Of a stretch of DNA of 64,000 nucleotides, positions 1-64,000 are shown in pieces (the stretch's first letter is position 1; each line of letters opens with the position of its first letter). The position numbers and the translations under genes were made by a program. The stretch is from Tumebacillus lacus (GTDB taxonomy: Bacteria; Bacillota; Bacilli; Tumebacillales; Tumebacillaceae): assembly GCF_026410385.1 (NCBI RefSeq), contig NZ_JAPMLT010000009.1:62001-126000 (forward strand), written 5' to 3'. The notes beneath the pieces were generated by a model. It had not been told where the DNA came from. It was given only the letters and a program-made list of their open reading frames with translations, and did no database searches.

Positions 1-551
1 CTGATCCGCCGGCGCATCAGGGCCGTATTCGTCCGGATATTCTCCGTAAACCCGTCGCGCGGCCCGCGGACGACCGGTTCCGTGGTCGGCTCATCGATCG
101 AGCGGGCCTCCCACCCCCTCGTCGAGATGAGAAACCCCTCTCCGCAGCCTTCCAAAAACAGCACCGTATCCCCCGACAACAGCCCGTTGATCGCTGTATC
201 TATCTTGTCAAACAACAGAATTCCCGTATTGGTCAACACATGCTTCTTTATCTCTTCTGCAAACTGCGGCCCGAGATGCGCATGCTGAAACCGCTCCAAC
301 TCCGCCGTATGCATCGTCAACGGACGCATGATGCTGTGGTCGATCTCCTTGGGACTCACCAAGCCATCCACAAAAAACACGATCCCGGTCAAATTCCGCT
401 GCTCGTGATACACAAACTCGCGCTTGATCAAATCGGCGTTCCCGCCCAACACATCCTCGACACAGCAGACATTGTCGGCCAGATCAGTCGACACGCGTTC
501 CTTGAGAAGTTCCCCAACATCCCGCATCCCAAACCAACCCTCTTTTTCCAT
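1..551 (-). CDS. GerA-family spore germinant receptor subunit A (C-terminus off window)
   Basis: This is the N-terminal ~183 residues of a GerABKA-type membrane protein, which forms the inner-membrane germinant receptor with B and C subunits in spores. The frame runs open to the left edge. It reads MEKEGWFGMRDVGELLKERV at the start, and near the edge it carries the family hallmark VVRGPRDGFTENIRTNTALM, which precedes the membrane domain in GerAA, GerBA and GerKA. The cytosolic N-domain features ('LVSPKEIDHSIMRPL', 'DTVLFLEGCGEGFLIS') also match the family. An in-frame ATG at 566 is an alternative start, and neither start has a strong ribosome binding site. Subunits B and C would lie to the left, outside the window. 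Confidence 0.9.
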   Translation of the reverse strand, partial: MEKEGWFGMRDVGELLKERVSTDLADNVCCVEDVLGGNADLIKREFVYHEQRNLTGIVFFVDGLVSPKEIDHSIMRPLTMHTAELERFQHAHLGPQFAEEIKKHVLTNTGILLFDKIDTAINGLLSGDTVLFLEGCGEGFLISTRGWEARSIDEPTTEPVVRGPRDGFTENIRTNTALMRRRI

Positions 552-617
552 CGTTTTGCTTATCATTCCAAAAACAGGGCAACTTAATCCAAATACTGCG
601 TATCCGGAGGAACGCCA

Positions 618-785
618 ATGGATCTCTATCACAACTGGGTCTACGTCCACGTCCTGAACACCCCTTGGTTTGTCTGGGGCATCGTCCTCATCGTCCTCAC
701 CTTCAACCTCCTCTCCCCGGTGATCCTCTGGATCACCTTCAGCGGCCGCAAGATCCGCTGGCAAAGCATCAAAAAACAACTCTGA
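618..785 (+). CDS. Small single-pass membrane protein (55 aa), unknown
   Basis: A 55-residue reading frame opens at ATG 618 behind a good CCGGAGG ribosome binding site with 7 nt spacing. It begins MDLYHNWVYVHVLNTPWFVW. One hydrophobic segment spans about residues 16-40 (FVWGIVLIVLTFNLL), followed by a basic tail ending in KKQL, so the C-terminus is probably cytosolic. It ends 22 nt before the hydrolase gene at 808 and is probably co-transcribed with it. I do not recognise the family. The ribosome binding site, the membrane segment and the operon context are the reasons for calling it. Confidence 0.65.
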   Translation: MDLYHNWVYVHVLNTPWFVWGIVLIVLTFNLLSPVILWITFSGRKIRWQSIKKQL

Positions 786-807
786 ACTGCGAAAGGAGAC
801 CTTCCTC

Positions 808-1944
808 ATGAACCAAGCATTCAAATTCCGCGACCGCACCCGCTACATCATCAACACCGACCGGGACGGCCAGCCGTCCCAAAGCGGCCAAGTCCACAGC
901 AGCCCCGAACAACTCCAATCGGTCATCGCCAACATCCTCGACTTCTTTGCCCATCAAGACAACCAAAACACCCCGCCGCGCCTGCTCTTCTACTGCCACG
1001 GCGGCCTCGTCGACGAAGCCCGCGCCCTCCAGATCATGCAGCGCCAATACCGCAACTACCTGCAAAACAACATCTACCCCGTCTTCTTCATCTGGGAATC
1101 CGGGTTCTTTGACATCCTCGAAGACGTCGGCAACTCCCTCGTCAGCGAAATCTTCGACCCCGTCGCGCCCCAACACACCCGTTTCTTCTCCCACATCTTC
1201 CGAGGCGAAGGCCCCCTCGACGAGACCATCGAAGAGCTCGCCAAAGGCTTCTCCGGCGGGTGGTCGGCTTGCAAAGAGCGTGCAAGCCGCGTCTTTGGCG
1301 ACGGCGGTTTCGGTTGGCAGTTTCTCACCCAACTCCTCACCGCCCTCCGCTCCCGCAACCTCCATCCCGAGTTCCACGTCGTCGGCCACAGCGCGGGCGC
1401 GCTCGTCCTCGGCGAGTTGCTGCGCAACCTGCGCACCCACCGGATCGACCTCCCGATCCGCACCTGTTCCCTCTACGCCCCAGCGTGCTCCCTCGCCTAC
1501 TTCGACGACACCTACATCCCGGAGATCACCGCCCCCACCCAGCGCATCGCCGAATTCTACCTCTACACCTTGACCGACGACGAAGAAAAAGCGGACGCCT
1601 GCATCCCCGTCCGCTTCTATCGCTACACCCTCTTTTCCATCTACCGCAAATCCCTGCTCTACCTCATCTCCCGCGGCCTCGAAGGAGCGGCAGAAGACGT
1701 GCCGCTCCTCGGCATGGAGCGCTACGCCGTCGAATCGGCCAACCTCGCCCACATCTGGGCGGCAGCCCGAGGTGCCCATGTCACCTCCGGCACGGATGTC
1801 ACCTGCACCTCCGCCGTCGACGCCTGCACCTTGCATCTCTCCTTCAGCCAGCACACCCACGGCGGCTTCGGCGAGACCGCACAGGTTCTGAGCAGCACCT
1901 TAAAGACCATCCGCCGCGAGGACGCCCTCACCTACCCATTTTGA
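808..1944 (+). CDS. Alpha/beta-hydrolase-fold protein, possible lipase/esterase
   Basis: A 378-residue protein with an AAAGGAGA ribosome binding site just upstream. Serine-hydrolase features are visible: an oxyanion-type stretch 'LLFYCHGGLVDEA' at about residue 60, and the nucleophile elbow 'VVGHSAGALVLGELL' (GHSAG) at about residue 195. A later 'SQHTHGGFG' near residue 350 could supply the catalytic His. There is no signal peptide, so it is probably cytosolic. The substrate cannot be inferred. It resembles hypothetical alpha/beta hydrolases more than any named esterase. It lies downstream of the 55-aa membrane protein and upstream of a 33-codon frame and a terminator. Confidence 0.75.
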   Translation: MNQAFKFRDRTRYIINTDRDGQPSQSGQVHSSPEQLQSVIANILDFFAHQDNQNTPPRLLFYCHGGLVDEARALQIMQRQYRNYLQNNIYPVFFIWESGFFDILEDVGNSLVSEIFDPVAPQHTRFFSHIFRGEGPLDETIEELAKGFSGGWSACKERASRVFGDGGFGWQFLTQLLTALRSRNLHPEFHVVGHSAGALVLGELLRNLRTHRIDLPIRTCSLYAPACSLAYFDDTYIPEITAPTQRIAEFYLYTLTDDEEKADACIPVRFYRYTLFSIYRKSLLYLISRGLEGAAEDVPLLGMERYAVESANLAHIWAAARGAHVTSGTDVTCTSAVDACTLHLSFSQHTHGGFGETAQVLSSTLKTIRREDALTYPF

Positions 1945-2028
1945 CAAAATCCGCGCCCAACCGACAAAAAACGCGCCACACCTCCGAACCATCTCGATGG
2001 ATAGATTTTCTTTCTGGGGGCCAACAAC

Positions 2029-2130
2029 ATGAACAAACAAAAAACAAAACAAAAGCGCCACGCCATCATCCTCTCCTTCATCCAAAAAAAAGTCGACGAA
2101 ACCACCCTCCGCAACACCCTAAAGAAATAA
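2029..2130 (+). CDS. Possible 33-aa basic peptide
   Basis: A short frame (MNKQKTKQKRHAIILSFIQK...) opens 8 nt after a GGGGG run and stops 2 nt before an intrinsic terminator. It therefore sits as the last unit of the hydrolase operon. It is highly basic (Lys/Arg rich), with a short hydrophobic patch AIILSFI. I do not recognise it. At this length it may be non-coding 3' UTR. Confidence 0.35.
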   Translation: MNKQKTKQKRHAIILSFIQKKVDETTLRNTLKK

Positions 2131-2132
2131 AA

Positions 2133-2166
2133 AAGGTGTCCCCAAAAACCGGGACACCTTCTTCCT
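2133..2166 (+). terminator. Intrinsic terminator of the hydrolase operon
   Basis: A perfect 10-bp stem (AAGGTGTCCC / GGGACACCTT) with an 8-nt loop, followed by the T-rich CTTCCTTTTCTTTT tract on the plus strand. Confidence 0.85.
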
Positions 2167-2215
2167 TTTCTTTTCCGCCGTCAGGCCCCACCCGCCCGCC
2201 ACCGAGACAATCGCA

Positions 2216-2308
2216 GGCGGGGGGAGGGGAGGTCCTTTGGAGGAGCGAGTTTTTTACGACACCGTCTTAAATGTCTGAGCGGGGCAAAGGACCTCCCCTC
2301 CCCCCGCC
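2216..2308. repeat. Perfect 24-bp inverted repeat with 45-nt loop, G-rich arms
   Basis: The left arm 2216-2239 and right arm 2285-2308 are exact reverse complements over 24 bp. The left arm carries GGGGGG-A-GGGG-A-GG on the plus strand. The element fills the gap between the plus-strand terminator and the convergent oxygenase gene. No T-run follows the hairpin on the minus strand, so it is not a standard intrinsic terminator. It looks like a REP/MITE-like intergenic element, but no second copy is visible in this window. Confidence 0.75.
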
Positions 2309-2324
2309 GTCACCAGACTAACGC

Positions 2325-3284
2325 CTACTTCTTCTTCACAAGCCCAATCTCAACCAACCGCTCATACAGGAAATCCCCCGCCGTAATCGCTTCCCACTTC
2401 TCCGGATTCTCCTCCGTCACACAAGCCGGAATCGTCTCCAACAGAGCCGCACTGTACGGATGCACAAAATAAGGCATCGAATACCGCGACGTATTTTCCC
2501 CCTTCGGATTGACCACCCGATGAGTCGTAGCCGGGATCACACCGTTGGTGACGCGCTGCAACATATCCCCCGCATCAACGACGATCTGCCCTTTCAACGC
2601 CTCAACCGGATACCACTCACCTTCACGAGTCAGCAGTTCCAACCCGGAAGCGGTCGCCTCGCACAGCAACGTGATCAAGTTGATATCCTCATGCTGCGCC
2701 GCCCGCACTGCATTCGGGTCCATCCCTTCCTCCAGCGGCGGATAGTGAATCGCCCGCAGCACATGGTTGCCGTTGTGAATCATATCGGTAAAGAAATTCA
2801 ACCGCAGATCAAAATGCAGCGCCAACGCTTCCAGCATATTGCGAGCCACACGCTCCAGCTCATAATACAAATTCAACGCCTGCTTGCGAAGTTCCGGCAA
2901 TTCCTCCACCCAGATATTCGCCGGATAATCGTCCGTCCCATGAAGCGGATGCCCGACCGGCAGTTCCTGGCCAACATGCCAAAACTCCTTCAGATCGCCG
3001 ACCGTCCGGTTCTTCGCATGTTCCTTCCCAAACGGCGTATACCCGCGCTGCCCGGAAACAACCGTCACATACTTCCGCTTCGTCTCCTCATCAAGCGAGA
3101 AGAACTCCTGAAACAGCGCATAGTTGTTCTTGATGAGATTCGGGTCAATCCCATGACCTTCCAACGTAATAAATCCGGTCTCTTTCAGACCAGCCGCAAA
3201 CTCATCCGCAAACTTCGCACGCTCGGAAGCATTCCCGTGCGTATAAGATTTCAAATTCAACGTGCGCACCAAATTTTGAGTCAT
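2325..3284 (-). CDS. 2-oxoglutarate/Fe(II)-dependent oxygenase (isopenicillin-N-synthase-like)
   Basis: A 319-residue soluble enzyme of the non-haem iron dioxygenase superfamily. The N-terminal DIOX_N-like region contains 'ETGFITLEGHGIDPNLI'. The jelly-roll core shows the iron-binding triad HxD...H: 'QHEDINLITLL' near residue 200 and 'THRVVNP' near residue 258. The 2OG-anchoring R-x-S is in 'SRYSMPYF'. The start is placed at ATG 3284 because AAAGGGGAT lies 6 nt upstream; an in-frame TTG at 3302 lacks a site. The substrate is unknown, and many relatives are annotated only as IPNS-like oxygenases. A cre-like palindrome lies 23-36 nt upstream of the start. The gene stands alone, convergent with the hydrolase operon. 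Confidence 0.88.
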   Translation of the reverse strand: MTQNLVRTLNLKSYTHGNASERAKFADEFAAGLKETGFITLEGHGIDPNLIKNNYALFQEFFSLDEETKRKYVTVVSGQRGYTPFGKEHAKNRTVGDLKEFWHVGQELPVGHPLHGTDDYPANIWVEELPELRKQALNLYYELERVARNMLEALALHFDLRLNFFTDMIHNGNHVLRAIHYPPLEEGMDPNAVRAAQHEDINLITLLCEATASGLELLTREGEWYPVEALKGQIVVDAGDMLQRVTNGVIPATTHRVVNPKGENTSRYSMPYFVHPYSAALLETIPACVTEENPEKWEAITAGDFLYERLVEIGLVKKK

Positions 3285-3306
3285 CACCAGATCCCCTTTC
3301 AACTGC

Positions 3307-3320
3307 TGAAAACGGTTTCA
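3307..3320. promoter_or_regulatory. Candidate CcpA-binding cre site
   Basis: The 14-mer TGAAAACGGTTTCA fits the Bacillus cre consensus TGWAANCGNTNWCA at every position on both strands. It lies in the 5' leader of the oxygenase gene, where CcpA binding would block transcription. This is inferred from sequence only. Confidence 0.5.
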
Positions 3321-3453
3321 AATCACACAAAACACAAAAACTCTTCCTACTAAGTATACCCTTACCATCTCACCTCCTACTCTACCACGCCCCCTACCCC
3401 CTCGCAACAAAAATTTGTCCAGACGTCTGACATCTAACCTCTCATTCTCACAC

Positions 3454-3483
3454 TTGTATTCTCTCTCCTGTCCGTGCTATACT
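3454..3483 (+). promoter_or_regulatory. Sigma-A promoter of rpsF-rpsR
   Basis: TTGTAT (3454-3459), an 18-nt spacer and TATACT (3478-3483) lie about 70 nt upstream of the rpsF start. This spacing is normal for vegetative promoters. Confidence 0.55.
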
Positions 3484-3553
3484 GTTTCTCGTGCATTTGA
3501 AACGTGCATACCTTGCTCCCACGGGGGCCAAACGTCCAAAAGGAGGGCACGCA

Positions 3554-3853
3554 ATGCGTACCTACGAAACCATGCTTGTTATCAAGACGAGCCTCGAAGA
3601 AGAAGCTCGCGACGCAGTGATCGCCAAGTTCGAAGGCGTGATCGCGAAGGAAGGCGGCAACGTACTTCCGACCACGAAACTCGGGAAGCGTCGTCTGGCG
3701 TACGAGATCAACAAAAACCGCGAAGGGTTCTACGCTCTGTTGAACTACGAAGCGAACTCGACCACTCCGGCTGAGCTGGAACGCCTGATGAAGATCGATG
3801 AGAACATCATCCGCTACCTGACCGTCGTCAAAGAAGAAGTTACGAAAGCCTAA
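3554..3853 (+). CDS. rpsF: 30S ribosomal protein S6
   Basis: A 99-residue protein starting [20 protein letters not shown], with the S6 features '[18 protein letters not shown]' and '[14 protein letters not shown]'. S6 binds S18 and the central domain of 16S rRNA. The start is ATG 3554, with AGGAGG just upstream; an upstream in-frame extension lacks a site. It is followed after 29 nt directly by rpsR. In B. subtilis and many other Bacillota the order is rpsF-ssb-rpsR, so ssb is missing from this locus. Confidence 0.98.
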
Positions 3854-3882
3854 TTCCATCAGTGATCAAGGAGGTTCCTTCC

Positions 3883-4179
3883 ATGAGCGAACAACGCGAA
3901 GAACGTCAACATCAACCGCGTGAACAACGCGAATCCCGTCCGGGTGGCTTCAACAAGAAGCGCCGCGGCAAGCGCCGCAAAGTCTGCAACTTCTGCGTAG
4001 ACAAAGTAAAAGTTGTCGACTACAAGGACATCAACCGTCTGGGTCGCTACGTTTCCGAACGTGGCAAGATCCTGCCGCGCCGCATCACCGGCAACTGCGC
4101 AGCTCACCAGCGCGCTGTTACCCTGGCGATCAAGAACTCTCGCATCGTAGCTCTGATGCCGTACACCACGGAAGTTTAA
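3883..4179 (+). CDS. rpsR: 30S ribosomal protein S18
   Basis: A 98-residue basic protein. The S18 core is visible as '[12 protein letters not shown]', '[20 protein letters not shown]' and '[14 protein letters not shown]'. The ~30-residue N-terminal tail is Glu/Gln/Arg rich ([16 protein letters not shown]). An AAGGAGG site precedes ATG 3883. C-type zinc ligands (CNFC...) are present. It is the second and last gene of the rpsF operon, before a strong terminator. Confidence 0.98.
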
Positions 4180-4193
4180 GAGCTTAGACATAA

Positions 4194-4231
4194 AAAGGAA
4201 GAGCCTCTCCTCAGAGGACTCTTCCTTTTTT
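4194..4231 (+). terminator. Terminator of rpsF-rpsR
   Basis: AAGGAAGAG pairs with CTCTTCCTT around an inner CCTCTCCTCAGAGG hairpin, followed by a T-run on the plus strand. The A-run on the left could also let it serve the opposite strand. Confidence 0.85.
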
Positions 4232-4259
4232 GTGTTGCCGAACCCGTCATCACATTCGC

Positions 4260-4454
4260 TTAGCGGCGGTGCTCAAACAGATCGATCGCACCGAGCACCA
4301 CGTGAGCCAGTCCAAAACCGGCCACGCCCCAAGCGACAGCCGGATCGACTTTATCCGTGCCGCGCAGCACAAGGCCCGTGGCGGTGACAGCCGTGCCCAA
4401 GACCACCGGGATCAACCCTTCGCGAGTATCCATCACCATGTCTTGACCCATCAT
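4260..4454 (-). CDS. Small membrane protein (64 aa), unknown
   Basis: It begins MMGQDMVMDTREGLIPVVLG and contains two hydrophobic stretches (about 14-30 and 42-58, 'VAWGVAGFGLAHVVLGAIDL'), ending in FEHRR. GAGGGGG lies 8 nt upstream of ATG 4454. It looks like a conserved small Bacillota membrane protein, but its function is unknown. It is convergent with rpsR and shares the intergenic terminator. Confidence 0.7.
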   Translation of the reverse strand: MMGQDMVMDTREGLIPVVLGTAVTATGLVLRGTDKVDPAVAWGVAGFGLAHVVLGAIDLFEHRR

Positions 4455-4645
4455 GTCACATTCCCCCTCTGCGAGATGTGGAGTTCTTCCCTATCCTCTC
4501 TCGCAGCGGGGCCGCTTATGCACTTGTCATAGAATGTTGCGTTGTCGCCACCATCTACCACTTTCGCCATGACCCCCGTAAAGTTACAATAGAATCCTAA
4601 CTATCTAGTTGGGGGGCACTCTACTCAACAGGGGGCAATATATTG

Positions 4646-5491
4646 ATGAACCAACCGCAACCGTTTGACTTGTTGCGCGAAACTGTTGGCAAACCGCTGA
4701 AAAAAGCGATGCAAGACCTCGGCTGCCCGTCGTTGCCGAACGGTCTTTTGACGACAGAACACCGCGTGTTCCTAGATGCAAAACTGGATCACCTGCCGAG
4801 CGACCTCGACGCTTTGGACCGTCTGGTCGTCAAGCAAGCGATGAACGGCAAAGTGATCCGCGTCGGCCATGCGCCTGCCGGGGAGAGCCTGTTTACCGTG
4901 CGCTTCCCGTTGCAAAAGGCAGCCTGCGTGATCACATTCGCCTACTACCTCGACCAATGGAGTGTACACAGCATCGATGCGATCCAGACCCGCGCGTTTC
5001 AACTCAGCCGCGTGCTGATCGGCGGCGCGGTCGGGTCGGCCGTCTCCTTTGTCGTCGCGTTCCTACTCTTTGGCACCCCGGGTGACGACATCGTCGCCCA
5101 AGCGAACAAAGAAGGCTACGTCGTCCTGACCAAAGAACAATACGAAGCGAAGACCGGCGAACCGGCACCGGTCCAAAGCGGCGAGTCGAAGGCGAAGACC
5201 GCACCGGGTACGTCCGTTCCGACTCACACCGATACCGCCGCCAAAGACAAAGACGGCAACGATCCGAAAAAGGATCAGAAAACAGACGAGCCGGTCTCTT
5301 TCACGCTCCAATCCGGCATGACCGTCAACGACCTGACCTCCTTCCTCAAACAAGAAGGCCTGATCGCAGACCAAGCCGCCTTCAACCAAAAGCTCACCCA
5401 AGAAGGCATCGACACCAAGATCCAACCCAAAACCTACAATTTCAAAAAAGGCATGACCGAGCAGGAAGTCCTCAACGTCCTGCAAGGCTGA
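4646..5491 (+). CDS. Membrane protein with C-terminal MltG/YceG-like domain
   Basis: A 281-residue protein. The first ~120 residues are cytosolic ('LRETVGKPLKKAMQDLGC'), followed by one transmembrane helix at about 125-145 ('VLIGGAVGSAVSFVVAFLLF'), a charged Lys/Asp/Thr linker, and a C-terminal ~65-residue module ('FTLQSGMTVNDLTSFLKQEG', 'KTYNFKKGMTEQEVLNVL'). That module resembles the LysM-like/YceG substrate-binding part of MltG. The catalytic MltG region is absent, so it is unlikely to be an active lytic transglycosylase by itself. A TTG at 4643 is an alternative start. GGGGG lies 10 nt before the chosen ATG. It is probably anchored in the envelope. Confidence 0.7.
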   Translation: MNQPQPFDLLRETVGKPLKKAMQDLGCPSLPNGLLTTEHRVFLDAKLDHLPSDLDALDRLVVKQAMNGKVIRVGHAPAGESLFTVRFPLQKAACVITFAYYLDQWSVHSIDAIQTRAFQLSRVLIGGAVGSAVSFVVAFLLFGTPGDDIVAQANKEGYVVLTKEQYEAKTGEPAPVQSGESKAKTAPGTSVPTHTDTAAKDKDGNDPKKDQKTDEPVSFTLQSGMTVNDLTSFLKQEGLIADQAAFNQKLTQEGIDTKIQPKTYNFKKGMTEQEVLNVLQG

Positions 5492-5499
5492 CCCCAGAC

Positions 5500-5535
5500 G
5501 AAAGCTCCCTCTCCATATGGACAGGGAGCTTTTTC
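5500..5535 (+). terminator. Intrinsic terminator
   Basis: AAAGCTCCCT pairs with AGGGAGCTTT around CTCCATATGGAC and is followed by TTTTTC. It ends the preceding MltG-like gene. Confidence 0.8.
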
Positions 5536-5601
5536 TCATACATATTCCCCTAAACTTTGGAAAAGATAGGATCGACAACACATTTCGGGAAGAGGGATTT
5601 C

Positions 5602-6666
5602 ATGAACCCTGTGATCGCATCGGTTGGAACTGCCATACCCCCTTACGAGATCGCGCAGGAAGCGTCCCGTGAGTTCGCCCGCCGACTGTTCGCAGACGCG
5701 TACCGCGACATCGACCGGCTGCTGACCGTCTTTGAATCGGCACAGATCGAGAGCCGACGCTTTTGCGTGCCGCTCGACTGGTTTGGCGAAGGGCATACGT
5801 TTGCAGAGAAAAACCGCCTGTACATCGCAAACGCGATCTCGCTCGCGATCGAATCGATCCAAAACGCCCTGCGTCCGCTCGGCCTGAGCCCGCAGGACGT
5901 CGACCACCTCGTCTTCGTCTCATCGACCGGCATCTCCACGCCGAGCATCGACGCTCACGTCTTCAACCGCCTGCAGATGCGCTCCGATCTCAAGCGCACA
6001 CCGATCTGGGGCCTCGGCTGCGCAGGCGGTGCGGCCGGGCTCGCTCGCGGCTTCGATCTGGCGGCCGCTCACCCGGAGGAGATCGTCGTCGTCGTCGCGC
6101 TGGAACTGTGCGGGCTGACCTTCCTCCACGCCGACCGCTCCAAAAGCAACCTGATCGCCACCTCGCTGTTTGGCGACGGTGCGGCGGCCGTCGTCCTGCT
6201 CGGCAGCGAAGCGGCTCGCCATCGCAGCGTCAAAGGGGCGGAAGTGCTCGCCTCGCAATCGACGATCTGGCCGGACACGCTGGACATCATGGGCTGGGAT
6301 GTGAACGAGCAGGGCCTTGGCGTCATCTTCTCCCGCGATATCCCAAGCCTCGTCGAGTCCAAGGTGCGGCCGGAGGTGGAGCGGCTGTTCGACCGCTGCG
6401 GCGTGCCGATCACAGACCTCAAACGCCTGACCGCGCACCCGGGGGGCGCCAAAGTGCTCACCGCCTATGAACACGCCCTCGGCCTGCCTGCGGAGGCGTT
6501 CCGCCATTCGCGTGACGTGCTGCAGGCTCACGGCAACATGTCGTCTTGCACCGTGCTGTTCGTGCTGGAGCGCGAACTGCAAGAGACGCACGAAACGGGC
6601 GAGCCCGGCCTTGTCCTCGCGCTCGGACCGGGATTTGCCTGCGAACAAGTCTTGCTGCGGTGGTGA
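5602..6666 (+). CDS. bpsA: Type III polyketide synthase (alkylpyrone synthase)
   Basis: A 354-residue homodimeric chalcone/stilbene-synthase-fold enzyme, expected to extend fatty acyl-CoA with malonyl-CoA to give alkylpyrones. The catalytic Cys is in 'WGLGCAGGAAGLARG' at about residue 143. The catalytic His is in 'LTAHPGGAKVL' near 278, and the Asn is in 'AHGNMSSCTVLFVLE' near 312, which completes the Cys-His-Asn triad. The start is ATG 5602 behind GAGGG. It is followed after 6 nt by an ICMT-type methyltransferase, the same arrangement as B. subtilis bpsA-bpsB, which is the basis for the symbol. Confidence 0.9.
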   Translation: MNPVIASVGTAIPPYEIAQEASREFARRLFADAYRDIDRLLTVFESAQIESRRFCVPLDWFGEGHTFAEKNRLYIANAISLAIESIQNALRPLGLSPQDVDHLVFVSSTGISTPSIDAHVFNRLQMRSDLKRTPIWGLGCAGGAAGLARGFDLAAAHPEEIVVVVALELCGLTFLHADRSKSNLIATSLFGDGAAAVVLLGSEAARHRSVKGAEVLASQSTIWPDTLDIMGWDVNEQGLGVIFSRDIPSLVESKVRPEVERLFDRCGVPITDLKRLTAHPGGAKVLTAYEHALGLPAEAFRHSRDVLQAHGNMSSCTVLFVLERELQETHETGEPGLVLALGPGFACEQVLLRW

Positions 6667-6672
6667 TGACAC

Positions 6673-7233
6673 ATGTCTTGGTTCTGGGTCCTCTTTTTAT
6701 TCGTGATCCTGCAACGCCTCGCCGAACTGCTGATCGCGCGGCGCAACGCCGCCTGCATCCGCTCGCTGGGCGGCTATGAAGTCGGAGCGGAGCACTACCG
6801 CTACATCGTCTGCCTGCACATCGGATTTTTCCTCGCTCTGCTGACAGAAGTCTATGCAAGGGGTTTGGAAGATGCCGTCCCGATGAGCCTGCCGCTGGCG
6901 GTCTTTCTCGTCGCCCAAGGGTTGCGCGTCTGGGTGCTGTCCTCGCTCGGGCGGTTCTGGAACACGCGGATCTTCGTCCTGCCCGGTAGCGAGCCGGTGC
7001 GTCGCGGCCCGTATCAGTTTCTGCGCCATCCCAACTATGCGGTGGTCGCCCTGGAACTGCTGACCCTGCCGCTGGTCTTTCAAGCCGTGTACACCGCTCT
7101 GCTGTTCACCTTGCTCAACGCCTTTGTCCTGCGCGTGCGCATCCGGGCCGAGGAGCGGGCGCTGTGCGAGGCGACCGCCTATGGCGAAGCGATGGCCGAA
7201 CAGCCGCGCTTTCTCCCCCTGCGGCGCAAATAG
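6673..7233 (+). CDS. bpsB: Isoprenylcysteine-carboxyl-methyltransferase-family enzyme (alkylpyrone O-methyltransferase)
   Basis: A 186-residue integral membrane methyltransferase with about four to five hydrophobic helices. The ICMT/PEMT SAM-binding motif is present as 'RRGPYQFLRHPNYAVV' at about 110, followed by 'RIRAEERAL' near 157. In B. subtilis BpsB (YpbQ) methylates the alkylpyrones made by BpsA, and the same operon context here supports that role. The ribosome binding site GGTGGTGA lies at the end of bpsA, so the two are translated in tandem. Confidence 0.88.
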   Translation: MSWFWVLFLFVILQRLAELLIARRNAACIRSLGGYEVGAEHYRYIVCLHIGFFLALLTEVYARGLEDAVPMSLPLAVFLVAQGLRVWVLSSLGRFWNTRIFVLPGSEPVRRGPYQFLRHPNYAVVALELLTLPLVFQAVYTALLFTLLNAFVLRVRIRAEERALCEATAYGEAMAEQPRFLPLRRK

Positions 7234-7242
7234 CTCCTCAAA

Positions 7243-7276
7243 AAAAGCCGCTCGGTATCGCACCGAACGGCTTTTG
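7243..7276. terminator. Bidirectional terminator between bpsB and the DUF1292 gene
   Basis: AAAAGCCG-C-TCGGT / ACCGA-A-CGGCTTTT forms a near-perfect hairpin flanked by an A-run on the left and T's on the right. It can serve both convergent genes. Confidence 0.8.
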
Positions 7277-7288
7277 CGTGAAATGGTC

Positions 7289-7564
7289 CTATGAGGGTTC
7301 GTGTTGCACGTCGCCGTTTCCTTCTTCTGCAGGCGCCGCATCCACGGCGAGTTGGTACGCGTCGAGCAGCGATTGGAGCTCCTCAGGATCTTGGATGCCG
7401 ACCAGCTCTTGATCGTCTCCTTCGCCTTCGACCTTCATCAGCATCGTGTCCTCATCGGAGGCCAGCAACACATAGGACTGGTCGTTCATCTCAAACAGCC
7501 CTTCGATCCCAAACTCGCGCTGTTGACCCTGTTCATCTTCCACCACGATCACGTCTCGGATCAT
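7289..7564 (-). CDS. DUF1292 family protein (YrzB-like)
   Basis: A 91-residue acidic protein beginning MIRDVIVVEDEQGQQREFGI. It shows the DUF1292 pattern of a short beta-rich acidic protein ('LFEMNDQSYVLLASDED', 'LVGIQDPEELQSLLDAYQ'). Function in the family is unknown. The start is ATG 7564, with GGAGGTG 6 nt upstream; a 13-residue N-terminal extension lacks a site. It is monocistronic and convergent with bpsB. Confidence 0.85.
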   Translation of the reverse strand: MIRDVIVVEDEQGQQREFGIEGLFEMNDQSYVLLASDEDTMLMKVEGEGDDQELVGIQDPEELQSLLDAYQLAVDAAPAEEGNGDVQHEPS

Positions 7565-7632
7565 CCTTATCACCTCCAGCCCTAGCGTTCCCGGAACTCG
7601 CAACCACTACCCAAAACAAAGGAGCGTCGACC

Positions 7633-8520
7633 ATGCGCAAATGGACAGGCCCGCTCGTCTTCCTGCTGTTCTTTCTCGTCCCGTATCTCAATCTGTTTCG
7701 CATCGACATTCCGACCGGTCACTACTACTGGTTCACGCGCCGGTTCCCGTTCTCGGAAGCCTTGCCGCTGCTCTTGACGGTGCTCTTGCTCGTCTTCACC
7801 GTGTTCGGCCTGTCTTTCTTCCGCCCGCGCCTGTTCTGCTCGCACATGTGCCCGCACAACACGACCTCGCGCTGGTTGCGCAAACTGATGCAATGGAAGC
7901 TCGACATCCCGGTCGGCATCCTGCTCTCCCCGCTGGTTTCGTTCACCCTGCTGAGCTACTTCGCCGCTCCGGCCACCGTCTGGGCCGCCCTGACGCGAGG
8001 CACGTCCACGATCCTGCTGGTCGCCTTCGTCGTGCTGACAGTGTTCGTCGGCTATCTGCTGCTCCGGTTGCGTCAGGACTTTTGTAAAATGGTTTGCCCG
8101 TACGGTTTCTTTCAGCACCTCTTTGCACCGGACGCGCCCAAACGCAGCCAGCAGTGGATCGTCGTCATCGTGCTTCTCCTGCTGACGGCGGGCATGGTCA
8201 CCACCGCCACGCTGACCTCAAGCGTCGAGATCTCGCTGGTCAGCGGCACCCGCGTCCCGACTCCAAATGCGGTCACGTATACCTACACCGTGACGCTCGC
8301 CAACGACAGCGCCGTGCCGGAGACGTTTACCCTGCGCCACCTCGCCGGACCGCCCCCGGCCGGCAGCCCGTTTCTGCCGCCGCCGCTGGTTGCCCCGGGC
8401 GAGAGCAAAGGCGTGCCCGTCGCGTTTCAAGTAGCTCGTACAGAAGTTGTACATTTCGAGGTCTGCGCCACGCAGTCGGCGATCTGCAAACCGTTCTCCA
8501 TCTCCCTCTCCGGCCCCTGA
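7633..8520 (+). CDS. FixG/CcoG-like membrane iron-sulfur protein lacking the ferredoxin domain
   Basis: A 295-residue membrane protein. Hydrophobic helices lie at about 5-20, 45-65, 95-115, 120-145 and 180-200. Two cysteine motifs of the NapH/CcoG type flank the second and fourth helices: 'RLFCSHMCPHNTTSRW' and 'FCKMVCPYGFFQHLF'. The C-terminal ~100 residues form an Ig-like periplasmic-type domain ('NAVTYTYTVTLANDSAVPET') as in the FixG C-terminal domain. CcoG proteins normally carry a CxxCxxCxxxCP ferredoxin cluster between these parts; here it is absent. No cytochrome oxidase gene is adjacent. An electron-transfer or copper-handling role is possible but unproven. AAAGGAG precedes ATG 7633. 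Confidence 0.75.
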   Translation: MRKWTGPLVFLLFFLVPYLNLFRIDIPTGHYYWFTRRFPFSEALPLLLTVLLLVFTVFGLSFFRPRLFCSHMCPHNTTSRWLRKLMQWKLDIPVGILLSPLVSFTLLSYFAAPATVWAALTRGTSTILLVAFVVLTVFVGYLLLRLRQDFCKMVCPYGFFQHLFAPDAPKRSQQWIVVIVLLLLTAGMVTTATLTSSVEISLVSGTRVPTPNAVTYTYTVTLANDSAVPETFTLRHLAGPPPAGSPFLPPPLVAPGESKGVPVAFQVARTEVVHFEVCATQSAICKPFSISLSGP

Positions 8521-8525
8521 ACAGG

Positions 8526-8573
8526 CCTAAAAAACGGAGTCCCGCGCACCGGCACGGGACTCCGTTTTTTAGG
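8526..8573. terminator. Perfect 19-bp bidirectional terminator
   Basis: Arms 8526-8544 and 8555-8573 are exact reverse complements (CCTAAAAAACGGAGTCCCG on the left), with T-runs on both strands. The TAA stop of the convergent terC-like gene (8569-8571) lies inside the stem. Confidence 0.9.
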
Positions 8574-9216
8574 CCATTCGCTTCGACACAAACGAAGCCG
8601 CACCGGTCGCCACCACCGAAACGACGTGGAACGCCCCTTCCGGCACCTGCAACGGTGCGAGCATAGCGGCGACAAACTGCTCCTCGACGATCATCGACGA
8701 ACCGGTCCACGACAGCACCGCCACCCCGGCAAACAGCACGATGGGATAGCGGTGCAACAGCCGCCCGATCAGGCGGCTGCCCCACAGGATGCAAGGGATC
8801 GAGACCAAGATCCCGATCGAGAGCAAAAACCAATCGCCGTCCGCGATGCCGACGATGGCGAGCACATTGTCGAGCGACACCATAAAGTCGGCGAGGATGA
8901 TCACCTGGATCGCCGCGATCAGCCCTTTTCCTTTGCGCATGTCGTGCATCTCCTGCTCATCGCCGAGCATCTTGAACGCGATGTAGAGCAGAAACAGACC
9001 GCCGATCAGCTTCAAATACGGCGTATTGATCAACACCACCGCCACCGCAGACAACGCAATGCGCAGCAGGACTGCTCCCATCGTGCCCCAGAAGATCGCC
9101 TTCTGACGGATCGGTTCCGGCAAATGACGGGTCGCAAGTCCAATCACCAACGCGTTGTCCACGGAGAGAATGGCCGAGATCAGCAAAATTTCAATCGCCA
9201 GCAGCGCCTCGTGCAA
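8569..9216 (-). CDS. TerC family integral membrane protein (probable metal-ion exporter)
   Basis: A 215-residue TerC/YjbE/YkoY-type protein with about six to seven membrane helices. Two signature acidic motifs are present: 'AILSVDNALVIGLA' in the first helix and 'DFMVSLDNVLAIVGIA' at mid-protein. These are the family's presumed Mn2+-coordinating Asp/Asn residues. The start is TTG 9216, because GGGAGG lies 8 nt upstream and the next upstream GTG would put that site inside the gene. No yybP-ykoY riboswitch is present in the 63-nt upstream gap. It lies downstream of padR on the same strand and could be co-transcribed with it. Confidence 0.88.
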   Translation of the reverse strand: MHEALLAIEILLISAILSVDNALVIGLATRHLPEPIRQKAIFWGTMGAVLLRIALSAVAVVLINTPYLKLIGGLFLLYIAFKMLGDEQEMHDMRKGKGLIAAIQVIILADFMVSLDNVLAIVGIADGDWFLLSIGILVSIPCILWGSRLIGRLLHRYPIVLFAGVAVLSWTGSSMIVEEQFVAAMLAPLQVPEGAFHVVSVVATGAASFVSKRMA

Positions 9217-9279
9217 TCCGACCGCCTCCCTGTCCACCCTTCTACAGGTAAGCGTATGACGGGAATCGCCGGAACTTGT

Positions 9280-9816
9280 CTACCGCAGCTTTGAAAATAC
9301 CCCGATGGCAAACTCGCACCAATCGATCCACGTCTGCACAAAGCGCGTCCCGTACTCGATGGTCAGGTATTCACCGATCTCCTGCGGCACCGGGTGATCG
9401 TCAGGAAAATGTTCTTGCTTCCACAGATTCATCAGCGAGATGATCTCCTGATGCGCCCGCTTGCTCTCTTCCAAAAAAGCGATCGCCCGCTCCGGCGGGA
9501 TCAAGTGAAACAAAGAGACGCGCAGCAGAGACTCATTTTTCATCTTCGGCGGCTTCGGACTCTCCGACAGCCACGTCAGCAGCGCTTCCAGACCGGCATC
9601 TGTCAGCGAGTAGATCTTTTTATCCGGACGGTCCGACTGCTCCACCACCTGATGATGCAGCAAGCCCTCGTCCTCCAACTTTTGCAATTCGCGATAGATC
9701 TGCGTGTGATGGGCGTTCCAAAAATGACTGACCTCCTGCGTAAACCGCTGCGTCAGATCATAGCCGGACATCTCCGCTTTCGAAAGCAACCCGAGCACCG
9801 CATAGCGCAAGGCCAT
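9280..9816 (-). CDS. PadR-family transcriptional regulator
   Basis: A 178-residue regulator with an N-terminal winged helix ('YAVLGLLSKAEMSGYDLTQR', 'HTQIYRELQKLEDEGLL', 'KIYSLTDAGLEALL'), which is the PadR domain. The C-terminal helical dimerisation domain (about 95-178) is of the Vir/AphA-like type. It is transcribed divergently from the RND pump gene. A perfect ATGT-N8-ACAT palindrome lies between the two promoters. By family precedent it should repress the pump, and perhaps itself, and release on binding a hydrophobic ligand. Confidence 0.92.
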   Translation of the reverse strand: MALRYAVLGLLSKAEMSGYDLTQRFTQEVSHFWNAHHTQIYRELQKLEDEGLLHHQVVEQSDRPDKKIYSLTDAGLEALLTWLSESPKPPKMKNESLLRVSLFHLIPPERAIAFLEESKRAHQEIISLMNLWKQEHFPDDHPVPQEIGEYLTIEYGTRFVQTWIDWCEFAIGVFSKLR

Positions 9817-9896
9817 CTTTCATCCCTCCTGCCCCTACGAGCATATCACGTTCTGCACCGATTCGTAAAACTTATACAAAATCTATACAAACAGAC

Positions 9897-9925
9897 TTGC
9901 CGAAACCAGAACATGGTGATAAGAT
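9897..9925 (+). promoter_or_regulatory. Sigma-A promoter of the RND pump gene
   Basis: TTGCCG (9897-9902), a 17-nt spacer and TAAGAT (9920-9925). The predicted start of transcription falls at about 9932, immediately before the PadR-type operator. Confidence 0.55.
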
Positions 9926-9935
9926 GATCTCGAAT

Positions 9936-9957
9936 CATATGTGAGTTTGCACATATG
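9936..9957. promoter_or_regulatory. PadR-type operator palindrome
   Basis: CATATGTG (9936-9943) and CACATATG (9950-9957) form an 8-bp inverted repeat separated by 6 nt. The core is exactly ATGT-N8-ACAT, the PadR consensus. It sits just after the pump promoter and 37 nt before the pump start codon, which is ideal for a repressor. Confidence 0.75.
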
Positions 9958-9993
9958 GACGACACTCCTACCGGGAAGGAATGACGACACGAG

Positions 9994-12900
9994 ATGAATG
10001 CCCTAACTCGCGTATCGCTCAAAAATCCGATCGCGATCTTTATCCTGTCCTTTTTGCTGATCGTCAGCGGCACGTATGCGTTTCAGTCGCTGAAAGTCGA
10101 CCTGCTGCCCAACATCGATGTGCCGCAGTTGTCGATTGAGGCCGTCTATCCGGGGGCTTCTCCCGATGTGATCGAAAAGCAAGTCACGAGCAAGCTGGAA
10201 TCGCAACTGAAAAATGTGGAGGGTGTCGACCAGATCACCTCGCAGACGTTTGAGAGCGTCGCGCTGATCCAGCTCACCTTCCCCTTTGACACCGACATGA
10301 ACGCCACCCAGCAAAAGGTGGAGGACCTGATCGGCAAGACTGTCCTGCCGTCCGAGGTCAAACCGGAAGTCAGCCGCTTCTCCTTCGGCTCCTTCCCGAT
10401 CATCAACGCGGCGATCACCGCCAAAGGCTCCACCGACGTGCAGAAACTGCTGGAAGAAGAGATCCAGCCCGAATTGGAAAAGATCCCGGGCGTCAACTCC
10501 GTCGCCGTCGGCGGCACCGCCAAAGAACTGGTCACGATCACGCTGAACAAAGAGCAGGCGTTAAAATCCGGCCTGACGCTCTCCAAAGTCCAAGAAGCGA
10601 TCAAAACCAAGTTCCTTTCCATGCCGGCGGGCACCGTGGTCAACGACTCGATCCTCGTGCCGATCCGCGTCGAGGAGAGCCTCGACACCGTCGCCGATCT
10701 GGAGTCGCTGAAAATCAACGAAACGCTCACCCTCAAAGACATCGCCACCATCAAAAAAACGACCTCCAAACCGGAGATCATCCGCTACAACGACCAAGAG
10801 TCGATCGCCTTGACCGTCACCAAAAAACAGGATGCCAACACGGTCGAACTGGCTGACCAAACGCTCGCGGTCCTCGATTCCTACAGTGACCAAATCGAGT
10901 ACGGCCTCGTCCTCAACCAGGCGGATTCGATCAAAAAGTCGGTCGAGTCGCTGATCAAAGAAGGACTGCTCGGTGCCCTGTTCGCCTCGCTTGCCGTGCT
11001 GCTCTTCCTGCGCAACATCCGGGCGACGATCATCGCCGTGCTCTCGATTCCGCTGTCCCTGCTCGTCTCGGCGATCTTCCTCGCCCAGGCGAACATCACG
11101 CTCAACGTGATGACGCTCGGCGGCATGGCGGTCGCGGTCGGTCGCGTCGTCGATGACTCCATCGTCGTCATCGAGAACATCTTCCGCCGCATGAAAAACA
11201 ACCGCGAGGGGCTGGACCGTCGGGAGTTGACCATCCAAGCCACCGCCGAGATGCTCAAAGCGATCACCTCTTCCACGCTGACGACCATCGTCGTCTTCCT
11301 GCCGCTCGGCTTTGTCGGCGGCATCACCGGCGAGTTCTTCCTGCCGTTCGCGCTGACCATCGTCTTTGCCCTGCTCACGTCGCTGATCGTCTCGATCACG
11401 CTGACGCCAGTGCTGGCCAAACTGTCGTTCTCCAAAGTCACGCACGAAGAAAAAGAAGACGCGCTTCAACGCTTCTACGCCCGCGTCATCGAAGCGTCGC
11501 TCCGCCGCAAATGGGTCGTCTACGTCGTCTCGCTGGTGCTGCTCGTCGGCTCGCTGTCCCTGACCAGCCAACTCGGCTTTGTCTTCCTGCCGAACGAGTC
11601 GCAAAAGCTGCTCTCCGCGACCGTCACCCTGCCGCCGTCGACCGTCATTTCCAAAACGAACGACGTGTCGCTGCAGATCGAAAAGATGCTCAAAGAACAC
11701 GACACCGTCGAAACGGTCTTCGTCGGCCTTGGCTCCCGCAATTTCCAAACGGGTCTCAAGCAAGAAAACACCGCCTCCTACTTCATCTCGCTGCAGGGAG
11801 ATGCGGTCGTCCAAGAGGAAGTCGACGCCATCGAAGCCAAAATGAGCGAGATCGTCAAACAATCGGCGGAGAAATCCACCGTCTCCGTCATGGAGATGAG
11901 CACCGGCGGTCCGCCGAGCAACAACAACGTCAACATCGACCTCTACTCCAACGACCAAGACAAACTGATCGCAGCGTCGCAACAGGTCGAGGAGTTCCTC
12001 ACCAAACGGGAAGACCTGCGCTATGTGACGAACAACATGCGCGAAAAGCAAAAGACGTGGGTCATCGAGATCGACCCGCAAAAAGCGTCCGACTACGGCG
12101 TCTCCGCCTTTACCGTGCTCGGCTTGACGGCCGACCAGACCCGTCCGGTCTCCGTCGGCAACCTGACGCTCGACGGCAAAGACCAATCGGTCGAACTGGT
12201 CTATGACCGTCCGCTCGCCTCGAAGAGCGAACTGGAAGACCTGACCCTCTTTGGCACCAAAGGTCCGGTCCCGCTCAAAGAAGTGGCCGCCGTCAAAGAA
12301 GTCGAAGCGATCTCCACGATCCAAAAGTTTGACGCCAAAGTGTTCGCCCGCGTCTCCGCAACCATCGACGCGCCGAACGTGCAAGCAGTCTCCGCCGCCA
12401 CCATCGCTGCCGTCAAAGCGGAAGTCGAACTCCCGGAAGGCGTCTCCTTGGAGGCAGGCGGCGGCAGTGACGAAACCACGCAGACTTTCAAAGACCTCGG
12501 CCTCGCGATGCTGGTCGCCGTCGGTCTCGTCTACCTCGTCATGCTGTTCACCTTCGGCCAAGCGCGAGTGCCGATCATCATCCTGTCCTCGCTGCTCTTT
12601 GTGCCGGTGGGCGCGGTCCTCGGCCTGTACGTCATGAACGAACCGCTGTCGATCTCGGCGATGATCGGCGTGCTGATGCTGATCGGCATCGTCGTCACCA
12701 ACGCCATCGTCCTCGTCGACCGCGTCGGCCAAAACCGCGAGCAGGGGATGAAGATCCGCGACGCGCTGATCGAAGCGGGCAAAACGCGCCTGCGCCCGAT
12801 CCTGATGACCGCCTTTGCCACGATCTGCGCACTGATCCCGCTGGCGCTGACCTCCGCAGAAGGCAACGTCATCTCCAAAGGCCTCGCCGTCGTCGTCATC

Positions 12901-13017
12901 GGCGGTCTCTTGTTCGCCACCCTGCTGACCTTGGTCATCGTGCCGGTCACCTACGAACTGTTCTTCCTGCGCACGCACCGCAAAGAGCAAGCGGCAAACG
13001 AAAACAGCAGGCAATAA
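9994..13017 (+). CDS. RND-family efflux transporter (AcrB/SwrC-type)
   Basis: A 1007-residue resistance-nodulation-division permease, proton driven. The start MNALTRVSLKNPIAIFILSF contains TM1. The TM4 proton-relay motif reads 'AVGRVVDDSIVVIENIFRRM' (Asp-Asp) at about 385, with two large extracytoplasmic loops and a duplicated C-terminal half ending 'RPILMTAFATICALIPLALT'. No adaptor or outer-membrane gene is adjacent, as expected for monoderm RND pumps such as B. subtilis SwrC (surfactin and bacteriocin export). AAGGA lies rather far (13 nt) from ATG 9994, so translation may be modest. Probably under control of the divergent PadR regulator. Confidence 0.95.
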   Translation: MNALTRVSLKNPIAIFILSFLLIVSGTYAFQSLKVDLLPNIDVPQLSIEAVYPGASPDVIEKQVTSKLESQLKNVEGVDQITSQTFESVALIQLTFPFDTDMNATQQKVEDLIGKTVLPSEVKPEVSRFSFGSFPIINAAITAKGSTDVQKLLEEEIQPELEKIPGVNSVAVGGTAKELVTITLNKEQALKSGLTLSKVQEAIKTKFLSMPAGTVVNDSILVPIRVEESLDTVADLESLKINETLTLKDIATIKKTTSKPEIIRYNDQESIALTVTKKQDANTVELADQTLAVLDSYSDQIEYGLVLNQADSIKKSVESLIKEGLLGALFASLAVLLFLRNIRATIIAVLSIPLSLLVSAIFLAQANITLNVMTLGGMAVAVGRVVDDSIVVIENIFRRMKNNREGLDRRELTIQATAEMLKAITSSTLTTIVVFLPLGFVGGITGEFFLPFALTIVFALLTSLIVSITLTPVLAKLSFSKVTHEEKEDALQRFYARVIEASLRRKWVVYVVSLVLLVGSLSLTSQLGFVFLPNESQKLLSATVTLPPSTVISKTNDVSLQIEKMLKEHDTVETVFVGLGSRNFQTGLKQENTASYFISLQGDAVVQEEVDAIEAKMSEIVKQSAEKSTVSVMEMSTGGPPSNNNVNIDLYSNDQDKLIAASQQVEEFLTKREDLRYVTNNMREKQKTWVIEIDPQKASDYGVSAFTVLGLTADQTRPVSVGNLTLDGKDQSVELVYDRPLASKSELEDLTLFGTKGPVPLKEVAAVKEVEAISTIQKFDAKVFARVSATIDAPNVQAVSAATIAAVKAEVELPEGVSLEAGGGSDETTQTFKDLGLAMLVAVGLVYLVMLFTFGQARVPIIILSSLLFVPVGAVLGLYVMNEPLSISAMIGVLMLIGIVVTNAIVLVDRVGQNREQGMKIRDALIEAGKTRLRPILMTAFATICALIPLALTSAEGNVISKGLAVVVIGGLLFATLLTLVIVPVTYELFFLRTHRKEQAANENSRQ

Positions 13018-13063
13018 AAAAAGCCAACGCGACCGGAAATCCGGAAGCGTTGGCGTTTTTTTT
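13015..13063. terminator. Bidirectional terminator between the RND gene and the cold-shock gene
   Basis: GCCAACGC (13023-13030) pairs with GCGTTGGC (13047-13054) around an inner CCGGAAATCCGG hairpin. There is an A-run on the left and eight T's on the right. Confidence 0.85.
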
Positions 13064-13071
13064 AGGTTTGA

Positions 13072-13269
13072 TTACGCTTTGTAGACGTTAGCAGCTTGCG
13101 GGCCGCGGTTGCCGTCAACGATTTCGAAAGTAACAGCTTGACCTTCTTCGAGGGTCTTGAAGCCGTCGCCTTGGATAGCGGAGAAGTGTACGAATACGTC
13201 TTCGCCACCGTCAACTGCGATGAAACCGTAACCTTTTTCTGCGGAGAACCATTTAACAGTACCTTGCAT
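13072..13269 (-). CDS. Cold-shock protein, CspA/CspB family
   Basis: A 65-residue single cold-shock domain. It contains RNP1 'KGYGFI' (residues 12-17) and RNP2 'VFVHF', with the usual start [13 protein letters not shown]. It is an RNA chaperone that binds single-stranded nucleic acid. AGGAGG lies upstream of ATG 13269. The ~100-nt upstream region contains no obvious long cold-shock leader. Which of the paralogues B, C or D it corresponds to cannot be decided. Confidence 0.97.
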
Positions 13270-13373
13270 GTGAAAAAACCTCCTGCTCGCCCATTTCGGC
13301 GATGCGATTTACATCCAAATAGAATCTATCTGGACACTATCAGAATATCACCGATTAGGTGATTCTGTCAAAC

Positions 13374-14873
13374 TTAGAGACCGTATACGGTCTTGTACTT
13401 TTCTTCCAGATAGGCGATCAGCGGAGCCGCGTTGAGTTCCTCACCGGTCGCTTTCTTCATGATCTCGCGCGGCGAAAGTGCCTTGCCGTGGCGATGGACG
13501 TTTTCGGTCATCCAACCGAGGATCTCGGAGAAATCACCCTCGCGCACTTTGTCCTTGTAGTTCGGCAGCTGTTGTTTCATCGCCGCTTCGAGCTGCGCCG
13601 CGTAGATGTTGCCGAGCGTGTAGGTCGGGAAGTAGCCGAACGCCCCGCTCGTCCAGTGGATGTCCTGCAACACGCCGTTTGCGTGGTTGTCCGGCTTGAT
13701 GCCGAGGTACTCTTCAAACTTGGCTTCCCACACAGCCGGAAGATCTTTGACCTCGATCACGCCGTTGATCAGGTCCTTCTCGATCTCGTAGCGGATCATG
13801 ATGTGCAGGTTGTAAGTCAGTTCGTCCGCTTCGACGCGGACCAGGCTCGGCTCGACGAGGTTGACCGCTTTATAGAACGCTTCCATCGGCACGTCGTCAA
13901 ACTGGCCCGGATAGTTGGCTTGCAGGTCGCCGTAGAAGCGCTCCCAGAACTCTTTGCTTCTGCCGACCGCATTTTCCCAGAAGCGGGACTGCGATTCGTG
14001 CAGACCCATCGACGCGCCGGTCGCGAGGAATGTGCCGTTCAACTCGGAGGAGACGTTTTGCTCGTACAGCGCGTGGCCGCACTCGTGGATCGTCGCAAAC
14101 AGCGCCATTTGCAAGTCGTGCTCGTAGTAACGGGTGGTGACGCGCACATCGCCCGGATTGAGCCCGATCATGAACGGATGCGCGCTCGGATCGAGACGGC
14201 CCGCATCGAAATCATAGCCGAGCTGTTTGAGGATGTAGTGCGAAAACTCCCTTTGCTTCTCCTCCGGGAACTGTTGATTGAGGAAGCCGCGCTCCACTTG
14301 CTCTTTCGCCCCGATGCGCTTGACGAGCTCCACCGTGCGCTCCCGCAGCGGGCCGAACAGCGCGTCGAGCTGGCGGGCGGTCATCTCCGGCTCGTACTGT
14401 TGGACAAGCGCGTCATATTTATCTTCTTCGTAGCCCCAGATCTCCACAAATTCTTTTAAGCTCTCGACGATCTGCTCCAGATACGGCGCAAATGCGTTGA
14501 AGTCGTTGTTTTTCTTGGCTTCCTGCCAGGCAAATTCCGATTTGGAGGTCAGCGTGACGTACGCTTGGTATTTGTCGGCCGGGATCTTTTTGCTGCGATC
14601 GTACTCTTTTTTGCGCTCCAGCACGGAGGCGCGGGTGATCGGGTCGAGACTCGCCAGCGTGTCCGGCGCGCTCAGTTCTTCCAGATAGCGGCCCATCTCT
14701 TCGGACGTGCCCAGTTTGAACAGATCACCAGACAGCATGCCGACGACTTCGGCGCGCTGCTCGACCCCTTTTTTCGGGCAGCCGGTGCGCAGATCCCAGA
14801 AGATCACGTTGATCGCTTCTTCCACATTCTTCATCCGTGCCACGAGGTCACGGAACTGTTGAGCGGTTTCCAT
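13374..14873 (-). CDS. M32 family metallocarboxypeptidase (Taq carboxypeptidase)
   Basis: A 499-residue cytosolic zinc carboxypeptidase of typical family length. The M32 active-site motif 'HECGHALYEQN' (HExxH) is at about residue 260, with the downstream family motifs 'GLHESQSRFWEN' and 'AYLEEKYK' at the end. The start is ATG 14873, because GGAGGAT lies 9 nt upstream; the in-frame TTG seven codons earlier has no site. It releases C-terminal amino acids from peptides. A weak hairpin without a T-run follows. Confidence 0.93.
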   Translation of the reverse strand: METAQQFRDLVARMKNVEEAINVIFWDLRTGCPKKGVEQRAEVVGMLSGDLFKLGTSEEMGRYLEELSAPDTLASLDPITRASVLERKKEYDRSKKIPADKYQAYVTLTSKSEFAWQEAKKNNDFNAFAPYLEQIVESLKEFVEIWGYEEDKYDALVQQYEPEMTARQLDALFGPLRERTVELVKRIGAKEQVERGFLNQQFPEEKQREFSHYILKQLGYDFDAGRLDPSAHPFMIGLNPGDVRVTTRYYEHDLQMALFATIHECGHALYEQNVSSELNGTFLATGASMGLHESQSRFWENAVGRSKEFWERFYGDLQANYPGQFDDVPMEAFYKAVNLVEPSLVRVEADELTYNLHIMIRYEIEKDLINGVIEVKDLPAVWEAKFEEYLGIKPDNHANGVLQDIHWTSGAFGYFPTYTLGNIYAAQLEAAMKQQLPNYKDKVREGDFSEILGWMTENVHRHGKALSPREIMKKATGEELNAAPLIAYLEEKYKTVYGL

Positions 14874-14938
14874 TCGTAAAACATCCTCCTTCAATATGTA
14901 TCAGTTTCTCAACTGTACCGACAATCGTCAGAAATGTC

Positions 14939-14974
14939 AAAGAGCCGTTGCTCAGGCGATGAGCAACGGCTCTT
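14939..14974 (-). terminator. Terminator of the 1070-aa secreted protein gene
   Basis: AAGAGCCGTTGCTC pairs with GAGCAACGGCTCTT around a short loop. On the minus strand it ends in TTTGACA, a weak T-tract. Confidence 0.7.
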
Positions 14975-14981
14975 CATCAGT

Positions 14982-17900
14982 TTACTTCACCGTGTTGGTC
15001 AGCATGTACTGAACGGAATCGTTCAGCGCTTTCGCAGCCGCTGCCGAGACGTTGCCCGCTTTTTGGTAGGTCGCGAGCGTCTGTTGCAGTTGGGTCAGGT
15101 GCTTCGCCGCTTGGTCGGTGTGACCTTTGGCAAATGCACTGTGAGCTGCGTCCAATTTGGCATGCAGGGAGTTTGCGATCCCTTGGTTTTTCACATCGCC
15201 GGAAGCCAGGAAGCCGTCCACCAGCGCGTTGGTCGAGCGGAAGTCCGCTTCGATCAGGAAGGAGTACGAGACGGTGGTCACGTTGCCTGCGCGGTCGGTG
15301 ACGACAGCGCGGACGGTGTGCGCGCCAAGGCCGAGGTCCAGCGCGGACAATTGCGCGTTGTCGGCGATCCGCTTGTCATCGAGGAACAGTTCCTCGGTGA
15401 GGATGCCGGACAGCGCGTCGGTCGCCGTCAGATCAAACGTGACGGTGCCGTCGATGGCGACGTTGCGCACGTCTCGGCCGCTGTCGGTCAAGGTGACGAC
15501 CGGAGCGGATTTGTCGATGTGGACGGTGAACGATTTGGCTTGTTCCGCGTTGCCCGCTTTGTCGGTCGAGCGGTACTCGACGACGGTGGAGCCTTCGGTG
15601 CCGACGGTGATCGGCGTGGTGTACTCCGCCCATTCCGCGTTGCCGACTTTTACTTCGGTGTTTGCGACGCCGGAGGTCGCATCAGTGCCGGTCAGGGTGA
15701 CCGTAACATCTTTATTGAACCAGCCGTATGCACCTGCCAGTTCGGACAGAGACGCATCGGTGGTCGGTGCGGTCTTGTCCACGTTGACGGTGATCGTCTT
15801 CACTTCTTCTGCGTTGCCTGCGTTGTCGCGGGAGAGGAAGCGGACGGTGGTGGTGCCTTCGGTGCTGATCGTGAACGGACCGGAGTAGACGTTCCAAATG
15901 CCTTCATGGGTCGAGTACTCGGTTTGCTTCACGCCGGACGCGTTGTCGCCCGCGTTGAGGGTGACGGTCACGTCTTGGTTGAAGTAGCCGTTTGCGTTTG
16001 CCGTGCCGGAGAGCACCGCTTCGGTGGTCGGAGCGACGGTGTCGGCCGGGACCGTGAAGTCGTTCAAGCCGCGCGGCTTGAGTTGGTTGACCGTCTTGAA
16101 GACGGAAGACACGCCGGTGACATTGACCGTTTGGCCGTTTTGGTACGGGAAGCCGCTGAGCGACAGACCCGTGCGGTTGTCCACGCGCACGCGGGTGACC
16201 AGGTCACCTTTGACTGCGTTAAACTCAAACGTGCCGGACGTGCCGGTCGGTACGAGGTCTTGGATCGTCACGTTTTCCAGCGTGATCAGTTGACCGTAGG
16301 TTTCCGGGGTGATCGTGTTTGCGAGGATCGGAGTGGGCACGTCTGCCGTGCCGGTCTTGGTCAGCGCGACCGGATCGATCAGTTCCAGTTCATTGTTGTA
16401 CACTTCCAGAGCAGCGGAGATCTTGATCTTGTCGCCGACGTTGTAGCCGGCCGCCGTTTGGAACACGTAGATGCCTGCCGTGCTGTCTTGCAGGTAGAAG
16501 CCTTGGCCGCCAAAGGAGCCCGGCTGCGTGGTGACAACGCCTTCGACGGTGACGACAGTGCCCGGGGATTTGGTGCGGGCATCTGCCAGCGTGATCAGCG
16601 CCGGTACCGGCACGGTGTCGCCCGGCAACGGCTCAGCCGGCACGTTGGCGATGTTGACCGTCTCGGTTTTGACTGCGGTGGAACCGACGCGCACGCGCAG
16701 GTTGGCCGCACCCGTGGTGCCCGGCTTGACGCGCACGGTGACATCCTTGGTCGCGTGACCGTTTTTATCGGCGGTCAGCGAGAACTGCGAGGAGTAGCCG
16801 TATGCGGTCGGCCAGGAGCCGTCTGCATTTTGCATTTGCCCCACCTGCGTGCCGCCGGCCAGATAGATGCCGAAGTTCACGCCGGAGACGGTGGAGAACG
16901 GTGCCAGGTTGTCCGCGACGATGCGCAGTTGGAACGCCTCTGCGTTCGGCAGGGTCGCCTGTTTCACCGTCGAGTAAGTCGGAGTGGCCGGAGCGACGTT
17001 TGCAGAACCGAAGGAGCCCGGAGCAAACGTGCTGCGATCATACCATTTATAGCCGGCAGCCGGTGCTGCCCACGGTTCCGGTTGCGGTTCGGTGGAAGCG
17101 GCCGGGTCCTCGATCGGCAGCAGCGGTGTCGGCTGATCCAGCGCGATGCCTGCTTGGTCGAACGAGGTGTAGCTTTCTTTTTTCGTCAGCCAGTCGACCA
17201 TGTTCAGGAGCAGCGTCGCATCGTCCTGCTCTTTGAAGCCGTCATAGGTCGTCTTGGTTCTGCCGTTTTCTTCACGCAGATATTTCGGAGTCGCGTCTTC
17301 CACCGGCGAAGAGTCACCGATGAAGGCTGCCTTGCCAGCGCCGAGCTTTGAGATCGCCGCGTACGGACCTTCTTCCACACCCCCGCCGTTGTAGACGCCT
17401 TGGTCTACAGCGTTCGGCCATGCAGCGTTGGTCTTCGGCAGGTAGACGAGACCCTTTGCTTTTTTCGGATCGAGGATCGCCATCGTCGAGCCTGCGTGCA
17501 TCGCGACGGTGGAGACACCGTTCGTGATGCCGAACGTCTGAGCCGGCGGCACGATGTTGTCGGCCGTGACGTCGCCAAGCGAGTTGTAGCGGAAGCGGAT
17601 GCCGAAGTTTTCGCCCAACCAGTCGGACGACGTAACGCCTTGCATCGCTTGAGACGCGCGCTCTTCCGCGTTCATGCCTTTCGCCGGGTCGGTCCATGCG
17701 CCGCGACGGTAGCCGTTGAACACTTCCGATGCGTCCCAACGGTTTTTGTTGCGGTCGGCGTTGTAGTGGTCGCCGATGAAGAAGATCGAGCCGCCGCCTT
17801 GGACGTACTGGATCATCGCTTCTTGTTCGGACGCTTTGTACGGAATGTTTGCTTCGCCGATGACAAACGCATCATACCCTTGCAGGTCGGCCAACGTCAG

Positions 17901-18194
17901 CGGCGTGGTTTTGCGCAATTCCTTCACATAGTACCCGCGATTCGCCAACCCGTTGCCAAAATCGGAGAAACCGCCGTCGATTACCCAGTCGGCTGCCCCG
18001 GCAGTCTGCCCGTGGGTGTTGTCAAACAAAATTTTCTTGCCTGCGTTCTCATTGACCACTTTGGCCTGAATCACAGGTGCCGGGTCGGTCGGACCTTCCG
18101 CCTGCGCCAACTGTACCCCGGTCAGCGCGGTCGGGAGCGGCAACGCCAGCGTCATCGCCAGCAAAACACTCAATGCTTGACCTTTGATTCTCAA
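14982..18194 (-). CDS. Large secreted multidomain protein, DUF4350-like domain plus OB-fold, Ig-like and FIMAH modules
   Basis: A 1070-residue exported protein. It has a Sec signal peptide (about 1-32, 'ALSVLLAMTLALPLPTAL...AQA'). An N-terminal domain of ~310 residues carries LFDNTHGQ, ADWVIDGGFSDFG, DHYNADRNKNRWDASEVFNG and GDSSPVED. A beta-rich domain follows (about 360-540, 'PWAAPAAGYKWYD'), then an OB-fold like that of secreted nucleases (about 550-700, 'TVEGVVTTQPG', 'GFYLQDSTAGIYVF'). Three OmpL47/Big-type repeats come next (about 715-985, 'DKTAPTT...WFNKDVTVTL'), and a C-terminal helical FIMAH-like domain (about 990-1070). The start is TTG 18194, with GGAGGTG 6 nt upstream. No catalytic nuclease domain is visible. 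The first two domains are paralogous to the neighbouring 527-aa protein. Confidence 0.8.
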   Translation of the reverse strand: MRIKGQALSVLLAMTLALPLPTALTGVQLAQAEGPTDPAPVIQAKVVNENAGKKILFDNTHGQTAGAADWVIDGGFSDFGNGLANRGYYVKELRKTTPLTLADLQGYDAFVIGEANIPYKASEQEAMIQYVQGGGSIFFIGDHYNADRNKNRWDASEVFNGYRRGAWTDPAKGMNAEERASQAMQGVTSSDWLGENFGIRFRYNSLGDVTADNIVPPAQTFGITNGVSTVAMHAGSTMAILDPKKAKGLVYLPKTNAAWPNAVDQGVYNGGGVEEGPYAAISKLGAGKAAFIGDSSPVEDATPKYLREENGRTKTTYDGFKEQDDATLLLNMVDWLTKKESYTSFDQAGIALDQPTPLLPIEDPAASTEPQPEPWAAPAAGYKWYDRSTFAPGSFGSANVAPATPTYSTVKQATLPNAEAFQLRIVADNLAPFSTVSGVNFGIYLAGGTQVGQMQNADGSWPTAYGYSSQFSLTADKNGHATKDVTVRVKPGTTGAANLRVRVGSTAVKTETVNIANVPAEPLPGDTVPVPALITLADARTKSPGTVVTVEGVVTTQPGSFGGQGFYLQDSTAGIYVFQTAAGYNVGDKIKISAALEVYNNELELIDPVALTKTGTADVPTPILANTITPETYGQLITLENVTIQDLVPTGTSGTFEFNAVKGDLVTRVRVDNRTGLSLSGFPYQNGQTVNVTGVSSVFKTVNQLKPRGLNDFTVPADTVAPTTEAVLSGTANANGYFNQDVTVTLNAGDNASGVKQTEYSTHEGIWNVYSGPFTISTEGTTTVRFLSRDNAGNAEEVKTITVNVDKTAPTTDASLSELAGAYGWFNKDVTVTLTGTDATSGVANTEVKVGNAEWAEYTTPITVGTEGSTVVEYRSTDKAGNAEQAKSFTVHIDKSAPVVTLTDSGRDVRNVAIDGTVTFDLTATDALSGILTEELFLDDKRIADNAQLSALDLGLGAHTVRAVVTDRAGNVTTVSYSFLIEADFRSTNALVDGFLASGDVKNQGIANSLHAKLDAAHSAFAKGHTDQAAKHLTQLQQTLATYQKAGNVSAAAAKALNDSVQYMLTNTVK

Positions 18195-18400
18195 ATTTTA
18201 CACCTCCACAGGAACGATTCGGTTGTGAATTCGTCCCCTTAGTATCTGCCCTATGAGCTCCCCCATCCCCACTTGCAGTCGGATGCCGCATACAGGCATT
18301 ACAACCTTATTCTAGCATCTCAAATGCGTGAATGGGTTATTTTTTCGTAAAGTTGCGATTTCACAAAGGCAGAGAAATTTAAGGAGATTTATATAAGGCA

Positions 18401-18435
18401 AAAAGCCCTTCCATCCGAAGATGGAGGGGCTTTTC
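18401..18435 (-). terminator. Terminator of the 527-aa secreted protein gene
   Basis: AAAAGCCCTTCCATC pairs with GATGGAGGGGCTTTT around CGAA, with a T-run on the minus strand. The remainder of the 18195-18400 gap is AT-rich leader of the downstream gene, including a small ATGCC/GGCAT hairpin. I see no riboswitch class in it. Confidence 0.8.
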
Positions 18436-18451
18436 TTATCAGTAAACATCC

Positions 18452-20035
18452 TTACGGAAGCGGTTGAACCGCTACGTTGTCGACCGTCACAGCTTCGGTG
18501 AACTTGCTCGTCGTGCTTTGACGGAGGCGCATGTTAGCCGCGCCGTAGTAGCTCGGGTTGAGCTGCACGTTGAGGATTTTCGTCGCGGTGCCGGTGCTGT
18601 CGGCCGTCATCGAGAAGTAGGAGCTGTAACCGTACGAGGTCGGCCAGGTGCCGTTCGCGTTCTGCACTTTGGCGATCTGCGAGCCGGAGGTGTTATACAC
18701 GCCGAGGTTGAAGTTGGACTGGGTCGAACCCGGAGTCCAGCCGGTCGCTACGACTTTGACTTGGAACGTGTATTGGTTCGGCAGGATGGACTGGTGCACG
18801 AAGCCCCACGGACCGGACGTCGGCGGCGGGTTGGTGACGGTGCCGCCAGCGCCGTAGGAGCCCGTCTTGAACGTGGTCGGGTCGTACCACTTGTAGCCCG
18901 TAGCCGGAGCAGCCCACGGCTCAGCTTGCGGTTCGGTGGAGTTGGCCGGCAGTTCCCAGGAGTACAGAGCGGTCGGCTGGTCGAGCGTCAGACCGGATAC
19001 TTGGGTCAACGAGGTGTAGCTTTCTTTTTTCGCCAGCCAGTTGACCATGTTGACGAGCAGAGTGGCGTCGTTTTGCTCAGTGAAGCCGTCGTACGTCTTC
19101 TTGGTGGTGCCGGTCTCTTCGCGCAGGTACTTCGGCGTCGCGTCTTCTACCGGCGAGGAATCGCCGATGAATGCCGCTTTGCCGGCACCGACTTTGGAGA
19201 CTGCCGCGTACGGACCTTCTGCCACGCCGCCGCCATTGTAGACGCCTTGGTCAACTGCGTTCGGCCATGCCGCGGTGGTAGCCGGCAGATAGACGATGCC
19301 TTTTGCCTTGGTCGGATCGGTGATCGCCACAGTGGAGCCTGCATGCATCGCCACGGTGGAAACGCCGGTCGTGATGCCGAACGCCTGGGACGGAGCGACG
19401 ATGTTGTTCGCCGTGATGTCGCCGAGCGCGTTGTAACGAATGCGTACGCCGAAGTTGTTCGACAGCCAGTCGGAGGACGTCACGCCTTGCATAGCCGAGG
19501 AGTTGCGCTCTTCGGTGGTGAAGCCTTTCGCCGGGTCGGTCCATGCGCCGCGACGATAGCCGTTGAACACTTCCGATGCGTCCCAACGGTTTTTGTTGCG
19601 GTCAGCGTTGTAGTGGTCGGCGATGAAGAAGATCGAACCGCCGCCTTGTACGTATTGCAACATTGCGTCTTGCTCGGACGCTTTGTACGGGATGTTCGCT
19701 TCCCCGATGACAAACACGTCATAGGCTTGCAGGTCGGTCAGCGTGATCGGCGTCGATTTGCGCAGCTCTTTCACGTAGAAACCGTCGTTTGCCAGTGCGT
19801 TGCCGAAATCGGAGAACCCGCCGTCGATGACCCAGTCTGCCGCGCCGGCCGTTTGGCCGTGCGTGTTGTCGAAGAGAACTTTCTTGCCTGCGTTGCCGTT
19901 GACCACCTTCGCCGTGATCTCCGGAGCCGGATCGGACGGGCCTTCTGCCGTCGCCAGTTGTCCGCCGCTCCACAGTGCCGGCACTGCCAGCGTCATAGCC
20001 AAGATCACCTTGGCCGCTTTGTTTTTCCAAGTCAT
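18452..20035 (-). CDS. Secreted protein, DUF4350-like domain, paralogue of the 1070-aa protein
   Basis: A 527-residue exported protein with a signal peptide (about 1-30, 'AAKVILAMTLAVPALWSGGQ'). The N-terminal domain is nearly identical to that of the downstream 1070-aa protein: LFDNTHGQTAGAADWVIDGG, 'DHYNADRNKNRWDASEVFNG' and GDSSPVEDATPKYLREE. A C-terminal beta-domain ('PWAAPATGYKWYDPTTF' to the end) is also shared. It lacks the OB-fold, Ig and FIMAH modules. ATG 20035 is chosen because GGAGGTG lies 8 nt upstream. Tandem duplication followed by C-terminal extension or loss is the simplest history. Activity is unknown. Confidence 0.8.
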   Translation of the reverse strand: MTWKNKAAKVILAMTLAVPALWSGGQLATAEGPSDPAPEITAKVVNGNAGKKVLFDNTHGQTAGAADWVIDGGFSDFGNALANDGFYVKELRKSTPITLTDLQAYDVFVIGEANIPYKASEQDAMLQYVQGGGSIFFIADHYNADRNKNRWDASEVFNGYRRGAWTDPAKGFTTEERNSSAMQGVTSSDWLSNNFGVRIRYNALGDITANNIVAPSQAFGITTGVSTVAMHAGSTVAITDPTKAKGIVYLPATTAAWPNAVDQGVYNGGGVAEGPYAAVSKVGAGKAAFIGDSSPVEDATPKYLREETGTTKKTYDGFTEQNDATLLVNMVNWLAKKESYTSLTQVSGLTLDQPTALYSWELPANSTEPQAEPWAAPATGYKWYDPTTFKTGSYGAGGTVTNPPPTSGPWGFVHQSILPNQYTFQVKVVATGWTPGSTQSNFNLGVYNTSGSQIAKVQNANGTWPTSYGYSSYFSMTADSTGTATKILNVQLNPSYYGAANMRLRQSTTSKFTEAVTVDNVAVQPLP

Positions 20036-20171
20036 TTCTCGCACACCTCCGCAAGGATGCAAAACAGTCTATGATTTCAAAACTATTTCATTTTAACACG
20101 GATACAGCGGATTTTGGTGTAGAATATGTAAAAATTTTTTGGAAAGAATAATTTCTATTTAATCCCAGATG

Positions 20172-20214
20172 TTAAAAAAATTCCCTCTTCCGCATCACAT
20201 CGCGAAAGAGGGGG
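20172..20214 (-). terminator. Terminator of sdpR-sdpI
   Basis: On the minus strand CCCTCTTTCGCG...CGGAAGAGGG is followed by AATTTTTTT. It lies just after the sdpI stop. The rest of the 20036-20228 gap is AT-rich promoter region for the 527-aa secreted protein gene. Confidence 0.75.
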
Positions 20215-20228
20215 GAGCTGGATTTGCT

Positions 20229-20897
20229 TTATTTCACCTGCCGCTGCAGGTTTCGATAGATCACAAACGAATACACCGCCGGGATCAGCGCCGACCCGAT
20301 CACCACCGGCAGCACCGCGAGCAAGGTCACGTCGGTCAAAAGTGCAAGGACGATCAACACCAGCCCGCCGATCATCATCACCGGGCCGCCCATGCGGTGC
20401 GTCCGCCGCCACACTTCCTCGCTCGCCATCGTCCACGGCGTGCGGATGCCGACCATGTAGTTGGGGCGGATCTGTCCGGTCACGTTGCCGATCCAGAGGA
20501 ACAGGAGTCCAAGCGCTGCCATCACGACGCGCTCCATTTTAAACGGAAACTCATAGCCGAGATTGTAAAAGACCACCATCGTCAGCGAGCCGCTGAGCAA
20601 CATCGTCGTCGCCACGGCGATCGTTCGCATCGCGGGCGCAAACTTGATATAGTTCTCCTTTTTCGGATCGATCTTGGACAGCCCCAGCAAGAACAGCGGG
20701 ATCAGGAGATTCATCAACCCGGTCACGATGAGAAACGATGCTTTGTCTTGCGTGTCGTCCGGCTCGCCCTTTTCGTTAAAGTGGCTGGCGACTTGATCGG
20801 GCAGCTCTTGATAATAGATCCCGCCGATGACCGACGGCACCAGTGCGATCAACACGATCAGCCACACCGCCACACGATTGCCCTTCATCCACTTCAT
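20229..20897 (-). CDS. sdpI: SdpI-family immunity-type membrane protein
   Basis: A 222-residue polytopic membrane protein with the DUF1648 segment at the N-terminus ('VWLIVLIALVPSVIGGIYYQ', 'LPDQVASHFNEKGEPDD'). The SdpI domain is at the C-terminus ('IGNVTGQIRPNYMVGIRTPW'; the N-x-x-x-G-I-R-T-P-W motif is typical). About six helices are visible. In B. subtilis SdpI protects against the SdpC toxin and sequesters the repressor SdpR. Start ATG 20897 overlaps the sdpR stop (ATGA), so the two are translationally coupled. No sdpC is present nearby. Confidence 0.88.
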   Translation of the reverse strand: MKWMKGNRVAVWLIVLIALVPSVIGGIYYQELPDQVASHFNEKGEPDDTQDKASFLIVTGLMNLLIPLFLLGLSKIDPKKENYIKFAPAMRTIAVATTMLLSGSLTMVVFYNLGYEFPFKMERVVMAALGLLFLWIGNVTGQIRPNYMVGIRTPWTMASEEVWRRTHRMGGPVMMIGGLVLIVLALLTDVTLLAVLPVVIGSALIPAVYSFVIYRNLQRQVK

Positions 20898-21193
20898 CTC
20901 TGCTCGCCCTCCCGCCCGGTCTCTTCTTCGCCGGACACGATCTCCAAAAACCAGCCCATCACTTCCTGCACCACCGTCGTGTTCAGCGAATAGACGATGT
21001 GCTGGCCGTGCCGCTCGTCGAGCACGAGCCGGGCCTGCTTCAGCGAATTGAGGTGATGCGAGATGCTCGGTTTGGTCATGTTGAACTGCTCCGCGATCTC
21101 CCCGGCCGTCATATCCCGCTCTCGGAGCAAGCGGATGATCTTCCGGCGCGTGGCGTCTGAGAGAGCTTTGAACGTTTCGTTGATGATCGCCAC
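20894..21193 (-). CDS. sdpR: ArsR/SdpR-family autorepressor
   Basis: A 99-residue winged-helix regulator beginning (GTG)AIINETFKALSDATRRKI, with HTH 'MTAGEIAEQFNMTKPSISHH' and wing 'DERHGQHIVYSLNTTVVQEV'. It has no ArsR-type metal-binding Cys pair, as in SdpR. It is coupled to sdpI. The GTG start has GGAAGG very close, so initiation may be weak. Inverted TCTAAAT repeats upstream are plausible operators. Confidence 0.9.
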   Translation of the reverse strand: MAIINETFKALSDATRRKIIRLLRERDMTAGEIAEQFNMTKPSISHHLNSLKQARLVLDERHGQHIVYSLNTTVVQEVMGWFLEIVSGEEETGREGEQR

Positions 21194-21203
21194 ACCCTTC
21201 CGT

Positions 21204-21237
21204 ATTTAGACGTTCTTCTAAGTATCTAAATTTTAGA
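21204..21237. promoter_or_regulatory. Candidate SdpR/ArsR-type operator cluster
   Basis: ATTTAGA (21204-21210) and TCTAAAT (21225-21231) form an inverted repeat with 14-nt spacing. The second half-site also forms TCTAAA-T-TTTAGA (21225-21237). The cluster lies 11-44 nt upstream of the regulator start codon, which suits autorepression. Confidence 0.5.
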
Positions 21238-21301
21238 ACGCCCCGCATCGGAAGTCAAGCGACCGACGGCCTGCATCGGTGCGATTGACCGTCTTGATGA
21301 A

Positions 21302-21337
21302 AGAACGCCTCCGGGATATGAGATCCGGAGGCATTCT
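21302..21337 (-). terminator. Terminator of the sigma/anti-sigma operon
   Basis: Minus-strand GAATGCCTCCGG pairs with CCGGAGGCGTTC (one G-T pair) and is followed by TTTC. It lies 5 nt after the anti-sigma stop. Confidence 0.7.
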
Positions 21338-21342
21338 GTGGC

Positions 21343-22809
21343 TCACTGTACGGGTTTGTCGTTGAGATAGAGACCGCCTTCCTCACGCCGTTCATAGGTG
21401 CTGTACCCGCTTGCCTCTGCCGAGTCGTGGTAGAAGACCTGATAGTGTCTCACCTTGCCCGACGCGTCAAATCCGATCAGCACCTGCATCCGCATCTTCC
21501 CGGACGCCAGACCTTGCGAGTCAAACGTGGCGATGCCCTCTTCCGACGGGCTTTTCACATATTTGTAAGCGACCTCGCCCGGAAAGTCATAACGAGAGAC
21601 GACCGTGCCGGATACGGCGTGCTTCTCGACGACGTACTCCTTGCCCAATTTAAATTCGATCGCGTCTTTCGTGACCGTGTCGCGAAGCATCTCCTTCACA
21701 TAGTCGACCGAGACGTCCAGCGACCGATTGAACCGGTCGACCTCTTCCTGTGACTGCTCCACGCCGTAGCCGAACGACTGAACAAAATAGTGCCCGTTGC
21801 CGTCCGTGGCTACGCGGACCGTCCCGACCAAACCGGTGATCTTCGGATCGTTGGCCACCAGCGGGAACGTGAAAGCCTGCATGCCTCCGGGTTGCGTCGA
21901 TGGATCCCGTTTCGGCTGCACCCCCTCCGCCGCACGCGGGTCTTCGGACGGCACGCGCCAGGAGGTGCGCTCAAACATCGACCGCTTCTCCGCCTTGCTC
22001 TCCGGCGCCATCGCCATATACATCAGCACACCGTTGCGCGTGTACAACGCCTCGACCCACATCCGGGCGGCTTGCTCCGCCGTCGCGGGCTGAGCCAGCG
22101 GTTCAAAGTGGGTCACCTGCCACTGTCCTTTAAGCGGCTCCAGCACGATCAGGGACCGCTGTTCGCCTTTCGCAAAGACAGGCGAGAACCCCTCGGGCTT
22201 CATCTCCAGCGAGTAGATCAGATCGCCGATCGACCGCTCCTTCGTCGAGCCTTGGTTTTCCACAAATCCGGTGATCGTCATCTTGGTGATCAGATCGCCC
22301 GGCAGGTTGTTCTCCAGATAGAGCTTGATCTGCGCCATGTTCGGCACCGCGTCAACTCCAGCCGCCAGCTCGACCGTCACCGGGTCGGTCTCTGCGTCCG
22401 GAGTCGGCTTTTGCGGCTCGATCTGCTGCTCCGGCGGCACTTCGGTCACCGGCGGCGGGGTCACCGTCTGTTGCGGCACGCCGTCACCGGGCACGGTGGG
22501 ATTTTCATTGTTTTGCTGGATCATCAGACCGGTCGTCACGCCGAGCACCAACACCGCAGCGGCGGCTGCCGTGGACATCTTTTGCCAAGGTCGGCGACGG
22601 TTCCTGCGAACGGCAGCCTGAATCACTTCCTGACTTGGCAACAGCGAACGCGATGGCGGCGGCACTTCGAGCGCGGAGAGCTTTTGGATCAACAGTTCTT
22701 TTTCACGCCATGCGTCGGCGCACTCGGCGCACGTTTGCAAGTGCGTCTCGATCTCCTCGGATCGCAGACCTGCCCAGATCGCTTGGACCCTTTCACGACA
22801 GTTGTTCAC
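21343..22809 (-). CDS. Anti-sigma factor with N-terminal zinc finger (zf-HC2) and large extracytoplasmic domain
   Basis: A 488-residue single-pass protein. The cytosolic N-terminus carries the zinc anti-sigma motif H-x3-C-x2-C ('ETHLQTCAECADAW', residues 22-35). One membrane helix is at about 80-98 ('STAAAAAVLVLGVTTGLMIQ'), then a Pro/Thr-rich linker, then a ~350-residue extracytoplasmic beta-rich sensor region. Its start overlaps the sigma factor stop by 4 nt (ATGA), giving stoichiometric coupling. Role inferred: it holds the ECF sigma factor encoded upstream at the membrane. Confidence 0.88.
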   Translation of the reverse strand: MNNCRERVQAIWAGLRSEEIETHLQTCAECADAWREKELLIQKLSALEVPPPSRSLLPSQEVIQAAVRRNRRRPWQKMSTAAAAAVLVLGVTTGLMIQQNNENPTVPGDGVPQQTVTPPPVTEVPPEQQIEPQKPTPDAETDPVTVELAAGVDAVPNMAQIKLYLENNLPGDLITKMTITGFVENQGSTKERSIGDLIYSLEMKPEGFSPVFAKGEQRSLIVLEPLKGQWQVTHFEPLAQPATAEQAARMWVEALYTRNGVLMYMAMAPESKAEKRSMFERTSWRVPSEDPRAAEGVQPKRDPSTQPGGMQAFTFPLVANDPKITGLVGTVRVATDGNGHYFVQSFGYGVEQSQEEVDRFNRSLDVSVDYVKEMLRDTVTKDAIEFKLGKEYVVEKHAVSGTVVSRYDFPGEVAYKYVKSPSEEGIATFDSQGLASGKMRMQVLIGFDASGKVRHYQVFYHDSAEASGYSTYERREEGGLYLNDKPVQ

Positions 22810-23321
22810 AGGACTTCACCTCCCTTGAAGAAAAGACTTCGCAATCGATCTTTCAACCGAAACACTTTCGTTTTCACATTAGCTTCCGTCATATTCAAAA
22901 TCTCCGCCACCTCGCGCACGGAGAGGTCATTTTGGAAACGCAGGATCAAAATGTTGCGGTCCGCTTCCGGCAGTTCCTGCAGCACCGCCTGCCAGATCAT
23001 CCGCGCATCGGCCGCTTCTTCAAATCCGCCGCTCGACATTCCTTCATCCAAAGGCTCCGTGAGCCGCACTTTCTTTTTGCGCAGGAAATCGCGATACGTG
23101 TTCATCACCAGCGAATACACCCACGTCTGCAGCGCACTGTCGCCGCGATACATCGACAGCTTGGTACACACTTTGTACAAAACGTCCTGCGCGATGTCCT
23201 CGGCGTCCTGCTGATGATGCGTCAGATGATACGCCACCCGATACACAAACGGTTCCAACTCAGACAGCAAGCTGTGCATCGCCTGCTCATCCACCAAGGC
23301 GCGTTTGACGATGTCATCCAT
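22806..23321 (-). CDS. ECF RNA polymerase sigma factor
   Basis: A 171-residue group IV sigma-70 factor. Region 2 is 'VYRVAYHLTHHQQDAEDIAQDVLYKV' and 'ALQTWVYSLVMNTYRDFLR'. Region 4 is 'LPEADRNILILRFQNDLSVREVAEILNMTEANVKTKVFRLKDRL' in part. It is the first gene of a two-gene operon with its anti-sigma. A promoter of ECF type (TGTAAC-N17-CGTC) lies about 45 nt upstream, which predicts autoregulation and membership of the sigma-M/V/X/W-like group. Confidence 0.93.
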   Translation of the reverse strand: MDDIVKRALVDEQAMHSLLSELEPFVYRVAYHLTHHQQDAEDIAQDVLYKVCTKLSMYRGDSALQTWVYSLVMNTYRDFLRKKKVRLTEPLDEGMSSGGFEEAADARMIWQAVLQELPEADRNILILRFQNDLSVREVAEILNMTEANVKTKVFRLKDRLRSLFFKGGEVL

Positions 23322-23365
23322 CGACCCGTCCGCCTCCTCTCTCTCGCACTGTTTCTGTCAAGTTC

Positions 23366-23392
23366 GACGCATCTGGGGTACGCGAAGTTACA
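23366..23392 (-). promoter_or_regulatory. ECF-type autoregulatory promoter
   Basis: On the minus strand TGTAAC (23392-23387), a 17-nt spacer and CGTC (23369-23366). The -35 AAC core and the -10 CGTC are hallmarks of ECF-dependent promoters of the sigma-M/X type. It lies immediately upstream of the sigma gene. Confidence 0.65.
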
Positions 23393-23405
23393 GGGATGAG
23401 GCAGA

Positions 23406-23443
23406 AAAAATCGCGAAAGAACACAGAGCAACGCCCTGTGTTC
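23406..23443 (-). terminator. Terminator of the DUF952 gene
   Basis: GAACACAG (23419-23426) pairs with CTGTGTTC (23436-23443). A T-rich TTTCGCGATTTTTT tract follows on the minus strand. Confidence 0.6.
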
Positions 23444-23508
23444 TCGTGTTCGTGCAGTTCTCGTGTTGCTACTTAGGATTTCTTTGCGGGCGTTTTTGTT
23501 TCTTTCCC

Positions 23509-23859
23509 TTATCGCCCGGTCACTGCGCCGATCTGCCACAGACCGTCTACGCCTTTGACCATCTCGCGGATCTCCGCAATCGCGTCCGTGTTCAGCGGTC
23601 CGTAGATGTGCGGGTAGAGGTTGCCGTCGCTTGCCTGCTCGTATTTCACTTCAGAGCGGACGCGGGACTCGTCGATGACGAGCAACAGCAGTTCGCCTTC
23701 ATGCGCCGCATATACGCGCTTTGTCACCCGAGCGAGCAGGTCGTCGCCTTTGGTGGCATGGATAAATCCTTCTTCTTCATAATCGCGCGGCACATACTCG
23801 TCCTTATCTTTGTAAAGTGCCCAATAAGGCCCCGGCACGAGGCAATAGATCGTGTTCAT
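23509..23859 (-). CDS. DUF952 family protein
   Basis: A 116-residue protein starting MNTIYCLVPGPYWALYKDKD. It shows the DUF952 features 'EEEGFIHATKGDDLLARV', 'LLVIDESRVRSEVKYEQ' and 'NLYPHIYGPLNTDAI'. The family resembles ADP-ribosyltransferase-fold proteins of uncertain function. The chosen ATG has GGAG 12 nt upstream, so the start is moderately certain. It lies 46 nt downstream of the peptidase gene on the same strand. Confidence 0.85.
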   Translation of the reverse strand: MNTIYCLVPGPYWALYKDKDEYVPRDYEEEGFIHATKGDDLLARVTKRVYAAHEGELLLLVIDESRVRSEVKYEQASDGNLYPHIYGPLNTDAIAEIREMVKGVDGLWQIGAVTGR

Positions 23860-23905
23860 CGAGTGCAGGTGCTCCTTTTCGCAGTTCCTTGTGATGTCCC
23901 TTAGT

Positions 23906-25096
23906 TTACCACGACAGCCCGAGAAGATCATGCACCTTCAGCGGCTCCACATCCATCCTCACGCGCACCGCCGCGTAGGAGTCCACTCCGTTTACCGTGC
24001 CGAAATAGCCCGCTGTCGAGTCCGTTTTGGAAAACGTGAATTTGTAGCCGAACCGTGGCGGCTGACCTTGCTGACCTTTTGTATCCTGTGTATCCTGTCG
24101 AGCTTGCTTTTGTTGCCCGCTTTGCCGGAGCATCCACCCGATTTGCGTCTGCGCTGTGTTATCGATAAGGCCAACGGTCATCCCTCGGTGAAACGCATTT
24201 GTCTGCGTCAGATCGGTGATCACCCGATTGCCCTTCCGATACTCCTCGCCTTGGCGAATCAACGTCTTCTGTTCGTGGACCCGTATTTCCCCTGTCCGCA
24301 GATCATAACGGTCGCCCTCCTGCAAAAGCGTCACCTCCACTCCGCTCACCCTCACCCCGAGCGGCCCTTCTTCCCATGTGGCCCGCGACGCATCGAGGAT
24401 CATCACCGCACCCGTCCCGATCACCTCAAACGACTCCTCGCCGCACACCGCCATCGCTGTATTTTCATCCACACCAAACCCGAGCGGCACGCCCGTTTCC
24501 ACCAACACGCGAGCGAGCCGCGCCGGCCGCCCGTCATACGTGTTGAAATGCTGATCGATGATCCCTCCCTTGAACAAGCCCAACCCCGGCGACACATACA
24601 CCCCGCGCCGATACGGCTGCGTGGCCAGACCCCCGTCGAGCGTATCGAGCGGGACCCCGGACGCCGACATCATCCGCTCGCTCTGCATCGCCGCCCCGGC
24701 ACTGCTCCCGGCGATCACCCCGCCGGTCGCATAGACCCTGCGGATCGCCGCCATCACCGGTGTATCCCGCCCTTCTGCCGTCAACAACGCCTCCGTGATC
24801 CTCAGCTGATCCCCGCCGACAAAATAAAACCCGGTGGAGCGCTCGATCTGCGAAATCAGGTCTGTCCGTGTCAGGTCGGCTATATAAATATGTTCGGGCG
24901 GCACCCCGTACCGCACCAGATCATCCATCATCCGCTGCGAAGACGCAAGAGAAGCACTCGCCGTCGGAAAGATCCCGATCCGTGCCCGCTCCATGCCCCC
25001 GGCGAAGTCGATGAACCGGCGATACACCGCCACATGGTCGGACCGCAACGCCCCGCCGATCACCAACAGATGCCCTTGTTCACACATCGTCCGCAT
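23906..25096 (-). CDS. Cyanophycinase-like S51 peptidase
   Basis: A 396-residue enzyme. The S51 fold is visible: 'GHLLVIGGALRSDHVAVYRR' at the N-terminus, 'FYFVGGDQLRITEAL' around 110, and the nucleophile elbow 'GGVIAGSSAGAAMQSERM' at about 145 with the serine in GSSAGA. 'GLGLFKGGIIDQHFNTYDGR' carries the catalytic-site His, and 'LGFGVDENTAMAV' follows. Cyanophycinases cleave beta-Asp-Arg dipeptides from cyanophycin; here no cyanophycin synthetase is present, so the substrate may differ. A Gln/Lys/Asp-rich linker (about 325-345) precedes a short C-terminal beta-module. ATG 25096 has GGGAGGG 6 nt upstream. Confidence 0.88.
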   Translation of the reverse strand: MRTMCEQGHLLVIGGALRSDHVAVYRRFIDFAGGMERARIGIFPTASASLASSQRMMDDLVRYGVPPEHIYIADLTRTDLISQIERSTGFYFVGGDQLRITEALLTAEGRDTPVMAAIRRVYATGGVIAGSSAGAAMQSERMMSASGVPLDTLDGGLATQPYRRGVYVSPGLGLFKGGIIDQHFNTYDGRPARLARVLVETGVPLGFGVDENTAMAVCGEESFEVIGTGAVMILDASRATWEEGPLGVRVSGVEVTLLQEGDRYDLRTGEIRVHEQKTLIRQGEEYRKGNRVITDLTQTNAFHRGMTVGLIDNTAQTQIGWMLRQSGQQKQARQDTQDTKGQQGQPPRFGYKFTFSKTDSTAGYFGTVNGVDSYAAVRVRMDVEPLKVHDLLGLSW

Positions 25097-25197
25097 CGTC
25101 GTCCCTCCCTCCCGGTTTATCGTTTTCATTCTTCACAAGCTATGCTATGATTTAAATGGTTATTAATACGAACGCCACCGAAAGGGGACCGTACCAC

Positions 25198-25878
25198 ATG
25201 AAATTTTCCACCTATCTCCGCGAGAAAGCCAACACTTCCTGGCAAGCGAGCTTCGAGCACCCGTTTGTCACCGGGATCGCCGACGGCAGCCTGCCGCTGG
25301 AGAGCTTCAAATATTACGTGCTGAACGACTCCTACTACCTCTCCGTCTTCGCCAAAGTCCAAGCGCTGGGCGCAGCAAAAGCCTCAGACCTGCACACCAC
25401 GTCCCGCATGGCCGCCCACGCGCAAGGCACCTACGAAGCGGAGCTCGACCTGCACCGCAACTTCACCAAACGCCTCGGCATCACCGAAGAGACGATCGCA
25501 ACGTTTGAACCGGCACCGACCGCCTACGCGTACTCCACCCACCTGCTGGCCGTCGCCCACACCGGCACGCTCGGCGAGATCATCGCCGCGATCCTCCCTT
25601 GCTACTGGCTCTACCAGGAGATCGGCGAACGCCTCCAAGGCTCCACCCCGGCCGAGCCGATCTACCAAGACTGGATCAACGCATACGGCGGTGACTGGTT
25701 CGCCACCCTCGTCCAAGAGCAGATCGACCGCCTCGACGCCCTCGCCGAACTCGCCACCCCGGAAGAACGCAAACGCATGGAACGCCACTTCCTGATCTCC
25801 AGCCAATACGAGCTCTCCTTCTGGGCGATGGGCTACTCCTTGGAAAAATGGCCGGTGGAGGAACCGGAGACGGTGTAA
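25198..25878 (+). CDS. tenA: TenA-family aminopyrimidine aminohydrolase (thiaminase II)
   Basis: A 226-residue helical enzyme that salvages thiamine pyrimidine by hydrolysing aminopyrimidines. Family motifs: 'FEHPFVTGIADGSLPLESFK', 'YYVLNDSYYL', and the catalytic cysteine in 'AAILPCYWLYQEIG' (about 134). The C-terminal glutamate region is 'HFLISSQYELSFWAMGYSLE'. AAAGGGG precedes ATG 25198. It is monocistronic, with no thi genes beside it. The short 5' region has no room for a TPP riboswitch. Confidence 0.95.
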   Translation: MKFSTYLREKANTSWQASFEHPFVTGIADGSLPLESFKYYVLNDSYYLSVFAKVQALGAAKASDLHTTSRMAAHAQGTYEAELDLHRNFTKRLGITEETIATFEPAPTAYAYSTHLLAVAHTGTLGEIIAAILPCYWLYQEIGERLQGSTPAEPIYQDWINAYGGDWFATLVQEQIDRLDALAELATPEERKRMERHFLISSQYELSFWAMGYSLEKWPVEEPETV

Positions 25879-25931
25879 GTTTTTGGCTGACCAGTAAGTG
25901 TGCCAATGAAATATGGATGACGATTCGTCAT

Positions 25932-25967
25932 AAAAAGGTCCGCGATCTACATCGCGGACCTTTTTTG
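25932..25967. terminator. Bidirectional terminator between tenA and the LexA-boxed gene
   Basis: AAAAAGGTCCGCGAT pairs with ATCGCGGACCTTTTT around a 4-nt loop and is flanked by A- and T-runs. Confidence 0.9.
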
Positions 25968-25979
25968 TAACGAGTCACG

Positions 25980-26516
25980 CTATTTGACCAACTCAACACT
26001 CAGACCCGAGTTTGGACCGCTCGGTGCTTTCAACGCAGCATCCACGCCCAAATTACCGCGCAGGTCGGCCAAAAGTTCAACCGGGTCGATGATCTGACCT
26101 ATTTTCTCCAGCGAATCATGACGGGGTTGAGTGACGGGTTTCGCGCGATAGATGCGCAGTTTGGCTCCGGTCTCTCCGAGGGCTCGACGGCAAAGCGCCC
26201 GAACATAAAATTTATTAAACTCGCCTTCCGCCAACATTTCGTGGGCATTGTACGAGACGCGGACCATCTGGACCCCGCCGCTTTTATGTTTGCGCGGTTC
26301 CAGATCCGATAACAGACGCTCCTGCAAAATCTTCGAGGCTAACAGGGCTGCATCACCCGTGAGCATCGCTTCCTTCAAAAGAGTCGGGAATCGTCCAAGT
26401 CCATCCTCATTCAAACGAGGACTCAGATACAGCCGGCCCGCACTTTGGTCCAGTTCCAGCTCTTCCACCATCAAATGCCGAGTCTGCTCATCTAAATCGT
26501 GAAAAGTCAGCGTCAC
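25980..26516 (-). CDS. Conserved hypothetical protein behind a LexA-like box
   Basis: A 178-residue soluble protein beginning (GTG)TLTFHDLDEQTRHLMVEE. The central 'SYNAHEMLAEGEFNKFYVRA' followed by 'LCRRALGE', and the C-terminal 'SGPNSGLSVELVK', look like conserved family blocks. I recall similar unannotated bacterial proteins but no function. GTG 26516 is chosen because GAGGGGG lies 6-8 nt upstream. A palindrome GAAC-N4-GTTC lies between a TATAAT box and the start, suggesting SOS control. It has no membrane segment and no catalytic motif that I recognise. It is monocistronic. Confidence 0.75.
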   Translation of the reverse strand: MTLTFHDLDEQTRHLMVEELELDQSAGRLYLSPRLNEDGLGRFPTLLKEAMLTGDAALLASKILQERLLSDLEPRKHKSGGVQMVRVSYNAHEMLAEGEFNKFYVRALCRRALGETGAKLRIYRAKPVTQPRHDSLEKIGQIIDPVELLADLRGNLGVDAALKAPSGPNSGLSVELVK

Positions 26517-26533
26517 GCCAAATCCCCCTCGAC

Positions 26534-26566
26534 AGAACATTTGTTCTCGTTTATAGTATGATTATA
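26534..26566 (-). promoter_or_regulatory. Promoter -10 box and LexA-like operator
   Basis: AGAACATTTGTTCT (26534-26547) is a perfect 14-bp palindrome containing GAAC-N4-GTTC, the Bacillus LexA (DinR) core. On the minus strand TATAAT (26566-26561) lies 13 nt upstream of it, so the operator would cover the early transcribed region. The flanking bases are A/T instead of the preferred C/G, and no good -35 is visible. Confidence 0.5.
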
Positions 26567-26590
26567 CCGCATATTCTGCCACTTGCCTAG

Positions 26591-26634
26591 CAAAAAAAGG
26601 GACAACAGCCCTCGGCCATCGCCCCTTTTTTCAC
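26591..26634 (-). terminator. Terminator of the osmolyte transporter operon
   Basis: Minus-strand AAAAAAGGGG...TCCCTTTTTTT forms a hairpin ending in seven T's. It lies 10 nt after the permease/binding-protein stop. Confidence 0.7.
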
Positions 26635-26643
26635 TCGATTTTC

Positions 26644-28209
26644 CTACTCGATCAGACCCTCTTTTTTCAACCATTCCTCTGCCACAGATTTGGCTTGTTG
26701 CTTTTCCACATCCACTTTTGCGTTCAGTTCGGCCATCTCTTGCTCGTCGATCTTGCCTGCGAGCAGATTCAGCGTGTCGCGCATGTCCGGATATTGTTCC
26801 AGCGCGTCCTGACGCACCAGCGGGGCCGCATAGTACGGCGGGAAGAAGTGTTTGTCGTCCTCCAGCAGCACGAGGTTGTTCTGGATCAAACGCCCGTCTG
26901 TCGAGTACGCGTCGATCAGTTGCACCTGTCCCGAGTTGAGCGCAGTGTACTTCAGACCCGCGTCCATCGACTTGACGTCTTTAAAGTTCAGATCGTACGT
27001 CTTCGTCAGACCCGGCATGCCGTCCGGGCGGTCCAGAAACTCCTGATTGGTGCCAAACACCAGCTCGCCCGCGACAGGTCGCAGATCGGATACTTTTTTC
27101 AAACCGTACCGCTTCGCCGTCTCCTGCGACACAGCCAGCGCGTACGTGTTGTTAAAGCCGATCGGCTCCAGCCAGTCCATCCGGTACCGCTCGGCAAACG
27201 CCTGCTTCACCTCGTCGTACACCTGTTGCGGATCGGATGCCGCTTCCTTGTTGAGGATATTGACATAGCCCGTCCCCGTGTACTCGACGTAGACATCGGC
27301 GTTGCCGCTCTTCATCGCACCAAACGCGACATCCGTCCCGCCGAGATACGATTTGACCTCGACCGGCACGTCCAGCTTTTCTTCCAGCAGACGCCCCACC
27401 AGATAGGCCATGATGTCCTGCTCGGTAAAGTTTTTGCCGACGACGGTGATCTTCTCACCCGCCGCCGATGAGGTGGTTACCGCCGTATAGCCGAGCGACA
27501 GCACCAGCACCGCGCACGCCGTCGCCACGACCGCCTTTTTCCACATCGGCGTCGTCTTCACCTTGCCTTGCTTCACCCGCAGGCCGCGCGGTGTGACCGC
27601 CGTGTCGAGCCACGCCAGCAGCATGTCGAACAGGATCGCCATCACCGCCGCCGGGATGGCCCCGGCGAGGATCGTGCCCGTATCGGACGTCGAGATGCCG
27701 CGCAGGATCAGATCACCGAGACCGCCCGCGCCGATAAACGCCGCCAGCGTCGCCACGCCGATCGTCATCACCGCCGCCGTGCGGATGCCGGCAAACACCA
27801 TCGAACGGGCCAGCGGCAGTTCGACCATCCGCAGCATCTGTCCCCGCGTCATGCCCATGCCGCGCCCTGCCTCCAGCAACGCCTTGTCAACGTCGAGGAT
27901 GCCCGTGTACGTGTTGCGCAGGATCGGCAGGAGCGCGTACATCACCATCGCGATGATCGCCGGCACCGTCCCGATGCCAAACAGCGGAATCAAAAAACCG
28001 AGCAACGCCAGCGACGGGATCGTCTGAAACACCGACACCACGCCCATCACCGGACCTGCGATTTTCCGATAGCGGGTCAGCGTGATGCCCAGCGGCACCG
28101 CGATCAGCACCGCCCAGAACAACGCCACCATCGACAACCACAGATGCTGCTGCGATGCCGCGAGCAGATCCGGCATGCGTTCCATCCACATCGTCCACAT
28201 CTCACGCAC
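26644..28209 (-). CDS. Osmoprotectant ABC transporter, fused permease and substrate-binding protein
   Basis: A 521-residue OpuC/OpuB-type fusion. Residues ~1-225 are a binding-protein-dependent permease with about five or six helices and the EAA-type motif 'EAGRGMGMTRGQMLRMVELP'. After a further helix at ~232-250, residues ~258-521 form the OpuAC-type binding domain ('KITVVGKNFTEQDIMAYLVG', 'DVYVEYTGTGYVNIL', 'FNNTYALAV'). It probably imports glycine betaine, choline or carnitine. The GTG start overlaps the ATPase stop by 8 nt, with GGAGGTG 7 nt upstream. Binding-domain tethering removes the need for a separate lipoprotein gene. Confidence 0.92.
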   Translation of the reverse strand: MREMWTMWMERMPDLLAASQQHLWLSMVALFWAVLIAVPLGITLTRYRKIAGPVMGVVSVFQTIPSLALLGFLIPLFGIGTVPAIIAMVMYALLPILRNTYTGILDVDKALLEAGRGMGMTRGQMLRMVELPLARSMVFAGIRTAAVMTIGVATLAAFIGAGGLGDLILRGISTSDTGTILAGAIPAAVMAILFDMLLAWLDTAVTPRGLRVKQGKVKTTPMWKKAVVATACAVLVLSLGYTAVTTSSAAGEKITVVGKNFTEQDIMAYLVGRLLEEKLDVPVEVKSYLGGTDVAFGAMKSGNADVYVEYTGTGYVNILNKEAASDPQQVYDEVKQAFAERYRMDWLEPIGFNNTYALAVSQETAKRYGLKKVSDLRPVAGELVFGTNQEFLDRPDGMPGLTKTYDLNFKDVKSMDAGLKYTALNSGQVQLIDAYSTDGRLIQNNLVLLEDDKHFFPPYYAAPLVRQDALEQYPDMRDTLNLLAGKIDEQEMAELNAKVDVEKQQAKSVAEEWLKKEGLIE

Positions 28210-29341
28210 CGGCGCTCACCTCCTCCAGATAGGGTTTCGCCAGCACATCGACCAGCGACGCACGCGTCAGCAGGCCGGCCAGCTTGCCTTGACTGTCGAC
28301 GACCGGCACATAGCCGTACGGAGCTTCCTGCACCAGCGAGATCGCCTCCGTCAGTGGAGTGCCCGCCCGCACGGTCACCGCGTCGGTGCGCATCACCTCG
28401 CCGAGCGACAGCGACTCCTCTTGATAACGGTCGTAGATGTCGGCCGTGTTGGCGATGCCGAGATACTTGCCGCTCGGATCGGTGACCACGACGCCGGTGA
28501 CACGCTTTCGGTGCATCGTCTCGACCGCCTCGGCCAGACCTTTTTTCGGGCTCATCTTGACCGGGCTCCTCAGCATCACGTCCTCGACCACCCACGATTG
28601 GTGCGACGACAGACGCTTTTCGCCGATAAAGTCCCGGACAAATTCATTGGCCGGACGGCGCAAGATCTGGTCGGGCGTCGCCTGCTGGATCACCTGACCG
28701 CCTTGCATCACGATGATCTGATCGGCGATCTTCAACGCTTCATCCATGTCATGCGTGACAAAGATGATCGTTTTGTGCAACTCTTGGTTCAAACGGATCA
28801 GCTCGTCTTGCAACCCTTCACGAGTGATCGGATCGAGCGCCGAGAACGGTTCGTCCATCAAAATGATCGGCGGGTCGCTCATCAGCGCCCTCGCCACACC
28901 GACACGCTGTTGCTGACCGCCGGACAATTCGCCCGGATAGCGGTCGCGGTAGAGGTTTGGATCGAGTCCGACCGTCTCCAGCAGGAGATCGACCTTGTTC
29001 ACATCCATCGCGCTCTTGCCGCCTTGCAGCCTCGGCACCAACGAAACATTCTCCGCGATCGTCATGTGCGGAAACAAACCCACTTGCTGAATGACGTAGC
29101 CGATGCCGCGACGCAGGTCGACCGGGTTCATCTTTGTGATGTCCTTCCCGTTTACCAGCACGCGCCCTTTCGTCGGCTCGATCAATCGATTGATCATTTT
29201 CATCGTCGTTGTCTTGCCGCACCCGGACGGACCGACAAACACCACGATATTACCTTCGGGAATGTTGAGATTCAAGTCTTCGATGACGACTGTCTCCCCG
29301 TATGCCTTTCGTACTCCTTCAAATACGACCGCATGGGACAA
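28202..29341 (-). CDS. Osmoprotectant ABC transporter ATPase with CBS domains (OpuCA-like)
   Basis: A 379-residue ATPase. Walker A 'GPSGCGKTTTMKMINRL' is at ~37, the Q-loop is 'VIQQVGLFPHM', the signature is 'LSGGQQQRVGVARAL', and Walker B is 'IILMDEPFSALD'. Two CBS domains (about 255-370, 'VTGVVVTDPSGKYLGIANTA', 'APYGYVPVVDSQGKLAGLL') are of the type that binds c-di-AMP or senses ionic strength in OpuCA. TTG 29341 gives the usual ~380-aa length and has GGTG 7 nt upstream. Transcription passes through a c-di-AMP riboswitch first, so both RNA and possibly protein respond to c-di-AMP. Confidence 0.94.
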   Translation of the reverse strand: MSHAVVFEGVRKAYGETVVIEDLNLNIPEGNIVVFVGPSGCGKTTTMKMINRLIEPTKGRVLVNGKDITKMNPVDLRRGIGYVIQQVGLFPHMTIAENVSLVPRLQGGKSAMDVNKVDLLLETVGLDPNLYRDRYPGELSGGQQQRVGVARALMSDPPIILMDEPFSALDPITREGLQDELIRLNQELHKTIIFVTHDMDEALKIADQIIVMQGGQVIQQATPDQILRRPANEFVRDFIGEKRLSSHQSWVVEDVMLRSPVKMSPKKGLAEAVETMHRKRVTGVVVTDPSGKYLGIANTADIYDRYQEESLSLGEVMRTDAVTVRAGTPLTEAISLVQEAPYGYVPVVDSQGKLAGLLTRASLVDVLAKPYLEEVSAGA

Positions 29342-29375
29342 TGATAAACACCCTTTCTCTTTTGGAAGATTGCAA

Positions 29376-29410
29376 GAAAAAAAGACCCAACTCCGTCGCG
29401 AGCAGGGTCC
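29376..29410 (-). terminator. Second (distal) terminator in the osmolyte transporter leader
   Basis: On the minus strand GGACCC (29410-29405) pairs with GGGTC(T) (29388-29383), followed by seven T's. It lies between the riboswitch terminator and the start codon. Confidence 0.65.
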
Positions 29411-29420
29411 TTTGCAAACA

Positions 29421-29464
29421 AATAAAAAAGAGACCTTGCCTTTCTGGAAAGAAAGCGGGTCTCC
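29421..29464 (-). terminator. Riboswitch-associated (proximal) terminator
   Basis: On the minus strand GAGACC (29463-29458) pairs with GGTCTC (29435-29430), enclosing an inner CTTTCTTTCCAGAAAG hairpin and followed by TTTTTTATT. It sits 32 nt downstream of the c-di-AMP aptamer, as expected for an OFF switch. GGGTC (29492-29488) could pair with the terminator's GACCC to form an antiterminator. Confidence 0.8.
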
Positions 29465-29495
29465 GAACAAATAACGGTACTGTCCATGACCCATC

Positions 29496-29632
29496 CACAC
29501 GCTGACGAGGTTAGCTGACGGGCTCGGGATAGATGGTTCCCTACGGTGTCCTGCCGAAACAGAAAACCGATGCGCCCCAGAGAGGAAGTGGTTCCCCCGC
29601 TTTCCGACCGGAATGACGGAAATTAAGCGTTG
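29496..29632 (-). ncRNA. ydaO/yuaA-class c-di-AMP riboswitch
   Basis: Read on the minus strand the region shows ydaO hallmarks in order: ACGCTTAAT at the 5' end, GCGGGGGAACCA, later TAGGGAACCATCTATCCC, then GAGCCCGTCAGCTAACCTCG, and AGCGT closing P1 with ACGCT. This class binds c-di-AMP and usually terminates transcription when the ligand is bound. The downstream genes import osmolytes, which matches the known role of c-di-AMP in turgor control. It occupies most of the 343-nt gap between opuCA and proC. Confidence 0.9.
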
Positions 29633-29637
29633 TCACT

Positions 29638-29666
29638 AGTATATCTATATATCTTCGCTCTGTAAA
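29638..29666 (-). promoter_or_regulatory. Sigma-A promoter of the riboswitch-transporter transcript
   Basis: On the minus strand TTTACA (29666-29661), 17 nt, TATACT (29643-29638). The predicted start (about 29631) coincides with the 5' end of the aptamer. Confidence 0.75.
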
Positions 29667-29684
29667 CAGAATCGTGCGAATGGA

Positions 29685-30506
29685 TTATTTTTCTGCCATC
29701 TCGCGGGCTCTGGCGTTCGTTGCCACGACTGCGTCCTGCAACGCTTCCGCATAGCCGCGTTCGTCCAGCACGCGCAACCCGGCAGCCGTTGCCCCGCCTG
29801 GGGTCGTCACCCCATCGCGCAGTTCGGCTGGCGGGGTCCCCTGCTTGAGCATCTTGGCCGATCCGTAGACCATTTGCGCCACGAGCTTGTTCGCTGTATC
29901 TGCCGACAGACCGTAGGAGACGGCCGACGCTTCCAGCGCTTCTACAAACCGATACAAAAACGCAGGTGCGCTGCCCGTCACTGCCGTCAGCTCATGAATT
30001 TGCTGTTCGGTGCACTCAGCAGATTCGCCGATCCCTGCGAGCAGCAGCGACAGGATCTCGCGGTGTTCCTCATGCACAGCCTGTCCGTATGTATACAGCG
30101 AGATCGACTCTCCGATCATCGCAGCCGTATTCGGCATCACCCACGCCACCGGCGTGCCTGCGGGCAAGCTCGCTTCCAAGAGCTGCGTCCCGACCCCGGC
30201 CGCCACCGTGACCACAAATTGTCCGCCGATCTGCGACGCGAGTTCGGCCAGCACCGCCTTGTGATCGCCCGGGGGCATCGCCAGCACGACAACCGTCGAG
30301 CGGCCGATCTGCTCCCGCCAGTCCTGCGTCACCGTCACGCCGTAGCGGGCCTGCAACGCAGCCAGCCGCTCCCGGTCGCTGCGGTTGCTGACGATGATCT
30401 CCCCGATGCGCGCATCCTCCCGGCGCAGCAGCCCGGCAAAGATCGCCTCCGCCATTCGGCCCGCACCGATAAACAGCACCGTTTGTCTCTGCGTTTGCGT
30501 CTCCAC
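29685..30506 (-). CDS. proC: Pyrroline-5-carboxylate reductase
   Basis: A 273-residue enzyme catalysing the last step of proline synthesis with NAD(P)H. The N-terminal Rossmann motif is 'VLFIGAGRMAEAIFAGLL'. The C-terminal P5CR dimerisation domain contains 'HELTAVTGSAPAFLYRFVEAL' in part, and 'LRDGVTTPGGATAAGLRVL', the family signature. GTG 30506 has GGAGG 7 nt upstream. It lies upstream of the osmolyte transporter, but a promoter and riboswitch separate the two. Proline is also a compatible solute, so the neighbourhood is osmotic in theme. Confidence 0.95.
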   Translation of the reverse strand: METQTQRQTVLFIGAGRMAEAIFAGLLRREDARIGEIIVSNRSDRERLAALQARYGVTVTQDWREQIGRSTVVVLAMPPGDHKAVLAELASQIGGQFVVTVAAGVGTQLLEASLPAGTPVAWVMPNTAAMIGESISLYTYGQAVHEEHREILSLLLAGIGESAECTEQQIHELTAVTGSAPAFLYRFVEALEASAVSYGLSADTANKLVAQMVYGSAKMLKQGTPPAELRDGVTTPGGATAAGLRVLDERGYAEALQDAVVATNARAREMAEK

Positions 30507-30535
30507 GAAAACGCCTCCTCTCCCGTCTCCACGAC

Positions 30536-30697
30536 CTACTTGCCGTCAAACAGCCCGCCTTTTTTCAACTGTTTGCCCACTTTGCGGTTTTTCTCCATCG
30601 TGTCTTTCTCCGCTTTGTTGCCAAGGCCTCGCTGTTGGCCGCTTTTCTGTTTCTTTTGATCCACCAGTTTGCGCATCATTTCGATGTTTTTGTTCAT
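30536..30697 (-). CDS. Small basic protein (53 aa), unknown
   Basis: The frame starts MNKNIEMMRKLVDQKKQKSG and ends KKGGLFDGK. It is about one third Lys/Arg, hydrophilic and probably disordered or nucleic-acid binding. GGAGGGTGAC lies 3 nt before ATG 30697, a strong ribosome binding site. It precedes proC by 29 nt on the same strand and may share its transcript. I do not recognise the family. Confidence 0.7.
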   Translation of the reverse strand: MNKNIEMMRKLVDQKKQKSGQQRGLGNKAEKDTMEKNRKVGKQLKKGGLFDGK

Positions 30698-30746
30698 AAT
30701 GTCACCCTCCGGATGATAGAATACTAGCAATTGTACCTGAAAAAGG

Positions 30747-31499
30747 ATGGAGGTGCCCACCATCGTCACGAATTTAGACAAATACTTCACCGTCGAAGGG
30801 CTGAACCATGCCTTTGTATTATTCTCGATTCCACACGTTGTCACCCTGCTTTTGCTCGGGTTCTTTTTGCTGCTGATCTGGCTGTACCGAGACCGACTGC
30901 GTCTCCCTCGCGCCAACCGGGCATTTCGCTGGTCCCTCGCCGCTCTGCTGCTCCTGTGCGAAGTCGCGCTGGAGGTCTGGCAGGTCTCCATCGGTGCGTG
31001 GACGCTGGATCGCTCATTGCCTTTGCAATTGTGTTCGATCTCGCTGTTGCTCGCCACGGTGATGCTGGTGACCAAAAGCTATGCGCTCTTCGAATTTCTC
31101 TACCTGCCCGGCATGGCCGGAGCCCTGCAAGCGATCCTGACACCCGATCTCGGTCATTATTCGTATCCGCATTTTCGCACGTTTGAATTCTTCATCGCGC
31201 ACGGCGCAGTCGTCTCCGCTGCCTTCTTTATGATCGCCGTCGAACGCTATCGCCCCACTTGGCGCTCGCTCGTCCGCGCCTTCGTCGCCCTCAACCTGCT
31301 CGCCCTGCTGATCGCCGGGATCAACAAAGGCATCGGCGCCAACTATATGTTCCTCAACGCCAAACCGGAAAATGCCTCCCTGCTGGATCTTCTCGGCCCG
31401 TGGCCGTGGTACATCCTCTCCTTGGAAGCGGTCGCGTTGGCGATGTTTCTGCTCCTCTACGCCCCGTTCGCCGTGCGGGATCTGCTCGCTCGCCATTAA
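30747..31499 (+). CDS. TIGR02206/YwaF-family integral membrane protein
   Basis: A ~250-residue protein with six to seven helices. Family features: 'HAFVLFSIPHVVTLLLLGFF' near the start, 'DRSLPLQLCSISLLLATVML', 'LTPDLGHYSYPHFRTFEFFI', and 'GINKGIGANYMFLNAKPENA' followed by 'PWPWYIL'. Function is unknown in the family. The start is uncertain. ATG 30747 has only AAAAAGG directly against it, while a perfect GGAGGTG (30749-30755) lies 6 nt before an in-frame ATC at 30762. Divergent from the 53-aa gene. Confidence 0.85.
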   Translation: MEVPTIVTNLDKYFTVEGLNHAFVLFSIPHVVTLLLLGFFLLLIWLYRDRLRLPRANRAFRWSLAALLLLCEVALEVWQVSIGAWTLDRSLPLQLCSISLLLATVMLVTKSYALFEFLYLPGMAGALQAILTPDLGHYSYPHFRTFEFFIAHGAVVSAAFFMIAVERYRPTWRSLVRAFVALNLLALLIAGINKGIGANYMFLNAKPENASLLDLLGPWPWYILSLEAVALAMFLLLYAPFAVRDLLARH

Positions 31500-31525
31500 A
31501 TTCACGACGCCTGACAGGATGACAA

Positions 31526-31560
31526 GAAAAAAGCTGTCGAGCCTTTGTTCTCGACAGCTC
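31526..31560. terminator. Terminator between convergent YwaF-like and acetyltransferase genes
   Basis: AGCTGTCGAG (31532-31541) pairs perfectly with CTCGACAGCT (31550-31559). The T-run is on the minus strand, so it serves the acetyltransferase gene best. Confidence 0.85.
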
Positions 31561-31567
31561 TGTTCCT

Positions 31568-32035
31568 TTATAAGATCAACCGGTTCACATGCTCATCGCC
31601 GTAGATCACACCTGTATCCTCGTAACCGAGTGAGCGGTACAACGACTCCGCCACCGAGTTGGCCGGGTTCAGAGTGAGTCGCATCTCCGACGCGTTCGGG
31701 AACCGCTCCTTGACCAGCGAGATCGCCGCCTGCACAGCTGCACGGCCGTAGCCCTGTCCCTGCCGCTCTTTGTCGATAAAGAACCCGTTCATCCACACCG
31801 CCGTCTCATCTTCAACTTCATAGGCGATCATCAAAAATCCGACGATCTCCTCCCCGTCACAGATCGCAAACGGCTCATACGACACATGATCGCCGTCCGG
31901 CCGCAGATAGACCTTCGCGACCGATTCGGCCACCGTCGGCACATACGTCGACTGATGCGGATGCAGCCCCAGAGCGTTGACCGCTTCCCAATTGTCGCGT
32001 GTGACGTGCCGCAACGTAACTTGCTGTTCCTTCAA
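31568..32035 (-). CDS. GNAT-family N-acetyltransferase (spermidine/spermine type)
   Basis: A 155-residue acetyltransferase. The acetyl-CoA motif A is 'NGFFIDKERQGQGYGRAAVQ' (RQGQGYG pyrophosphate loop, about 92-98). The C-terminal 'NPANSVAESLYRSLGYEDTG' is the usual GNAT motif B. The N-terminal 'LRHVTRDNWEAVNALGLHPH' resembles BltD/SpeG-like polyamine acetyltransferases, but substrate assignment is tentative. TTG 32035 has GGGGAG 7 nt upstream. It is followed by a strong terminator. Confidence 0.88.
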   Translation of the reverse strand: MKEQQVTLRHVTRDNWEAVNALGLHPHQSTYVPTVAESVAKVYLRPDGDHVSYEPFAICDGEEIVGFLMIAYEVEDETAVWMNGFFIDKERQGQGYGRAAVQAAISLVKERFPNASEMRLTLNPANSVAESLYRSLGYEDTGVIYGDEHVNRLIL

Positions 32036-32109
32036 TGAAACTCTCCCCTTCTCCAGTGTCCTGTTTCTTCCAGCGTACCAGAAAAGAGGCCAATCGTCCC
32101 GCGTTTTTT

Positions 32110-32529
32110 CTACTCCAGCACCGTCTGCGCCACACCGATGAAATACTCCGACTCGCGCCGGATATGCGCCACGACGACCTTGGCGACCGGATTGCCTTTG
32201 ATCGCTGTGCTGTTCGCCACCAGATGGTCGAGCACCGCAATAAAATGCTCGCTCTGCTTCACCGCAAAATACGTGAGCGCCAGCGTCTCATCGGAAAACC
32301 CTTTCGCTGCCTCCGACCCGGTACGGGCCAAAGACTCAATATAGCGCACCGCCAGCCCCTGCGTCCGGCCCAATGCCAACTCCCACTGCTCCATCGCCTT
32401 CACATAGTCCGGCTCCAGCCCTGGCGCGATGGTGCGGATCACCACCGTATGTTCCATCTCCTGCTGTTTCCAAAACTCGATCTCATCCAACACCCGCAAC
32501 TGCATGTTATCTCCATACAGATATTGCAC
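32110..32529 (-). CDS. DUF2935-like helical protein
   Basis: A 139-residue, mainly helical protein beginning (GTG)QYLYGDNMQLRVLDEIEFW. It contains 'KQQEMEHTVVIRTIAPGLEP' and 'IRRESEYFIGVAQTVLE'. The spaced acidic/His residues (EIEFWKQQEMEHT, HIRRESEYF) resemble the ferritin-like DUF2935 fold, which may bind metal. GTG 32529 is preferred because GGAGG lies 8 nt upstream; a TTG two codons earlier is too close. Function is unknown. Confidence 0.75.
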   Translation of the reverse strand: MQYLYGDNMQLRVLDEIEFWKQQEMEHTVVIRTIAPGLEPDYVKAMEQWELALGRTQGLAVRYIESLARTGSEAAKGFSDETLALTYFAVKQSEHFIAVLDHLVANSTAIKGNPVAKVVVAHIRRESEYFIGVAQTVLE

Positions 32530-32605
32530 CGTCAATTCCTCCTGTCATCTGTCCTCCTTCCCAGCGTATTTCCGCGATTGCCCAGACGTACCTTGTCTCA
32601 GACAG

Positions 32606-32643
32606 CAAAAAGACGCCCCGTCAGCAGGCAGAGGCGCCTTTTC
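32606..32643 (-). terminator. Terminator of the PPOX-family gene
   Basis: Minus-strand AAAAGGCGCC...GGGCGTCTTTTT forms a hairpin with a T-run downstream of the stop at 32677. Confidence 0.65.
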
Positions 32644-32676
32644 TGTTTTCTGTTTTCCATTTTATTCCTCACGGCT

Positions 32677-33312
32677 TCAATAGTATCGCTTCGTATAGCT
32701 CTCCTCCAGCATCACGACGACCTTCTCCTCCGTCACGCCCGGCAGTTTCACGTGATCGGCCAGGATCTGCGCCGGATTGGGCAGTTGCTCTCGCGCCAGC
32801 CACGTCTCCGGCTTCCAGATCTTGGATCGCATCAACGCTTTGGCACATTGGAGGAAACATTCCTCAACCTCGACCACGATCCCAAACAACGGACTGCGAC
32901 CGTTCACCGCCATCTTCGCCAGCAAGTCCGCGTCGCGCACCACAACAGCCCGGCCGTTGATCCGCAGAGTCTCATTGAGACCGGGGATAAGAAACAACAG
33001 CCCGATCCGCGGGTTGGCGAGAATGTTGCGGATCGAATCGATGCGCTTGTTGCCCGGCCGTTCCGGGATCACGAGGCGCTTCTCATCCAACACATGCACA
33101 AATCCCGGCGCATCCCCGCGCGGCGAGGCATCGCAGTGCCCGTCGCGATCTGCTGTCGAGATCGTCACAAACGGAGACAGCGAGAGGAAATGACGCACAT
33201 GTTCATCCAAGTGATGGATCACCTTGTTGGCCGACAGCAGCGAAGGTTCTCCCAGCAGATCGTGCAGTTCTTGTGCGGACGACACGATATCCTGCAAATC
33301 ATCTATTTTCAT
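32677..33312 (-). CDS. Pyridoxamine-5'-phosphate-oxidase-like FMN-binding protein
   Basis: A 211-residue split-barrel flavoprotein. Motifs: 'FVTISTADRDGHCDASPRGD' (about 48-67), 'LVIPERPGNKRIDSIRNILA', 'IGLLFLIPGLNETLRINGRA' and 'KCAKALMRSK'-like 'LQCAKALMRSKIW'. This layout matches the MSMEG_1061-type PPOX subfamily of FMN-dependent reductases. ATG 33312 has CAGGAGG 6 nt upstream; a 12-residue upstream extension lacks a site. The substrate is unknown. Monocistronic. Confidence 0.9.
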   Translation of the reverse strand: MKIDDLQDIVSSAQELHDLLGEPSLLSANKVIHHLDEHVRHFLSLSPFVTISTADRDGHCDASPRGDAPGFVHVLDEKRLVIPERPGNKRIDSIRNILANPRIGLLFLIPGLNETLRINGRAVVVRDADLLAKMAVNGRSPLFGIVVEVEECFLQCAKALMRSKIWKPETWLAREQLPNPAQILADHVKLPGVTEEKVVVMLEESYTKRYY

Positions 33313-33380
33313 GGTCAGCCTCCTGTTCACATTTACATATGCATCCAATTCGGCTGATCGTGCTCATTTCCTCCCGACAG

Positions 33381-33413
33381 ACAAAACGAACCCGGTCGTT
33401 TACAACCGGGTTC
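33381..33413 (-). terminator. Terminator of rlmD
   Basis: GAACCCGGT pairs with ACCGGGTTC, and minus-strand GTTTTGT follows. It lies 9 nt after the stop. Confidence 0.7.
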
Positions 33414-33421
33414 CCTGACAG

Positions 33422-34846
33422 CTACTTGAGCCTCAGTTCCGTCACGCTCTCGACATGCGCCGTCTGCGGGAACATGTCGACCGGTGTGACTTTCTTGACT
33501 TCATACTTCTCCCCCAGCACGCCGCAGTCTTTGCCAAGCGTGGACGGGTTGCAGGAGACGTAGACGATTTTTTTCGGTGCCGTTTTCAGCAGAGCTTGGA
33601 GAAGTTCCGGATGAAGTCCCGTGCGGGGCGGGTCGACGACAACGACGTCGGGACGGAGCCCTTTTTTCATCCAGTCGACGAGGATCTGCTCCGCCGCGCC
33701 CACGACAAAGCGGGTGTTGGTGATCCCCGACTTTTCCGCGTTGCGCTTTGCATCGGCGATCGCTTCCGGGACGATGTCCATGCCGTGGACTTCCCGCGCT
33801 TTCGGAGCGAGCCACAGCCCGATGGTGCCGACGCCGCAGTACGCGTCGACGAGGACTTCCTTGCCGGTGAGAGCCGCTGCGTCGGCCACGAGGTTGTAGA
33901 GCTTGGTCGTCTGCTCCGGGTTGAGTTGGAAGAACGCACGCGGCGAGAGGGAAAATTGCACGTCGCCAAGTCGCTCTTCCATCACGTCCGCGCCCCAGAG
34001 CGGGAACGTCTCGTCGCCGAAGATCAGCGAGGTGCGGGCCGGATTGACATTTTGCATGATCGAGGTCAGTTCCGGCACTTGTTCCGCCATGCGCTTGACC
34101 AGTTCCTGTCGGTGGGACAGCTCTTTGGTCCGCGTGACGAGGGTGAGTTGGCACTCCCCCGTTTCAAATCCGACGCGGGCGACGACCGTCCGCAGCTCGC
34201 CTTTGTGCGTTTTTTCGTCGTAGAGTTTGACGCCGAGGTCGCGGGCGATGTCGCGGACTTCCTGCACGATGCGGTTGGTCAGCGGGTGTTGCACGTGGCA
34301 GCCGCTGACGTCGACGATGTTGTGGGAGCCAGCTTGGAACAGGCCGACGACCACATCGCCTTTGTGTTGGACGATGGGGAGTTGGGCTTTGTTGCGGTAG
34401 GACCACGGGTCGGACATCCCAACCGTCCGCTCGACCGGAGCTTTCGGCAGCTTGGCATAGCGGGCGAACGACTCGCGCACCAATTCTCGCTTCATATCCA
34501 GTTGCAGATCATACGACGCGTGCTGCAGCGAGCAACCGCCGCACTCCGCATAGACCGGGCAGCGGGGCTCGACCCGTTTGGGCGAGGCTTTGACGACCAT
34601 CTGCAGTTCGGCGACGGCGTGCTTCGCCTCGACCTTGGTCACTTTGACGCGCACTTTTTCCTCCGGCAAGGCGCCTGGGATGAAGACGACTTGGCGGTCG
34701 ATGTAGCCGATGCCTTCGCCGTTGATGCCGGTCCGCTTGATCTCCGTTTCGGCGATCTGGCCGACCTGCAATTTGATCGCTGTCGGTGCAGCGGCGGCCT
34801 GCTGTTTGCGGGGGCCTCCAGCCGGTTTTTTCTTATATGTAGTCAC
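33422..34846 (-). CDS. rlmD: 23S rRNA (uracil-C5)-methyltransferase, RlmD/RlmCD type
   Basis: A 474-residue SAM-dependent RNA methyltransferase. The N-terminal TRAM domain is at about 30-90 ('TEIKRTGINGEGIGYIDRQV'), with iron-sulfur Cys in 'RCPVYAECGGCSLQH'. The SAM-binding region is 'EVLVDAYCGVGTIGLWLAPK', and the catalytic cysteine loop is 'VVVDPPRTGLHPELL' followed by 'VYVSCNPSTLGKD'. GTG 34846 has AGGAGG 9 nt upstream. It modifies U1939 and/or U747, and in Bacillota one enzyme often does both. Divergent from the MFS gene. Confidence 0.94.
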   Translation of the reverse strand: MTTYKKKPAGGPRKQQAAAAPTAIKLQVGQIAETEIKRTGINGEGIGYIDRQVVFIPGALPEEKVRVKVTKVEAKHAVAELQMVVKASPKRVEPRCPVYAECGGCSLQHASYDLQLDMKRELVRESFARYAKLPKAPVERTVGMSDPWSYRNKAQLPIVQHKGDVVVGLFQAGSHNIVDVSGCHVQHPLTNRIVQEVRDIARDLGVKLYDEKTHKGELRTVVARVGFETGECQLTLVTRTKELSHRQELVKRMAEQVPELTSIMQNVNPARTSLIFGDETFPLWGADVMEERLGDVQFSLSPRAFFQLNPEQTTKLYNLVADAAALTGKEVLVDAYCGVGTIGLWLAPKAREVHGMDIVPEAIADAKRNAEKSGITNTRFVVGAAEQILVDWMKKGLRPDVVVVDPPRTGLHPELLQALLKTAPKKIVYVSCNPSTLGKDCGVLGEKYEVKKVTPVDMFPQTAHVESVTELRLK

Positions 34847-34979
34847 AAACGTGTGCCTCCTGTGATTGCGGTTGTGATTTAGGATACCACAATTTGCATC
34901 TGACAGTTGTGCCAAACAGAAATTGGGAGTATTCTTTTTAACAGATTGTTTCGAATCGCGAAGAAAAGGGGGAATCGCT

Positions 34980-36215
34980 GTGATTTCCGGGGTGCAACAT
35001 CCGCAAGTGAAGACACAAGAGAACGTCACCGTCTATAAGATCTTGGTCGCGATTTCCTTGATCCATCTGCTGAACGACTCCCTGCAGGCCGTGATCCCGG
35101 CTGCCTTTCCGGTGTTGCAGCAGAGCATGAGCTTGACGTATGCGCAGATCGGGCTGCTCTCGTTTACGTTGTCGATGACCTCATCGGTGCTCCAGCCGGT
35201 CGTCGGTCTGTATACGGACAAACGGCCGACACCGCGCCTGCTGGCACTCGGGATGATGATGAGCATGATCGGGATGATCGGCATCGCCCTCGCTCCGAGC
35301 TATCTGCTGGTCATCTTCGCCATCTTCTTCGTCGGGCTCGGTTCGGCCGTGTTCCACCCGGAAGGCTCGCGCGTGGCGTACATGGCGTCCGGCGGGCGAC
35401 GGGGATTTGCCCAGTCGATCTATCAGGTCGGCGGCAATGCCGGGAGCGCGATGGCGCCGCTGTTGACGGCGTTGCTGTTTGTCCCGTTCGGACAGTTCGG
35501 CGCGATCTGGTGCACAGGTCTCGCGCTGCTGGCGATCCCGGTCTGTCTGTATGTGGCGCGGTGGTATCAAGGGCAGCTCGACGCCGGTCTGTTCCGGGCG
35601 AAACCTAAAAAGACCGTCGCATCCGGAACGGCGGAAGCGGCCAACCGCCGCAAGATCGGATTTGCCATCGTCCTGCTGGTGTTTCTCGTCTTTGCCCGCA
35701 GTTGGACGTCGTCAGGCTTTCACAATTACTACCAGTTCTATCTGATCCACGACTACGGCATCTCGATCACCAACGCCCAAGCGTACGTCTTTACACTCGC
35801 CGTCGCCATCGTCGTCGGCACGCTGGTCGGCGGTCCGCTCGGCGACCGGGTCGGGCGGCGCAACGTGCTTCTGGTCTCGCTGCTCGGTGCGCTCCCGGTG
35901 ACACTGCTCCTGCCGCACGTCTCGCTGTTCTGGGCCTATCCGCTGCTCTTCCTGCTCGGTGTCGTGCTCGCCTCATCCTCGGCGGCGACCGTCGTCTACG
36001 CGCAGGAACTCCTGCCGGGCAAAGTCGGCGTCGCCTCCGGGCTGATCGTCGGCCTCGCCTTCGGTCTGGGCGGGATCGGCTCCGTCGTGCTGGGCAATCT
36101 CGCCGACTGGTACGGATTAAAATTTGTCATGTGGTTCTGCTCCCTGTTGCCGCTGCTCGGGTTCCTCGCGTTCTTGCTCCCGAGCGACCGGAAATTGCGG
36201 GAGATGGTCGAGTAA
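34980..36215 (+). CDS. MFS transporter, fosmidomycin-resistance (Fsr) type
   Basis: A 411-residue major facilitator with 12 predicted helices. Features: 'LIHLLNDSLQAVIPAAFPVL' in TM1, 'GLYTDKRPTPRLLALGMMMS' between TM2 and TM3, 'FHPEGSRVAYMASGGRRGFA' (Fsr-like) and 'GPLGDRVGRRNVLLVSLLGA' between TM8 and TM9. Relatives export fosmidomycin and other drugs; the true substrate is unknown. GTG 34980 has AGGGGG 7 nt upstream. Monocistronic, ending in a strong bidirectional terminator. Confidence 0.92.
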   Translation: MISGVQHPQVKTQENVTVYKILVAISLIHLLNDSLQAVIPAAFPVLQQSMSLTYAQIGLLSFTLSMTSSVLQPVVGLYTDKRPTPRLLALGMMMSMIGMIGIALAPSYLLVIFAIFFVGLGSAVFHPEGSRVAYMASGGRRGFAQSIYQVGGNAGSAMAPLLTALLFVPFGQFGAIWCTGLALLAIPVCLYVARWYQGQLDAGLFRAKPKKTVASGTAEAANRRKIGFAIVLLVFLVFARSWTSSGFHNYYQFYLIHDYGISITNAQAYVFTLAVAIVVGTLVGGPLGDRVGRRNVLLVSLLGALPVTLLLPHVSLFWAYPLLFLLGVVLASSSAATVVYAQELLPGKVGVASGLIVGLAFGLGGIGSVVLGNLADWYGLKFVMWFCSLLPLLGFLAFLLPSDRKLREMVE

Positions 36216-36227
36216 ATGAGCAGTATG

Positions 36228-36260
36228 AAAAACAGCACTCTGCATCGGAGTGCTGTTTTT
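36228..36260. terminator. Bidirectional terminator between MFS and MazG-like genes
   Basis: AAAAACAGCACTC pairs with GAGTGCTGTTTTT around TGCATCG. Confidence 0.9.
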
Positions 36261-36267
36261 CTGTGCT

Positions 36268-36591
36268 TTATTTCTCTTCCAGCGGCCATCTCGTGGCGTT
36301 GATCGCCATCTTGTCCTGCACGGCCTGCGCCAGATCGATGTCCTTGTGCTTGCAGAACTGGAGCAGGTAGATCAAAATATCGGCCGCTTCCAAACGGATT
36401 TCCTCGTACTTCTCCGGCCCTGGCTCAATCCATTGGAAATGCTCCAACAGCTCAGCCGCCTCGATGGCGACCGACGTCGAGAGCGTGCGACCGCTGTGAT
36501 AGTTGTTCCAGCCGTGAGCATACGTGAAGTCGCAGATCATCTCTTGCAGTTGTGAGAGCGTGGGCTCGCTCTCTTTTTTAATGGTGGTCAT
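36268..36591 (-). CDS. MazG-like nucleotide pyrophosphohydrolase
   Basis: A 107-residue all-alpha NTP-PPase (dCTPase/RS21-C6 type). Mg2+-binding motifs are visible: 'SVAIEAAELLEHFQW' (ExxE) and 'EIRLEAADILIYLLQ' (ExxD). It hydrolyses (d)NTPs to monophosphates, cleansing the nucleotide pool. ATG 36591 is 1 nt after the recQ stop, and GAGGTG lies in the recQ 3' end, so it is coupled to the helicase gene. The C-terminus keeps 'DKMAINATRWPLEEK', typical of the group. Confidence 0.9.
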   Translation of the reverse strand: MTTIKKESEPTLSQLQEMICDFTYAHGWNNYHSGRTLSTSVAIEAAELLEHFQWIEPGPEKYEEIRLEAADILIYLLQFCKHKDIDLAQAVQDKMAINATRWPLEEK

Positions 36592-36592
36592 C

Positions 36593-38524
36593 CTAGTACA
36601 CCTCTCCCCATTGATCCAGCATGTTGCGTGCTTGTCGGATATTATACTCTTTTTCCTCGCGGCGCAAAAGGGCATGCACGGCGGGGATGCAGCGGCGGTC
36701 GTCGATCTTTTCCAGCGCCTTCAGCGCATACTGGCGGACCTGCGGATTGCTGTCCTGCAGGCGCGGGAGCAGATGCGGCACCGCGTCCGGGTGACCGATC
36801 TTGCCCAGCGCGGAACAGGCCATGCGCCGCGTGGTGACAGACGGCGAACCGAGCAACTCAAAGAGACGCGGCAGTTCGTCCGTATTTTTCTCGTTGCCGA
36901 CGCGCAGCGCTTCCTCGCCCTCGGTCATCGAGAGGCGCATGTCTTGCGCTTGGTTCGGATCGAGGCGGTGCATCGGCATCAGGTCGGCGAGGATCTGCTG
37001 CCAGTCCAGCCTGTGCAGCGCGGCGTCGACGAGCGTCGGATTGAGGTGCAACTCCGGGTTGCAGACGTCGCAGCAGACGTCCGGACGCGACCGCAGGACT
37101 TCACCGAAGTAGGCGAGGATGCCTTCCCGACGGCAGACCGGCGAGCGCAGCAGGTCCACCACGCGGTTCAATTTGCCAAAGCGGCGCATCTTCAACCGCT
37201 CCACCTGCTGGAGCACGTCGGTGCGGCGTCCCTGCATCCGGTCGAGCTCCGGGCGGATCGCCACGCTGTCACCGGCCATGTCGAGCACGGTCAGGCAGCC
37301 GTAGCTCTCCCAGTGGTGGATCAACAGGGACAATTTATCATCGTCAAGCCCCGGCCAGCGGGTCATCTCCCGCCATGAGCCGCGAAACACACCGTCGGGC
37401 GAGATGCCGTACGCGATCCGGTCGAAGGCGGTGTCAAACTCGCGCTCGGTGGGAAATTCCCGTTTCAAGAAAAAGTGGTGGATGGCGCGGTCCTGCTCGT
37501 TGTAGATCGTCATGCACAAAGCGGGCTGCCCGTCCCGTCCGGCGCGTCCGGCTTCTTGGTAATAGCCTTCGACGCTGGCCGGCACGTGCAGATGCAGGAC
37601 GAAGCGGATATCCGATTTGTCGATGCCCATGCCAAACGCATTGGTCGCCACGACGATCCTTGTCTGTCCGCGCATAAATTCGTCCTGCACGATCCGCCGC
37701 TCCTCCGGGTGGAGACCTGCGTGGTAAAAGGCGATGGAAGAGTCGGGCAACATCCGTTGCAGAAAGCGCGCGACCTCCTCGCATTCATTGCGCGAGGGGG
37801 CGTAGATGATGCCGGTGCCCTGCTGTTTGCGCAGAAAGGCGAGGGCTTCGCGGTATTTGTCTTCGCGAGTCTCTTCCCGCTTGAAAAGGAAGGTCAGATT
37901 GGGCCGGTCAAATCCGGTGACAAATTTGCGGCAGTCCTCCATCCGCAGGTGGATCAAGATGTCCTCCTGCACCTCGCGGGTCGCCGTCGCGGTCAGAGCG
38001 AGCACCGGGACGCGTCCGAGACGTTTGCGCACATCGCCGATCTGGAGATAGTCGGTACGGAAGTCATGCCCCCACTCGGAGATGCAATGCGCTTCGTCGA
38101 CGACAAACAGCGAAACGGGGATCTCTTGCAACAGCGAGACGAACTCCTGCGAGCGCAGTCGCTCCGGGGCGATGTAGACCAGTTTGTAGCGGCCTTGACG
38201 CATGCCGTCCATGCGTTGACGCAGTTCGTTGTAGTTGAGCGAGGAGTTGATATAGGTCGCCTGAGGGATGCCGCGTCGGTGCAGTTGGTCGACTTGGTCT
38301 TGCATCAAGGCGATCAACGGAGAGATGACGAGCGTCACACCCGGCAAGAGCAGAGCGGGCAATTGGTAACAGAGCGACTTGCCCGCACCGGTCGTCATGA
38401 TCCCGAGCACGTTTTCGCCTGCGAGCAGGTCGCGGATGATCGCTTCCTGTGCGCCGCGAAACTCGGCAAATCCAAAATGTTGTTGCAACGCCCCGCGAAG
38501 ATCGATCATTTGCAGATCATGCAT
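36593..38524 (-). CDS. RecQ-family DNA helicase (RecS-like) with C-terminal HEAT repeats
   Basis: A 643-residue ATP-dependent 3'-5' helicase. N-terminal motif 0 is 'HFGFAEFRGAQEAIIRDLLA', Walker A is 'TTGAGKSLCYQLPA', DEAH is 'VVDEAHCISEWGHDFR', motif IV/V is 'ATNAFGMGIDKSDIRFVLH', and motif VI is 'YYQEAGRAGRDG'. The RQC zinc-binding part contains 'YFGEVLRSRPDVCCDVC'. No HRDC domain follows. Instead residues ~545-635 form HEAT/PBS-lyase-like repeats ('TTRRMACSALGKIGHPDAVP', 'NPQVRQYALKALEKIDDRRC'). ATG 38524 has GAGGAG upstream and overlaps the preceding gene by 8 nt. Confidence 0.92.
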   Translation of the reverse strand: MHDLQMIDLRGALQQHFGFAEFRGAQEAIIRDLLAGENVLGIMTTGAGKSLCYQLPALLLPGVTLVISPLIALMQDQVDQLHRRGIPQATYINSSLNYNELRQRMDGMRQGRYKLVYIAPERLRSQEFVSLLQEIPVSLFVVDEAHCISEWGHDFRTDYLQIGDVRKRLGRVPVLALTATATREVQEDILIHLRMEDCRKFVTGFDRPNLTFLFKREETREDKYREALAFLRKQQGTGIIYAPSRNECEEVARFLQRMLPDSSIAFYHAGLHPEERRIVQDEFMRGQTRIVVATNAFGMGIDKSDIRFVLHLHVPASVEGYYQEAGRAGRDGQPALCMTIYNEQDRAIHHFFLKREFPTEREFDTAFDRIAYGISPDGVFRGSWREMTRWPGLDDDKLSLLIHHWESYGCLTVLDMAGDSVAIRPELDRMQGRRTDVLQQVERLKMRRFGKLNRVVDLLRSPVCRREGILAYFGEVLRSRPDVCCDVCNPELHLNPTLVDAALHRLDWQQILADLMPMHRLDPNQAQDMRLSMTEGEEALRVGNEKNTDELPRLFELLGSPSVTTRRMACSALGKIGHPDAVPHLLPRLQDSNPQVRQYALKALEKIDDRRCIPAVHALLRREEKEYNIRQARNMLDQWGEVY

Positions 38525-39503
38525 CCGGCGTCTCCTCCTCTCCGCCTGCCGTCTCCAACTCGATGCGTCGAAGCACGAGATCGACAGCCAGTTGCTCTGT
38601 GGTAGAAAATAAAGGTCTGACCCTTTCCGGGGAGTGAACGCCGTGTCGATGGAACGCCTGACGAATGGCGAGTTCCAACGCCGGGGCCATATAGCGTCGC
38701 AGATCGAAGTCAGCATCGACCGCTGCCCGGTCGAGCAGGTCTTCCGGCTGTTCAGCGTCTGCGTCTGCAGGTTCGATGACGGGCGTTTGGGCGGTTGAAA
38801 GCGCCTGATTTGTCTCAAGCAGACAGTCACTCTCCGGCACATTTTCGTATCCTGACTGTGGTGTTTGGGCGGTTGAAAGTGCCGAGTATGCCTCAGGCAG
38901 ACAGTCACTCTCCGGCACATTTTCGCTCCTGAACTGTGAGATGATCGCCACGAGCCCCTCTCGCTCCAGCCCGGTTGCGCGGTCCGGCCTGTCCACCGCG
39001 TCGACGGGCGCGGGTTCCCACTCCTCGATCTGCTCCCACAGTTCGGCGCGGTCCGACGCTGCCTGCCGAACGGCATCGAGCAACGGCAACCGCTCCGTCA
39101 CTTGACCGGCCGCCGCTTCATACGCGGTGCGCTCCCATTCGCGCACCGCCGACTCCGATGTGCCGAGCCGGGCTGCCAGCCGATGCGTGGCATAGCCGAG
39201 CCTCGCCGCACTCGGCAGTCCGCACAGGATCGCGGTCGCCTGCACAGGCTCCAGCGCGCCGAGCAACGCCGTCATCTCCTCGCGCGCCTGACGCGCCACC
39301 CATTGAAACGGCTCCCGGCGTTCGGCCAATTCCCGCAGCACGGCCGCGTCCGCAAATCGCTCCACGCCCTCACAGACCAGCGTAAATAGCGGCTCCCTCA
39401 CACCGCTCTGCTGCCTCAGTTCATCCAGAGAGATCTGCTCCGCCCACACCGCTTCCGTCAGCACCTGCAGGGTCGCCCGCACCAGTTGCGCCTCGCGCTT
39501 CAT
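38517..39503 (-). CDS. Unknown protein preceding recQ, HTH-like N-region and repeat-bearing linker
   Basis: A 328-residue protein. Residues ~1-150 are helical ('LVRATLQVLTEAVWAEQISL'), with a possible helix-turn-helix 'YATHRLAARLGTSESAVREW'. Residues ~190-245 contain two copies of a 26-residue unit (ENVPESDCL...ALSTAQTP). The C-terminal ~70 residues are again helical ('YMAPALELAIRQAFHRHGVH'). In B. subtilis the gene before recS is ypbB, so this holds the same position, but I cannot show homology. ATG 39503 has GAGGTG 7 nt upstream. It overlaps recQ, implying joint function, perhaps as a helicase partner. Confidence 0.75.
   Translation of the reverse strand: MKREAQLVRATLQVLTEAVWAEQISLDELRQQSGVREPLFTLVCEGVERFADAAVLRELAERREPFQWVARQAREEMTALLGALEPVQATAILCGLPSAARLGYATHRLAARLGTSESAVREWERTAYEAAAGQVTERLPLLDAVRQAASDRAELWEQIEEWEPAPVDAVDRPDRATGLEREGLVAIISQFRSENVPESDCLPEAYSALSTAQTPQSGYENVPESDCLLETNQALSTAQTPVIEPADADAEQPEDLLDRAAVDADFDLRRYMAPALELAIRQAFHRHGVHSPERVRPLFSTTEQLAVDLVLRRIELETAGGEEETPDA
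38785..38935. repeat. In-frame tandem duplication, 78-bp period
   Basis: GTTTGGGCGGTTGAAAG recurs at 38785 and 38863, and CACATTTTCG ends at 38847 and 38925. The period is exactly 78 bp (26 codons). The copies differ by several substitutions, so the duplication is not brand new. Confidence 0.8.
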
Positions 39504-39597
39504 CCTCACTCACCTCATCCCAGTTTGTGTCCGTACACAGGCTTGCTCCTCTGTTACTGTACCACATCCGCTCGATTTGAAAAGTGAAAAATAACTC

Positions 39598-39627
39598 TTG
39601 TTTTTACGAACGCCCGTTTGCTATAAT
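39598..39627 (+). promoter_or_regulatory. Orphan sigma-A-like promoter on the plus strand
   Basis: TTGTTT (39598-39603), 18 nt, TATAAT (39622-39627). No plus-strand gene follows. About 30 nt downstream is the exonuclease terminator hairpin, and beyond it the 3' end of the exonuclease gene in antisense. The rest of the 39504-39713 gap holds the minus-strand promoter of the 38517-39503 gene (TTTTCA-16-TACAGT). Confidence 0.4.
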
Positions 39628-39653
39628 GAGCGCAACCTCGTGTATTCCCCGAT

Positions 39654-39686
39654 AAAAAATCCCCCTGCACCTAGCTCAGGGGGACC
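39654..39686 (-). terminator. Terminator of the 5'-3' exonuclease gene
   Basis: TCCCCCTG (39660-39667) pairs with CAGGGGGA (39677-39684). TTTTTTA follows on the minus strand. Confidence 0.85.
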
Positions 39687-39713
39687 TGCCGATCTTTTCT
39701 TTCCCACATGCGA

Positions 39714-40604
39714 TTACCCGACCTGCACCAACCGCTCCAGCGTGTTCACAAACCGATTCAGATCCAGTTCTGCCAACTTTTCTCTCGCCGTCTCCATCCG
39801 GAACGACAGACGGCACTGCTCCAACTCATGAACCAGCGGCACATCGGTGACGATCGTCGCCAACTGCTTGCTGAGCAGCGCGATCTCGCGGTGCGTTTCG
39901 ATCTTTTCTTTCATCTTGCCTTTGAGCAGGTGCGTGTTGGCGATCAGGTTCTCCAGCGTGCCGTACTCATCGAGCAGTTTCTTCGCCGTCTTCTCGCCGA
40001 TGCCCGGTACGCCGGGGATGTTGTCACTGGTATCGCCCATCAGCCCTTTCAGGTCGATGATCTGCTCTGCTGTCAGCCCCCACGTCTCCTGCAGGAACGC
40101 AGGCGTGTAGTAGTCCATCTCGGAGATGCCCTTCTTCATGATCGCGACGGTGATCCCGTCACGCACCAGTTGCAGCGCGTCGCGGTCGCCGGTCAGCACG
40201 AGCACGTCATGCCCGCCGTCCGCCGCCTGATGCGCGAGCGTCCCGATGATGTCATCCGCCTCATAGCGCTCGTCAAAGTGTTGCGGCACGCCCAGCGCGT
40301 TCAGCACATCCTTCATCGTCTCAAACTGCGGATGCAGTTCATCCGGCAGTTCACCGCGCGTTCCTTTGTAGGCCGGGTACAGTTCGCGGCGGAACGTATC
40401 GCGTGACACATCCCATGCCACAAACAGATGAGACGGCTGCATCTGCTCCACCGCGCGCAACATCATGTTCAAAAATCCAAAAACGCCGTTCGTGTATACA
40501 CCTCGCGACGACTGCATGATCCGCCCGCGAAACGCACTGGCAAAGTACGCGCGCACCAGCATCGAGCTGCCGTCGACGATCAGAAATTTTGATTGGTTGT
40601 TCAT
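39714..40604 (-). CDS. 5'-3' exonuclease / flap nuclease (YpcP-like)
   Basis: A 296-residue stand-alone FEN-type nuclease resembling the N-terminal domain of DNA polymerase I. Metal-binding acidic residues are in 'FLIVDGSSMLVRAYF', 'HLFVAWDVSRDTFRRELYPA' (with YKGTR), 'RYEADDIIGTLAHQA' and 'VLVLTGDRDALQLV', plus 'LMGDTSDNIPGVPGIGEKTA' with its helix-hairpin-helix. It removes RNA primers and flaps. GAGGAG lies upstream of ATG 40604, and a TATAAT (40648-40643 on the minus strand) lies about 40 nt upstream. Confidence 0.94.
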   Translation of the reverse strand: MNNQSKFLIVDGSSMLVRAYFASAFRGRIMQSSRGVYTNGVFGFLNMMLRAVEQMQPSHLFVAWDVSRDTFRRELYPAYKGTRGELPDELHPQFETMKDVLNALGVPQHFDERYEADDIIGTLAHQAADGGHDVLVLTGDRDALQLVRDGITVAIMKKGISEMDYYTPAFLQETWGLTAEQIIDLKGLMGDTSDNIPGVPGIGEKTAKKLLDEYGTLENLIANTHLLKGKMKEKIETHREIALLSKQLATIVTDVPLVHELEQCRLSFRMETAREKLAELDLNRFVNTLERLVQVG

Positions 40605-40713
40605 CTTCGTCTGTCTCCTCGTCTCTATACTCGCTGTCCACTATTATAGCACATGGGAAAGGAGAGACTTTACAGACATCTCGATCTGGGAAGTTTTACG
40701 CAAAAGGCCTGCG

Positions 40714-41535
40714 TCATCTCCCTTTGTAGACCCCTTGCCGCTTTTCAAACAGCGCGTTCATCGCTTCGAGGTGGTCTTCCGTCTCGGTCACCACGGCCAT
40801 ATGCGAGGACACGAGGTCGAGTGCCGTGCGCAGATCGGTGCGCGCGCTCTGGTAGGCTGCCCGCTTGATCAATTGCACGGCGACGGGCGGTTGTGCGGCG
40901 ATCTTGCGAGCGAGCGCGTACGTCTCCTCCATCAACCGCTCCTGCGGCACCGTGCGGTTGACCAGTCCGATCCGCTCCGCTTCCGCCGCATCGATCAAGT
41001 CACCGGTCAGCAGCAGTTCCAACGCCTTTGCCATCCCGACCAGTCGCGGCAGAAAATACGCCCCGCCGTCGCCCGGCACGATCCCCAGTTTCACATACGC
41101 CTCCGCAAATCGCGCCTTATCGGACGCGATCCGCAGATCGCACATCAGCGCCATGTCGCAGCCGGCTCCGATGGCGTCTCCGTTGACGGCGGCGATCACC
41201 GGCTTGTCGACCTGCTCCAACGTCAGCGGCACGCGCTGAATCAGTTTCCACAGCGAGTTTTTGCGGGCGAGCCCGGTCGAATGCGTATCGACCTCCTCCT
41301 CCCCCTGCTCCAAAAATCCGCGCCCTTCGCGCATCGCCCGCACGTCACCGCCCGCACAGAACGACTGCCCCGCTCCGGTGACCACCACCACGCGGATGTC
41401 TTCCCGGTCGCGGCAGGCTTCCAACGCTTGCACCCATGCCTCGATCATCGGAATGCTGAACGCGTTGCGCGCGTCCGGTCGATTCAGTGTGATCGTCGCG
41501 ATCCCGTCTTGCACGTCAAACAGCAGATGGCTCAT
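40714..41535 (-). CDS. Enoyl-CoA hydratase/isomerase family protein
   Basis: A 273-residue crotonase-fold enzyme. The oxyanion-hole segments are 'NRPDARNAFSIPMIEAW', 'AGQSFCAGGDVRAMREG' and 'AVNGDAIGAGCDMALMCDLR'. The second catalytic region is 'KLGIVPGDGGAYFLPRLVGM', where the position usually held by the second catalytic Glu of hydratases reads Asp-Gly ('PGDGG'). A function other than simple hydration (isomerase or thioesterase) is therefore possible. AGGAGG lies upstream of ATG 41535. It is 20 nt downstream of the nitroreductase gene, probably co-transcribed. Confidence 0.9.
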   Translation of the reverse strand: MSHLLFDVQDGIATITLNRPDARNAFSIPMIEAWVQALEACRDREDIRVVVVTGAGQSFCAGGDVRAMREGRGFLEQGEEEVDTHSTGLARKNSLWKLIQRVPLTLEQVDKPVIAAVNGDAIGAGCDMALMCDLRIASDKARFAEAYVKLGIVPGDGGAYFLPRLVGMAKALELLLTGDLIDAAEAERIGLVNRTVPQERLMEETYALARKIAAQPPVAVQLIKRAAYQSARTDLRTALDLVSSHMAVVTETEDHLEAMNALFEKRQGVYKGR

Positions 41536-41555
41536 CAGTTGTCTCCTCCTCGTCC

Positions 41556-42449
41556 TTACAAAACGTCGAGATCTTCCGCGATATGTCCTGGCACAAAGAA
41601 CGTCGCGATCGGATTGATCATCTCTTCCTCCGGCAGCCAGCGACCTTCGATGCCGAGCGCCCGCGTTGCCACTTTAAAATGAAGCATTGCGATCCCGCAA
41701 CAAAGCCGACTGGAATTGGGCGCGCCCGGATAGACCAGCTTTTTTTCCTTGTACTCCTGGGTCGCGGACATCGAGATACGGCCGTCTTTGTGATAAAAGA
41801 CATGCCAAGGCTGGGCATTGTACGAAGACGGGGCGATCTGCACGCATTCCATCCCCCGGTCAAACCAGCGCGGTGGCACCGTGTCTTCCAGATACGAGAT
41901 CTCCTCCACCGCTTTTCGCTGGCCGCGGTTGGTGCCAAATTTAAACAATCCTTCATACAGCCCGCTCATCCCGGTCTTTTTCGCATAGCCGACTGGACTG
42001 ACAGCCACGACCCGCTCGTTGTCCGCCAGCCCGATCATCTTCGCCGCCGCATCCGGCCGGAAAAAGCCGCCGATCCAGCAGGTATCAAATCCGAGCCGTG
42101 TCGCGTACAGGACGACCTGCTCGCCCATGTACCCGGCCGCTTCATAAAAATAAGGGTCCTCGATGTTTACCACAAATGCCACCAATGCCGGTGCGTTCTG
42201 AACCGCTCCGTAGCTGCCGATCACACCTTTAAAGATCTTCTTGGTCTTGTCCGTTCCTTCCAGCAACACCGTACGCGCTCTGACTCCGGGATACGGCTCC
42301 CAGCCCTTTTCAATAAAATCGGTCAATTTTTGCCGCAAGTCTTCGGGCAACGGCTCGCCCGTATAGGAACGCAACGAGTGGCGGTGTTCCGCCGCCTCGT
42401 ACAGGGAAATCGCAGTCTCTCGCGTCATCTCGCGTGTCGCGTCTTGCAT
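41556..42449 (-). CDS. Nitroreductase-family protein (TM1586-like)
   Basis: A 297-residue flavoenzyme-fold protein. Nitroreductase features: 'AAEHRHSLRSYTGEPLPEDL' at the N-terminus, 'YMGEQVVLYATRLGFDTCWI' at about 115, and a duplicated C-terminal half ('MECVQIAPSSYNAQPWHVFY'). This two-half layout resembles the putative TM nitroreductase family. FMN and NAD(P)H use is inferred. ATG 42449 has GGAG 9 nt upstream; upstream in-frame codons lack a site. First gene of a two-gene unit with the enoyl-CoA hydratase. Confidence 0.82.
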   Translation of the reverse strand: MQDATREMTRETAISLYEAAEHRHSLRSYTGEPLPEDLRQKLTDFIEKGWEPYPGVRARTVLLEGTDKTKKIFKGVIGSYGAVQNAPALVAFVVNIEDPYFYEAAGYMGEQVVLYATRLGFDTCWIGGFFRPDAAAKMIGLADNERVVAVSPVGYAKKTGMSGLYEGLFKFGTNRGQRKAVEEISYLEDTVPPRWFDRGMECVQIAPSSYNAQPWHVFYHKDGRISMSATQEYKEKKLVYPGAPNSSRLCCGIAMLHFKVATRALGIEGRWLPEEEMINPIATFFVPGHIAEDLDVL

Positions 42450-42489
42450 GAACTCAAACTCCTCTCCAGTTTCTGTTACTAGCATACCA

Positions 42490-42526
42490 TAAAAAAGACA
42501 CCCGGCTCTGCTGCTGCCGAGTGTCT
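42490..42526 (-). terminator. Terminator of the HD-GYP gene
   Basis: AGACACCCGGC pairs with GCCGAGTGTCT (one mismatch) and is followed by TTTTTTATGG on the minus strand. Confidence 0.8.
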
Positions 42527-42543
42527 CTAAAGTTGTTTTCGAT

Positions 42544-43611
42544 CTAGTCGCGAACCACTTTCGAGATAAACGTCGTCGTCGCCGTTGCGAGATCGACCTC
42601 TTTCACATCGTGCGATTCCCACTCGCTGTCCTCGCGAGTGAACACGCGAATCACCGGACGGGCAGGCAGCCCTTTGTGCTGTGCGACCACGATGCCGACC
42701 TTGCCGTTGTCGAGCTTGACCGAGACGCCGGTCGGATAGACAGCGACAGAGCGCAGGAACTGGATCACCACTTCATGGTCAAACTTTTTCCCGGCCTGAC
42801 TCATCAGATACTCGGTCGCCTCATGCGGCAACATCGTCTTGCGATCACCGCTGCCGTTGATCAGGTTGTCAAACTCATTGGCCACCGCGACGATCTTTGC
42901 GAACAGATGGATTTCATCGCCGCTGATCCCGCGCGGATAGCCGGACCCGTCCAGAAACTCATGATGCTGGAGCGCCACGTGTGCTGCGACGATGCTGACC
43001 TCGTTTTTCTTGCGCAGTCGCTTGTAGCCGCGCCACGTGTGCTTTTCATCATTGGCGAGTCCTTGCGGTACTTCCTTATCCTCTTCTTTGCGCAGCCGGT
43101 CCGGCAGTTCGATCTTGCCGATATCGTGCAGCAACGCCCCAAGGGCCAAATCACTCAGTTGTGCTCGGTTGAGCTTGAGGTTGACACCGATCACGATGGA
43201 GAGGATGCAGACGTTGACTGCGTGCATGAACAGTTCGTTGTCCCGCGTGCGAATGTCGGACAGGTTGACCAACACTTTGCGGTTGGTCAAGATCTCATCG
43301 ATCACCGAACCGGTCGTCTGCTGGATCTGCTTGGTGTTGAAGTCCCCGGAGTTTTGGATATGCTGGACCGCCGTGGAGAAATTGTTTAACGCCTCCCGCC
43401 GAGTCTGTTCGGAGACGACTTCTTCGACGACCACATCCTGAAACCGCGCGTCCTGAATATAGATATAGGTGACGCCGAGACGGCGCAGCGTGCTGAGCAT
43501 CCCGACGGTCAGTTGCACACCGGTATTTAGCAGGGGCCGGCCGTCGCTGGAGTAGATGGTTCTGGCCAGCACGTTGCCCGGCTGAACCTGATCGAGCGTA
43601 ACATGGCGCAT
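42544..43611 (-). CDS. HD-GYP domain protein, probable c-di-GMP phosphodiesterase
   Basis: A 355-residue cytosolic protein. The N-terminal ~110 residues are a small regulatory region ('RHVTLDQVQPGNVLARTIYS'). The catalytic HD-GYP domain follows: 'HAVNVCILSIVIG', the HD in 'ALLHDIGKIELPDRL', 'VAAHVALQHHEFLDGSGYPRG' with GYP, and 'AKIVAVANEFDNLINGSG'. HHExxDGSGYP is intact, so c-di-GMP hydrolysis is plausible. A C-terminal PilZ-unlike beta segment ends the protein. The ribosome binding site (GGGG, 10 nt) is weak. Monocistronic. Confidence 0.92.
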   Translation of the reverse strand: MRHVTLDQVQPGNVLARTIYSSDGRPLLNTGVQLTVGMLSTLRRLGVTYIYIQDARFQDVVVEEVVSEQTRREALNNFSTAVQHIQNSGDFNTKQIQQTTGSVIDEILTNRKVLVNLSDIRTRDNELFMHAVNVCILSIVIGVNLKLNRAQLSDLALGALLHDIGKIELPDRLRKEEDKEVPQGLANDEKHTWRGYKRLRKKNEVSIVAAHVALQHHEFLDGSGYPRGISGDEIHLFAKIVAVANEFDNLINGSGDRKTMLPHEATEYLMSQAGKKFDHEVVIQFLRSVAVYPTGVSVKLDNGKVGIVVAQHKGLPARPVIRVFTREDSEWESHDVKEVDLATATTTFISKVVRD

Positions 43612-43697
43612 GTATAAACAACCCCATTTCTTTTCCTAAACGCTATTCTACTACAAATTTACCACAACTATGATGTTTAGGAAATCAAAGAAAAGTT

Positions 43698-44468
43698 CTA
43701 GTGGCGTGCCACTTTGCCCGCACCCGCTTGATCGAGCGGCTTGACGATGATCGTGTCGAGATTGACATGCGCCGGACGAGTCGCTGCAAAGACCACGCAG
43801 TCCGCAATGTCATCTGCTGTCAGAGGTGTCATGCCCGCATAGACCTCGTCCGCTTTCGATTGATCTTCAAGACGCACGACGCTGAAGTTCGTCTCGACCA
43901 TCCCCGGATCGATCGACGTGACGCGCACCGGCTTGCCGAGCAACTCCTGACGCAGCGCCGTCGTGATCGCCCGCACAGCAAATTTGGTCGCGCAATACAC
44001 AGCACCGCCCGCGTACGACTCCCAGCCGGCGACAGAGCCGATGTTGATCACGTGCCCGTTGCCGCCCTCGATCATGTTCGGTACTGCCTCGCGGGTCATC
44101 AACAGCAACCCTTTGACGTTGGTGTCGATCATCTGGTCCCAGTTGTCCGGGTCCGTCTCTTCGATCACCGGCGTCACGCCTTTGGCGAGCCCCGCGTTGT
44201 TCACCAGCACGTCGATGCGTCCATACGTCTCCATCGTCGCCGTTACGAACGCCTTGACCTGTGCACCGTCCCGCACGTCGAGCGGCAGCAACAGCGGTGC
44301 CGTGCCCGCCTCCCGCTCGATCTCTTGCGCCAGTTCGGTCAGCTTGGCCACGTCTCGCGCGCCGATGACGACGCGAAACCCTTCACGCGCCAACGCCACA
44401 GCCGTTGCCCGGCCGATCCCGCTCGACGCCCCTGTGATGATCGCGACATGATCTTTCCATCTGCTCAT
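43698..44468 (-). CDS. Short-chain dehydrogenase/reductase
   Basis: A 256-residue classical SDR. The cofactor motif TGxxxGIG is in 'AIITGASSGIGRATAVALAR', NNAG is in 'IDVLVNNAGLAKGV', the catalytic Ser is in 'INIGSVAGWES', and YxxxK is in 'AVYCATKFAVRAI'. The Arg after beta2 ('VVIGARDVAKL') suggests NADPH use. It resembles YdfG-type 3-hydroxy acid dehydrogenases. ATG 44468 has AAGGAG 11 nt upstream. The substrate is unresolved. Confidence 0.93.
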   Translation of the reverse strand: MSRWKDHVAIITGASSGIGRATAVALAREGFRVVIGARDVAKLTELAQEIEREAGTAPLLLPLDVRDGAQVKAFVTATMETYGRIDVLVNNAGLAKGVTPVIEETDPDNWDQMIDTNVKGLLLMTREAVPNMIEGGNGHVINIGSVAGWESYAGGAVYCATKFAVRAITTALRQELLGKPVRVTSIDPGMVETNFSVVRLEDQSKADEVYAGMTPLTADDIADCVVFAATRPAHVNLDTIIVKPLDQAGAGKVARH

Positions 44469-44549
44469 TTCCAACACACTCCTTGTCTTCTCTTCATCTA
44501 GCTTTTCCAATTCGCGACGAATGCCCCGGTTCCTGTCGATTTTTCCAAA

Positions 44550-44577
44550 CAAAAAACCCCGGCAGATCACCGGAGTT
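44550..44577 (-). terminator. Terminator of the 276-aa secreted protein gene
   Basis: Minus-strand ACTCCGG...CCGGGGT is followed by TTTTTTG. Confidence 0.7.
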
Positions 44578-44625
44578 ATTTGCAAAGTTACATCTATATC
44601 TCTTGCGAATCCCTTGCGATCCCGC

Positions 44626-45456
44626 TTACAGATCCTTCGCCAGCCACTTGATGGTGTTGATCGCGAGCTTTGCATGGCTGTGCTGGGTGTAGCTGTAATA
44701 GGAAGCCACCGACGTGTAACCGGTGCCGTCGTTGTACGGCGAAGAGTCGCCGATCGCGGAGACACGGCCGCCGGACGGAAGTTGGGACGCGACGATGTAC
44801 GGGTTGGTCGTGTCGCCGGACACATACGCGACGCCTTTCGCGTATGTCGAGTTGGTGATCTTGAAGGTGGCGCCGTTGTATACGCCGACTGCGGTTACGC
44901 CCGACGTGATCGCATGAGAGCGGATATCGGTCACCGGATCTTGGAACTTGTCGTTTTCGTTCACGCGGAAGCCAAAGTATTTGCCCACCCACTCGCTGGT
45001 CGAGGAGTAGTTGCCGAGGGTGTAGCCGTTGAAGATCTCGACCGAGTCCCAACCATCGCTGTTGCGGTCGGAGTTTGCATGGTCAGCAATCACGTACAAG
45101 CCTTTGCCCTTGTTGATGACAAAATCGTTGATCGCCGATTTCTCCGTCGAGGAGAAGTTGGTGTTCGGCTCCGGCAGGACCAGCACATCGACAGAAGACA
45201 GCAGTGTCGAGGTGATCGTGCTCTTGTTTTCGATGACATTGTAACCGGCGTTGCGCAGGTCGCGAGCCCAGTCGGAGTACGCGCCGTTGATCACCCAGTC
45301 CGCGTTGCCGCAGGTGTTGCACTTGGAGTTGTCAAACAGGATCGTCTTGCCAACTGCTTGCGCGGTATTGACAGCCTTCACGCCGTCAAACGCGAACGTT
45401 CCTGCCACAAGAGTGGATAACGTCAAGGAAAATACAAAGGAACGAGCGAATTTCAT
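44626..45456 (-). CDS. Secreted single-domain protein, distant paralogue of the 15-20 kb secreted proteins
   Basis: A 276-residue exported protein with a signal peptide (about 1-33, 'SFVFSLTLSTLVAGTFAFDG'). The mature part is one DUF4350-like domain: 'TILFDNSKCNTCGNADWVIN', 'DHANSDRNSDGWDSVEIFNG' and 'GGRVSAIGDSSPYNDGTG'. These align position for position with the N-terminal domains at 14982-18194 and 18452-20035. It adds a Cys pair (KCNTCGN) absent from the others. GGAGG lies 11 nt before ATG 45456. Minus-strand TATAAT lies at 45504-45499. Function unknown. Confidence 0.82.
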   Translation of the reverse strand: MKFARSFVFSLTLSTLVAGTFAFDGVKAVNTAQAVGKTILFDNSKCNTCGNADWVINGAYSDWARDLRNAGYNVIENKSTITSTLLSSVDVLVLPEPNTNFSSTEKSAINDFVINKGKGLYVIADHANSDRNSDGWDSVEIFNGYTLGNYSSTSEWVGKYFGFRVNENDKFQDPVTDIRSHAITSGVTAVGVYNGATFKITNSTYAKGVAYVSGDTTNPYIVASQLPSGGRVSAIGDSSPYNDGTGYTSVASYYSYTQHSHAKLAINTIKWLAKDL

Positions 45457-45583
45457 ATGTGGATAGCCTCCAATGTTCGGGTTTTAGACTCTACCCCTAT
45501 TATAAGACAATCCCTGTGAAAGTCTAGCTGTATTTTGAAAATGTTTTATTAATTATCGCCCCCCATCATTTCAACATCTATCC

Positions 45584-45612
45584 AAAAAAACAACCCGCTG
45601 CTAGAGCGGGTC
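45584..45612 (-). terminator. Terminator overlapping the stop codon of the 45601-46125 gene
   Basis: ACCCGCT (45593-45599) pairs with AGCGGGT (45605-45611) and is followed by seven T's on the minus strand. The TAG stop at 45603-45601 lies in the loop. Confidence 0.8.
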
Positions 45613-46125
45613 TGAATATTTTTCTAAAACGTCCAAAGTCGCCACAAAATGTTCCAGCAACGGCTCGACGTCTTCAATATTGTGTTCGTCGATCTTGTCG
45701 CGAAACTCCAGCAGAACCCGGTACTTCCCGGTTCCCCCGTCGGGGAGCAGGATGCGCGTTTGTTCATGCACGATCTCCGCCACTTCGCCCCAAACCGACT
45801 CCAGGTGCCCTTGGATCGATGGGCTGTGGTTGCCATATTCATACGGCAGGTCAAAGCTCAATCTCAACCGGCAGCCCGGCAGTTCGTCGGCCAAGCGGAT
45901 GTGCCGCAGCTCGCCAGCAAAGTCGAGCAGGCCGCTCGACAGCTCGAGACAGGCGGAGCAACATCCTTCCCGTTTGCGCACTTGCATGCGGAATGTCCGC
46001 GACATCGAGGCGAGATCCACGAGGTCCTCCCGGCCGGAGACCACCGCCCGCCCCTCTTCGTCCAGATCATACAGCCCCCCTTCAAACACCACTTTCAAAT
46101 TGTCATAGATCGTTGGGTCAAACAT
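45601..46125 (-). CDS. Conserved-looking hypothetical protein (174 aa)
   Basis: A soluble 174-residue protein starting MFDPTIYDNLKVVFEGGLYD, with a mid-protein cysteine cluster (REGCCSACLELS, about 51-62) and an acidic C-terminus 'DKIDEHNIEDVEPLLEHFVA'. It has no membrane segment. GGCGGTG lies 5 nt upstream of ATG 46125; an in-frame ATG 8 codons earlier is possible. I do not recognise the family. Divergent from the metallopeptidase gene. Confidence 0.7.
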   Translation of the reverse strand: MFDPTIYDNLKVVFEGGLYDLDEEGRAVVSGREDLVDLASMSRTFRMQVRKREGCCSACLELSSGLLDFAGELRHIRLADELPGCRLRLSFDLPYEYGNHSPSIQGHLESVWGEVAEIVHEQTRILLPDGGTGKYRVLLEFRDKIDEHNIEDVEPLLEHFVATLDVLEKYSDPL

Positions 46126-46224
46126 CTGCCCACCGCCTTTCATTTCCATATGTTACAATAAAGAGATGTGAGAAGAAACCGTTCACATGTACTTCAGATT
46201 CTGCCATTCGTGGAGGGATATACT

Positions 46225-47817
46225 TTGAACCAACAGATGCAAAATTTTCTGGATCGCGTGATTCCGCAGGTCCGTGACTTGTACCGCGGTTACTCCATCG
46301 CCTATTGGGATGCGACCACCTCTGGAAATCCGGAAGCCGAGCAACGCTACTCCGACCTCAAAGGCCAGTTGCTCAAGGTCTTCGCCGACCCGGCCGCATA
46401 TGCCGAACTGAAAGAGCTGAACCAACAAGGCGGCGTGACCGACCCGCTGCTCGGCCGTCAACTGGAAATGCTGCTCAACGAGTTTGCCGCGCAGCAGATC
46501 GATCCGGCCGATATCGAAGAGATCGTCAAGCGCGAGGCGGAGATCGAAGGCATCTTCACCGCGTTTCGCGCCACCGTCGGCGGCGAAAAAGTGTCGGACA
46601 ACGAGATCTACCACATCCTCGAGACGGAAACCGACCCGGCCAAACGCCGCGAAACGTGGGAAGCGAGCAAGCAGGTCGGCGCACAGGTGGCAGACAAAGT
46701 GCTGTCGCTGGTCAAGTTCCGCAACGAGACGGCGAAAAAGCTCGGCTTTGACAACTACTACACGATGGGCCTGACCTTGCAGGAACTGGACCAGACCGAC
46801 CTGTTCCGCCTGCTCGGAGAGCTGGAAGAAGCGACCCGCGCTCCGTTTGCCGCGATGAAAAAGGAACTGGACGCCGAACTGGCCGAACGCCTTGGCATCC
46901 AGCCGGACGAGATGCGCCCGTGGCACTATGTCGACCCGTTCTTCCAGGAGACGCCGGCCAGCGCCGCACTGAACCTCAACACCTATTTTGAAGGCAAAGA
47001 CGTCGTCGCGATCTCCAAGCGCTATTTTGACGGCATCGGCCTCGACGTGCAGGCGATCCTAGACCGCTCCGACCTCTATGAGCGCGAAGGCAAAAACCAG
47101 CACGCCTACTGCATCGACATCGACCACGAAGGCGACGTGCGGATGCTCTGCAACGTGCGCGACAACGAATACTGGATGTCGACGATGCTGCACGAACTCG
47201 GCCACGCCGTCTACGATGTGTACCACGACGCCGACCTGCCGTGGCAACTTCGCCAACCGGCGCACATCCTGACCACCGAAGCGATCGCCATGCTGTTCGG
47301 CCGCCTCACCCGCGACGCCGATTGGCTGATGAAAGTGGCTGACGTACCGGCCGATGAAGTCAAACGCCTGCAGCCGCACATCGTCAAACAGCTGACCCGC
47401 TCGATGCTGATCTTCGTCCGCTGGGGACTGGTCATGACCCACTTCGAGCGCGACATGTATGCCAACCCGGATCAAGACCTGAACACGCTCTGGTGGGACT
47501 ATGTCGAGCGCTTCCAGATGGTGCCGCGTCCGGAAGGCCGCCATCTCCCGGACTGGGCGGCCAAGATCCACCTCGGCGCATCGCCGGTCTACTACCAGAA
47601 CTACATCCTCGGCGAACTGACCGCTTCGCAGTTGCTCGCCTCGATGCAGAGCGACCTCGGTGTCACCGACCTGATCGGCGACACGCGCATCGGCCAGTGG
47701 CTGTCGGAAAAAGTCTTCCGCCCCGGTGCCCGCTACTCCTGGAACGGCATGATCAAAAAAGCGACCGGCCATCCGCTCTCGGCCGAGCACTTCGTCCATC
47801 AGTTTGTCAAATCTTAA
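46225..47817 (+). CDS. M2/M3-type zinc metallopeptidase
   Basis: A 530-residue cytosolic peptidase. The gluzincin motif 'TMLHELGHAVYDVYHDADLP' (HELGH, about 330) is followed by 'HILTTEAIAMLFGRL', with the third zinc ligand Glu in TTEA. The helical N-terminal half ('YRGYSIAYWDATTSGNPEAE', 'LVKFRNETAKKLGFDNYYTM') resembles bacterial M2 (ACE-like) and M3 oligopeptidases. TTG 46225 has GGAGGG 7 nt upstream and gives a normal N-terminus; no signal peptide is present. It probably trims intracellular peptides. Monocistronic. Confidence 0.88.
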   Translation: MNQQMQNFLDRVIPQVRDLYRGYSIAYWDATTSGNPEAEQRYSDLKGQLLKVFADPAAYAELKELNQQGGVTDPLLGRQLEMLLNEFAAQQIDPADIEEIVKREAEIEGIFTAFRATVGGEKVSDNEIYHILETETDPAKRRETWEASKQVGAQVADKVLSLVKFRNETAKKLGFDNYYTMGLTLQELDQTDLFRLLGELEEATRAPFAAMKKELDAELAERLGIQPDEMRPWHYVDPFFQETPASAALNLNTYFEGKDVVAISKRYFDGIGLDVQAILDRSDLYEREGKNQHAYCIDIDHEGDVRMLCNVRDNEYWMSTMLHELGHAVYDVYHDADLPWQLRQPAHILTTEAIAMLFGRLTRDADWLMKVADVPADEVKRLQPHIVKQLTRSMLIFVRWGLVMTHFERDMYANPDQDLNTLWWDYVERFQMVPRPEGRHLPDWAAKIHLGASPVYYQNYILGELTASQLLASMQSDLGVTDLIGDTRIGQWLSEKVFRPGARYSWNGMIKKATGHPLSAEHFVHQFVKS

Positions 47818-47828
47818 TCACGCTGCAC

Positions 47829-47866
47829 AAAAAATCGCCCCTGTCTCCTGACAGAGGCGATTTTTA
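47829..47866. terminator. Bidirectional terminator between the metallopeptidase and the PAS kinase
   Basis: AAAAATCGCC pairs with GGCGATTTTT around an inner CTGTCTCCTGACAG hairpin. Confidence 0.9.
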
Positions 47867-47873
47867 TCCTGCT

Positions 47874-49250
47874 CTACTGCTTGGGCAGTCGGACGGTGAT
47901 CGTCGTGCCGACGCCTTTTTCGCTGACCACGTCAAACCGACCGCGATGCTCGCGGATGATCTTCATCGAAACGGTGAGGCCAAGGCCTGTCCCTTCCGTC
48001 TTGGTCGAGTAAAACGGGCTGCCGAGGTTGGCCACTTCCTCCTCGGTCATTCCGCAGCCGGTGTCGTGCACGCACACCCACACATACTCCGGCTCCTCCC
48101 CCGTCCGGATCGACAGCGTGCCGCCGATGTTCATCGCTTCCAGCGCATTTTGCATCAGATTGAGCACCACCTGCTGGATCGCTTCTTTGTGCATGTGCAC
48201 GCTGGAAAGCGGCGTCAGATCGGTGCTCACCTCGATGTTGCGCAGGATCGCTTGATTTTCGATCAGCACCAGCACCCGCTCGATCACCCCGTTCAGACAC
48301 GCTTCCTCACGCATCACATCGCTTGGCTTGGTCATCAGGAGGAAATCGCGGATGATCTTCTCCATCCGGTCGACCTCCTCGACCATGATCGTGGTGTACT
48401 GCGTGATCTCATCCTCACGGTCGTTGCCTTGCAGCCGCTGATTGATCAGCTGCAAAAACCCTTTGATCGACGTCAGCGGATTGCGGATTTCGTGAGCCGT
48501 GGCCGCCGCCAACTGACCGACGACCGCCAGCTTTTCCGACTGGATGATCTCCCGCTGAAACTTCTTTTCCTCGGTGATGTCGCGAAAACTGCACATATAG
48601 CCGAGCATGCGCCCCCGCTCATCCCGTAATTCCGTCCACTCAAACTCACCGAGTATGCGCTCTCCTTGCTTTATCTCAATCGCATCCCGCACTTGCATGC
48701 GTCGAATCAGATCGCTGGCCGTCTCCGGCGAGTCCGGGTACAGCCTGCCCAGCACCTCAGGAGCCATCTGTCCGATCAGATCGATCTCTTCTGCCGCCAA
48801 CAGTTCCCGAGCCTGACGGTTGATCTCCGCCAGTTTCCAGTGCGTACCGTCAAAGAGCAAGATCGCTCGCGGATCTGCCTCGATCACATAGCGGTAGCGG
48901 GCATGCAGTCCGGAGACGACCGCCGCTTGTTGCAGCCGTTCGGTGCGCTCCGTGACCAGCAACAACGCCAACACCCCGATCACGCAGATGATATTTTGCC
49001 AAGTCTCCACCTGCCGTTCCGACAGGGACAGATCGATCCAAGATCCGGACATGTACCCTGCCTTCGCCGTATAGTAGAGTGCCGCATAAAACGACGTGAC
49101 CACGAGAGCCGAGAGAATCAAGACCAGCGGCAGGACCCAGACCTGCAACCCGGCAGTGCGCAGGCGACCGAACCTCTTCCATGTAAAGAGGGCAACCCCC
49201 AACCAAACACCCGCAAACCCCCAGTGTAACCCAGGCAGTAAAAGGTCCAA
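47874..49250 (-). CDS. Membrane sensor histidine kinase with PAS domain
   Basis: A ~458-residue kinase. Three N-terminal helices lie within residues ~5-115 ('WVLPLVLILSALVVTSFYAA', 'NIICVIGVLALLLV'). A PAS domain is at about 125-240 ('RYVIEADPRAILLFDGTHWK', 'MLGYMCSFRDITEEKKFQRE'). The H-box is 'LAAATAHEIRNPLTSIKGFL' (His ~263), the N-box is 'QQVVLNLMQNALEAM', and the G-boxes are 'VHDTGCGMTEEEVANLGSPF' and 'TGLGLTVSMKII'. No response regulator is adjacent, as with KinA-E phosphorelay kinases; a sporulation-type role is conjecture. TTG 49250 has GGAGGAG 6 nt upstream; an ATG six codons earlier has no site. Confidence 0.88.
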   Translation of the reverse strand: MDLLLPGLHWGFAGVWLGVALFTWKRFGRLRTAGLQVWVLPLVLILSALVVTSFYAALYYTAKAGYMSGSWIDLSLSERQVETWQNIICVIGVLALLLVTERTERLQQAAVVSGLHARYRYVIEADPRAILLFDGTHWKLAEINRQARELLAAEEIDLIGQMAPEVLGRLYPDSPETASDLIRRMQVRDAIEIKQGERILGEFEWTELRDERGRMLGYMCSFRDITEEKKFQREIIQSEKLAVVGQLAAATAHEIRNPLTSIKGFLQLINQRLQGNDREDEITQYTTIMVEEVDRMEKIIRDFLLMTKPSDVMREEACLNGVIERVLVLIENQAILRNIEVSTDLTPLSSVHMHKEAIQQVVLNLMQNALEAMNIGGTLSIRTGEEPEYVWVCVHDTGCGMTEEEVANLGSPFYSTKTEGTGLGLTVSMKIIREHRGRFDVVSEKGVGTTITVRLPKQ

Positions 49251-49368
49251 TCCAATCTCCTCCAACATGTCGTAACAACAAGAAAGAGATTCGTCAATCA
49301 AATCATATTTTCCTGTCACTTTCTAAATATTACAGACAATTTTTCGGTTTTCGAATCGGTGTACTTAT

Positions 49369-50136
49369 TTAGTAGCGCAGTCGAATCAACAGCGATCTGA
49401 TCTTCTCGTTGTGGACCAGCACGTCGTCATAATACTGGTTGGTAATCTCCGTCAGCGCGACATCGTGATAGAAAAAGTCAATAAAAAACTGCACAAACGG
49501 CACCGCCGACGTCATCATGCCTTTCATCTCACCGCCGTGAAACAGCGCGAGCATCATCTTCGACTCGTCGACGATCAACATCCGCCAGCGTTCCAGCGAG
49601 TGCTGCTCCTTGGACGGCACCGGAAACGTGTAGAGTCCCGACAGAGTGGTTTCCAACTCGCCGAGCGTCAGCGCTTCCACCCGCACGCCCTCCCGCTCTT
49701 TTTGTTCCAACAGCGGCAGGACGGCCGCATACTCGTCCGACCACAGCGAGAGGCGGATGGAGGAGGTGGCTTTCTTGATCCACTCCTCCATCGTCAGCAG
49801 CATCGACTGGTCGTCCTTGAGCATCCAGACGCGGTCGTCCGCCTCTGCTCGCTCCTCCCGGTAGGCGTCGCGCAAGTCCTTCACATTGTCAAAAAAGGTG
49901 CGGGTCAACGCGTTGATCACGATCTCGACGTCGACCGCTTGGTACTCGCTTTTGTTGCCGGTCATCGATTCGAGCACGATACCCTTGTCGACGAGGCGGT
50001 GCAGCACCTCGTAGATCTTGCCGCGCGGCACGCTCGACTCTTTGGCCAGCGCGTAGCCGGTCATCGGCACCCCTATACGGTGCAGGGTCTCGTAGACCTT
50101 GTTCTCGTAATCGGTGAAGCCGAAGCGGGTGAGCAT
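49369..50136 (-). CDS. TrmB-family transcriptional regulator
   Basis: A 255-residue regulator. The N-terminal winged helix is 'LTRFGFTDYENKVYETLHRI', 'GYALAKESSVPRGKIYEVLH' and 'RLVDKGIVLESMTGNKSEYQ', typical of TrmB. The C-terminal region (about 100-255) is the PLD-like effector domain ('SMLLTMEEWIKKATSSIRLS'). It starts 3 nt after the argS stop, with GGAGATG inside the argS end, so it should be co-transcribed with argS under the T-box. The ligand is unknown; TrmB proteins usually sense sugars. Confidence 0.88.
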   Translation of the reverse strand: MLTRFGFTDYENKVYETLHRIGVPMTGYALAKESSVPRGKIYEVLHRLVDKGIVLESMTGNKSEYQAVDVEIVINALTRTFFDNVKDLRDAYREERAEADDRVWMLKDDQSMLLTMEEWIKKATSSIRLSLWSDEYAAVLPLLEQKEREGVRVEALTLGELETTLSGLYTFPVPSKEQHSLERWRMLIVDESKMMLALFHGGEMKGMMTSAVPFVQFFIDFFYHDVALTEITNQYYDDVLVHNEKIRSLLIRLRY

Positions 50137-50139
50137 GAA

Positions 50140-51858
50140 CTACATCTCCTTCGGCGCGCCAAGGCCCAGCAGGCGCAACGCTTCACGCAGCACGACTGCG
50201 GTCGCTGCGACCAGATGCAGACGCGCCGTCTTGACCGCTTCCTCCTCCGCCAGCACGCGGACATGCGCGTAAAACTTATTGAACGACTGCGCCAGGTCGA
50301 TCACATATTTGCCGACAACCGACGGATCGAAATCTTCGCCCGCGCGCTTGATCACGTTCGGGAAGTTTTGCAACAGCGTCACGACCGCCCACGCTTCCGG
50401 GCCTTCCAGCGCAGCTTCCGGGATCACGATCTCGCCGTTTACGCCTTCATAGCCGCCGCGACGCAGCAGCGAGTTGGCGCGAGCATGGGTGTATTGCACA
50501 TACGGGCCGGTCTCGCCGTCAAAGTTCAGCATGTCTTCCAGCGAGAAGTTGATATCGTTCAGACGGTAGTTTTTCAAGTCGTGGAAGATGACCGCCCCGA
50601 CGCCGACCTGCTTTGCCACTTCCTCTGCGTTGGCAAGGCCCGGGTTTTTCTCCGCGATGACCTTCTGCACGTCTTCGATCGCTTGCTTGAGCACCTCGTC
50701 GAGCAGGATGACCTTGCCTTTGCGGGTGGACATCTTTTTGCCGTCTTTGAGCATCATGCCAAACGGGATGTGGTGCATCTCTTTGGCCCACTGATAGCCC
50801 ATCTTTTCCAGCACGGCAAACACTTGGCGGAAATGCAGGCGTTGCTCGCCGCCGACCACATACAGGGCTTTGACAAAGTTGTAGTTGTCCTGACGATACA
50901 ACGCTGCTGCCAGATCGCGGGTCGCGTACAGCGTCGCGCCGTCCGACTTGCGGATCAGGCACGGCGGCATGTCGAGTTCGGAGAGGTCGACGACCTGCGC
51001 GCCTTCGTCCTCGACGAGCAGCCCTTTTTCTTGCAGCTCACGGATCGGGCGATCCATCTTGTCATTGTAGAACGCCTCGCCGTGCAAAGAGTCAAAGCGA
51101 ATGTTCATCAGTTCATACGTCTTGTTGAACTCCTTCAGCGACTCATCGCGGAACCACTGCCACAGTTGCTGCGCTTCCTCATCGCCGTCTTCGAGCTTCT
51201 TGAACCACGCGCGGCCTTGGTCTTCCAGCGACGCATCTTCCTTTGCTTCGTCATGGAATTTCACATACAGGCGCAGCAGTTCCGGGATCGGATTTTCCCG
51301 CACCGCTTCTTCGCTGCCCCATTTTTTGTAGGCGACGATCAACTTGCCGAACTGGGTGCCCCAGTCGCCGAGGTGGTTGATGCGGATCGGCTGATAGCCG
51401 AGCTTTTCGAAGATGTTGGCAATCGCATTGCCGATAACCGTCGAGCGCAGATGGCCCATCGAGAACGGCTTGGCGATGTTCGGCGAGGACAGGTCGATGG
51501 TGACCTTGCCTCCTTCACCGATGTTTTGGTTGCCGTATGCTTCCTGCTGTGCGAGCACGGCAGCGATCACATCGCGGGCGACCGACTGTTGATCGAGGTA
51601 CAGGTTGATATACGCGCCGACGACTTGGATCTCTGCCACCGGGTAGCCTGCCTCTTTCAAGACCGGTCCGATCTTCTCCGCCAGTTCCGCCGCGATCACC
51701 GGCGGTGCTTTGCGCAGCGTCTTCGCCAGTTGGAACGTCGGGAAGGCGATATCGCCCATCTTCGGATCTTTCGGCGTCTCCAGCAGGCGCAGCACATCCG
51801 CCTCCGTCAGTTCGAGCACAGGCGCGACGAGGCTTGCGAGTTGTTTTCTATAATCCAT
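50140..51858 (-). CDS. argS: Arginyl-tRNA synthetase
   Basis: A 572-residue class I synthetase charging tRNA-Arg. The N-terminal Add1 domain spans about 1-115. The HIGH-type motif is in 'SPNIAKPFSMGHLRSTVIGN' (~125), the KMSK-equivalent is in 'GKKMSTRKGKVILLDEV', and the C-terminal DALR anticodon-binding domain contains 'YVQYTHARANSLLRR' and 'DLAQSFNKFYAHVRVL'. ATG 51858 has GTGAGGGG 7 nt upstream. A T-box leader with a CGC specifier precedes it. A TrmB-like regulator follows in the same operon. Confidence 0.97.
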   Translation of the reverse strand: MDYRKQLASLVAPVLELTEADVLRLLETPKDPKMGDIAFPTFQLAKTLRKAPPVIAAELAEKIGPVLKEAGYPVAEIQVVGAYINLYLDQQSVARDVIAAVLAQQEAYGNQNIGEGGKVTIDLSSPNIAKPFSMGHLRSTVIGNAIANIFEKLGYQPIRINHLGDWGTQFGKLIVAYKKWGSEEAVRENPIPELLRLYVKFHDEAKEDASLEDQGRAWFKKLEDGDEEAQQLWQWFRDESLKEFNKTYELMNIRFDSLHGEAFYNDKMDRPIRELQEKGLLVEDEGAQVVDLSELDMPPCLIRKSDGATLYATRDLAAALYRQDNYNFVKALYVVGGEQRLHFRQVFAVLEKMGYQWAKEMHHIPFGMMLKDGKKMSTRKGKVILLDEVLKQAIEDVQKVIAEKNPGLANAEEVAKQVGVGAVIFHDLKNYRLNDINFSLEDMLNFDGETGPYVQYTHARANSLLRRGGYEGVNGEIVIPEAALEGPEAWAVVTLLQNFPNVIKRAGEDFDPSVVGKYVIDLAQSFNKFYAHVRVLAEEEAVKTARLHLVAATAVVLREALRLLGLGAPKEM

Positions 51859-51896
51859 GATTGGTCCCCTCACCTTTTCAGAAAGTTTGAACAATA

Positions 51897-52181
51897 TAAA
51901 AAGCCCCCGTCTCCAGATAAGAGACGAGAGCTGTCACTCCCGCGGTACCACTCTTGTTGCGCTGTCCGTTTGATCTGACATACCAGATCGGACAACGCCG
52001 GCTTTCCACTCTGCTGTAACGGGCAGTCCCGGCCCACCCTACACACAAACATGCTTCAGGCGGCATCTCCAAGGTGCGCTTCCCCTCTTCCCCATCCACC
52101 AGGCTCCCACCGCCCCCGGCTCGCTGTTTCAGAATGTCATTGAAAAAGGGTACTGTCCTCTTCGTCGATTGCGATATATTG
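51897..52181 (-). ncRNA. T-box leader (tRNA-Arg responsive) of argS
   Basis: On the minus strand stem I contains CAGCGAGCCGGGGGCGGTGG. The specifier region reads GAAG-CGC-ACC, giving codon CGC (Arg) at 52078-52076. The antiterminator T-box sequence AAGAGTGGTACCGCGG ends near 51940. The competing terminator pairs CTCGTCTC with GAGACGGG and ends GGCTTTTT (51930-51897). Uncharged tRNA-Arg should stabilise the antiterminator and raise argS expression. It accounts for the 359-nt gap upstream of argS. Confidence 0.93.
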
Positions 52182-52187
52182 GGTTTC

Positions 52188-52216
52188 ATTATATAGATCG
52201 CAAGGTACTTTTGCAA
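52188..52216 (-). promoter_or_regulatory. Sigma-A promoter of the T-box-argS transcript
   Basis: On the minus strand TTGCAA (52216-52211), 17 nt, TATAAT (52193-52188). It abuts the stop codon of the upstream DUF1232 gene. Confidence 0.75.
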
Positions 52217-52217
52217 C

Positions 52218-52478
52218 TTACTTCCACTTCCACTCCTGCTCCGCCACCACATCCGACCGCCGTACATAGTTGTTGTACGAACGCCGAAACACGCGATACG
52301 TCCCAATCAACACTGCCAGGTCATCCGTATACCCGAGCAGCATGATCAGATCCGGCACGAGATCGACCGGCGACAAGATATAAACGGTGCCGCCGGCGAT
52401 GAGCAGTTTGTCGCGCAACGGGGTGTGTTTGTCTTTGAACATGCCGACGACGTTTTGGAAAAAGGATGGTTTGTTCAT
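52218..52478 (-). CDS. DUF1232 (YkvA-type) membrane protein
   Basis: An 86-residue protein beginning MNKPSFFQNVVGMFKDKHTP. The DUF1232 core 'KLLIAGGTVYILSPVDLVPD' followed by 'LIMLLGYTDDLAVLIGTYRV' is clear (SPxDLxPD...GYxDD). Two hydrophobic segments are predicted. Function is unknown. GGGAGG lies 6 nt upstream of ATG 52478. It has no terminator before the argS promoter, so read-through into the T-box leader is possible. Confidence 0.9.
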   Translation of the reverse strand: MNKPSFFQNVVGMFKDKHTPLRDKLLIAGGTVYILSPVDLVPDLIMLLGYTDDLAVLIGTYRVFRRSYNNYVRRSDVVAEQEWKWK

Positions 52479-52566
52479 AGTGGCCTCCCTTTTACTGTCC
52501 GTAAATGTTTCCCCCATCGTAGCACAAAAAGGCTGACAGCATCCACTGCCAGCCCTCACCTGTCAA

Positions 52567-53100
52567 CTATCGGACAAACTCCTTGCCGTTCACCAGCACC
52601 TTTTCCACCCGTGCCGAGCCGTTCCACAGCCGGATCTGCACATCGACGCTGTCCTGCGGGCTGCGTTCGATCTCGATGGCGCGACCTTGCGGGGTGAAAT
52701 ATTGCTCGATGCCGTACGTGACGCCGATCGTATTCTCCGACCGCCATTCCACGCGGCCTTGTATCCTCGGGCCGCCGAGCATGAACGGGATCTCCGTCCA
52801 GACGGAGTTCGCCTTGTGGTACTTCCCGTCCGGGAACAGATCGACATACACGGTGTCGCCCCGCTCGATCCCCGCCGCTCCTTCGTCCACGTTCACCGCA
52901 CTCAGGTCAATCGTCGAGATCTCGTAATTCAGCGAAACATACTCGCCGCGAAATGGATCGGACGGGTCAACCGGCGCTGTCTGGAGCAGAATCGGCTCGC
53001 CGTTGTCCAAAATGCGCTGGTTGGTCAGCGCGATCCAAACCAGCACCGCCACTTGCAGCACCACCGCCAGACCCAAGAGGAGACTGCGTGTTTTGCTCAC
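52567..53100 (-). CDS. GDYXXLXY-family extracytoplasmic protein
   Basis: A 177-residue protein with one N-terminal membrane anchor (about 5-27, 'LLLGLAVVLQVAVLVWIALT'). The family motif GDYxxLxY appears as 'DPFRGEYVSLNYEIS' (GEYVSLNY). The C-terminal part is beta-rich ('RGDTVYVDLFPDGKY', 'GVTYGIEQYFTPQGRAIEIE'). Its GTG start (53100) overlaps the TGA of the DUF2157 gene. These two families commonly occur as a pair. Function unknown; an envelope role is likely. Confidence 0.88.
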   Translation of the reverse strand: MSKTRSLLLGLAVVLQVAVLVWIALTNQRILDNGEPILLQTAPVDPSDPFRGEYVSLNYEISTIDLSAVNVDEGAAGIERGDTVYVDLFPDGKYHKANSVWTEIPFMLGGPRIQGRVEWRSENTIGVTYGIEQYFTPQGRAIEIERSPQDSVDVQIRLWNGSARVEKVLVNGKEFVR

Positions 53101-54362
53101 GATCCGTCGCCCCCTTTCATCGCCCGCCGACGGTTGCGCTCCAGCAGAAATGCGACCGCAAACAGCACGATCCCGCCGACGAGGAACCCGGCCGCGCCTT
53201 GCAGCAGTTCGCTCGCCACCGCCACATACAGGCCAAACACCGCGAGGCCAAACAGCACCGAACCGTTGTTCAACCGGTAGCGCTCCCCGTTCATCGCGCC
53301 GCCCTGCAGGATCCAGAACAGCGCCGCCACCGCCAGCAGCAAGCCTTCCAGCAGCGGCAAGCCCCCGCCGCCGTACCACGCCGTCAGCACGACCGGTACA
53401 AAGTACAGCCCGTCAAGCAACTCCCCGTGCGGCCGCTTCCACTTCAATTGCAACCCCCACGTCAGCACGTACAGCCCGGCAAACACACCGGTCGCCACCA
53501 GATCGCCCGGCACGACGCGTGTCGAGATCGTGTCGGTCAGCTCGCCCTGCGAGACGAGGTCGGCCAGTACAAACAAAGTCGAGACCCGCACACCGACCAG
53601 TTGCAGCCAGATCCCCTCCGCTTCCGATCTGCGCCGCACGAGCAGCCCGATGAAATACAGCAACAGCGCATACGCGGGCACGCCGATGATCGCCGCTTCA
53701 TACCGAGCGAGCAGGTCGATCACGCCGACCGTCAAGATCACCATGTACGCCGTCAACACCCACTGACGACGACCTTGGAGCCCGCGCAGGAACGGCACGG
53801 CGAGCAACATCACGACGAGGAAGATCCAACCGCTGTTGTGATACTCCCACGTGTTGACCAGATCGTATGCCAGCAGTTCACTGAGCGCTGCGACAAACAC
53901 CAGTCTGGATCGAGTCAGATAAGCGACGAACAGCGTCACCGCCGCCCACGTCAGCAGCGCGTTCGCGTTGAACGCCACCAGATGATACATCTGCCCGATC
54001 AAAAAGATCGCCGCCCCGAACGTCAGCGACCCCAGCAACGCAAATGCCGCCCCGCTGCTCTCCCGGCCGCGCCGATACGCCTGCCAACTTCCTGCATAGG
54101 CAGCCAACATCACCACATTCAGCAGCACGACTTTGACCACGTTGCTCATCTGCGCCCAGTTCGACGCCACGAACAGCAGCAGCCCGATCCCGACCAGCCC
54201 CGCCGCAAATCCCATCAACAGCTTTGGCACCAGCGATCCGGTACCGCTCTCGGTCTCCGCCGGGTATCGTTCCACGATCTGATCCCGCTGCTCGGCGCTG
54301 ATCAATCCGTCTGTCACCCACGACTGTGACTCTTGTCGCAACCAGCTGTTTTTTTCAGACAT
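53097..54362 (-). CDS. DUF2157 polytopic membrane protein
   Basis: A 421-residue protein. The short soluble N-terminus 'RQESQSWVTDGLISAEQRDQ' is the DUF2157 signature. At least 12 hydrophobic helices follow ('LLMGFAAGLVGIGLLLFVAS' onward). The second of two ATGs (54362) has GGGGG 6 nt upstream and is preferred over 54368. It is coupled to the downstream GDYXXLXY gene by an overlapping stop/start. It lies downstream of the fumarase gene, separated from it by a terminator. Function unknown. Confidence 0.88.
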   Translation of the reverse strand: MSEKNSWLRQESQSWVTDGLISAEQRDQIVERYPAETESGTGSLVPKLLMGFAAGLVGIGLLLFVASNWAQMSNVVKVVLLNVVMLAAYAGSWQAYRRGRESSGAAFALLGSLTFGAAIFLIGQMYHLVAFNANALLTWAAVTLFVAYLTRSRLVFVAALSELLAYDLVNTWEYHNSGWIFLVVMLLAVPFLRGLQGRRQWVLTAYMVILTVGVIDLLARYEAAIIGVPAYALLLYFIGLLVRRRSEAEGIWLQLVGVRVSTLFVLADLVSQGELTDTISTRVVPGDLVATGVFAGLYVLTWGLQLKWKRPHGELLDGLYFVPVVLTAWYGGGGLPLLEGLLLAVAALFWILQGGAMNGERYRLNNGSVLFGLAVFGLYVAVASELLQGAAGFLVGGIVLFAVAFLLERNRRRAMKGGDGS

Positions 54363-54400
54363 CCCCATCCCCCTTTTTCTATTCAGTCTATGGGCGGATC

Positions 54401-54432
54401 GAAAAAAAAGGAGCTTTCTCGCGAAAGCTCCC
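54401..54432 (-). terminator. Terminator of the fumarase gene
   Basis: GGAGCTTTC (54410-54418) pairs with GAAAGCTCC (54423-54431) and is followed by eight T's on the minus strand. Confidence 0.9.
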
Positions 54433-54443
54433 TCTCCTTTTCC

Positions 54444-55973
54444 TTAAAACACTTTTTCTGCAAAATCGGACAGCTTGTTCAGCGAGTGCTCGTCGATCTC
54501 CGCATGCAGTGAATTGCCGTGCGAGTCCATCGTGACGATGGCAGCGAAGCCTTCGACTTCGAGGTGCCACATCGCCTCCGGTACGCCAAACTCCATCAGG
54601 TCGACGCCTTTGACTTTCTTCACGCAGCGCGCGTAGTACTGCGCAGCGCCGCCGATGGCGTTCAGATAGACCGCGCCGTGCTCTTGCAGGCCTTTCAGCG
54701 TCTTCGGACCCATGCCGCCTTTGCCGATGACCGCGCGCAGGCCGAACTTTTTGATGATGTCCGCTTGGTACGGCTCTTCGCGGGAGGACGTGGTCGGGCC
54801 TGCCGCTTTCACGTGCCATTCGCCCGCGTCATCTTTGAGCATGACCGGACCGCAGTGGTAGATGACGCCGCCGTTCAGATCGACCGGGGACGTGTGCTCC
54901 GGCTCGATCATGTATTTGTGGAACGCGTCCCGTCCGGTGTGCATCTCGCCGTTGATGATGACGACGTCGCCCACTTTCAGGTCGCGCACTTGCTCTTCCG
55001 TGATCGGAGCTTGCAGCACGACGGTGCGGGTGCCGGACTCGTTGCCCGCGCTGCGCTTGGTCGTGTCGATCTTCTCCACGTCTTCGCGATACTGCCACTC
55101 GGTGATCGCGCCGGTGCCGTCGAGGATGACGCCGAGGCGGCGATACGCCCAGCAGTTGTACGCGACCGAGACGTAGAAGGAAGCCGGGAGACGGTTCATC
55201 ACGCCGACTTTGCAGCCGAGCAGCGACACTTTGCCGCCAAAGCCCATCGTGCCGACGCCCAGGTGGTTGGCCGTCTCCATGATGTACGCTTCCAGTTTCG
55301 CCAGATCCGGGTTCGGGTTGACGTCGTCGGTGCGGCGGAACAGCTGTTCCTTCGCCAGCGTGTAGCCGGAGGTGCGGTCGCCGCCGATGCCGACGCCGAT
55401 AAAGCCTGCCGAGCAGCCTTGACCTTGCGCTTGGTACACCGCGTGCAGGATGCACTTGCGGATGCCGTCAAGATCGCGGCCGGCCTTGCCGAGGCCTTCC
55501 AGTTCGGTCGGCAGGGAGTACTGAATGTTTTTGTTCTCGCAGCCGCCGCCCTTGAGGATCAGCTTGACCTCCACCTCATCGCGCTCCCACTGTTCAAAGT
55601 GGATGACCGGGGTGCCCGGGCCGAGGTTGTTGCCGGAGTTTTCACCGGTCAGCGAGTCGACCGAGTTCGGACGCAGCTTGCCAAGTTTCGTCGCTTCGGC
55701 GATCGCTTCGTGGATCTCGCGCTTCATCACGATCTGGTTCGCCCCGACCGGCACATGGATGTGGAACGTCGGCATGCCGGTGTCTTGGCAGATCGGCGAT
55801 ACTTCTTCTTGCGCCATCACGATGTTTTCGGCAATCGTGTCCAGCGCCAGCGAGGAGCGGTTGCCGAGCTCCTCTTCCAGACGAGCTTTCATCACCGATT
55901 TGCGCACGTCGGACGGCAGGTTGGTCGACGTTTCGATGATCAGTTTGAGCATGCTCTCTTTGAAATGTTGCAT
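54444..55973 (-). CDS. Class I (iron-sulfur) fumarate hydratase
   Basis: A 509-residue single-chain fumarase in which alpha and beta parts are fused. The N-terminal part (about 1-285) carries 'EEVSPICQDTGMPTFHIHVP', 'KGGGCENKNIQYSLP' and 'QGCSAGFIGVGIGGDR', with the cluster cysteines. The C-terminal part (about 325-509) carries 'LKVGDVVIINGEMHTGRDAF', 'GGVIYHCGPVMLK', 'AAGPTTSSREEPYQADII' and 'VIGKGGMG'. The 4Fe-4S enzyme interconverts fumarate and malate in the TCA cycle and is usually oxygen labile. GGAG lies 10 nt before ATG 55973. Monocistronic. Confidence 0.95.
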   Translation of the reverse strand: MQHFKESMLKLIIETSTNLPSDVRKSVMKARLEEELGNRSSLALDTIAENIVMAQEEVSPICQDTGMPTFHIHVPVGANQIVMKREIHEAIAEATKLGKLRPNSVDSLTGENSGNNLGPGTPVIHFEQWERDEVEVKLILKGGGCENKNIQYSLPTELEGLGKAGRDLDGIRKCILHAVYQAQGQGCSAGFIGVGIGGDRTSGYTLAKEQLFRRTDDVNPNPDLAKLEAYIMETANHLGVGTMGFGGKVSLLGCKVGVMNRLPASFYVSVAYNCWAYRRLGVILDGTGAITEWQYREDVEKIDTTKRSAGNESGTRTVVLQAPITEEQVRDLKVGDVVIINGEMHTGRDAFHKYMIEPEHTSPVDLNGGVIYHCGPVMLKDDAGEWHVKAAGPTTSSREEPYQADIIKKFGLRAVIGKGGMGPKTLKGLQEHGAVYLNAIGGAAQYYARCVKKVKGVDLMEFGVPEAMWHLEVEGFAAIVTMDSHGNSLHAEIDEHSLNKLSDFAEKVF

Positions 55974-56038
55974 GAGTATCTATCTCCTTTTGCACGCAGG
56001 ATCCGTATGAATTCAACGATGCTATTATAGCACAAAAT

Positions 56039-56737
56039 CTAGATCATGCCCTCTTCCTGCGCCTTCTTGGCGGCATGGATGCGGTCGCGCACGTCCAGCT
56101 TGGAATAGATCGAGGAGATATAATTTTTCACCGTGCCCTCCGACAGAAACAACTGCTTGGCGATCTCTTTGTTGCTCAGGCCGTCCGACAGGCACTGGAG
56201 CACTTGCAGTTCCCGTTCGCTGAGGCCGTATTGCCCATGCTTGGGTTCCACCGACACACCGCCGGACACGCCCGCCGTGCCCGCCGCTGAAGAAGCGTCG
56301 GACGACGCCGTCTGCCCGATCAACTGGGCGACCATCAGCTTGGCGAGGTCTTGCGGGATCAGCGTGCCGCCGCGATGGACCAGACGGATGCCGGCTGCGA
56401 GATCCTTCGGGTGGATCGCTTTGAGCAGATAGCCTTCCGCGCCCGCTCCCAACGCTTCCACCACGTAGTTGATGTCTTGGAACGTGGTCAGGATGATCAC
56501 CTTCACGTCCGGCCAGCGCTCTTTGATCAGGCGGGATGCTTCCACCCCGTCCATCTCCGGCATGTGTATGTCCATCAGCACCACGTTCGGCTGCAGCGAC
56601 TCGCACAGTTCAATCGCCACCCGGCCGTTCTCCGCCATGCCGACCACTTCGAGGTCCGCCTCCATGTCGAGCACGATGTGCAGGCTCTCGCGGATCAATT
56701 CTTGGTCGTCGACCAGCAACAAGCGAATGTCTTTCAT
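56039..56737 (-). CDS. NarL/LuxR-family response regulator
   Basis: A 232-residue regulator. The receiver domain (1-120) has 'LLLVDDQELIRES', phospho-acceptor Asp in 'PNVVLMDIHMPEMDG', and Thr/Lys in 'IILTTFQDINYV' and 'GYLLKAIHPKDLA'. An Ala/Ser-rich linker spans about 140-160. The GerE-type HTH is 'LSERELQVLQCLSDGLSNKE' onward to 'GTVKNYISSIYSKLDV'. Its ATG overlaps the kinase stop (TGATG). It should control the divergent ABC exporter, as LnrK/YfiK-type systems do. Confidence 0.94.
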   Translation of the reverse strand: MKDIRLLLVDDQELIRESLHIVLDMEADLEVVGMAENGRVAIELCESLQPNVVLMDIHMPEMDGVEASRLIKERWPDVKVIILTTFQDINYVVEALGAGAEGYLLKAIHPKDLAAGIRLVHRGGTLIPQDLAKLMVAQLIGQTASSDASSAAGTAGVSGGVSVEPKHGQYGLSERELQVLQCLSDGLSNKEIAKQLFLSEGTVKNYISSIYSKLDVRDRIHAAKKAQEEGMI

Positions 56738-57921
56738 CAGAGCTCTCCTCCAGTCGGTATTGTGCACGTCACCACCGCGCCCTCTCCGGCGCGCGACACC
56801 ACATCCAGCGTCCCCTGATGGGCCGCGATCCGCTCTTGCATCGTCCGCAGGCCAAACCCGAACAGGCTGTCAGCCATCCCGATCCCGTCATCCTCGATGC
56901 GCAGTTGCACAGAGTCGGGCCCATAGCAGAGCCGGATCAGCACCGTCATCGCCCGCCCGTGCCGCTTGGCGTTGGTCAGCGACTCCTGCAGACAGCGAAT
57001 CAAGGTCAGCCGGACCGGCGTCGCCACCTCGTACTCCTCGCCCTCCGTATACAGCGAGATCTTCGTGGCCGTATGCACCGCAAACTCCCCGGCGATCGCC
57101 GCCAGCGTATGCCCGAGACGCTCTTCCTCCGTCGGCGCGATCTGGTGGATGTTGCGACGTACCTCATCCAGCCCGCCCCGCGTCACATCGCGGAGCACCT
57201 CCAGTTTTTCCTTGGCCTTTTCCGGGACGCTGTCGACCAGATACATCACCGCGTCCATCCCCATGATCACCGAGGTCAGCGTGTGCCCCACCGTGTCATG
57301 CAACTCGCGCGCCATCCGGTTGCGCTCCTCCAGCAACGTGACCTGCTCGACCTGCTGGGCGTACTGCATCAACGCTTGGTTCTGCTCTTCGATCAACTGG
57401 TACTGCCGCTGATTTTCATGCAGCAGCGTGCGCATCTGCTCGTGCGACGAGAGCACGCGGGAAAACGCATACCCGATCAAAAACGCGACCTGCCCGCCGA
57501 CCATCATCTCCCACACGCCGTGCCAGGACTGCAACCCGAGCAAAGGCCCCAAGGCAGGCAAGACGAGCACAAACAGCGGCGCCACCCACCAGACCATCCG
57601 CTGCACGCTCAAAAATCCGACCAACGTCAACGGCAGGATCAAAAACGTGGAGTGAGCGTCGAGCACCCCGTTCACGTACACGGCAAACAGCCCGCTGGTC
57701 AGCGCCTCTGTCCACACAAACAACGTGCGGTGCGTCGCTCCCGGTCGCCAGAACAACAGCGGCAACAAAAAGCAGAGCACCTGCGCCAAACGAAACAGCG
57801 CGCCAGACGACACCTGCGGCAACAACTCCGTAAAGATCACCCAATGCCCGAGAAACCAGGACAGGCGAATCATATAAAAAAGCCAATTGGACCAATGCCA
57901 ATCTCGCAAATTTGTGAGCAT
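56737..57921 (-). CDS. NarL-type sensor histidine kinase (HisKA_3)
   Basis: A 394-residue kinase. N-terminal ~165 residues contain about five to six helices with little extracytoplasmic loop, an intramembrane-sensing layout. The H-box is 'RNRMARELHDTVGHTLTSVI', the N-box is 'QESLTNAKRHGRAM', and the G-boxes are 'IEDDGIGMADSLFGFGLRTM', all intact. The gene is translationally coupled to its response regulator. GGAG lies 9 nt upstream of ATG 57921. Divergent from the ABC exporter. Close in plan to the second kinase at 59958. Confidence 0.92.
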   Translation of the reverse strand: MLTNLRDWHWSNWLFYMIRLSWFLGHWVIFTELLPQVSSGALFRLAQVLCFLLPLLFWRPGATHRTLFVWTEALTSGLFAVYVNGVLDAHSTFLILPLTLVGFLSVQRMVWWVAPLFVLVLPALGPLLGLQSWHGVWEMMVGGQVAFLIGYAFSRVLSSHEQMRTLLHENQRQYQLIEEQNQALMQYAQQVEQVTLLEERNRMARELHDTVGHTLTSVIMGMDAVMYLVDSVPEKAKEKLEVLRDVTRGGLDEVRRNIHQIAPTEEERLGHTLAAIAGEFAVHTATKISLYTEGEEYEVATPVRLTLIRCLQESLTNAKRHGRAMTVLIRLCYGPDSVQLRIEDDGIGMADSLFGFGLRTMQERIAAHQGTLDVVSRAGEGAVVTCTIPTGGEL

Positions 57922-58010
57922 GTTCTCAGACTCCTGAACAGTCTTTTCCTTTATACTGCTATTGTACGACAAATGATCCGGAAAGTCGTAGTGTCATTCC
58001 TCACCCTGTT

Positions 58011-58027
58011 CATATGACAGTCATATG
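58011..58027. promoter_or_regulatory. 17-bp palindrome upstream of the ABC exporter
   Basis: CATATGAC (58011-58018) A GTCATATG (58020-58027) is a perfect inverted repeat centred 36 nt before the ATPase start codon, between the divergent kinase and exporter genes. It is a plausible site for the NarL-type regulator. Confidence 0.5.
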
Positions 58028-58054
58028 ACTTTTTCCAAAATAAAGGAGGCCTCT

Positions 58055-58975
58055 ATGACTCAGCCTGCCGTTCAGATCCGTCATCTCACCAAACGGATCG
58101 GCTCCAAAACTCTCGTCGAAGATCTGACGTTTGACGTGCCCCAAGGTCAGGTCTTCGGTTTTCTCGGTCCAAACGGTGCCGGCAAAACGACGACGATCCG
58201 CATGATCATGGGCTTGATCTCGATCACAGAAGGTCAGGTGCTCGTCCAAGGGCTCGACGTGTCCCGCCAGTTCGAAGAAGCGATGCGCCACATCGGCGCC
58301 ATCGTGGAAAACCCGGAGATGTACAAATTTTTAACCGGCTGGCAAAATCTCGTCCACTTTGCCCGCATGTCGCAAGGCGTGCCAGAGTCGCGCATCCGCG
58401 AAGTGGTCGAACTCGTCGGCCTCGAACAGCGCATCCATGACAAAGTCAAAACGTACTCGCTCGGCATGCGTCAACGCCTCGGTCTCGCCCAAGCTCTGCT
58501 CCACCGCCCGTCGGTGCTGATCCTGGACGAGCCGACCAACGGGCTCGACCCGGCCGGCATCCGCGAACTGCGCGACCACCTGCGCCGACTGGCGGAGCAG
58601 GAAGGCATCGCCGTGATCGTCTCCTCGCACCTGCTCACCGAGATGGAGTTGATGTGCGATCAAGTCGCGATCATCCAAAACGGCCGCCTCGTCTCGATCA
58701 AAGACCTGCGCGAGATGATCGGCGACGGCGACGAATTGACATTGCGCATCGAGACCTCCCGGCTCGCCGAGGCGGAGGCGTTGCTGCGCGAGACCTGCCA
58801 ACGCCAGGTCCTTCGCGACGGACAAGCTCTGTCGATCACCGTCACGCGCGCGATGATCCCGGAGATCAACCGCACGCTGGTCCAAAACGGCTATGACGTC
58901 TACAGCCTGCACACGGTCTCCCAAACGTTGGAAGACCGATTCCTGGAAGTGACGGGGAGGGGTCCGATTGCTTAA
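58055..58975 (+). CDS. ABC transporter ATP-binding protein (ABC-2 exporter type)
   Basis: A 306-residue ATPase. Walker A is 'FLGPNGAGKTTTIRMIMGLI', the Q-loop region is 'GAIVENPEMYKFLTGWQNLV', the signature is 'YSLGMRQRLGLAQALL', and Walker B is 'VLILDEPTNGLDPAGIREL' with the H-loop 'VIVSSHLLTEM'. The C-terminal ~90-residue extension is typical of bacitracin/lantibiotic-type exporters (BcrA-like). GGAGG lies 5 nt upstream of ATG 58055. Its stop overlaps the permease start. Confidence 0.94.
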   Translation: MTQPAVQIRHLTKRIGSKTLVEDLTFDVPQGQVFGFLGPNGAGKTTTIRMIMGLISITEGQVLVQGLDVSRQFEEAMRHIGAIVENPEMYKFLTGWQNLVHFARMSQGVPESRIREVVELVGLEQRIHDKVKTYSLGMRQRLGLAQALLHRPSVLILDEPTNGLDPAGIRELRDHLRRLAEQEGIAVIVSSHLLTEMELMCDQVAIIQNGRLVSIKDLREMIGDGDELTLRIETSRLAEAEALLRETCQRQVLRDGQALSITVTRAMIPEINRTLVQNGYDVYSLHTVSQTLEDRFLEVTGRGPIA

Positions 58976-59912
58976 TCTCGTTCGCAATGAAAACATGAAA
59001 ATCTACCGCCGTGCCCGCACATGGGTCTTTTTCGGCCTGATCCTGTTCGCCCTGCTGATCCAAGCGGCGTTCACCCTGCGGACCGCCCAAGGCACCGAGC
59101 ACCGCGACTGGCAGCAAGAGATCGCCCGGGAGACGCAGATCATCGAAGAGCGGCTGCAAAATCCCGAGCTTCAGATGCCGCCGGAACAACGCCGCGAGCA
59201 AGAGCTCCAGCTCGCCGTCAACCGCTATCATCTCGATCACGAGATCTCACCGTTCGCGCACAACGCGTGGAAATTTACCAAAAACTCCGCCGCCATCGTC
59301 GCGTTGATCACCTTGTTCACCATCGTCGTCGCAGGCGATATCGTCGCAGCCGAGTTTGGCTGGGGCACGATCAAACTGCTGCTGATCCGCCCTGCCTCGC
59401 GAACCAAGATCCTCTTCGCGAAATATCTCGCCGTCCTGCTTTTCGCCTTCCTGATGCTGATCATGCTGCTCGGATGCTCCTTCCTGATCGGCGGCGCACT
59501 GTTCGGCTTTGCGGGGGGTGACCAGCCCTACCTGTCCCTGCGCGACACCGGGATCACCGAGACCACCGTGGCCAAAAACGCGCTGCTCACCTTCGCCTTG
59601 GAGCCTGTCTCGCTGGTGATGTTCGCCACCGTCGCCTTCGTGATCTCCGCCGCGTTCCGCTCGTCGTCGATGGCGATCGGCGTGTCGATGCTGACGATGT
59701 TCCTCGGCCAGATGATCGTCGGCCTGCTCGCCCGCTTCGACTGGGTGCAGTACCTGTTGTTCGCCAACCTCAACCTGATGCAGTACTTCGAAGGAGCCCC
59801 CGTCGTTCCGACGATGACGTTGCCGTTCTCACTGGGAATCAACCTGCTCTACTTCGTCGTCCTGCACGGGATCGGCTGGCTCTTGTTCACCAAACGCGAC
59901 GTCGCCGCTTAA
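58968..59912 (+). CDS. ABC-2 type transporter permease
   Basis: A 314-residue permease with six helices ('WVFFGLILFALLIQAAF', 'AAIVALITLFTIVVAGDIVA', 'AEFGWGTIKLLLIRPASRTK'). A ~75-residue loop follows TM1. The motif GTIKLLLIRPxSR is characteristic of BcrB/ABC-2 permeases. TTG 58968 lies inside the ATPase 3' end with GAGGGG 5 nt upstream, so the pair is translationally coupled. With the ATPase it probably exports a peptide or lipid-like toxic compound. Confidence 0.92.
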   Translation: MLNLVRNENMKIYRRARTWVFFGLILFALLIQAAFTLRTAQGTEHRDWQQEIARETQIIEERLQNPELQMPPEQRREQELQLAVNRYHLDHEISPFAHNAWKFTKNSAAIVALITLFTIVVAGDIVAAEFGWGTIKLLLIRPASRTKILFAKYLAVLLFAFLMLIMLLGCSFLIGGALFGFAGGDQPYLSLRDTGITETTVAKNALLTFALEPVSLVMFATVAFVISAAFRSSSMAIGVSMLTMFLGQMIVGLLARFDWVQYLLFANLNLMQYFEGAPVVPTMTLPFSLGINLLYFVVLHGIGWLLFTKRDVAA

Positions 59913-59952
59913 AAAAAGACCAACGGGCTCCTTCCAAGCCGGTTGGTCTTTT
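59912..59952. terminator. Bidirectional terminator between exporter and second kinase
   Basis: AAAAAGACCAAC pairs with GTTGGTCTTTTT around an inner GGGCTCCTTCCAAGCC stretch. Confidence 0.85.
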
Positions 59953-59957
59953 TCACA

Positions 59958-61139
59958 TCAAGACACGGTCGGCACCGCGCACGTCACGACCAGCCCGCCG
60001 CCGTCCTCGCACCACAGCCGAAGTTCGCCTCGCAACGATTGCAGCCGCTCCTCGACCGACCGGATCGTCAGCCCGGTCGTGCCTTCCGGGTACGTGCCGT
60101 TGTCCCGCACGGTCAGCCGGACGCCGTTCTGCTCAAACTCCAGCGCGACCGACACACGGGTCGCATGTCCCATCCGCTTGGCATGGGTCAGTGACTCCTG
60201 CAGACAGCGGATCAGCGTCAGTTGCAACTGGGCCGGCAGCATCCGCTCTTCGCCGACCGTGTCGACGTGCACCTGCGTCGCCGTGTGCAAGGCAAACTCC
60301 GACGCGATCTTGGCAAAGTGGCACGACAGCGTCACGTCCACCGCATCAGGCGCCATCTGGTGGATGTTGCGACGCACCTCTTCCAGCCCGTTTCGCGTCA
60401 CGCCGCGCAGCACGTCCAGCTTGGTTTTCGCCTGCTCGGGTGCCACATCGATCAGACAGATCACCGCGTCGAGCCCGACCGTGACCGAGGTGTACGTATG
60501 TCCGATCGTATCGTGCAGCTCGCGGGCGATCCGGTTGCGCTCCTCGTGCAGAGTCATGTCTTCGATCTGTTGCGCATACTCGACCAACGCCTCGTTTTGC
60601 CGCTGGATCAACGCCGTCTGCCGCCTGTTTTCGTCGAGCAGCTTTTTCGTGCGCCCGTACGCATCAAACGCGCGGTTCAACGAGATGCCAAGACCGTAGA
60701 GCAACGCGTTGTTGAACACGTAAAACACGCCCTCGATCACCGGGAGCCCCGCGAGCAGCGCGCCTGAAAACGGCAGCACCACCACGAACGCCAACACCGA
60801 CCACAACAGCGTTTTGCGGTGAAAATAATACCCGGCCACCAACGCCGGCACCACCAGCAGGGAGTTTCCTTCCCCCATCGCGTGCGCCGCATAGAGGGAG
60901 AGGCCACCGGTGATCACCATCTCCGCCAGCGGATAGCGCCACAGATGCACATAGCCCGGCCGCCAAAACAAATGCGGCAACAGAATCGCGACCGCCGTCA
61001 GCCAAAACAGATGCTCGGGCTGATCGGCGTGCTTGGGCTCCACTTTCAAATCGATGGCATGAATGCTTAACCAGATCGAGCGGATGATCATCATCAGCGT
61101 CGCAATCCCGGTCCATCGACCGATCCAACTCTCGCTCAT
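59958..61139 (-). CDS. Second NarL-type histidine kinase, ATP-binding region degraded
   Basis: A 393-residue protein with the same layout as the kinase at 56737-57921: multiple N-terminal helices, then the H-box 'RNRIARELHDTIGHTYTSVT' with His intact. The N-box reads 'QESLTHAKRMGHAT', with His where the essential Asn normally sits. The G-box reads 'VRDNGTYPEGTTGLTIRSV', without the DxGxG pattern. It may be a pseudokinase or a phosphotransfer/phosphatase partner of the nearby response regulator. No regulator gene of its own. AGGAG lies 10 nt upstream of ATG 61139. Confidence 0.85.
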   Translation of the reverse strand: MSESWIGRWTGIATLMMIIRSIWLSIHAIDLKVEPKHADQPEHLFWLTAVAILLPHLFWRPGYVHLWRYPLAEMVITGGLSLYAAHAMGEGNSLLVVPALVAGYYFHRKTLLWSVLAFVVVLPFSGALLAGLPVIEGVFYVFNNALLYGLGISLNRAFDAYGRTKKLLDENRRQTALIQRQNEALVEYAQQIEDMTLHEERNRIARELHDTIGHTYTSVTVGLDAVICLIDVAPEQAKTKLDVLRGVTRNGLEEVRRNIHQMAPDAVDVTLSCHFAKIASEFALHTATQVHVDTVGEERMLPAQLQLTLIRCLQESLTHAKRMGHATRVSVALEFEQNGVRLTVRDNGTYPEGTTGLTIRSVEERLQSLRGELRLWCEDGGGLVVTCAVPTVS

Positions 61140-61205
61140 CCCAGATTGTCTCCTATTCCGATACACAGATTCCTCGTCTCTATTGTACTGGAAACGGCGA
61201 CCGGG

Positions 61206-61234
61206 AAAAGCCCCCTTTTAAAAAAAGGGGGCTG
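61206..61234 (-). terminator. Terminator of the second sigma/anti-sigma operon
   Basis: AGCCCCC pairs with GGGGGCT around TTTTAAAAAA and is followed by TTTTCCC on the minus strand. It begins 5 nt after the stop. Confidence 0.75.
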
Positions 61235-61238
61235 GACA

Positions 61239-62636
61239 TTAAGGATTTTCCGAATAGGGCGTGACTTCTTCAACCGTGCCGTTCGGCACATGATAACGCA
61301 ATTGCCATTTTTGATTGGTCCGCGTGCCGATGTAGATGTCTTTCTCAACCACACCTTCGGCAAACGTCTGCCGCAACAGCAACGAGTCGCGGTAAAGCAC
61401 GCCTTGCTTTTGGAAAATTTGCTTCGGCTCCTCCCCGATCGCCACCCGCCACAGCGTGACCGTGCCTCTTGAGTCGGTCCCCGGCTGTTCGCCCGGCTCC
61501 ATCACAAACGAGGAGATCACAAACTCCTGAAGGCCCTCGCTCTGCAGATCCATCACCAGCGTTTGATTGCCTTCGACGCCCGGCAACATCGGCTTGTTCT
61601 GCCCGGTGGCCAGATCATAGCGATACAATTTCATCGAGCCGTTGTTGTACGTTCCCGGCCCAGGCTCAATGCCGTTCAGCCCGGCACCGGTCGCATAGAG
61701 GATCTGATCGCGCGACTGCATCACGATCTCAACGCCGCCGCTCTCCGACTGCGCGACAGTCCGCCACTCGTCGCCGCTGCGCAGGAGCACCTTGTACCAG
61801 TTGCTGATCGTCAACTGCCCTCCGACCGACGAGACCTTGTTGAACATCATATCTTGGTTTGCCAAGATGACCCTCGACTCACCCGACTGCAGATCATAGC
61901 TGTACACCATTTGTTCCTTCGAACCAGAGTTGTAGCCGAGATAGATCAGCGCAGACCGGCCCTGCTCCTCCCAGATCGTCAACCCGCTCGACCAGTTGCC
62001 TTCCAACATCAGCTCTTTGACAGACAGATCCTCCGCGTTGACCAGCCAGACCGGCTTTTGCTCCTCGTACTGCACCGCACCGATGTATTGGAACACCAGG
62101 TACGTGTCTTGGACTTCGACCAGATTGATATCGCGAGTCGGCGCATCGAACAGCCGATGCTTTTCCTCGCCGTCGCGCGCCAGATAAAACGCATCTCCGT
62201 CGCGGACGACATCATAGCTCAACTCTGGATGGTAATAGACCAACTCGTACCCTTGCTCGCGATACAGCTTATCTTTCATCTCGCGGACATAATACTCATT
62301 GACGACGTCCTGCTGCGGTGCCCCCACCGCATCCTTGCCCTCCTCCTGCTCCGGCTGCGACAACGACGGGAGACCCTGTTGTGACCCGTCCGAGGGAGCT
62401 CCCTCCTTCACCGAACCGCCCCAGTTCGGGACCAAGATCAGAGCTGCCACTGCCGCACTCGCCAGCACGCCCGCCATCGGCATCCGGCGTCCAAACCGCC
62501 GCTTGCGTTTCGCCTGCCGCATCAGCTTCTCCCAGCCTCGCGCTCTTTTTTGCGCCAGTTCATAGTCGGACGGGCTGTATTTGCTCGCTTCAAACGCTTG
62601 TTCCAACGACTCAGGTACCGGAAGTCGATCCGACAT
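61239..62636 (-). CDS. Probable anti-sigma factor / membrane sensor partner of the adjacent ECF sigma
   Basis: A 465-residue single-pass protein. The cytosolic N-terminus is ~60 residues ('LEQAFEASKYSPSDYELAQK') and lacks the zinc H-C-C motif. One helix at about 70-88 ('MAGVLASAAVAALILVPNWG') precedes a ~370-residue extracytoplasmic domain with repeated beta-strand patterns ('EDLSVKELMLEGNWSSGLTI', 'TGAGLNGIEPGPGTYNNGSM'), perhaps a beta-propeller. It overlaps the sigma gene by 26 nt. Role as anti-sigma is inferred from position and topology. ATG 62636 has GGGAGGAG 9 nt upstream. Confidence 0.75.
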   Translation of the reverse strand: MSDRLPVPESLEQAFEASKYSPSDYELAQKRARGWEKLMRQAKRKRRFGRRMPMAGVLASAAVAALILVPNWGGSVKEGAPSDGSQQGLPSLSQPEQEEGKDAVGAPQQDVVNEYYVREMKDKLYREQGYELVYYHPELSYDVVRDGDAFYLARDGEEKHRLFDAPTRDINLVEVQDTYLVFQYIGAVQYEEQKPVWLVNAEDLSVKELMLEGNWSSGLTIWEEQGRSALIYLGYNSGSKEQMVYSYDLQSGESRVILANQDMMFNKVSSVGGQLTISNWYKVLLRSGDEWRTVAQSESGGVEIVMQSRDQILYATGAGLNGIEPGPGTYNNGSMKLYRYDLATGQNKPMLPGVEGNQTLVMDLQSEGLQEFVISSFVMEPGEQPGTDSRGTVTLWRVAIGEEPKQIFQKQGVLYRDSLLLRQTFAEGVVEKDIYIGTRTNQKWQLRYHVPNGTVEEVTPYSENP

Positions 62637-63165
62637 AGAGAAATTCTCCTCCCTCTTCCCAATTTTCACGCAACTTCAGAATCGCTCGATGAGCCAACAG
62701 CCGCACGCGCCCTTCGTTCGTGCCGAGGATCGTCGCCGTATCGGCCACGGAAAACTCGTGGATATACCGCAGCAACACCACGTTCCGATAATGCTCCGGC
62801 AGCCGCTGCAGTTCGCTCATCAACTGCTCGTGCAACACTTTGCGCTCCCACTCGCCGTCGAGGGTATACGCGCCCTGTTCGACGGTGCGCACCTCTTGCT
62901 CGTACTGCTCATAGATCTTTTTGCGCCGGAAAAACTTCCGCCACATCGAGTTGAGATGATGATGCGCGATGGCAAACAACCACGTCTTGTACCCGCACTC
63001 GCCTCGAAACTTGCCAAAGGAGCGATAGGCTTGCAAAAAGATATCCTGCACAAGATCTTCCACTTCGTCTGTATTTCGAACCGATTGCCAAATGTATCGG
63101 TACATGTCGCCGTAGTACGTATGATAGAGCTCGCGAAACACGTCTTCCTGACTCTGATTCCCCAC
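62611..63165 (-). CDS. ECF RNA polymerase sigma factor (second)
   Basis: A 184-residue sigma-70-like factor. Region 2 is 'YYGDMYRYIWQSVRNTDEVE' and 'DLVQDIFLQAYRSFGKFRGE' with 'YKTWLFAIAHHHLNSMWRKF'. Region 4 is 'LQRLPEHYRNVVLLRYIHEF' followed by 'SVADTATILGTNEGRVRLLA'. First gene of a pair with a membrane protein. Unlike the 22.8-kb sigma gene, I see no clear AAC...CGT autoregulatory promoter upstream; only a TTGAAAC that lacks a matching -10. Confidence 0.92.
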   Translation of the reverse strand: MGNQSQEDVFRELYHTYYGDMYRYIWQSVRNTDEVEDLVQDIFLQAYRSFGKFRGECGYKTWLFAIAHHHLNSMWRKFFRRKKIYEQYEQEVRTVEQGAYTLDGEWERKVLHEQLMSELQRLPEHYRNVVLLRYIHEFSVADTATILGTNEGRVRLLAHRAILKLRENWEEGGEFLYVGSTSGT

Positions 63166-63240
63166 ACCCGTGCCCCCTTTCTGACAGAGTAGTGGTCACG
63201 ACTTCACTCTGCGTTTCAATTTTATACCAAAAAAGACACA

Positions 63241-63276
63241 AAAAAGAGACCGGAACCACTCTCCCGGTCTCTTTTT
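63241..63276 (-). terminator. Terminator of murC
   Basis: AAAAAGAGACCGG pairs with CCGGTCTCTTTTT around a 10-nt loop. T-run on the minus strand. Confidence 0.9.
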
Positions 63277-63290
63277 GGCCGTCCCTGCTC

Positions 63291-64000
63291 TTAATACGCT
63301 TTGATCTTCAACAGGTGCTCGCCCAAAGAGCGCACGTCGCCCGCACCCATCGTCAGGACCAGTCCGCTGCGGCGACTGAGTTCGCCTTGCAAACGCTCCG
63401 TGCCTTCGTCGAGCGTGTTGACAACATGCACCTTCGTGCCGAGCTCCTCGATGCGGCGTGCCAGCGTCCACGTCAGCTCTTCCGCACGGTCGCCCGTCTC
63501 GCGGGCCGATTGGAAGACCTTGACCAGCATCACTTCATCAGACAGCGTCAACGCCTCTGCAAACTCCTCCAGGAACGCCAGCGTGCGCGATACGGTGTGC
63601 GGTTGGAAGACGGTGAGCAAATGATCGGTCGGGAACGACTTTTTCACCGCTGCGAGCGTGGTTTCGATCTCGCTCGGATGGTGCGCATAGTCGTCATAGA
63701 CCTCCACGCCTTCCACTTCGCCCAAGTAATCAAATCGGCGATAAACACCGCCAAAATTGCCAAACGCCGCCTGCACGTCCGCGAACGGAACGCCCTGCAG
63801 ACGGGACAGCGCGATCGTCGCCAGCGCGTTGAGCACGTTGTGCGTGCCGAGCGCCCGCATCGAGACGGTGCCGAGTGCCACGCCTTGCTCCCACACGGTA
63901 AACGTCAGGTGGCCGCGGTGCTCGGTGACATCGGTGGCATAGATGTCGTTCGTCGCTTCCAGACCAAAGTACACCGTCCGGCCCTTGGTCACGAGACGAC
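63291..64000 (-). CDS. murC: UDP-N-acetylmuramate-L-alanine ligase, C-terminal part
   Basis: The open frame enters from the right edge and gives the last ~236 residues of MurC, which adds L-Ala to UDP-MurNAc in peptidoglycan synthesis. Visible motifs: 'GTHNVLNALATIALSRLQG' of the central domain, and 'FGGVYRRFDYLGEVEGVEVY' followed by 'DDYAHHPSEIETTLAAVK' in the C-terminal Mur ligase domain. The nucleotide-binding N-terminus lies beyond position 64000. Confidence 0.95.
   Translation of the reverse strand, partial: RLVTKGRTVYFGLEATNDIYATDVTEHRGHLTFTVWEQGVALGTVSMRALGTHNVLNALATIALSRLQGVPFADVQAAFGNFGGVYRRFDYLGEVEGVEVYDDYAHHPSEIETTLAAVKKSFPTDHLLTVFQPHTVSRTLAFLEEFAEALTLSDEVMLVKVFQSARETGDRAEELTWTLARRIEELGTKVHVVNTLDEGTERLQGELSRRSGLVLTMGAGDVRSLGEHLLKIKAY

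Follow-up and report, generated by a model that had tools for sequence, protein, structure and literature searches.

The question raised by this locus of Tumebacillus lacus is what two adjacent exported proteins do that share a domain with a strikingly conserved set of polar residues. Both open reading frames lie on the minus strand of the window (the whole stretch of 64,000 nucleotides that was analysed), as a preliminary description of this DNA had stated; the proteins are 71% identical across 519 aligned residues and contain all of the motifs quoted there. The OB-fold, three Ig-like repeats, and FIMAH-like tail that had been assigned to the larger protein were matched by profiles to OB-type, OmpL47-type, and FIMAH domains, and the third copy reported at 44.6 kb is indeed a smaller paralogue with the common domain of about 290 residues. 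The features are as follows.

18452..20062, minus strand: gene 2, exported GIFT plus beta-sandwich protein, 536 aa as listed (TTG start)
19028..19894, minus strand: GIFT domain of gene 2, residues 57-345 of the 536-aa ORF
19556..19618, minus strand: gene 2 motif DHYNADRNKNRWDASEVFNGY
18455..18823, minus strand: C-terminal Ig/Fn3-like beta-sandwich domain of gene 2, residues 414-536
14982..18194, minus strand: gene 1, exported GIFT plus beta-sandwich plus OB plus three OmpL47/Ig-like plus FIMAH protein, 1070 aa, TTG start
17181..18047, minus strand: GIFT domain of gene 1, residues 50-338
17709..17771, minus strand: gene 1 motif DHYNADRNKNRWDASEVFNGY
16623..16982, minus strand: Ig/Fn3-like beta-sandwich domain of gene 1
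16056..16595, minus strand: OB-type (DUF5689-like) domain of gene 1, DUF5689 score sub-threshold
15246..15989 (approximate limits), minus strand: three OmpL47-type/Ig-like repeats of gene 1 (NCBIfam, 2.8e-47)
15000..15236, minus strand: FIMAH domain of gene 1 (Pfam, 2.2e-15)
44626..45456, minus strand: gene 3, GIFT-only paralogue, 276 aa

Gene 2 has an alternative start, the ATG at 20035, which yields 527 aa and is the better one because it is preceded by GGAGG. Neither this 527-aa protein nor the gene 1 protein contains any Cys. Gene 3 is 39% identical across the domain; its conserved His68 is exchanged for Lys, and a Cys pair lies nearby (FDNSKCNTCGNADW), the sole one among the three window proteins. 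The second beta-domain, compared alone, had no matches beyond generic Ig/Fn3-like sandwiches (Z about 9), and no function can therefore be deduced from it. A domain profile search of the window proteins found no nuclease, nucleotidase, SNase, or metallophosphoesterase domain.

The fold was addressed by the structure prediction and fold search that the preliminary description had proposed. The AlphaFold2 model (pLDDT 88) best matched the GIFT domain of IFT52 (Z 20.2, rmsd 2.7, 214 residues), followed by site-1 protease (S1P; Z 19.0), Wbp1/OST48 (about 16), and ThuA-like proteins (about 15), with the GATase-like domains of GH42 and Agd3 also among the matches. When the two-domain model was ranked with Foldseek, matches to its Ig-like beta-domain prevailed, and the GIFT match emerged only with VIA-align. 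In a search of solved structures, the family profile also reached IFT52 (hmmsearch; 5fmr_A, E 4.7e-4, over a 45-residue stretch), whereas a direct phmmer search with gene 2 gave no match. The window proteins score 18.7, 23.0, and 28.6 bits against Pfam PF09822 (ABC_transp_aux), below the curated cut-off of 34.7, so that the family was filed at superfamily level only; the relatives L162, L177, and L198 exceed this cut-off (35.1, 36.7, and 37.5 bits). The GldG gliding protein model TIGR03521 gave at most 19.5 bits against an equivalog cut-off of 389.85. The domain thus forms a branch of its own within the GIFT (GldG/IFT52-like, GATase1-like fold) superfamily: the fold is known, and the branch is uncharacterised. 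No study of the family was found among open-licence PMC articles, in agreement with the earlier view that it is undescribed. The accompanying view that no family fits is not supported: by the test set out there, the idea of an unknown fold is refuted, although GIFT is no enzyme family. GIFT domains are known as non-enzymatic parts of the cilia, glycosylation, and gliding machineries, and those of solved structure are not known to be enzymes.

The genomic surroundings of relatives point to a function. A PhnD-C-E-E ABC transporter is encoded near the family gene, often together with a 5'-nucleotidase, in five families of Bacilli. Such phnDCEE-type genes flank the family gene in about 18 of the 79 loci of a first scan (Paenibacillus), in all Staphylococcus loci examined, and in several other families, and a 5'-nucleotidase-type phosphoesterase is often found at the phn-flanked loci as well; at one locus, PhoU and polyphosphate kinase are encoded there instead. 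GIFT and phn genes lie less than 15 kb apart in 25 of the 44 Bacilli genomes that have both, and their co-occurrence, at 44/53 against 37/346 genomes (odds ratio 41), is confounded by phylogeny. Most Paenibacillus loci outside one group are without phn neighbours. In the window, the neighbouring genes encode an M32 carboxypeptidase and an SdpI-type membrane protein, which are not phosphorus genes, and the genes have no conserved neighbours there; the phnD-like gene of T. lacus itself lies on another contig, with just 44% identity. As to phage matches, the source records look like host DNA.

Domain fusions point the same way. One clostridial protein joins an EEP nuclease to a DH-type GIFT domain, and a Cohnella protein joins SNase, OB, and DH-type GIFT domains; among such fused relatives, L097 and L129 have the SNase or metallophosphoesterase domain that the window proteins do not. 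The SNase/5'-nucleotidase protein of the same T. lacus genome has a C-terminal OB domain that is homologous to that of gene 1 (33% identity, E 1e-23). As the same protein adjoins phosphorus-uptake and nucleotide-degrading genes in many relatives, it probably helps to scavenge phosphorus from extracellular organic compounds. We therefore favor, with some confidence, the reading that these exported GIFT-branch proteins serve extracellular phosphorus acquisition; most likely they are surface or secreted proteins of the phosphate-starvation response, with extracellular nucleic acids, nucleotides, or other phosphoesters as ligands and perhaps as substrates for hydrolysis. The fusion and neighbourhood evidence is compatible with binding and with catalysis alike.

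Upstream regions are in line with control by phosphate. TTHAYA triplets were enriched upstream of the family genes at a period of 11 only (29 of 104 non-redundant upstream regions, against 7.3 +/- 2.6 after shuffling), and these 11-bp direct repeats resemble, at the family level, PhoP sites, for which an 11-nt unit has been reported (PMC4415409). S. aureus raises expression of its phn genes together with pst when phoU2 is mutated (PMC7326077). The elements in the window are:

20116..20132, minus strand: candidate PhoP-like operator of gene 2, TTTACA-N5-TACACC, upstream of TTAAAAT, weak alone
18335..18351, minus strand: candidate PhoP-like operator of gene 1, TTTACG-N5-ATAACC, upstream of TAGAAT, weak alone
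18410..18425, minus strand: terminator-like hairpin between gene 2 and gene 1, of a kind no commoner than in shuffles

The pattern TTTACR-N7-MACC, which was drawn from these genes, occurs once upstream of each and only these two times in the 64 kb (0.17 expected). Across the genome it was not enriched (15 matches, against 20 with the reversed control) and defined no regulon. The hairpin suggests separate transcripts for gene 2 and gene 1.

Taken together, a PhoP-type regulator would turn the genes on when phosphate is scarce, and the protein would be secreted or held at the surface, where relatives have added SLH or WxL anchors and where the Ig-like and FIMAH domains of the long copy may aid attachment. 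The Asp/His/Glu/Arg/Asn cluster, probably with a metal ion, would bind a phosphoester such as nucleic acid or nucleotides. From the known functions of their families, OB, SNase, EEP, and 5'-nucleotidase domains, in the same protein or in a neighbour, would then break the ligand down into nucleoside plus phosphate or into small organophosphates, and Pst/Phn-type ABC transporters would import the products. If a phosphorus role is right, the GIFT domain may itself hydrolyse the phosphoester, although we lean slightly against this. The wider proposal of a new class of secreted, metal-dependent GIFT-fold phosphoesterases or nucleases, which would occur in many Bacilli including Staphylococcus aureus and work together with a phn-type transporter and a 5'-nucleotidase, is tentative and rather doubtful.

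The Asp/His/Asn/Arg/Glu pattern noticed at the outset proved almost invariant: fifteen polar or aromatic residues are identical in 133 of 133 distinct copies, with identities down to 37%. In the model, a beta-strand ends immediately before each of D65, E121, D149-H150, and D301-S302-S303, and the edge just after parallel beta-strands is the usual position of a ligand site. From this secondary structure we infer that the invariant residues come together along the sheet's C-terminal edge. The domain could be a non-catalytic binding or scaffolding module, for example for cell-wall or extracellular polysaccharide, that is linked to phosphorus via its partners only; a role of this kind is ascribed to the GIFT domains of OST48/Wbp1, IFT52, and site-1 protease. 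The nearest solved folds are just these GIFT domains of IFT52, S1P, and OST subunits, and the attached ChitinaseA_N-like, Ig-like, SLH, and WxL modules are typical of surface proteins. A sugar-binding role has also been proposed for GIFT domains, according to the passage of PMC7226087 that cites Beatson & Ponting 2004. However, fifteen invariant residues in 133 copies exceed what a binding scaffold usually needs, and the distant GIFT domains found here are without the DH-DRN-WD and GDSS motifs, so that we regard such a module as possible and on the unlikely side.

Phosphorus acquisition also has to be weighed against a structural calcium site that stabilises the extracellular domain in place of an active site. 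In small-type relatives the sequence is DRNNDGWDS or DRDHDGWDS, similar to the DxNxDG loops that bind calcium, and the extracellular location would fit. The main type, DRNKNRWD, is however without the DG pair and yet keeps every other invariant residue, and the conserved residues are found at four separate strand ends, more than one loop requires; we therefore consider a calcium site unlikely. A secreted hydrolase unrelated to phosphorus, acting for example on glycans or amides, is suggested by the GH42 galactosidases and the Agd3 deacetylase among the structural matches, whose GATase-like domains accompany a separate catalytic domain. As catalysis in these matches is thus located elsewhere, the Cys nucleophile of class I amidotransferases is absent from genes 1 and 2, and the genomic context is one of phosphorus and not of sugar, we deem this improbable.

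The near-identity of the two genes in places had been ascribed to recent duplication or gene conversion. The similarity is real, with coordinates that differ by 2: 17713-17772 aligns codon by codon with 19560-19619, not 19558-19617, and 58 of the 60 bases agree, not all but about one. It is local, because third positions of the common codons agree to only about 65% outside this motif stretch, compared with 19 of 20 within it. The same stretch agrees equally well between either gene and L009, a non-paired paralogue of another species (19/19 third positions for gene 1, 19/20 for gene 2), and is accounted for by strong codon bias upon an invariant motif; as a tandem pair of about 530 and 1000 aa is also found in sister-genus genomes, recent duplication or conversion is very improbable, and we reject it.

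If the phosphorus reading is true, it would be the first extracellular metabolic role for the GIFT fold, possibly a catalytic one, and an uncharacterised secreted protein of staphylococci, presumably SACOL0129, would gain a function that experiments can address. It may also help to explain what the widespread phn transporter beside the 5'-nucleotidase imports in Bacilli.

Compared with known systems, the broad flavodoxin-like fold is shared with ThuA, DUF4350, and GATase1-like proteins (ThuA-like Z about 15); membership in ThuA or DUF4350 was rejected on scores under the Pfam cut-offs, and a class I glutamine amidotransferase on the missing Cys nucleophile. The GIFT superfamily (GldG, IFT52, OST48/Wbp1, and the S1P C-terminal domain; PF09822, PF23355, PF23090) has both fold and profile similarity in common with the window family, and NCBI names a staphylococcal orthologue 'Gldg family protein'. 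Unlike the known GIFT proteins, the window proteins are exported, stand alone or with OB, Ig, and FIMAH domains outside any membrane complex, and have the invariant DHxNxDRN-WD, ADW, and GDSS motifs, which are missing from the distant GIFT domains found here. YhcR-type secreted nuclease/5'-nucleotidases (OB, SNase, Metallophos, 5_nucleotid_C), of which the T. lacus SNase/5'-nucleotidase protein is one, share the OB modules DUF5689 and DUF6359 with the family, but have the nuclease and nucleotidase domains that the window proteins do not. In the S. aureus locus deoB-phnEECD-[GIFT]-5'-nucleotidase, the same GIFT plus beta-domain protein, about 51% identical and presumed from gene order to be SACOL0129, lies between the phn transporter and the 5'-nucleotidase-type protein. 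SACOL0129 has been called uncharacterised and is an antigen in mice (PMC4840433), and its neighbour SACOL0130/SA0140 is listed as a 2',3'-cyclic nucleotide 2'-phosphodiesterase (PMC5217359).

The window (58.5% G+C), from a Tumebacillus-like member of Bacilli whose nearest named relatives are Tumebacillus flagellatus and T. permanentifrigoris, contains all three copies of the GIFT (GldG/IFT52-like) domain found in the whole genome. These copies and a further protein of the host are:

14982-18194, minus strand: gene 1, 1070 aa
18452-20062, minus strand: gene 2, 536 aa, or 527 aa with the ATG start at 20035
44626-45456: third copy, 276 aa, GIFT domain alone
1152-4994 of L243 (G000:C22:141000-147500), host genome: secreted 1281-aa protein with DUF6359, OB, SNase and 5'-nucleotidase domains

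Genes 1 and 2 are neighbours in the same direction, and both products start with what appears by eye to be a Sec-type signal sequence ending in AxA. As a terminator-like hairpin lies between them, they are probably transcribed separately. A cyanophycinase-like ORF is found near the pair (23906-25129).

The duplication that produced this pair is old. The preliminary description had proposed a recent duplication or gene conversion, and third positions in the motif stretch DHYNADRNKNRWDASEVFNGY are indeed identical in 19/20 cases between the two genes, compared to a fraction of about 0.65 elsewhere. However, a non-paired paralogue of another species is equally similar to gene 1 (19/19) and to gene 2 (19/20) in this stretch, and three genomes of a sister genus possess an equivalent adjacent pair with genes of ~530 and ~1000 aa, which argues against a recent event. 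The near-identity of the DHYNADRNKNRWDASEVFNGY DNA is due to the invariance of the motif together with strong codon bias.

A scan of the domain against Pfam and NCBIfam gave no match above threshold, and the sub-threshold matches all pointed in one direction (ABC_transp_aux, IFT52_GIFT, ThuA, DUF4350, the fourth GATase-like domain of MBTPS1, and GldG); some relatives exceed the PF09822 cut-off. The structure predicted from a 78-row alignment (pLDDT 88, pTM 0.74) has a GIFT fold, with the IFT52 GIFT domain as top match (Z 20.2, rmsd 2.7, 214 residues), followed by site-1 protease (Z 19.0) and by Wbp1/OST48 and ThuA-like proteins (Z 15-16). IFT52 is likewise hit in a sequence search with the family profile (E 4.7e-4). 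The domain is therefore not of an unknown fold, although GIFT is not an enzyme family. The second beta-domain has a generic sandwich fold of the Ig/Fn3-like type. According to the passages of PMC7226087 and PMC11231238 that cite Beatson and Ponting (2004), the GIFT domain was defined on the basis of GldG and IFT52, and sugar binding was proposed for it.

The conserved polar pattern, previously suspected to be an active or metal site, is almost invariant among the family members. In 133 distinct copies with identities to gene 2 down to 37%, some of them taken from loci retrieved with motif patterns and the Staphylococcaceae and other distant ones from an unbiased profile search, D65, T71, D76, W77, S84, E121, E130, D149, H150, D154, R155, D161, D301, S303, and D307 (numbering of the 536-aa gene 2 product) never change. 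H68 is replaced once, by Lys in the third copy of the window, where a Cys pair lies two residues away (FDNSKCNTCGNADW). D65, E121, D149-H150, and D301-S303 each directly follow a sheet strand in the predicted model. In flavodoxin-like folds, such strand ends constitute the ligand edge, and the conserved residues may thus form one pocket. As the remoter GIFT domains of PHP/CehA-type and 5'-nucleotidase proteins from the same profile search lack the DH-DRN and GDSS motifs and retain at most the D65/H68 pair, the family is a distinct branch of GIFT domains. In sister species (L016, L018), a lamin-tail-domain protein with a GIFT domain carries a calcium-loop-like DRNNDGWDS motif, and in one of them it adjoins a second, GIFT-only copy. 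Large Bacillota surface proteins (L130, L131, L134) combine PHP/CehA-type, OB, and GIFT domains without the DH motif.

Most long relatives continue after the GIFT unit with OB domains (DUF5689), and some have SLH- or WxL-type surface anchors. One group with a C-terminal WxL cell-wall-binding domain (L171, L172, L211) has a WxL-interacting protein gene next to the GIFT gene. Fusions link the domain to nucleases: in a 2000-aa clostridial protein, OB domains and an EEP nuclease are combined with a full DH-type GIFT domain and its beta-domain, and a Cohnella protein has the order DUF6359, OB, SNase, GIFT, beta-domain, OB. The C-terminal OB domain of the host's 1281-aa protein is homologous to that of gene 1 (33%, E 1e-23).

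In Staphylococcus epidermidis, the GIFT gene (labelled 'Gldg family protein') adjoins a 5'-nucleotidase gene and the phnDCEE transporter genes, an order that is repeated in other Staphylococcus genomes and on a contig recorded as S. aureus phage. The S. aureus gene is presumably SACOL0129, a locus tag that we assigned from gene order. In OR844989.1 (L225, 248219-259610), a 282-kb entry named Staphylococcus phage SA 1306 Kay, phnEECD and the GIFT gene are accompanied by a phosphopentomutase-like ORF and a 5'-nucleotidase gene; the DNA is therefore apparently that of a bacterial host, submitted under a phage name. Comparable phn genes, frequently together with a 5'-nucleotidase-type phosphoesterase, adjoin the GIFT gene at ~18 of 79 first-scan loci and in further families, and one GIFT gene lies beside PhoU and polyphosphate kinase. 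Among 399 sampled Bacilli genomes, the GIFT gene is present in 44/53 with a close PhnD versus 37/346 without (odds ratio 41, kinship ignored). Both genes lie at most 15 kb apart in 25 of the 44 genomes, from four families, where chance would give well below 1% per genome; this closeness recurs in a fifth family (L174, L203), but with a diverged PhnD. Lineages differ in the phn link, which is strong in some and missing from others, and no phosphorus genes adjoin the window's own copies. In some Staphylococcaceae-group genomes (L166, L167, L169), the GIFT gene directly precedes an immune-inhibitor-A-like M6 peptidase gene.

The family's upstream regions were searched for three TTHAYA hexamers at fixed spacing. 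At period 11, 29 of 104 non-redundant regions scored at least 15 of 18, compared to 7.3 ± 2.6 after dinucleotide shuffling (never more than 15 in 300 shuffles), and enrichment was limited to this period and, weakly, period 10. Pho boxes are reported to have an 11-nt unit, and features in B. subtilis are similar (PMC4415409). The repeats are consistent with PhoP control of GIFT genes. A TTTACR-N7-MACC block, a pattern derived from genes 1 and 2 themselves, precedes both genes; the sister genus has a comparable block, and the pattern is not enriched across the host genome.

The most economical reading, which we consider somewhat favoured, is that the protein acts under phosphate starvation, capturing or cleaving nucleic acids, nucleotides, or other phosphoesters outside the cell. 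It seems rather unlikely that the GIFT domain is itself catalytic. In the putative order of events, PhoP would switch the GIFT genes on, the ligand of the GIFT domain would be a phosphoester, and a metal may be involved there. In an S. aureus phoU2 mutant, phnC, phnD, and phnE are upregulated along with pst (PMC7326077).
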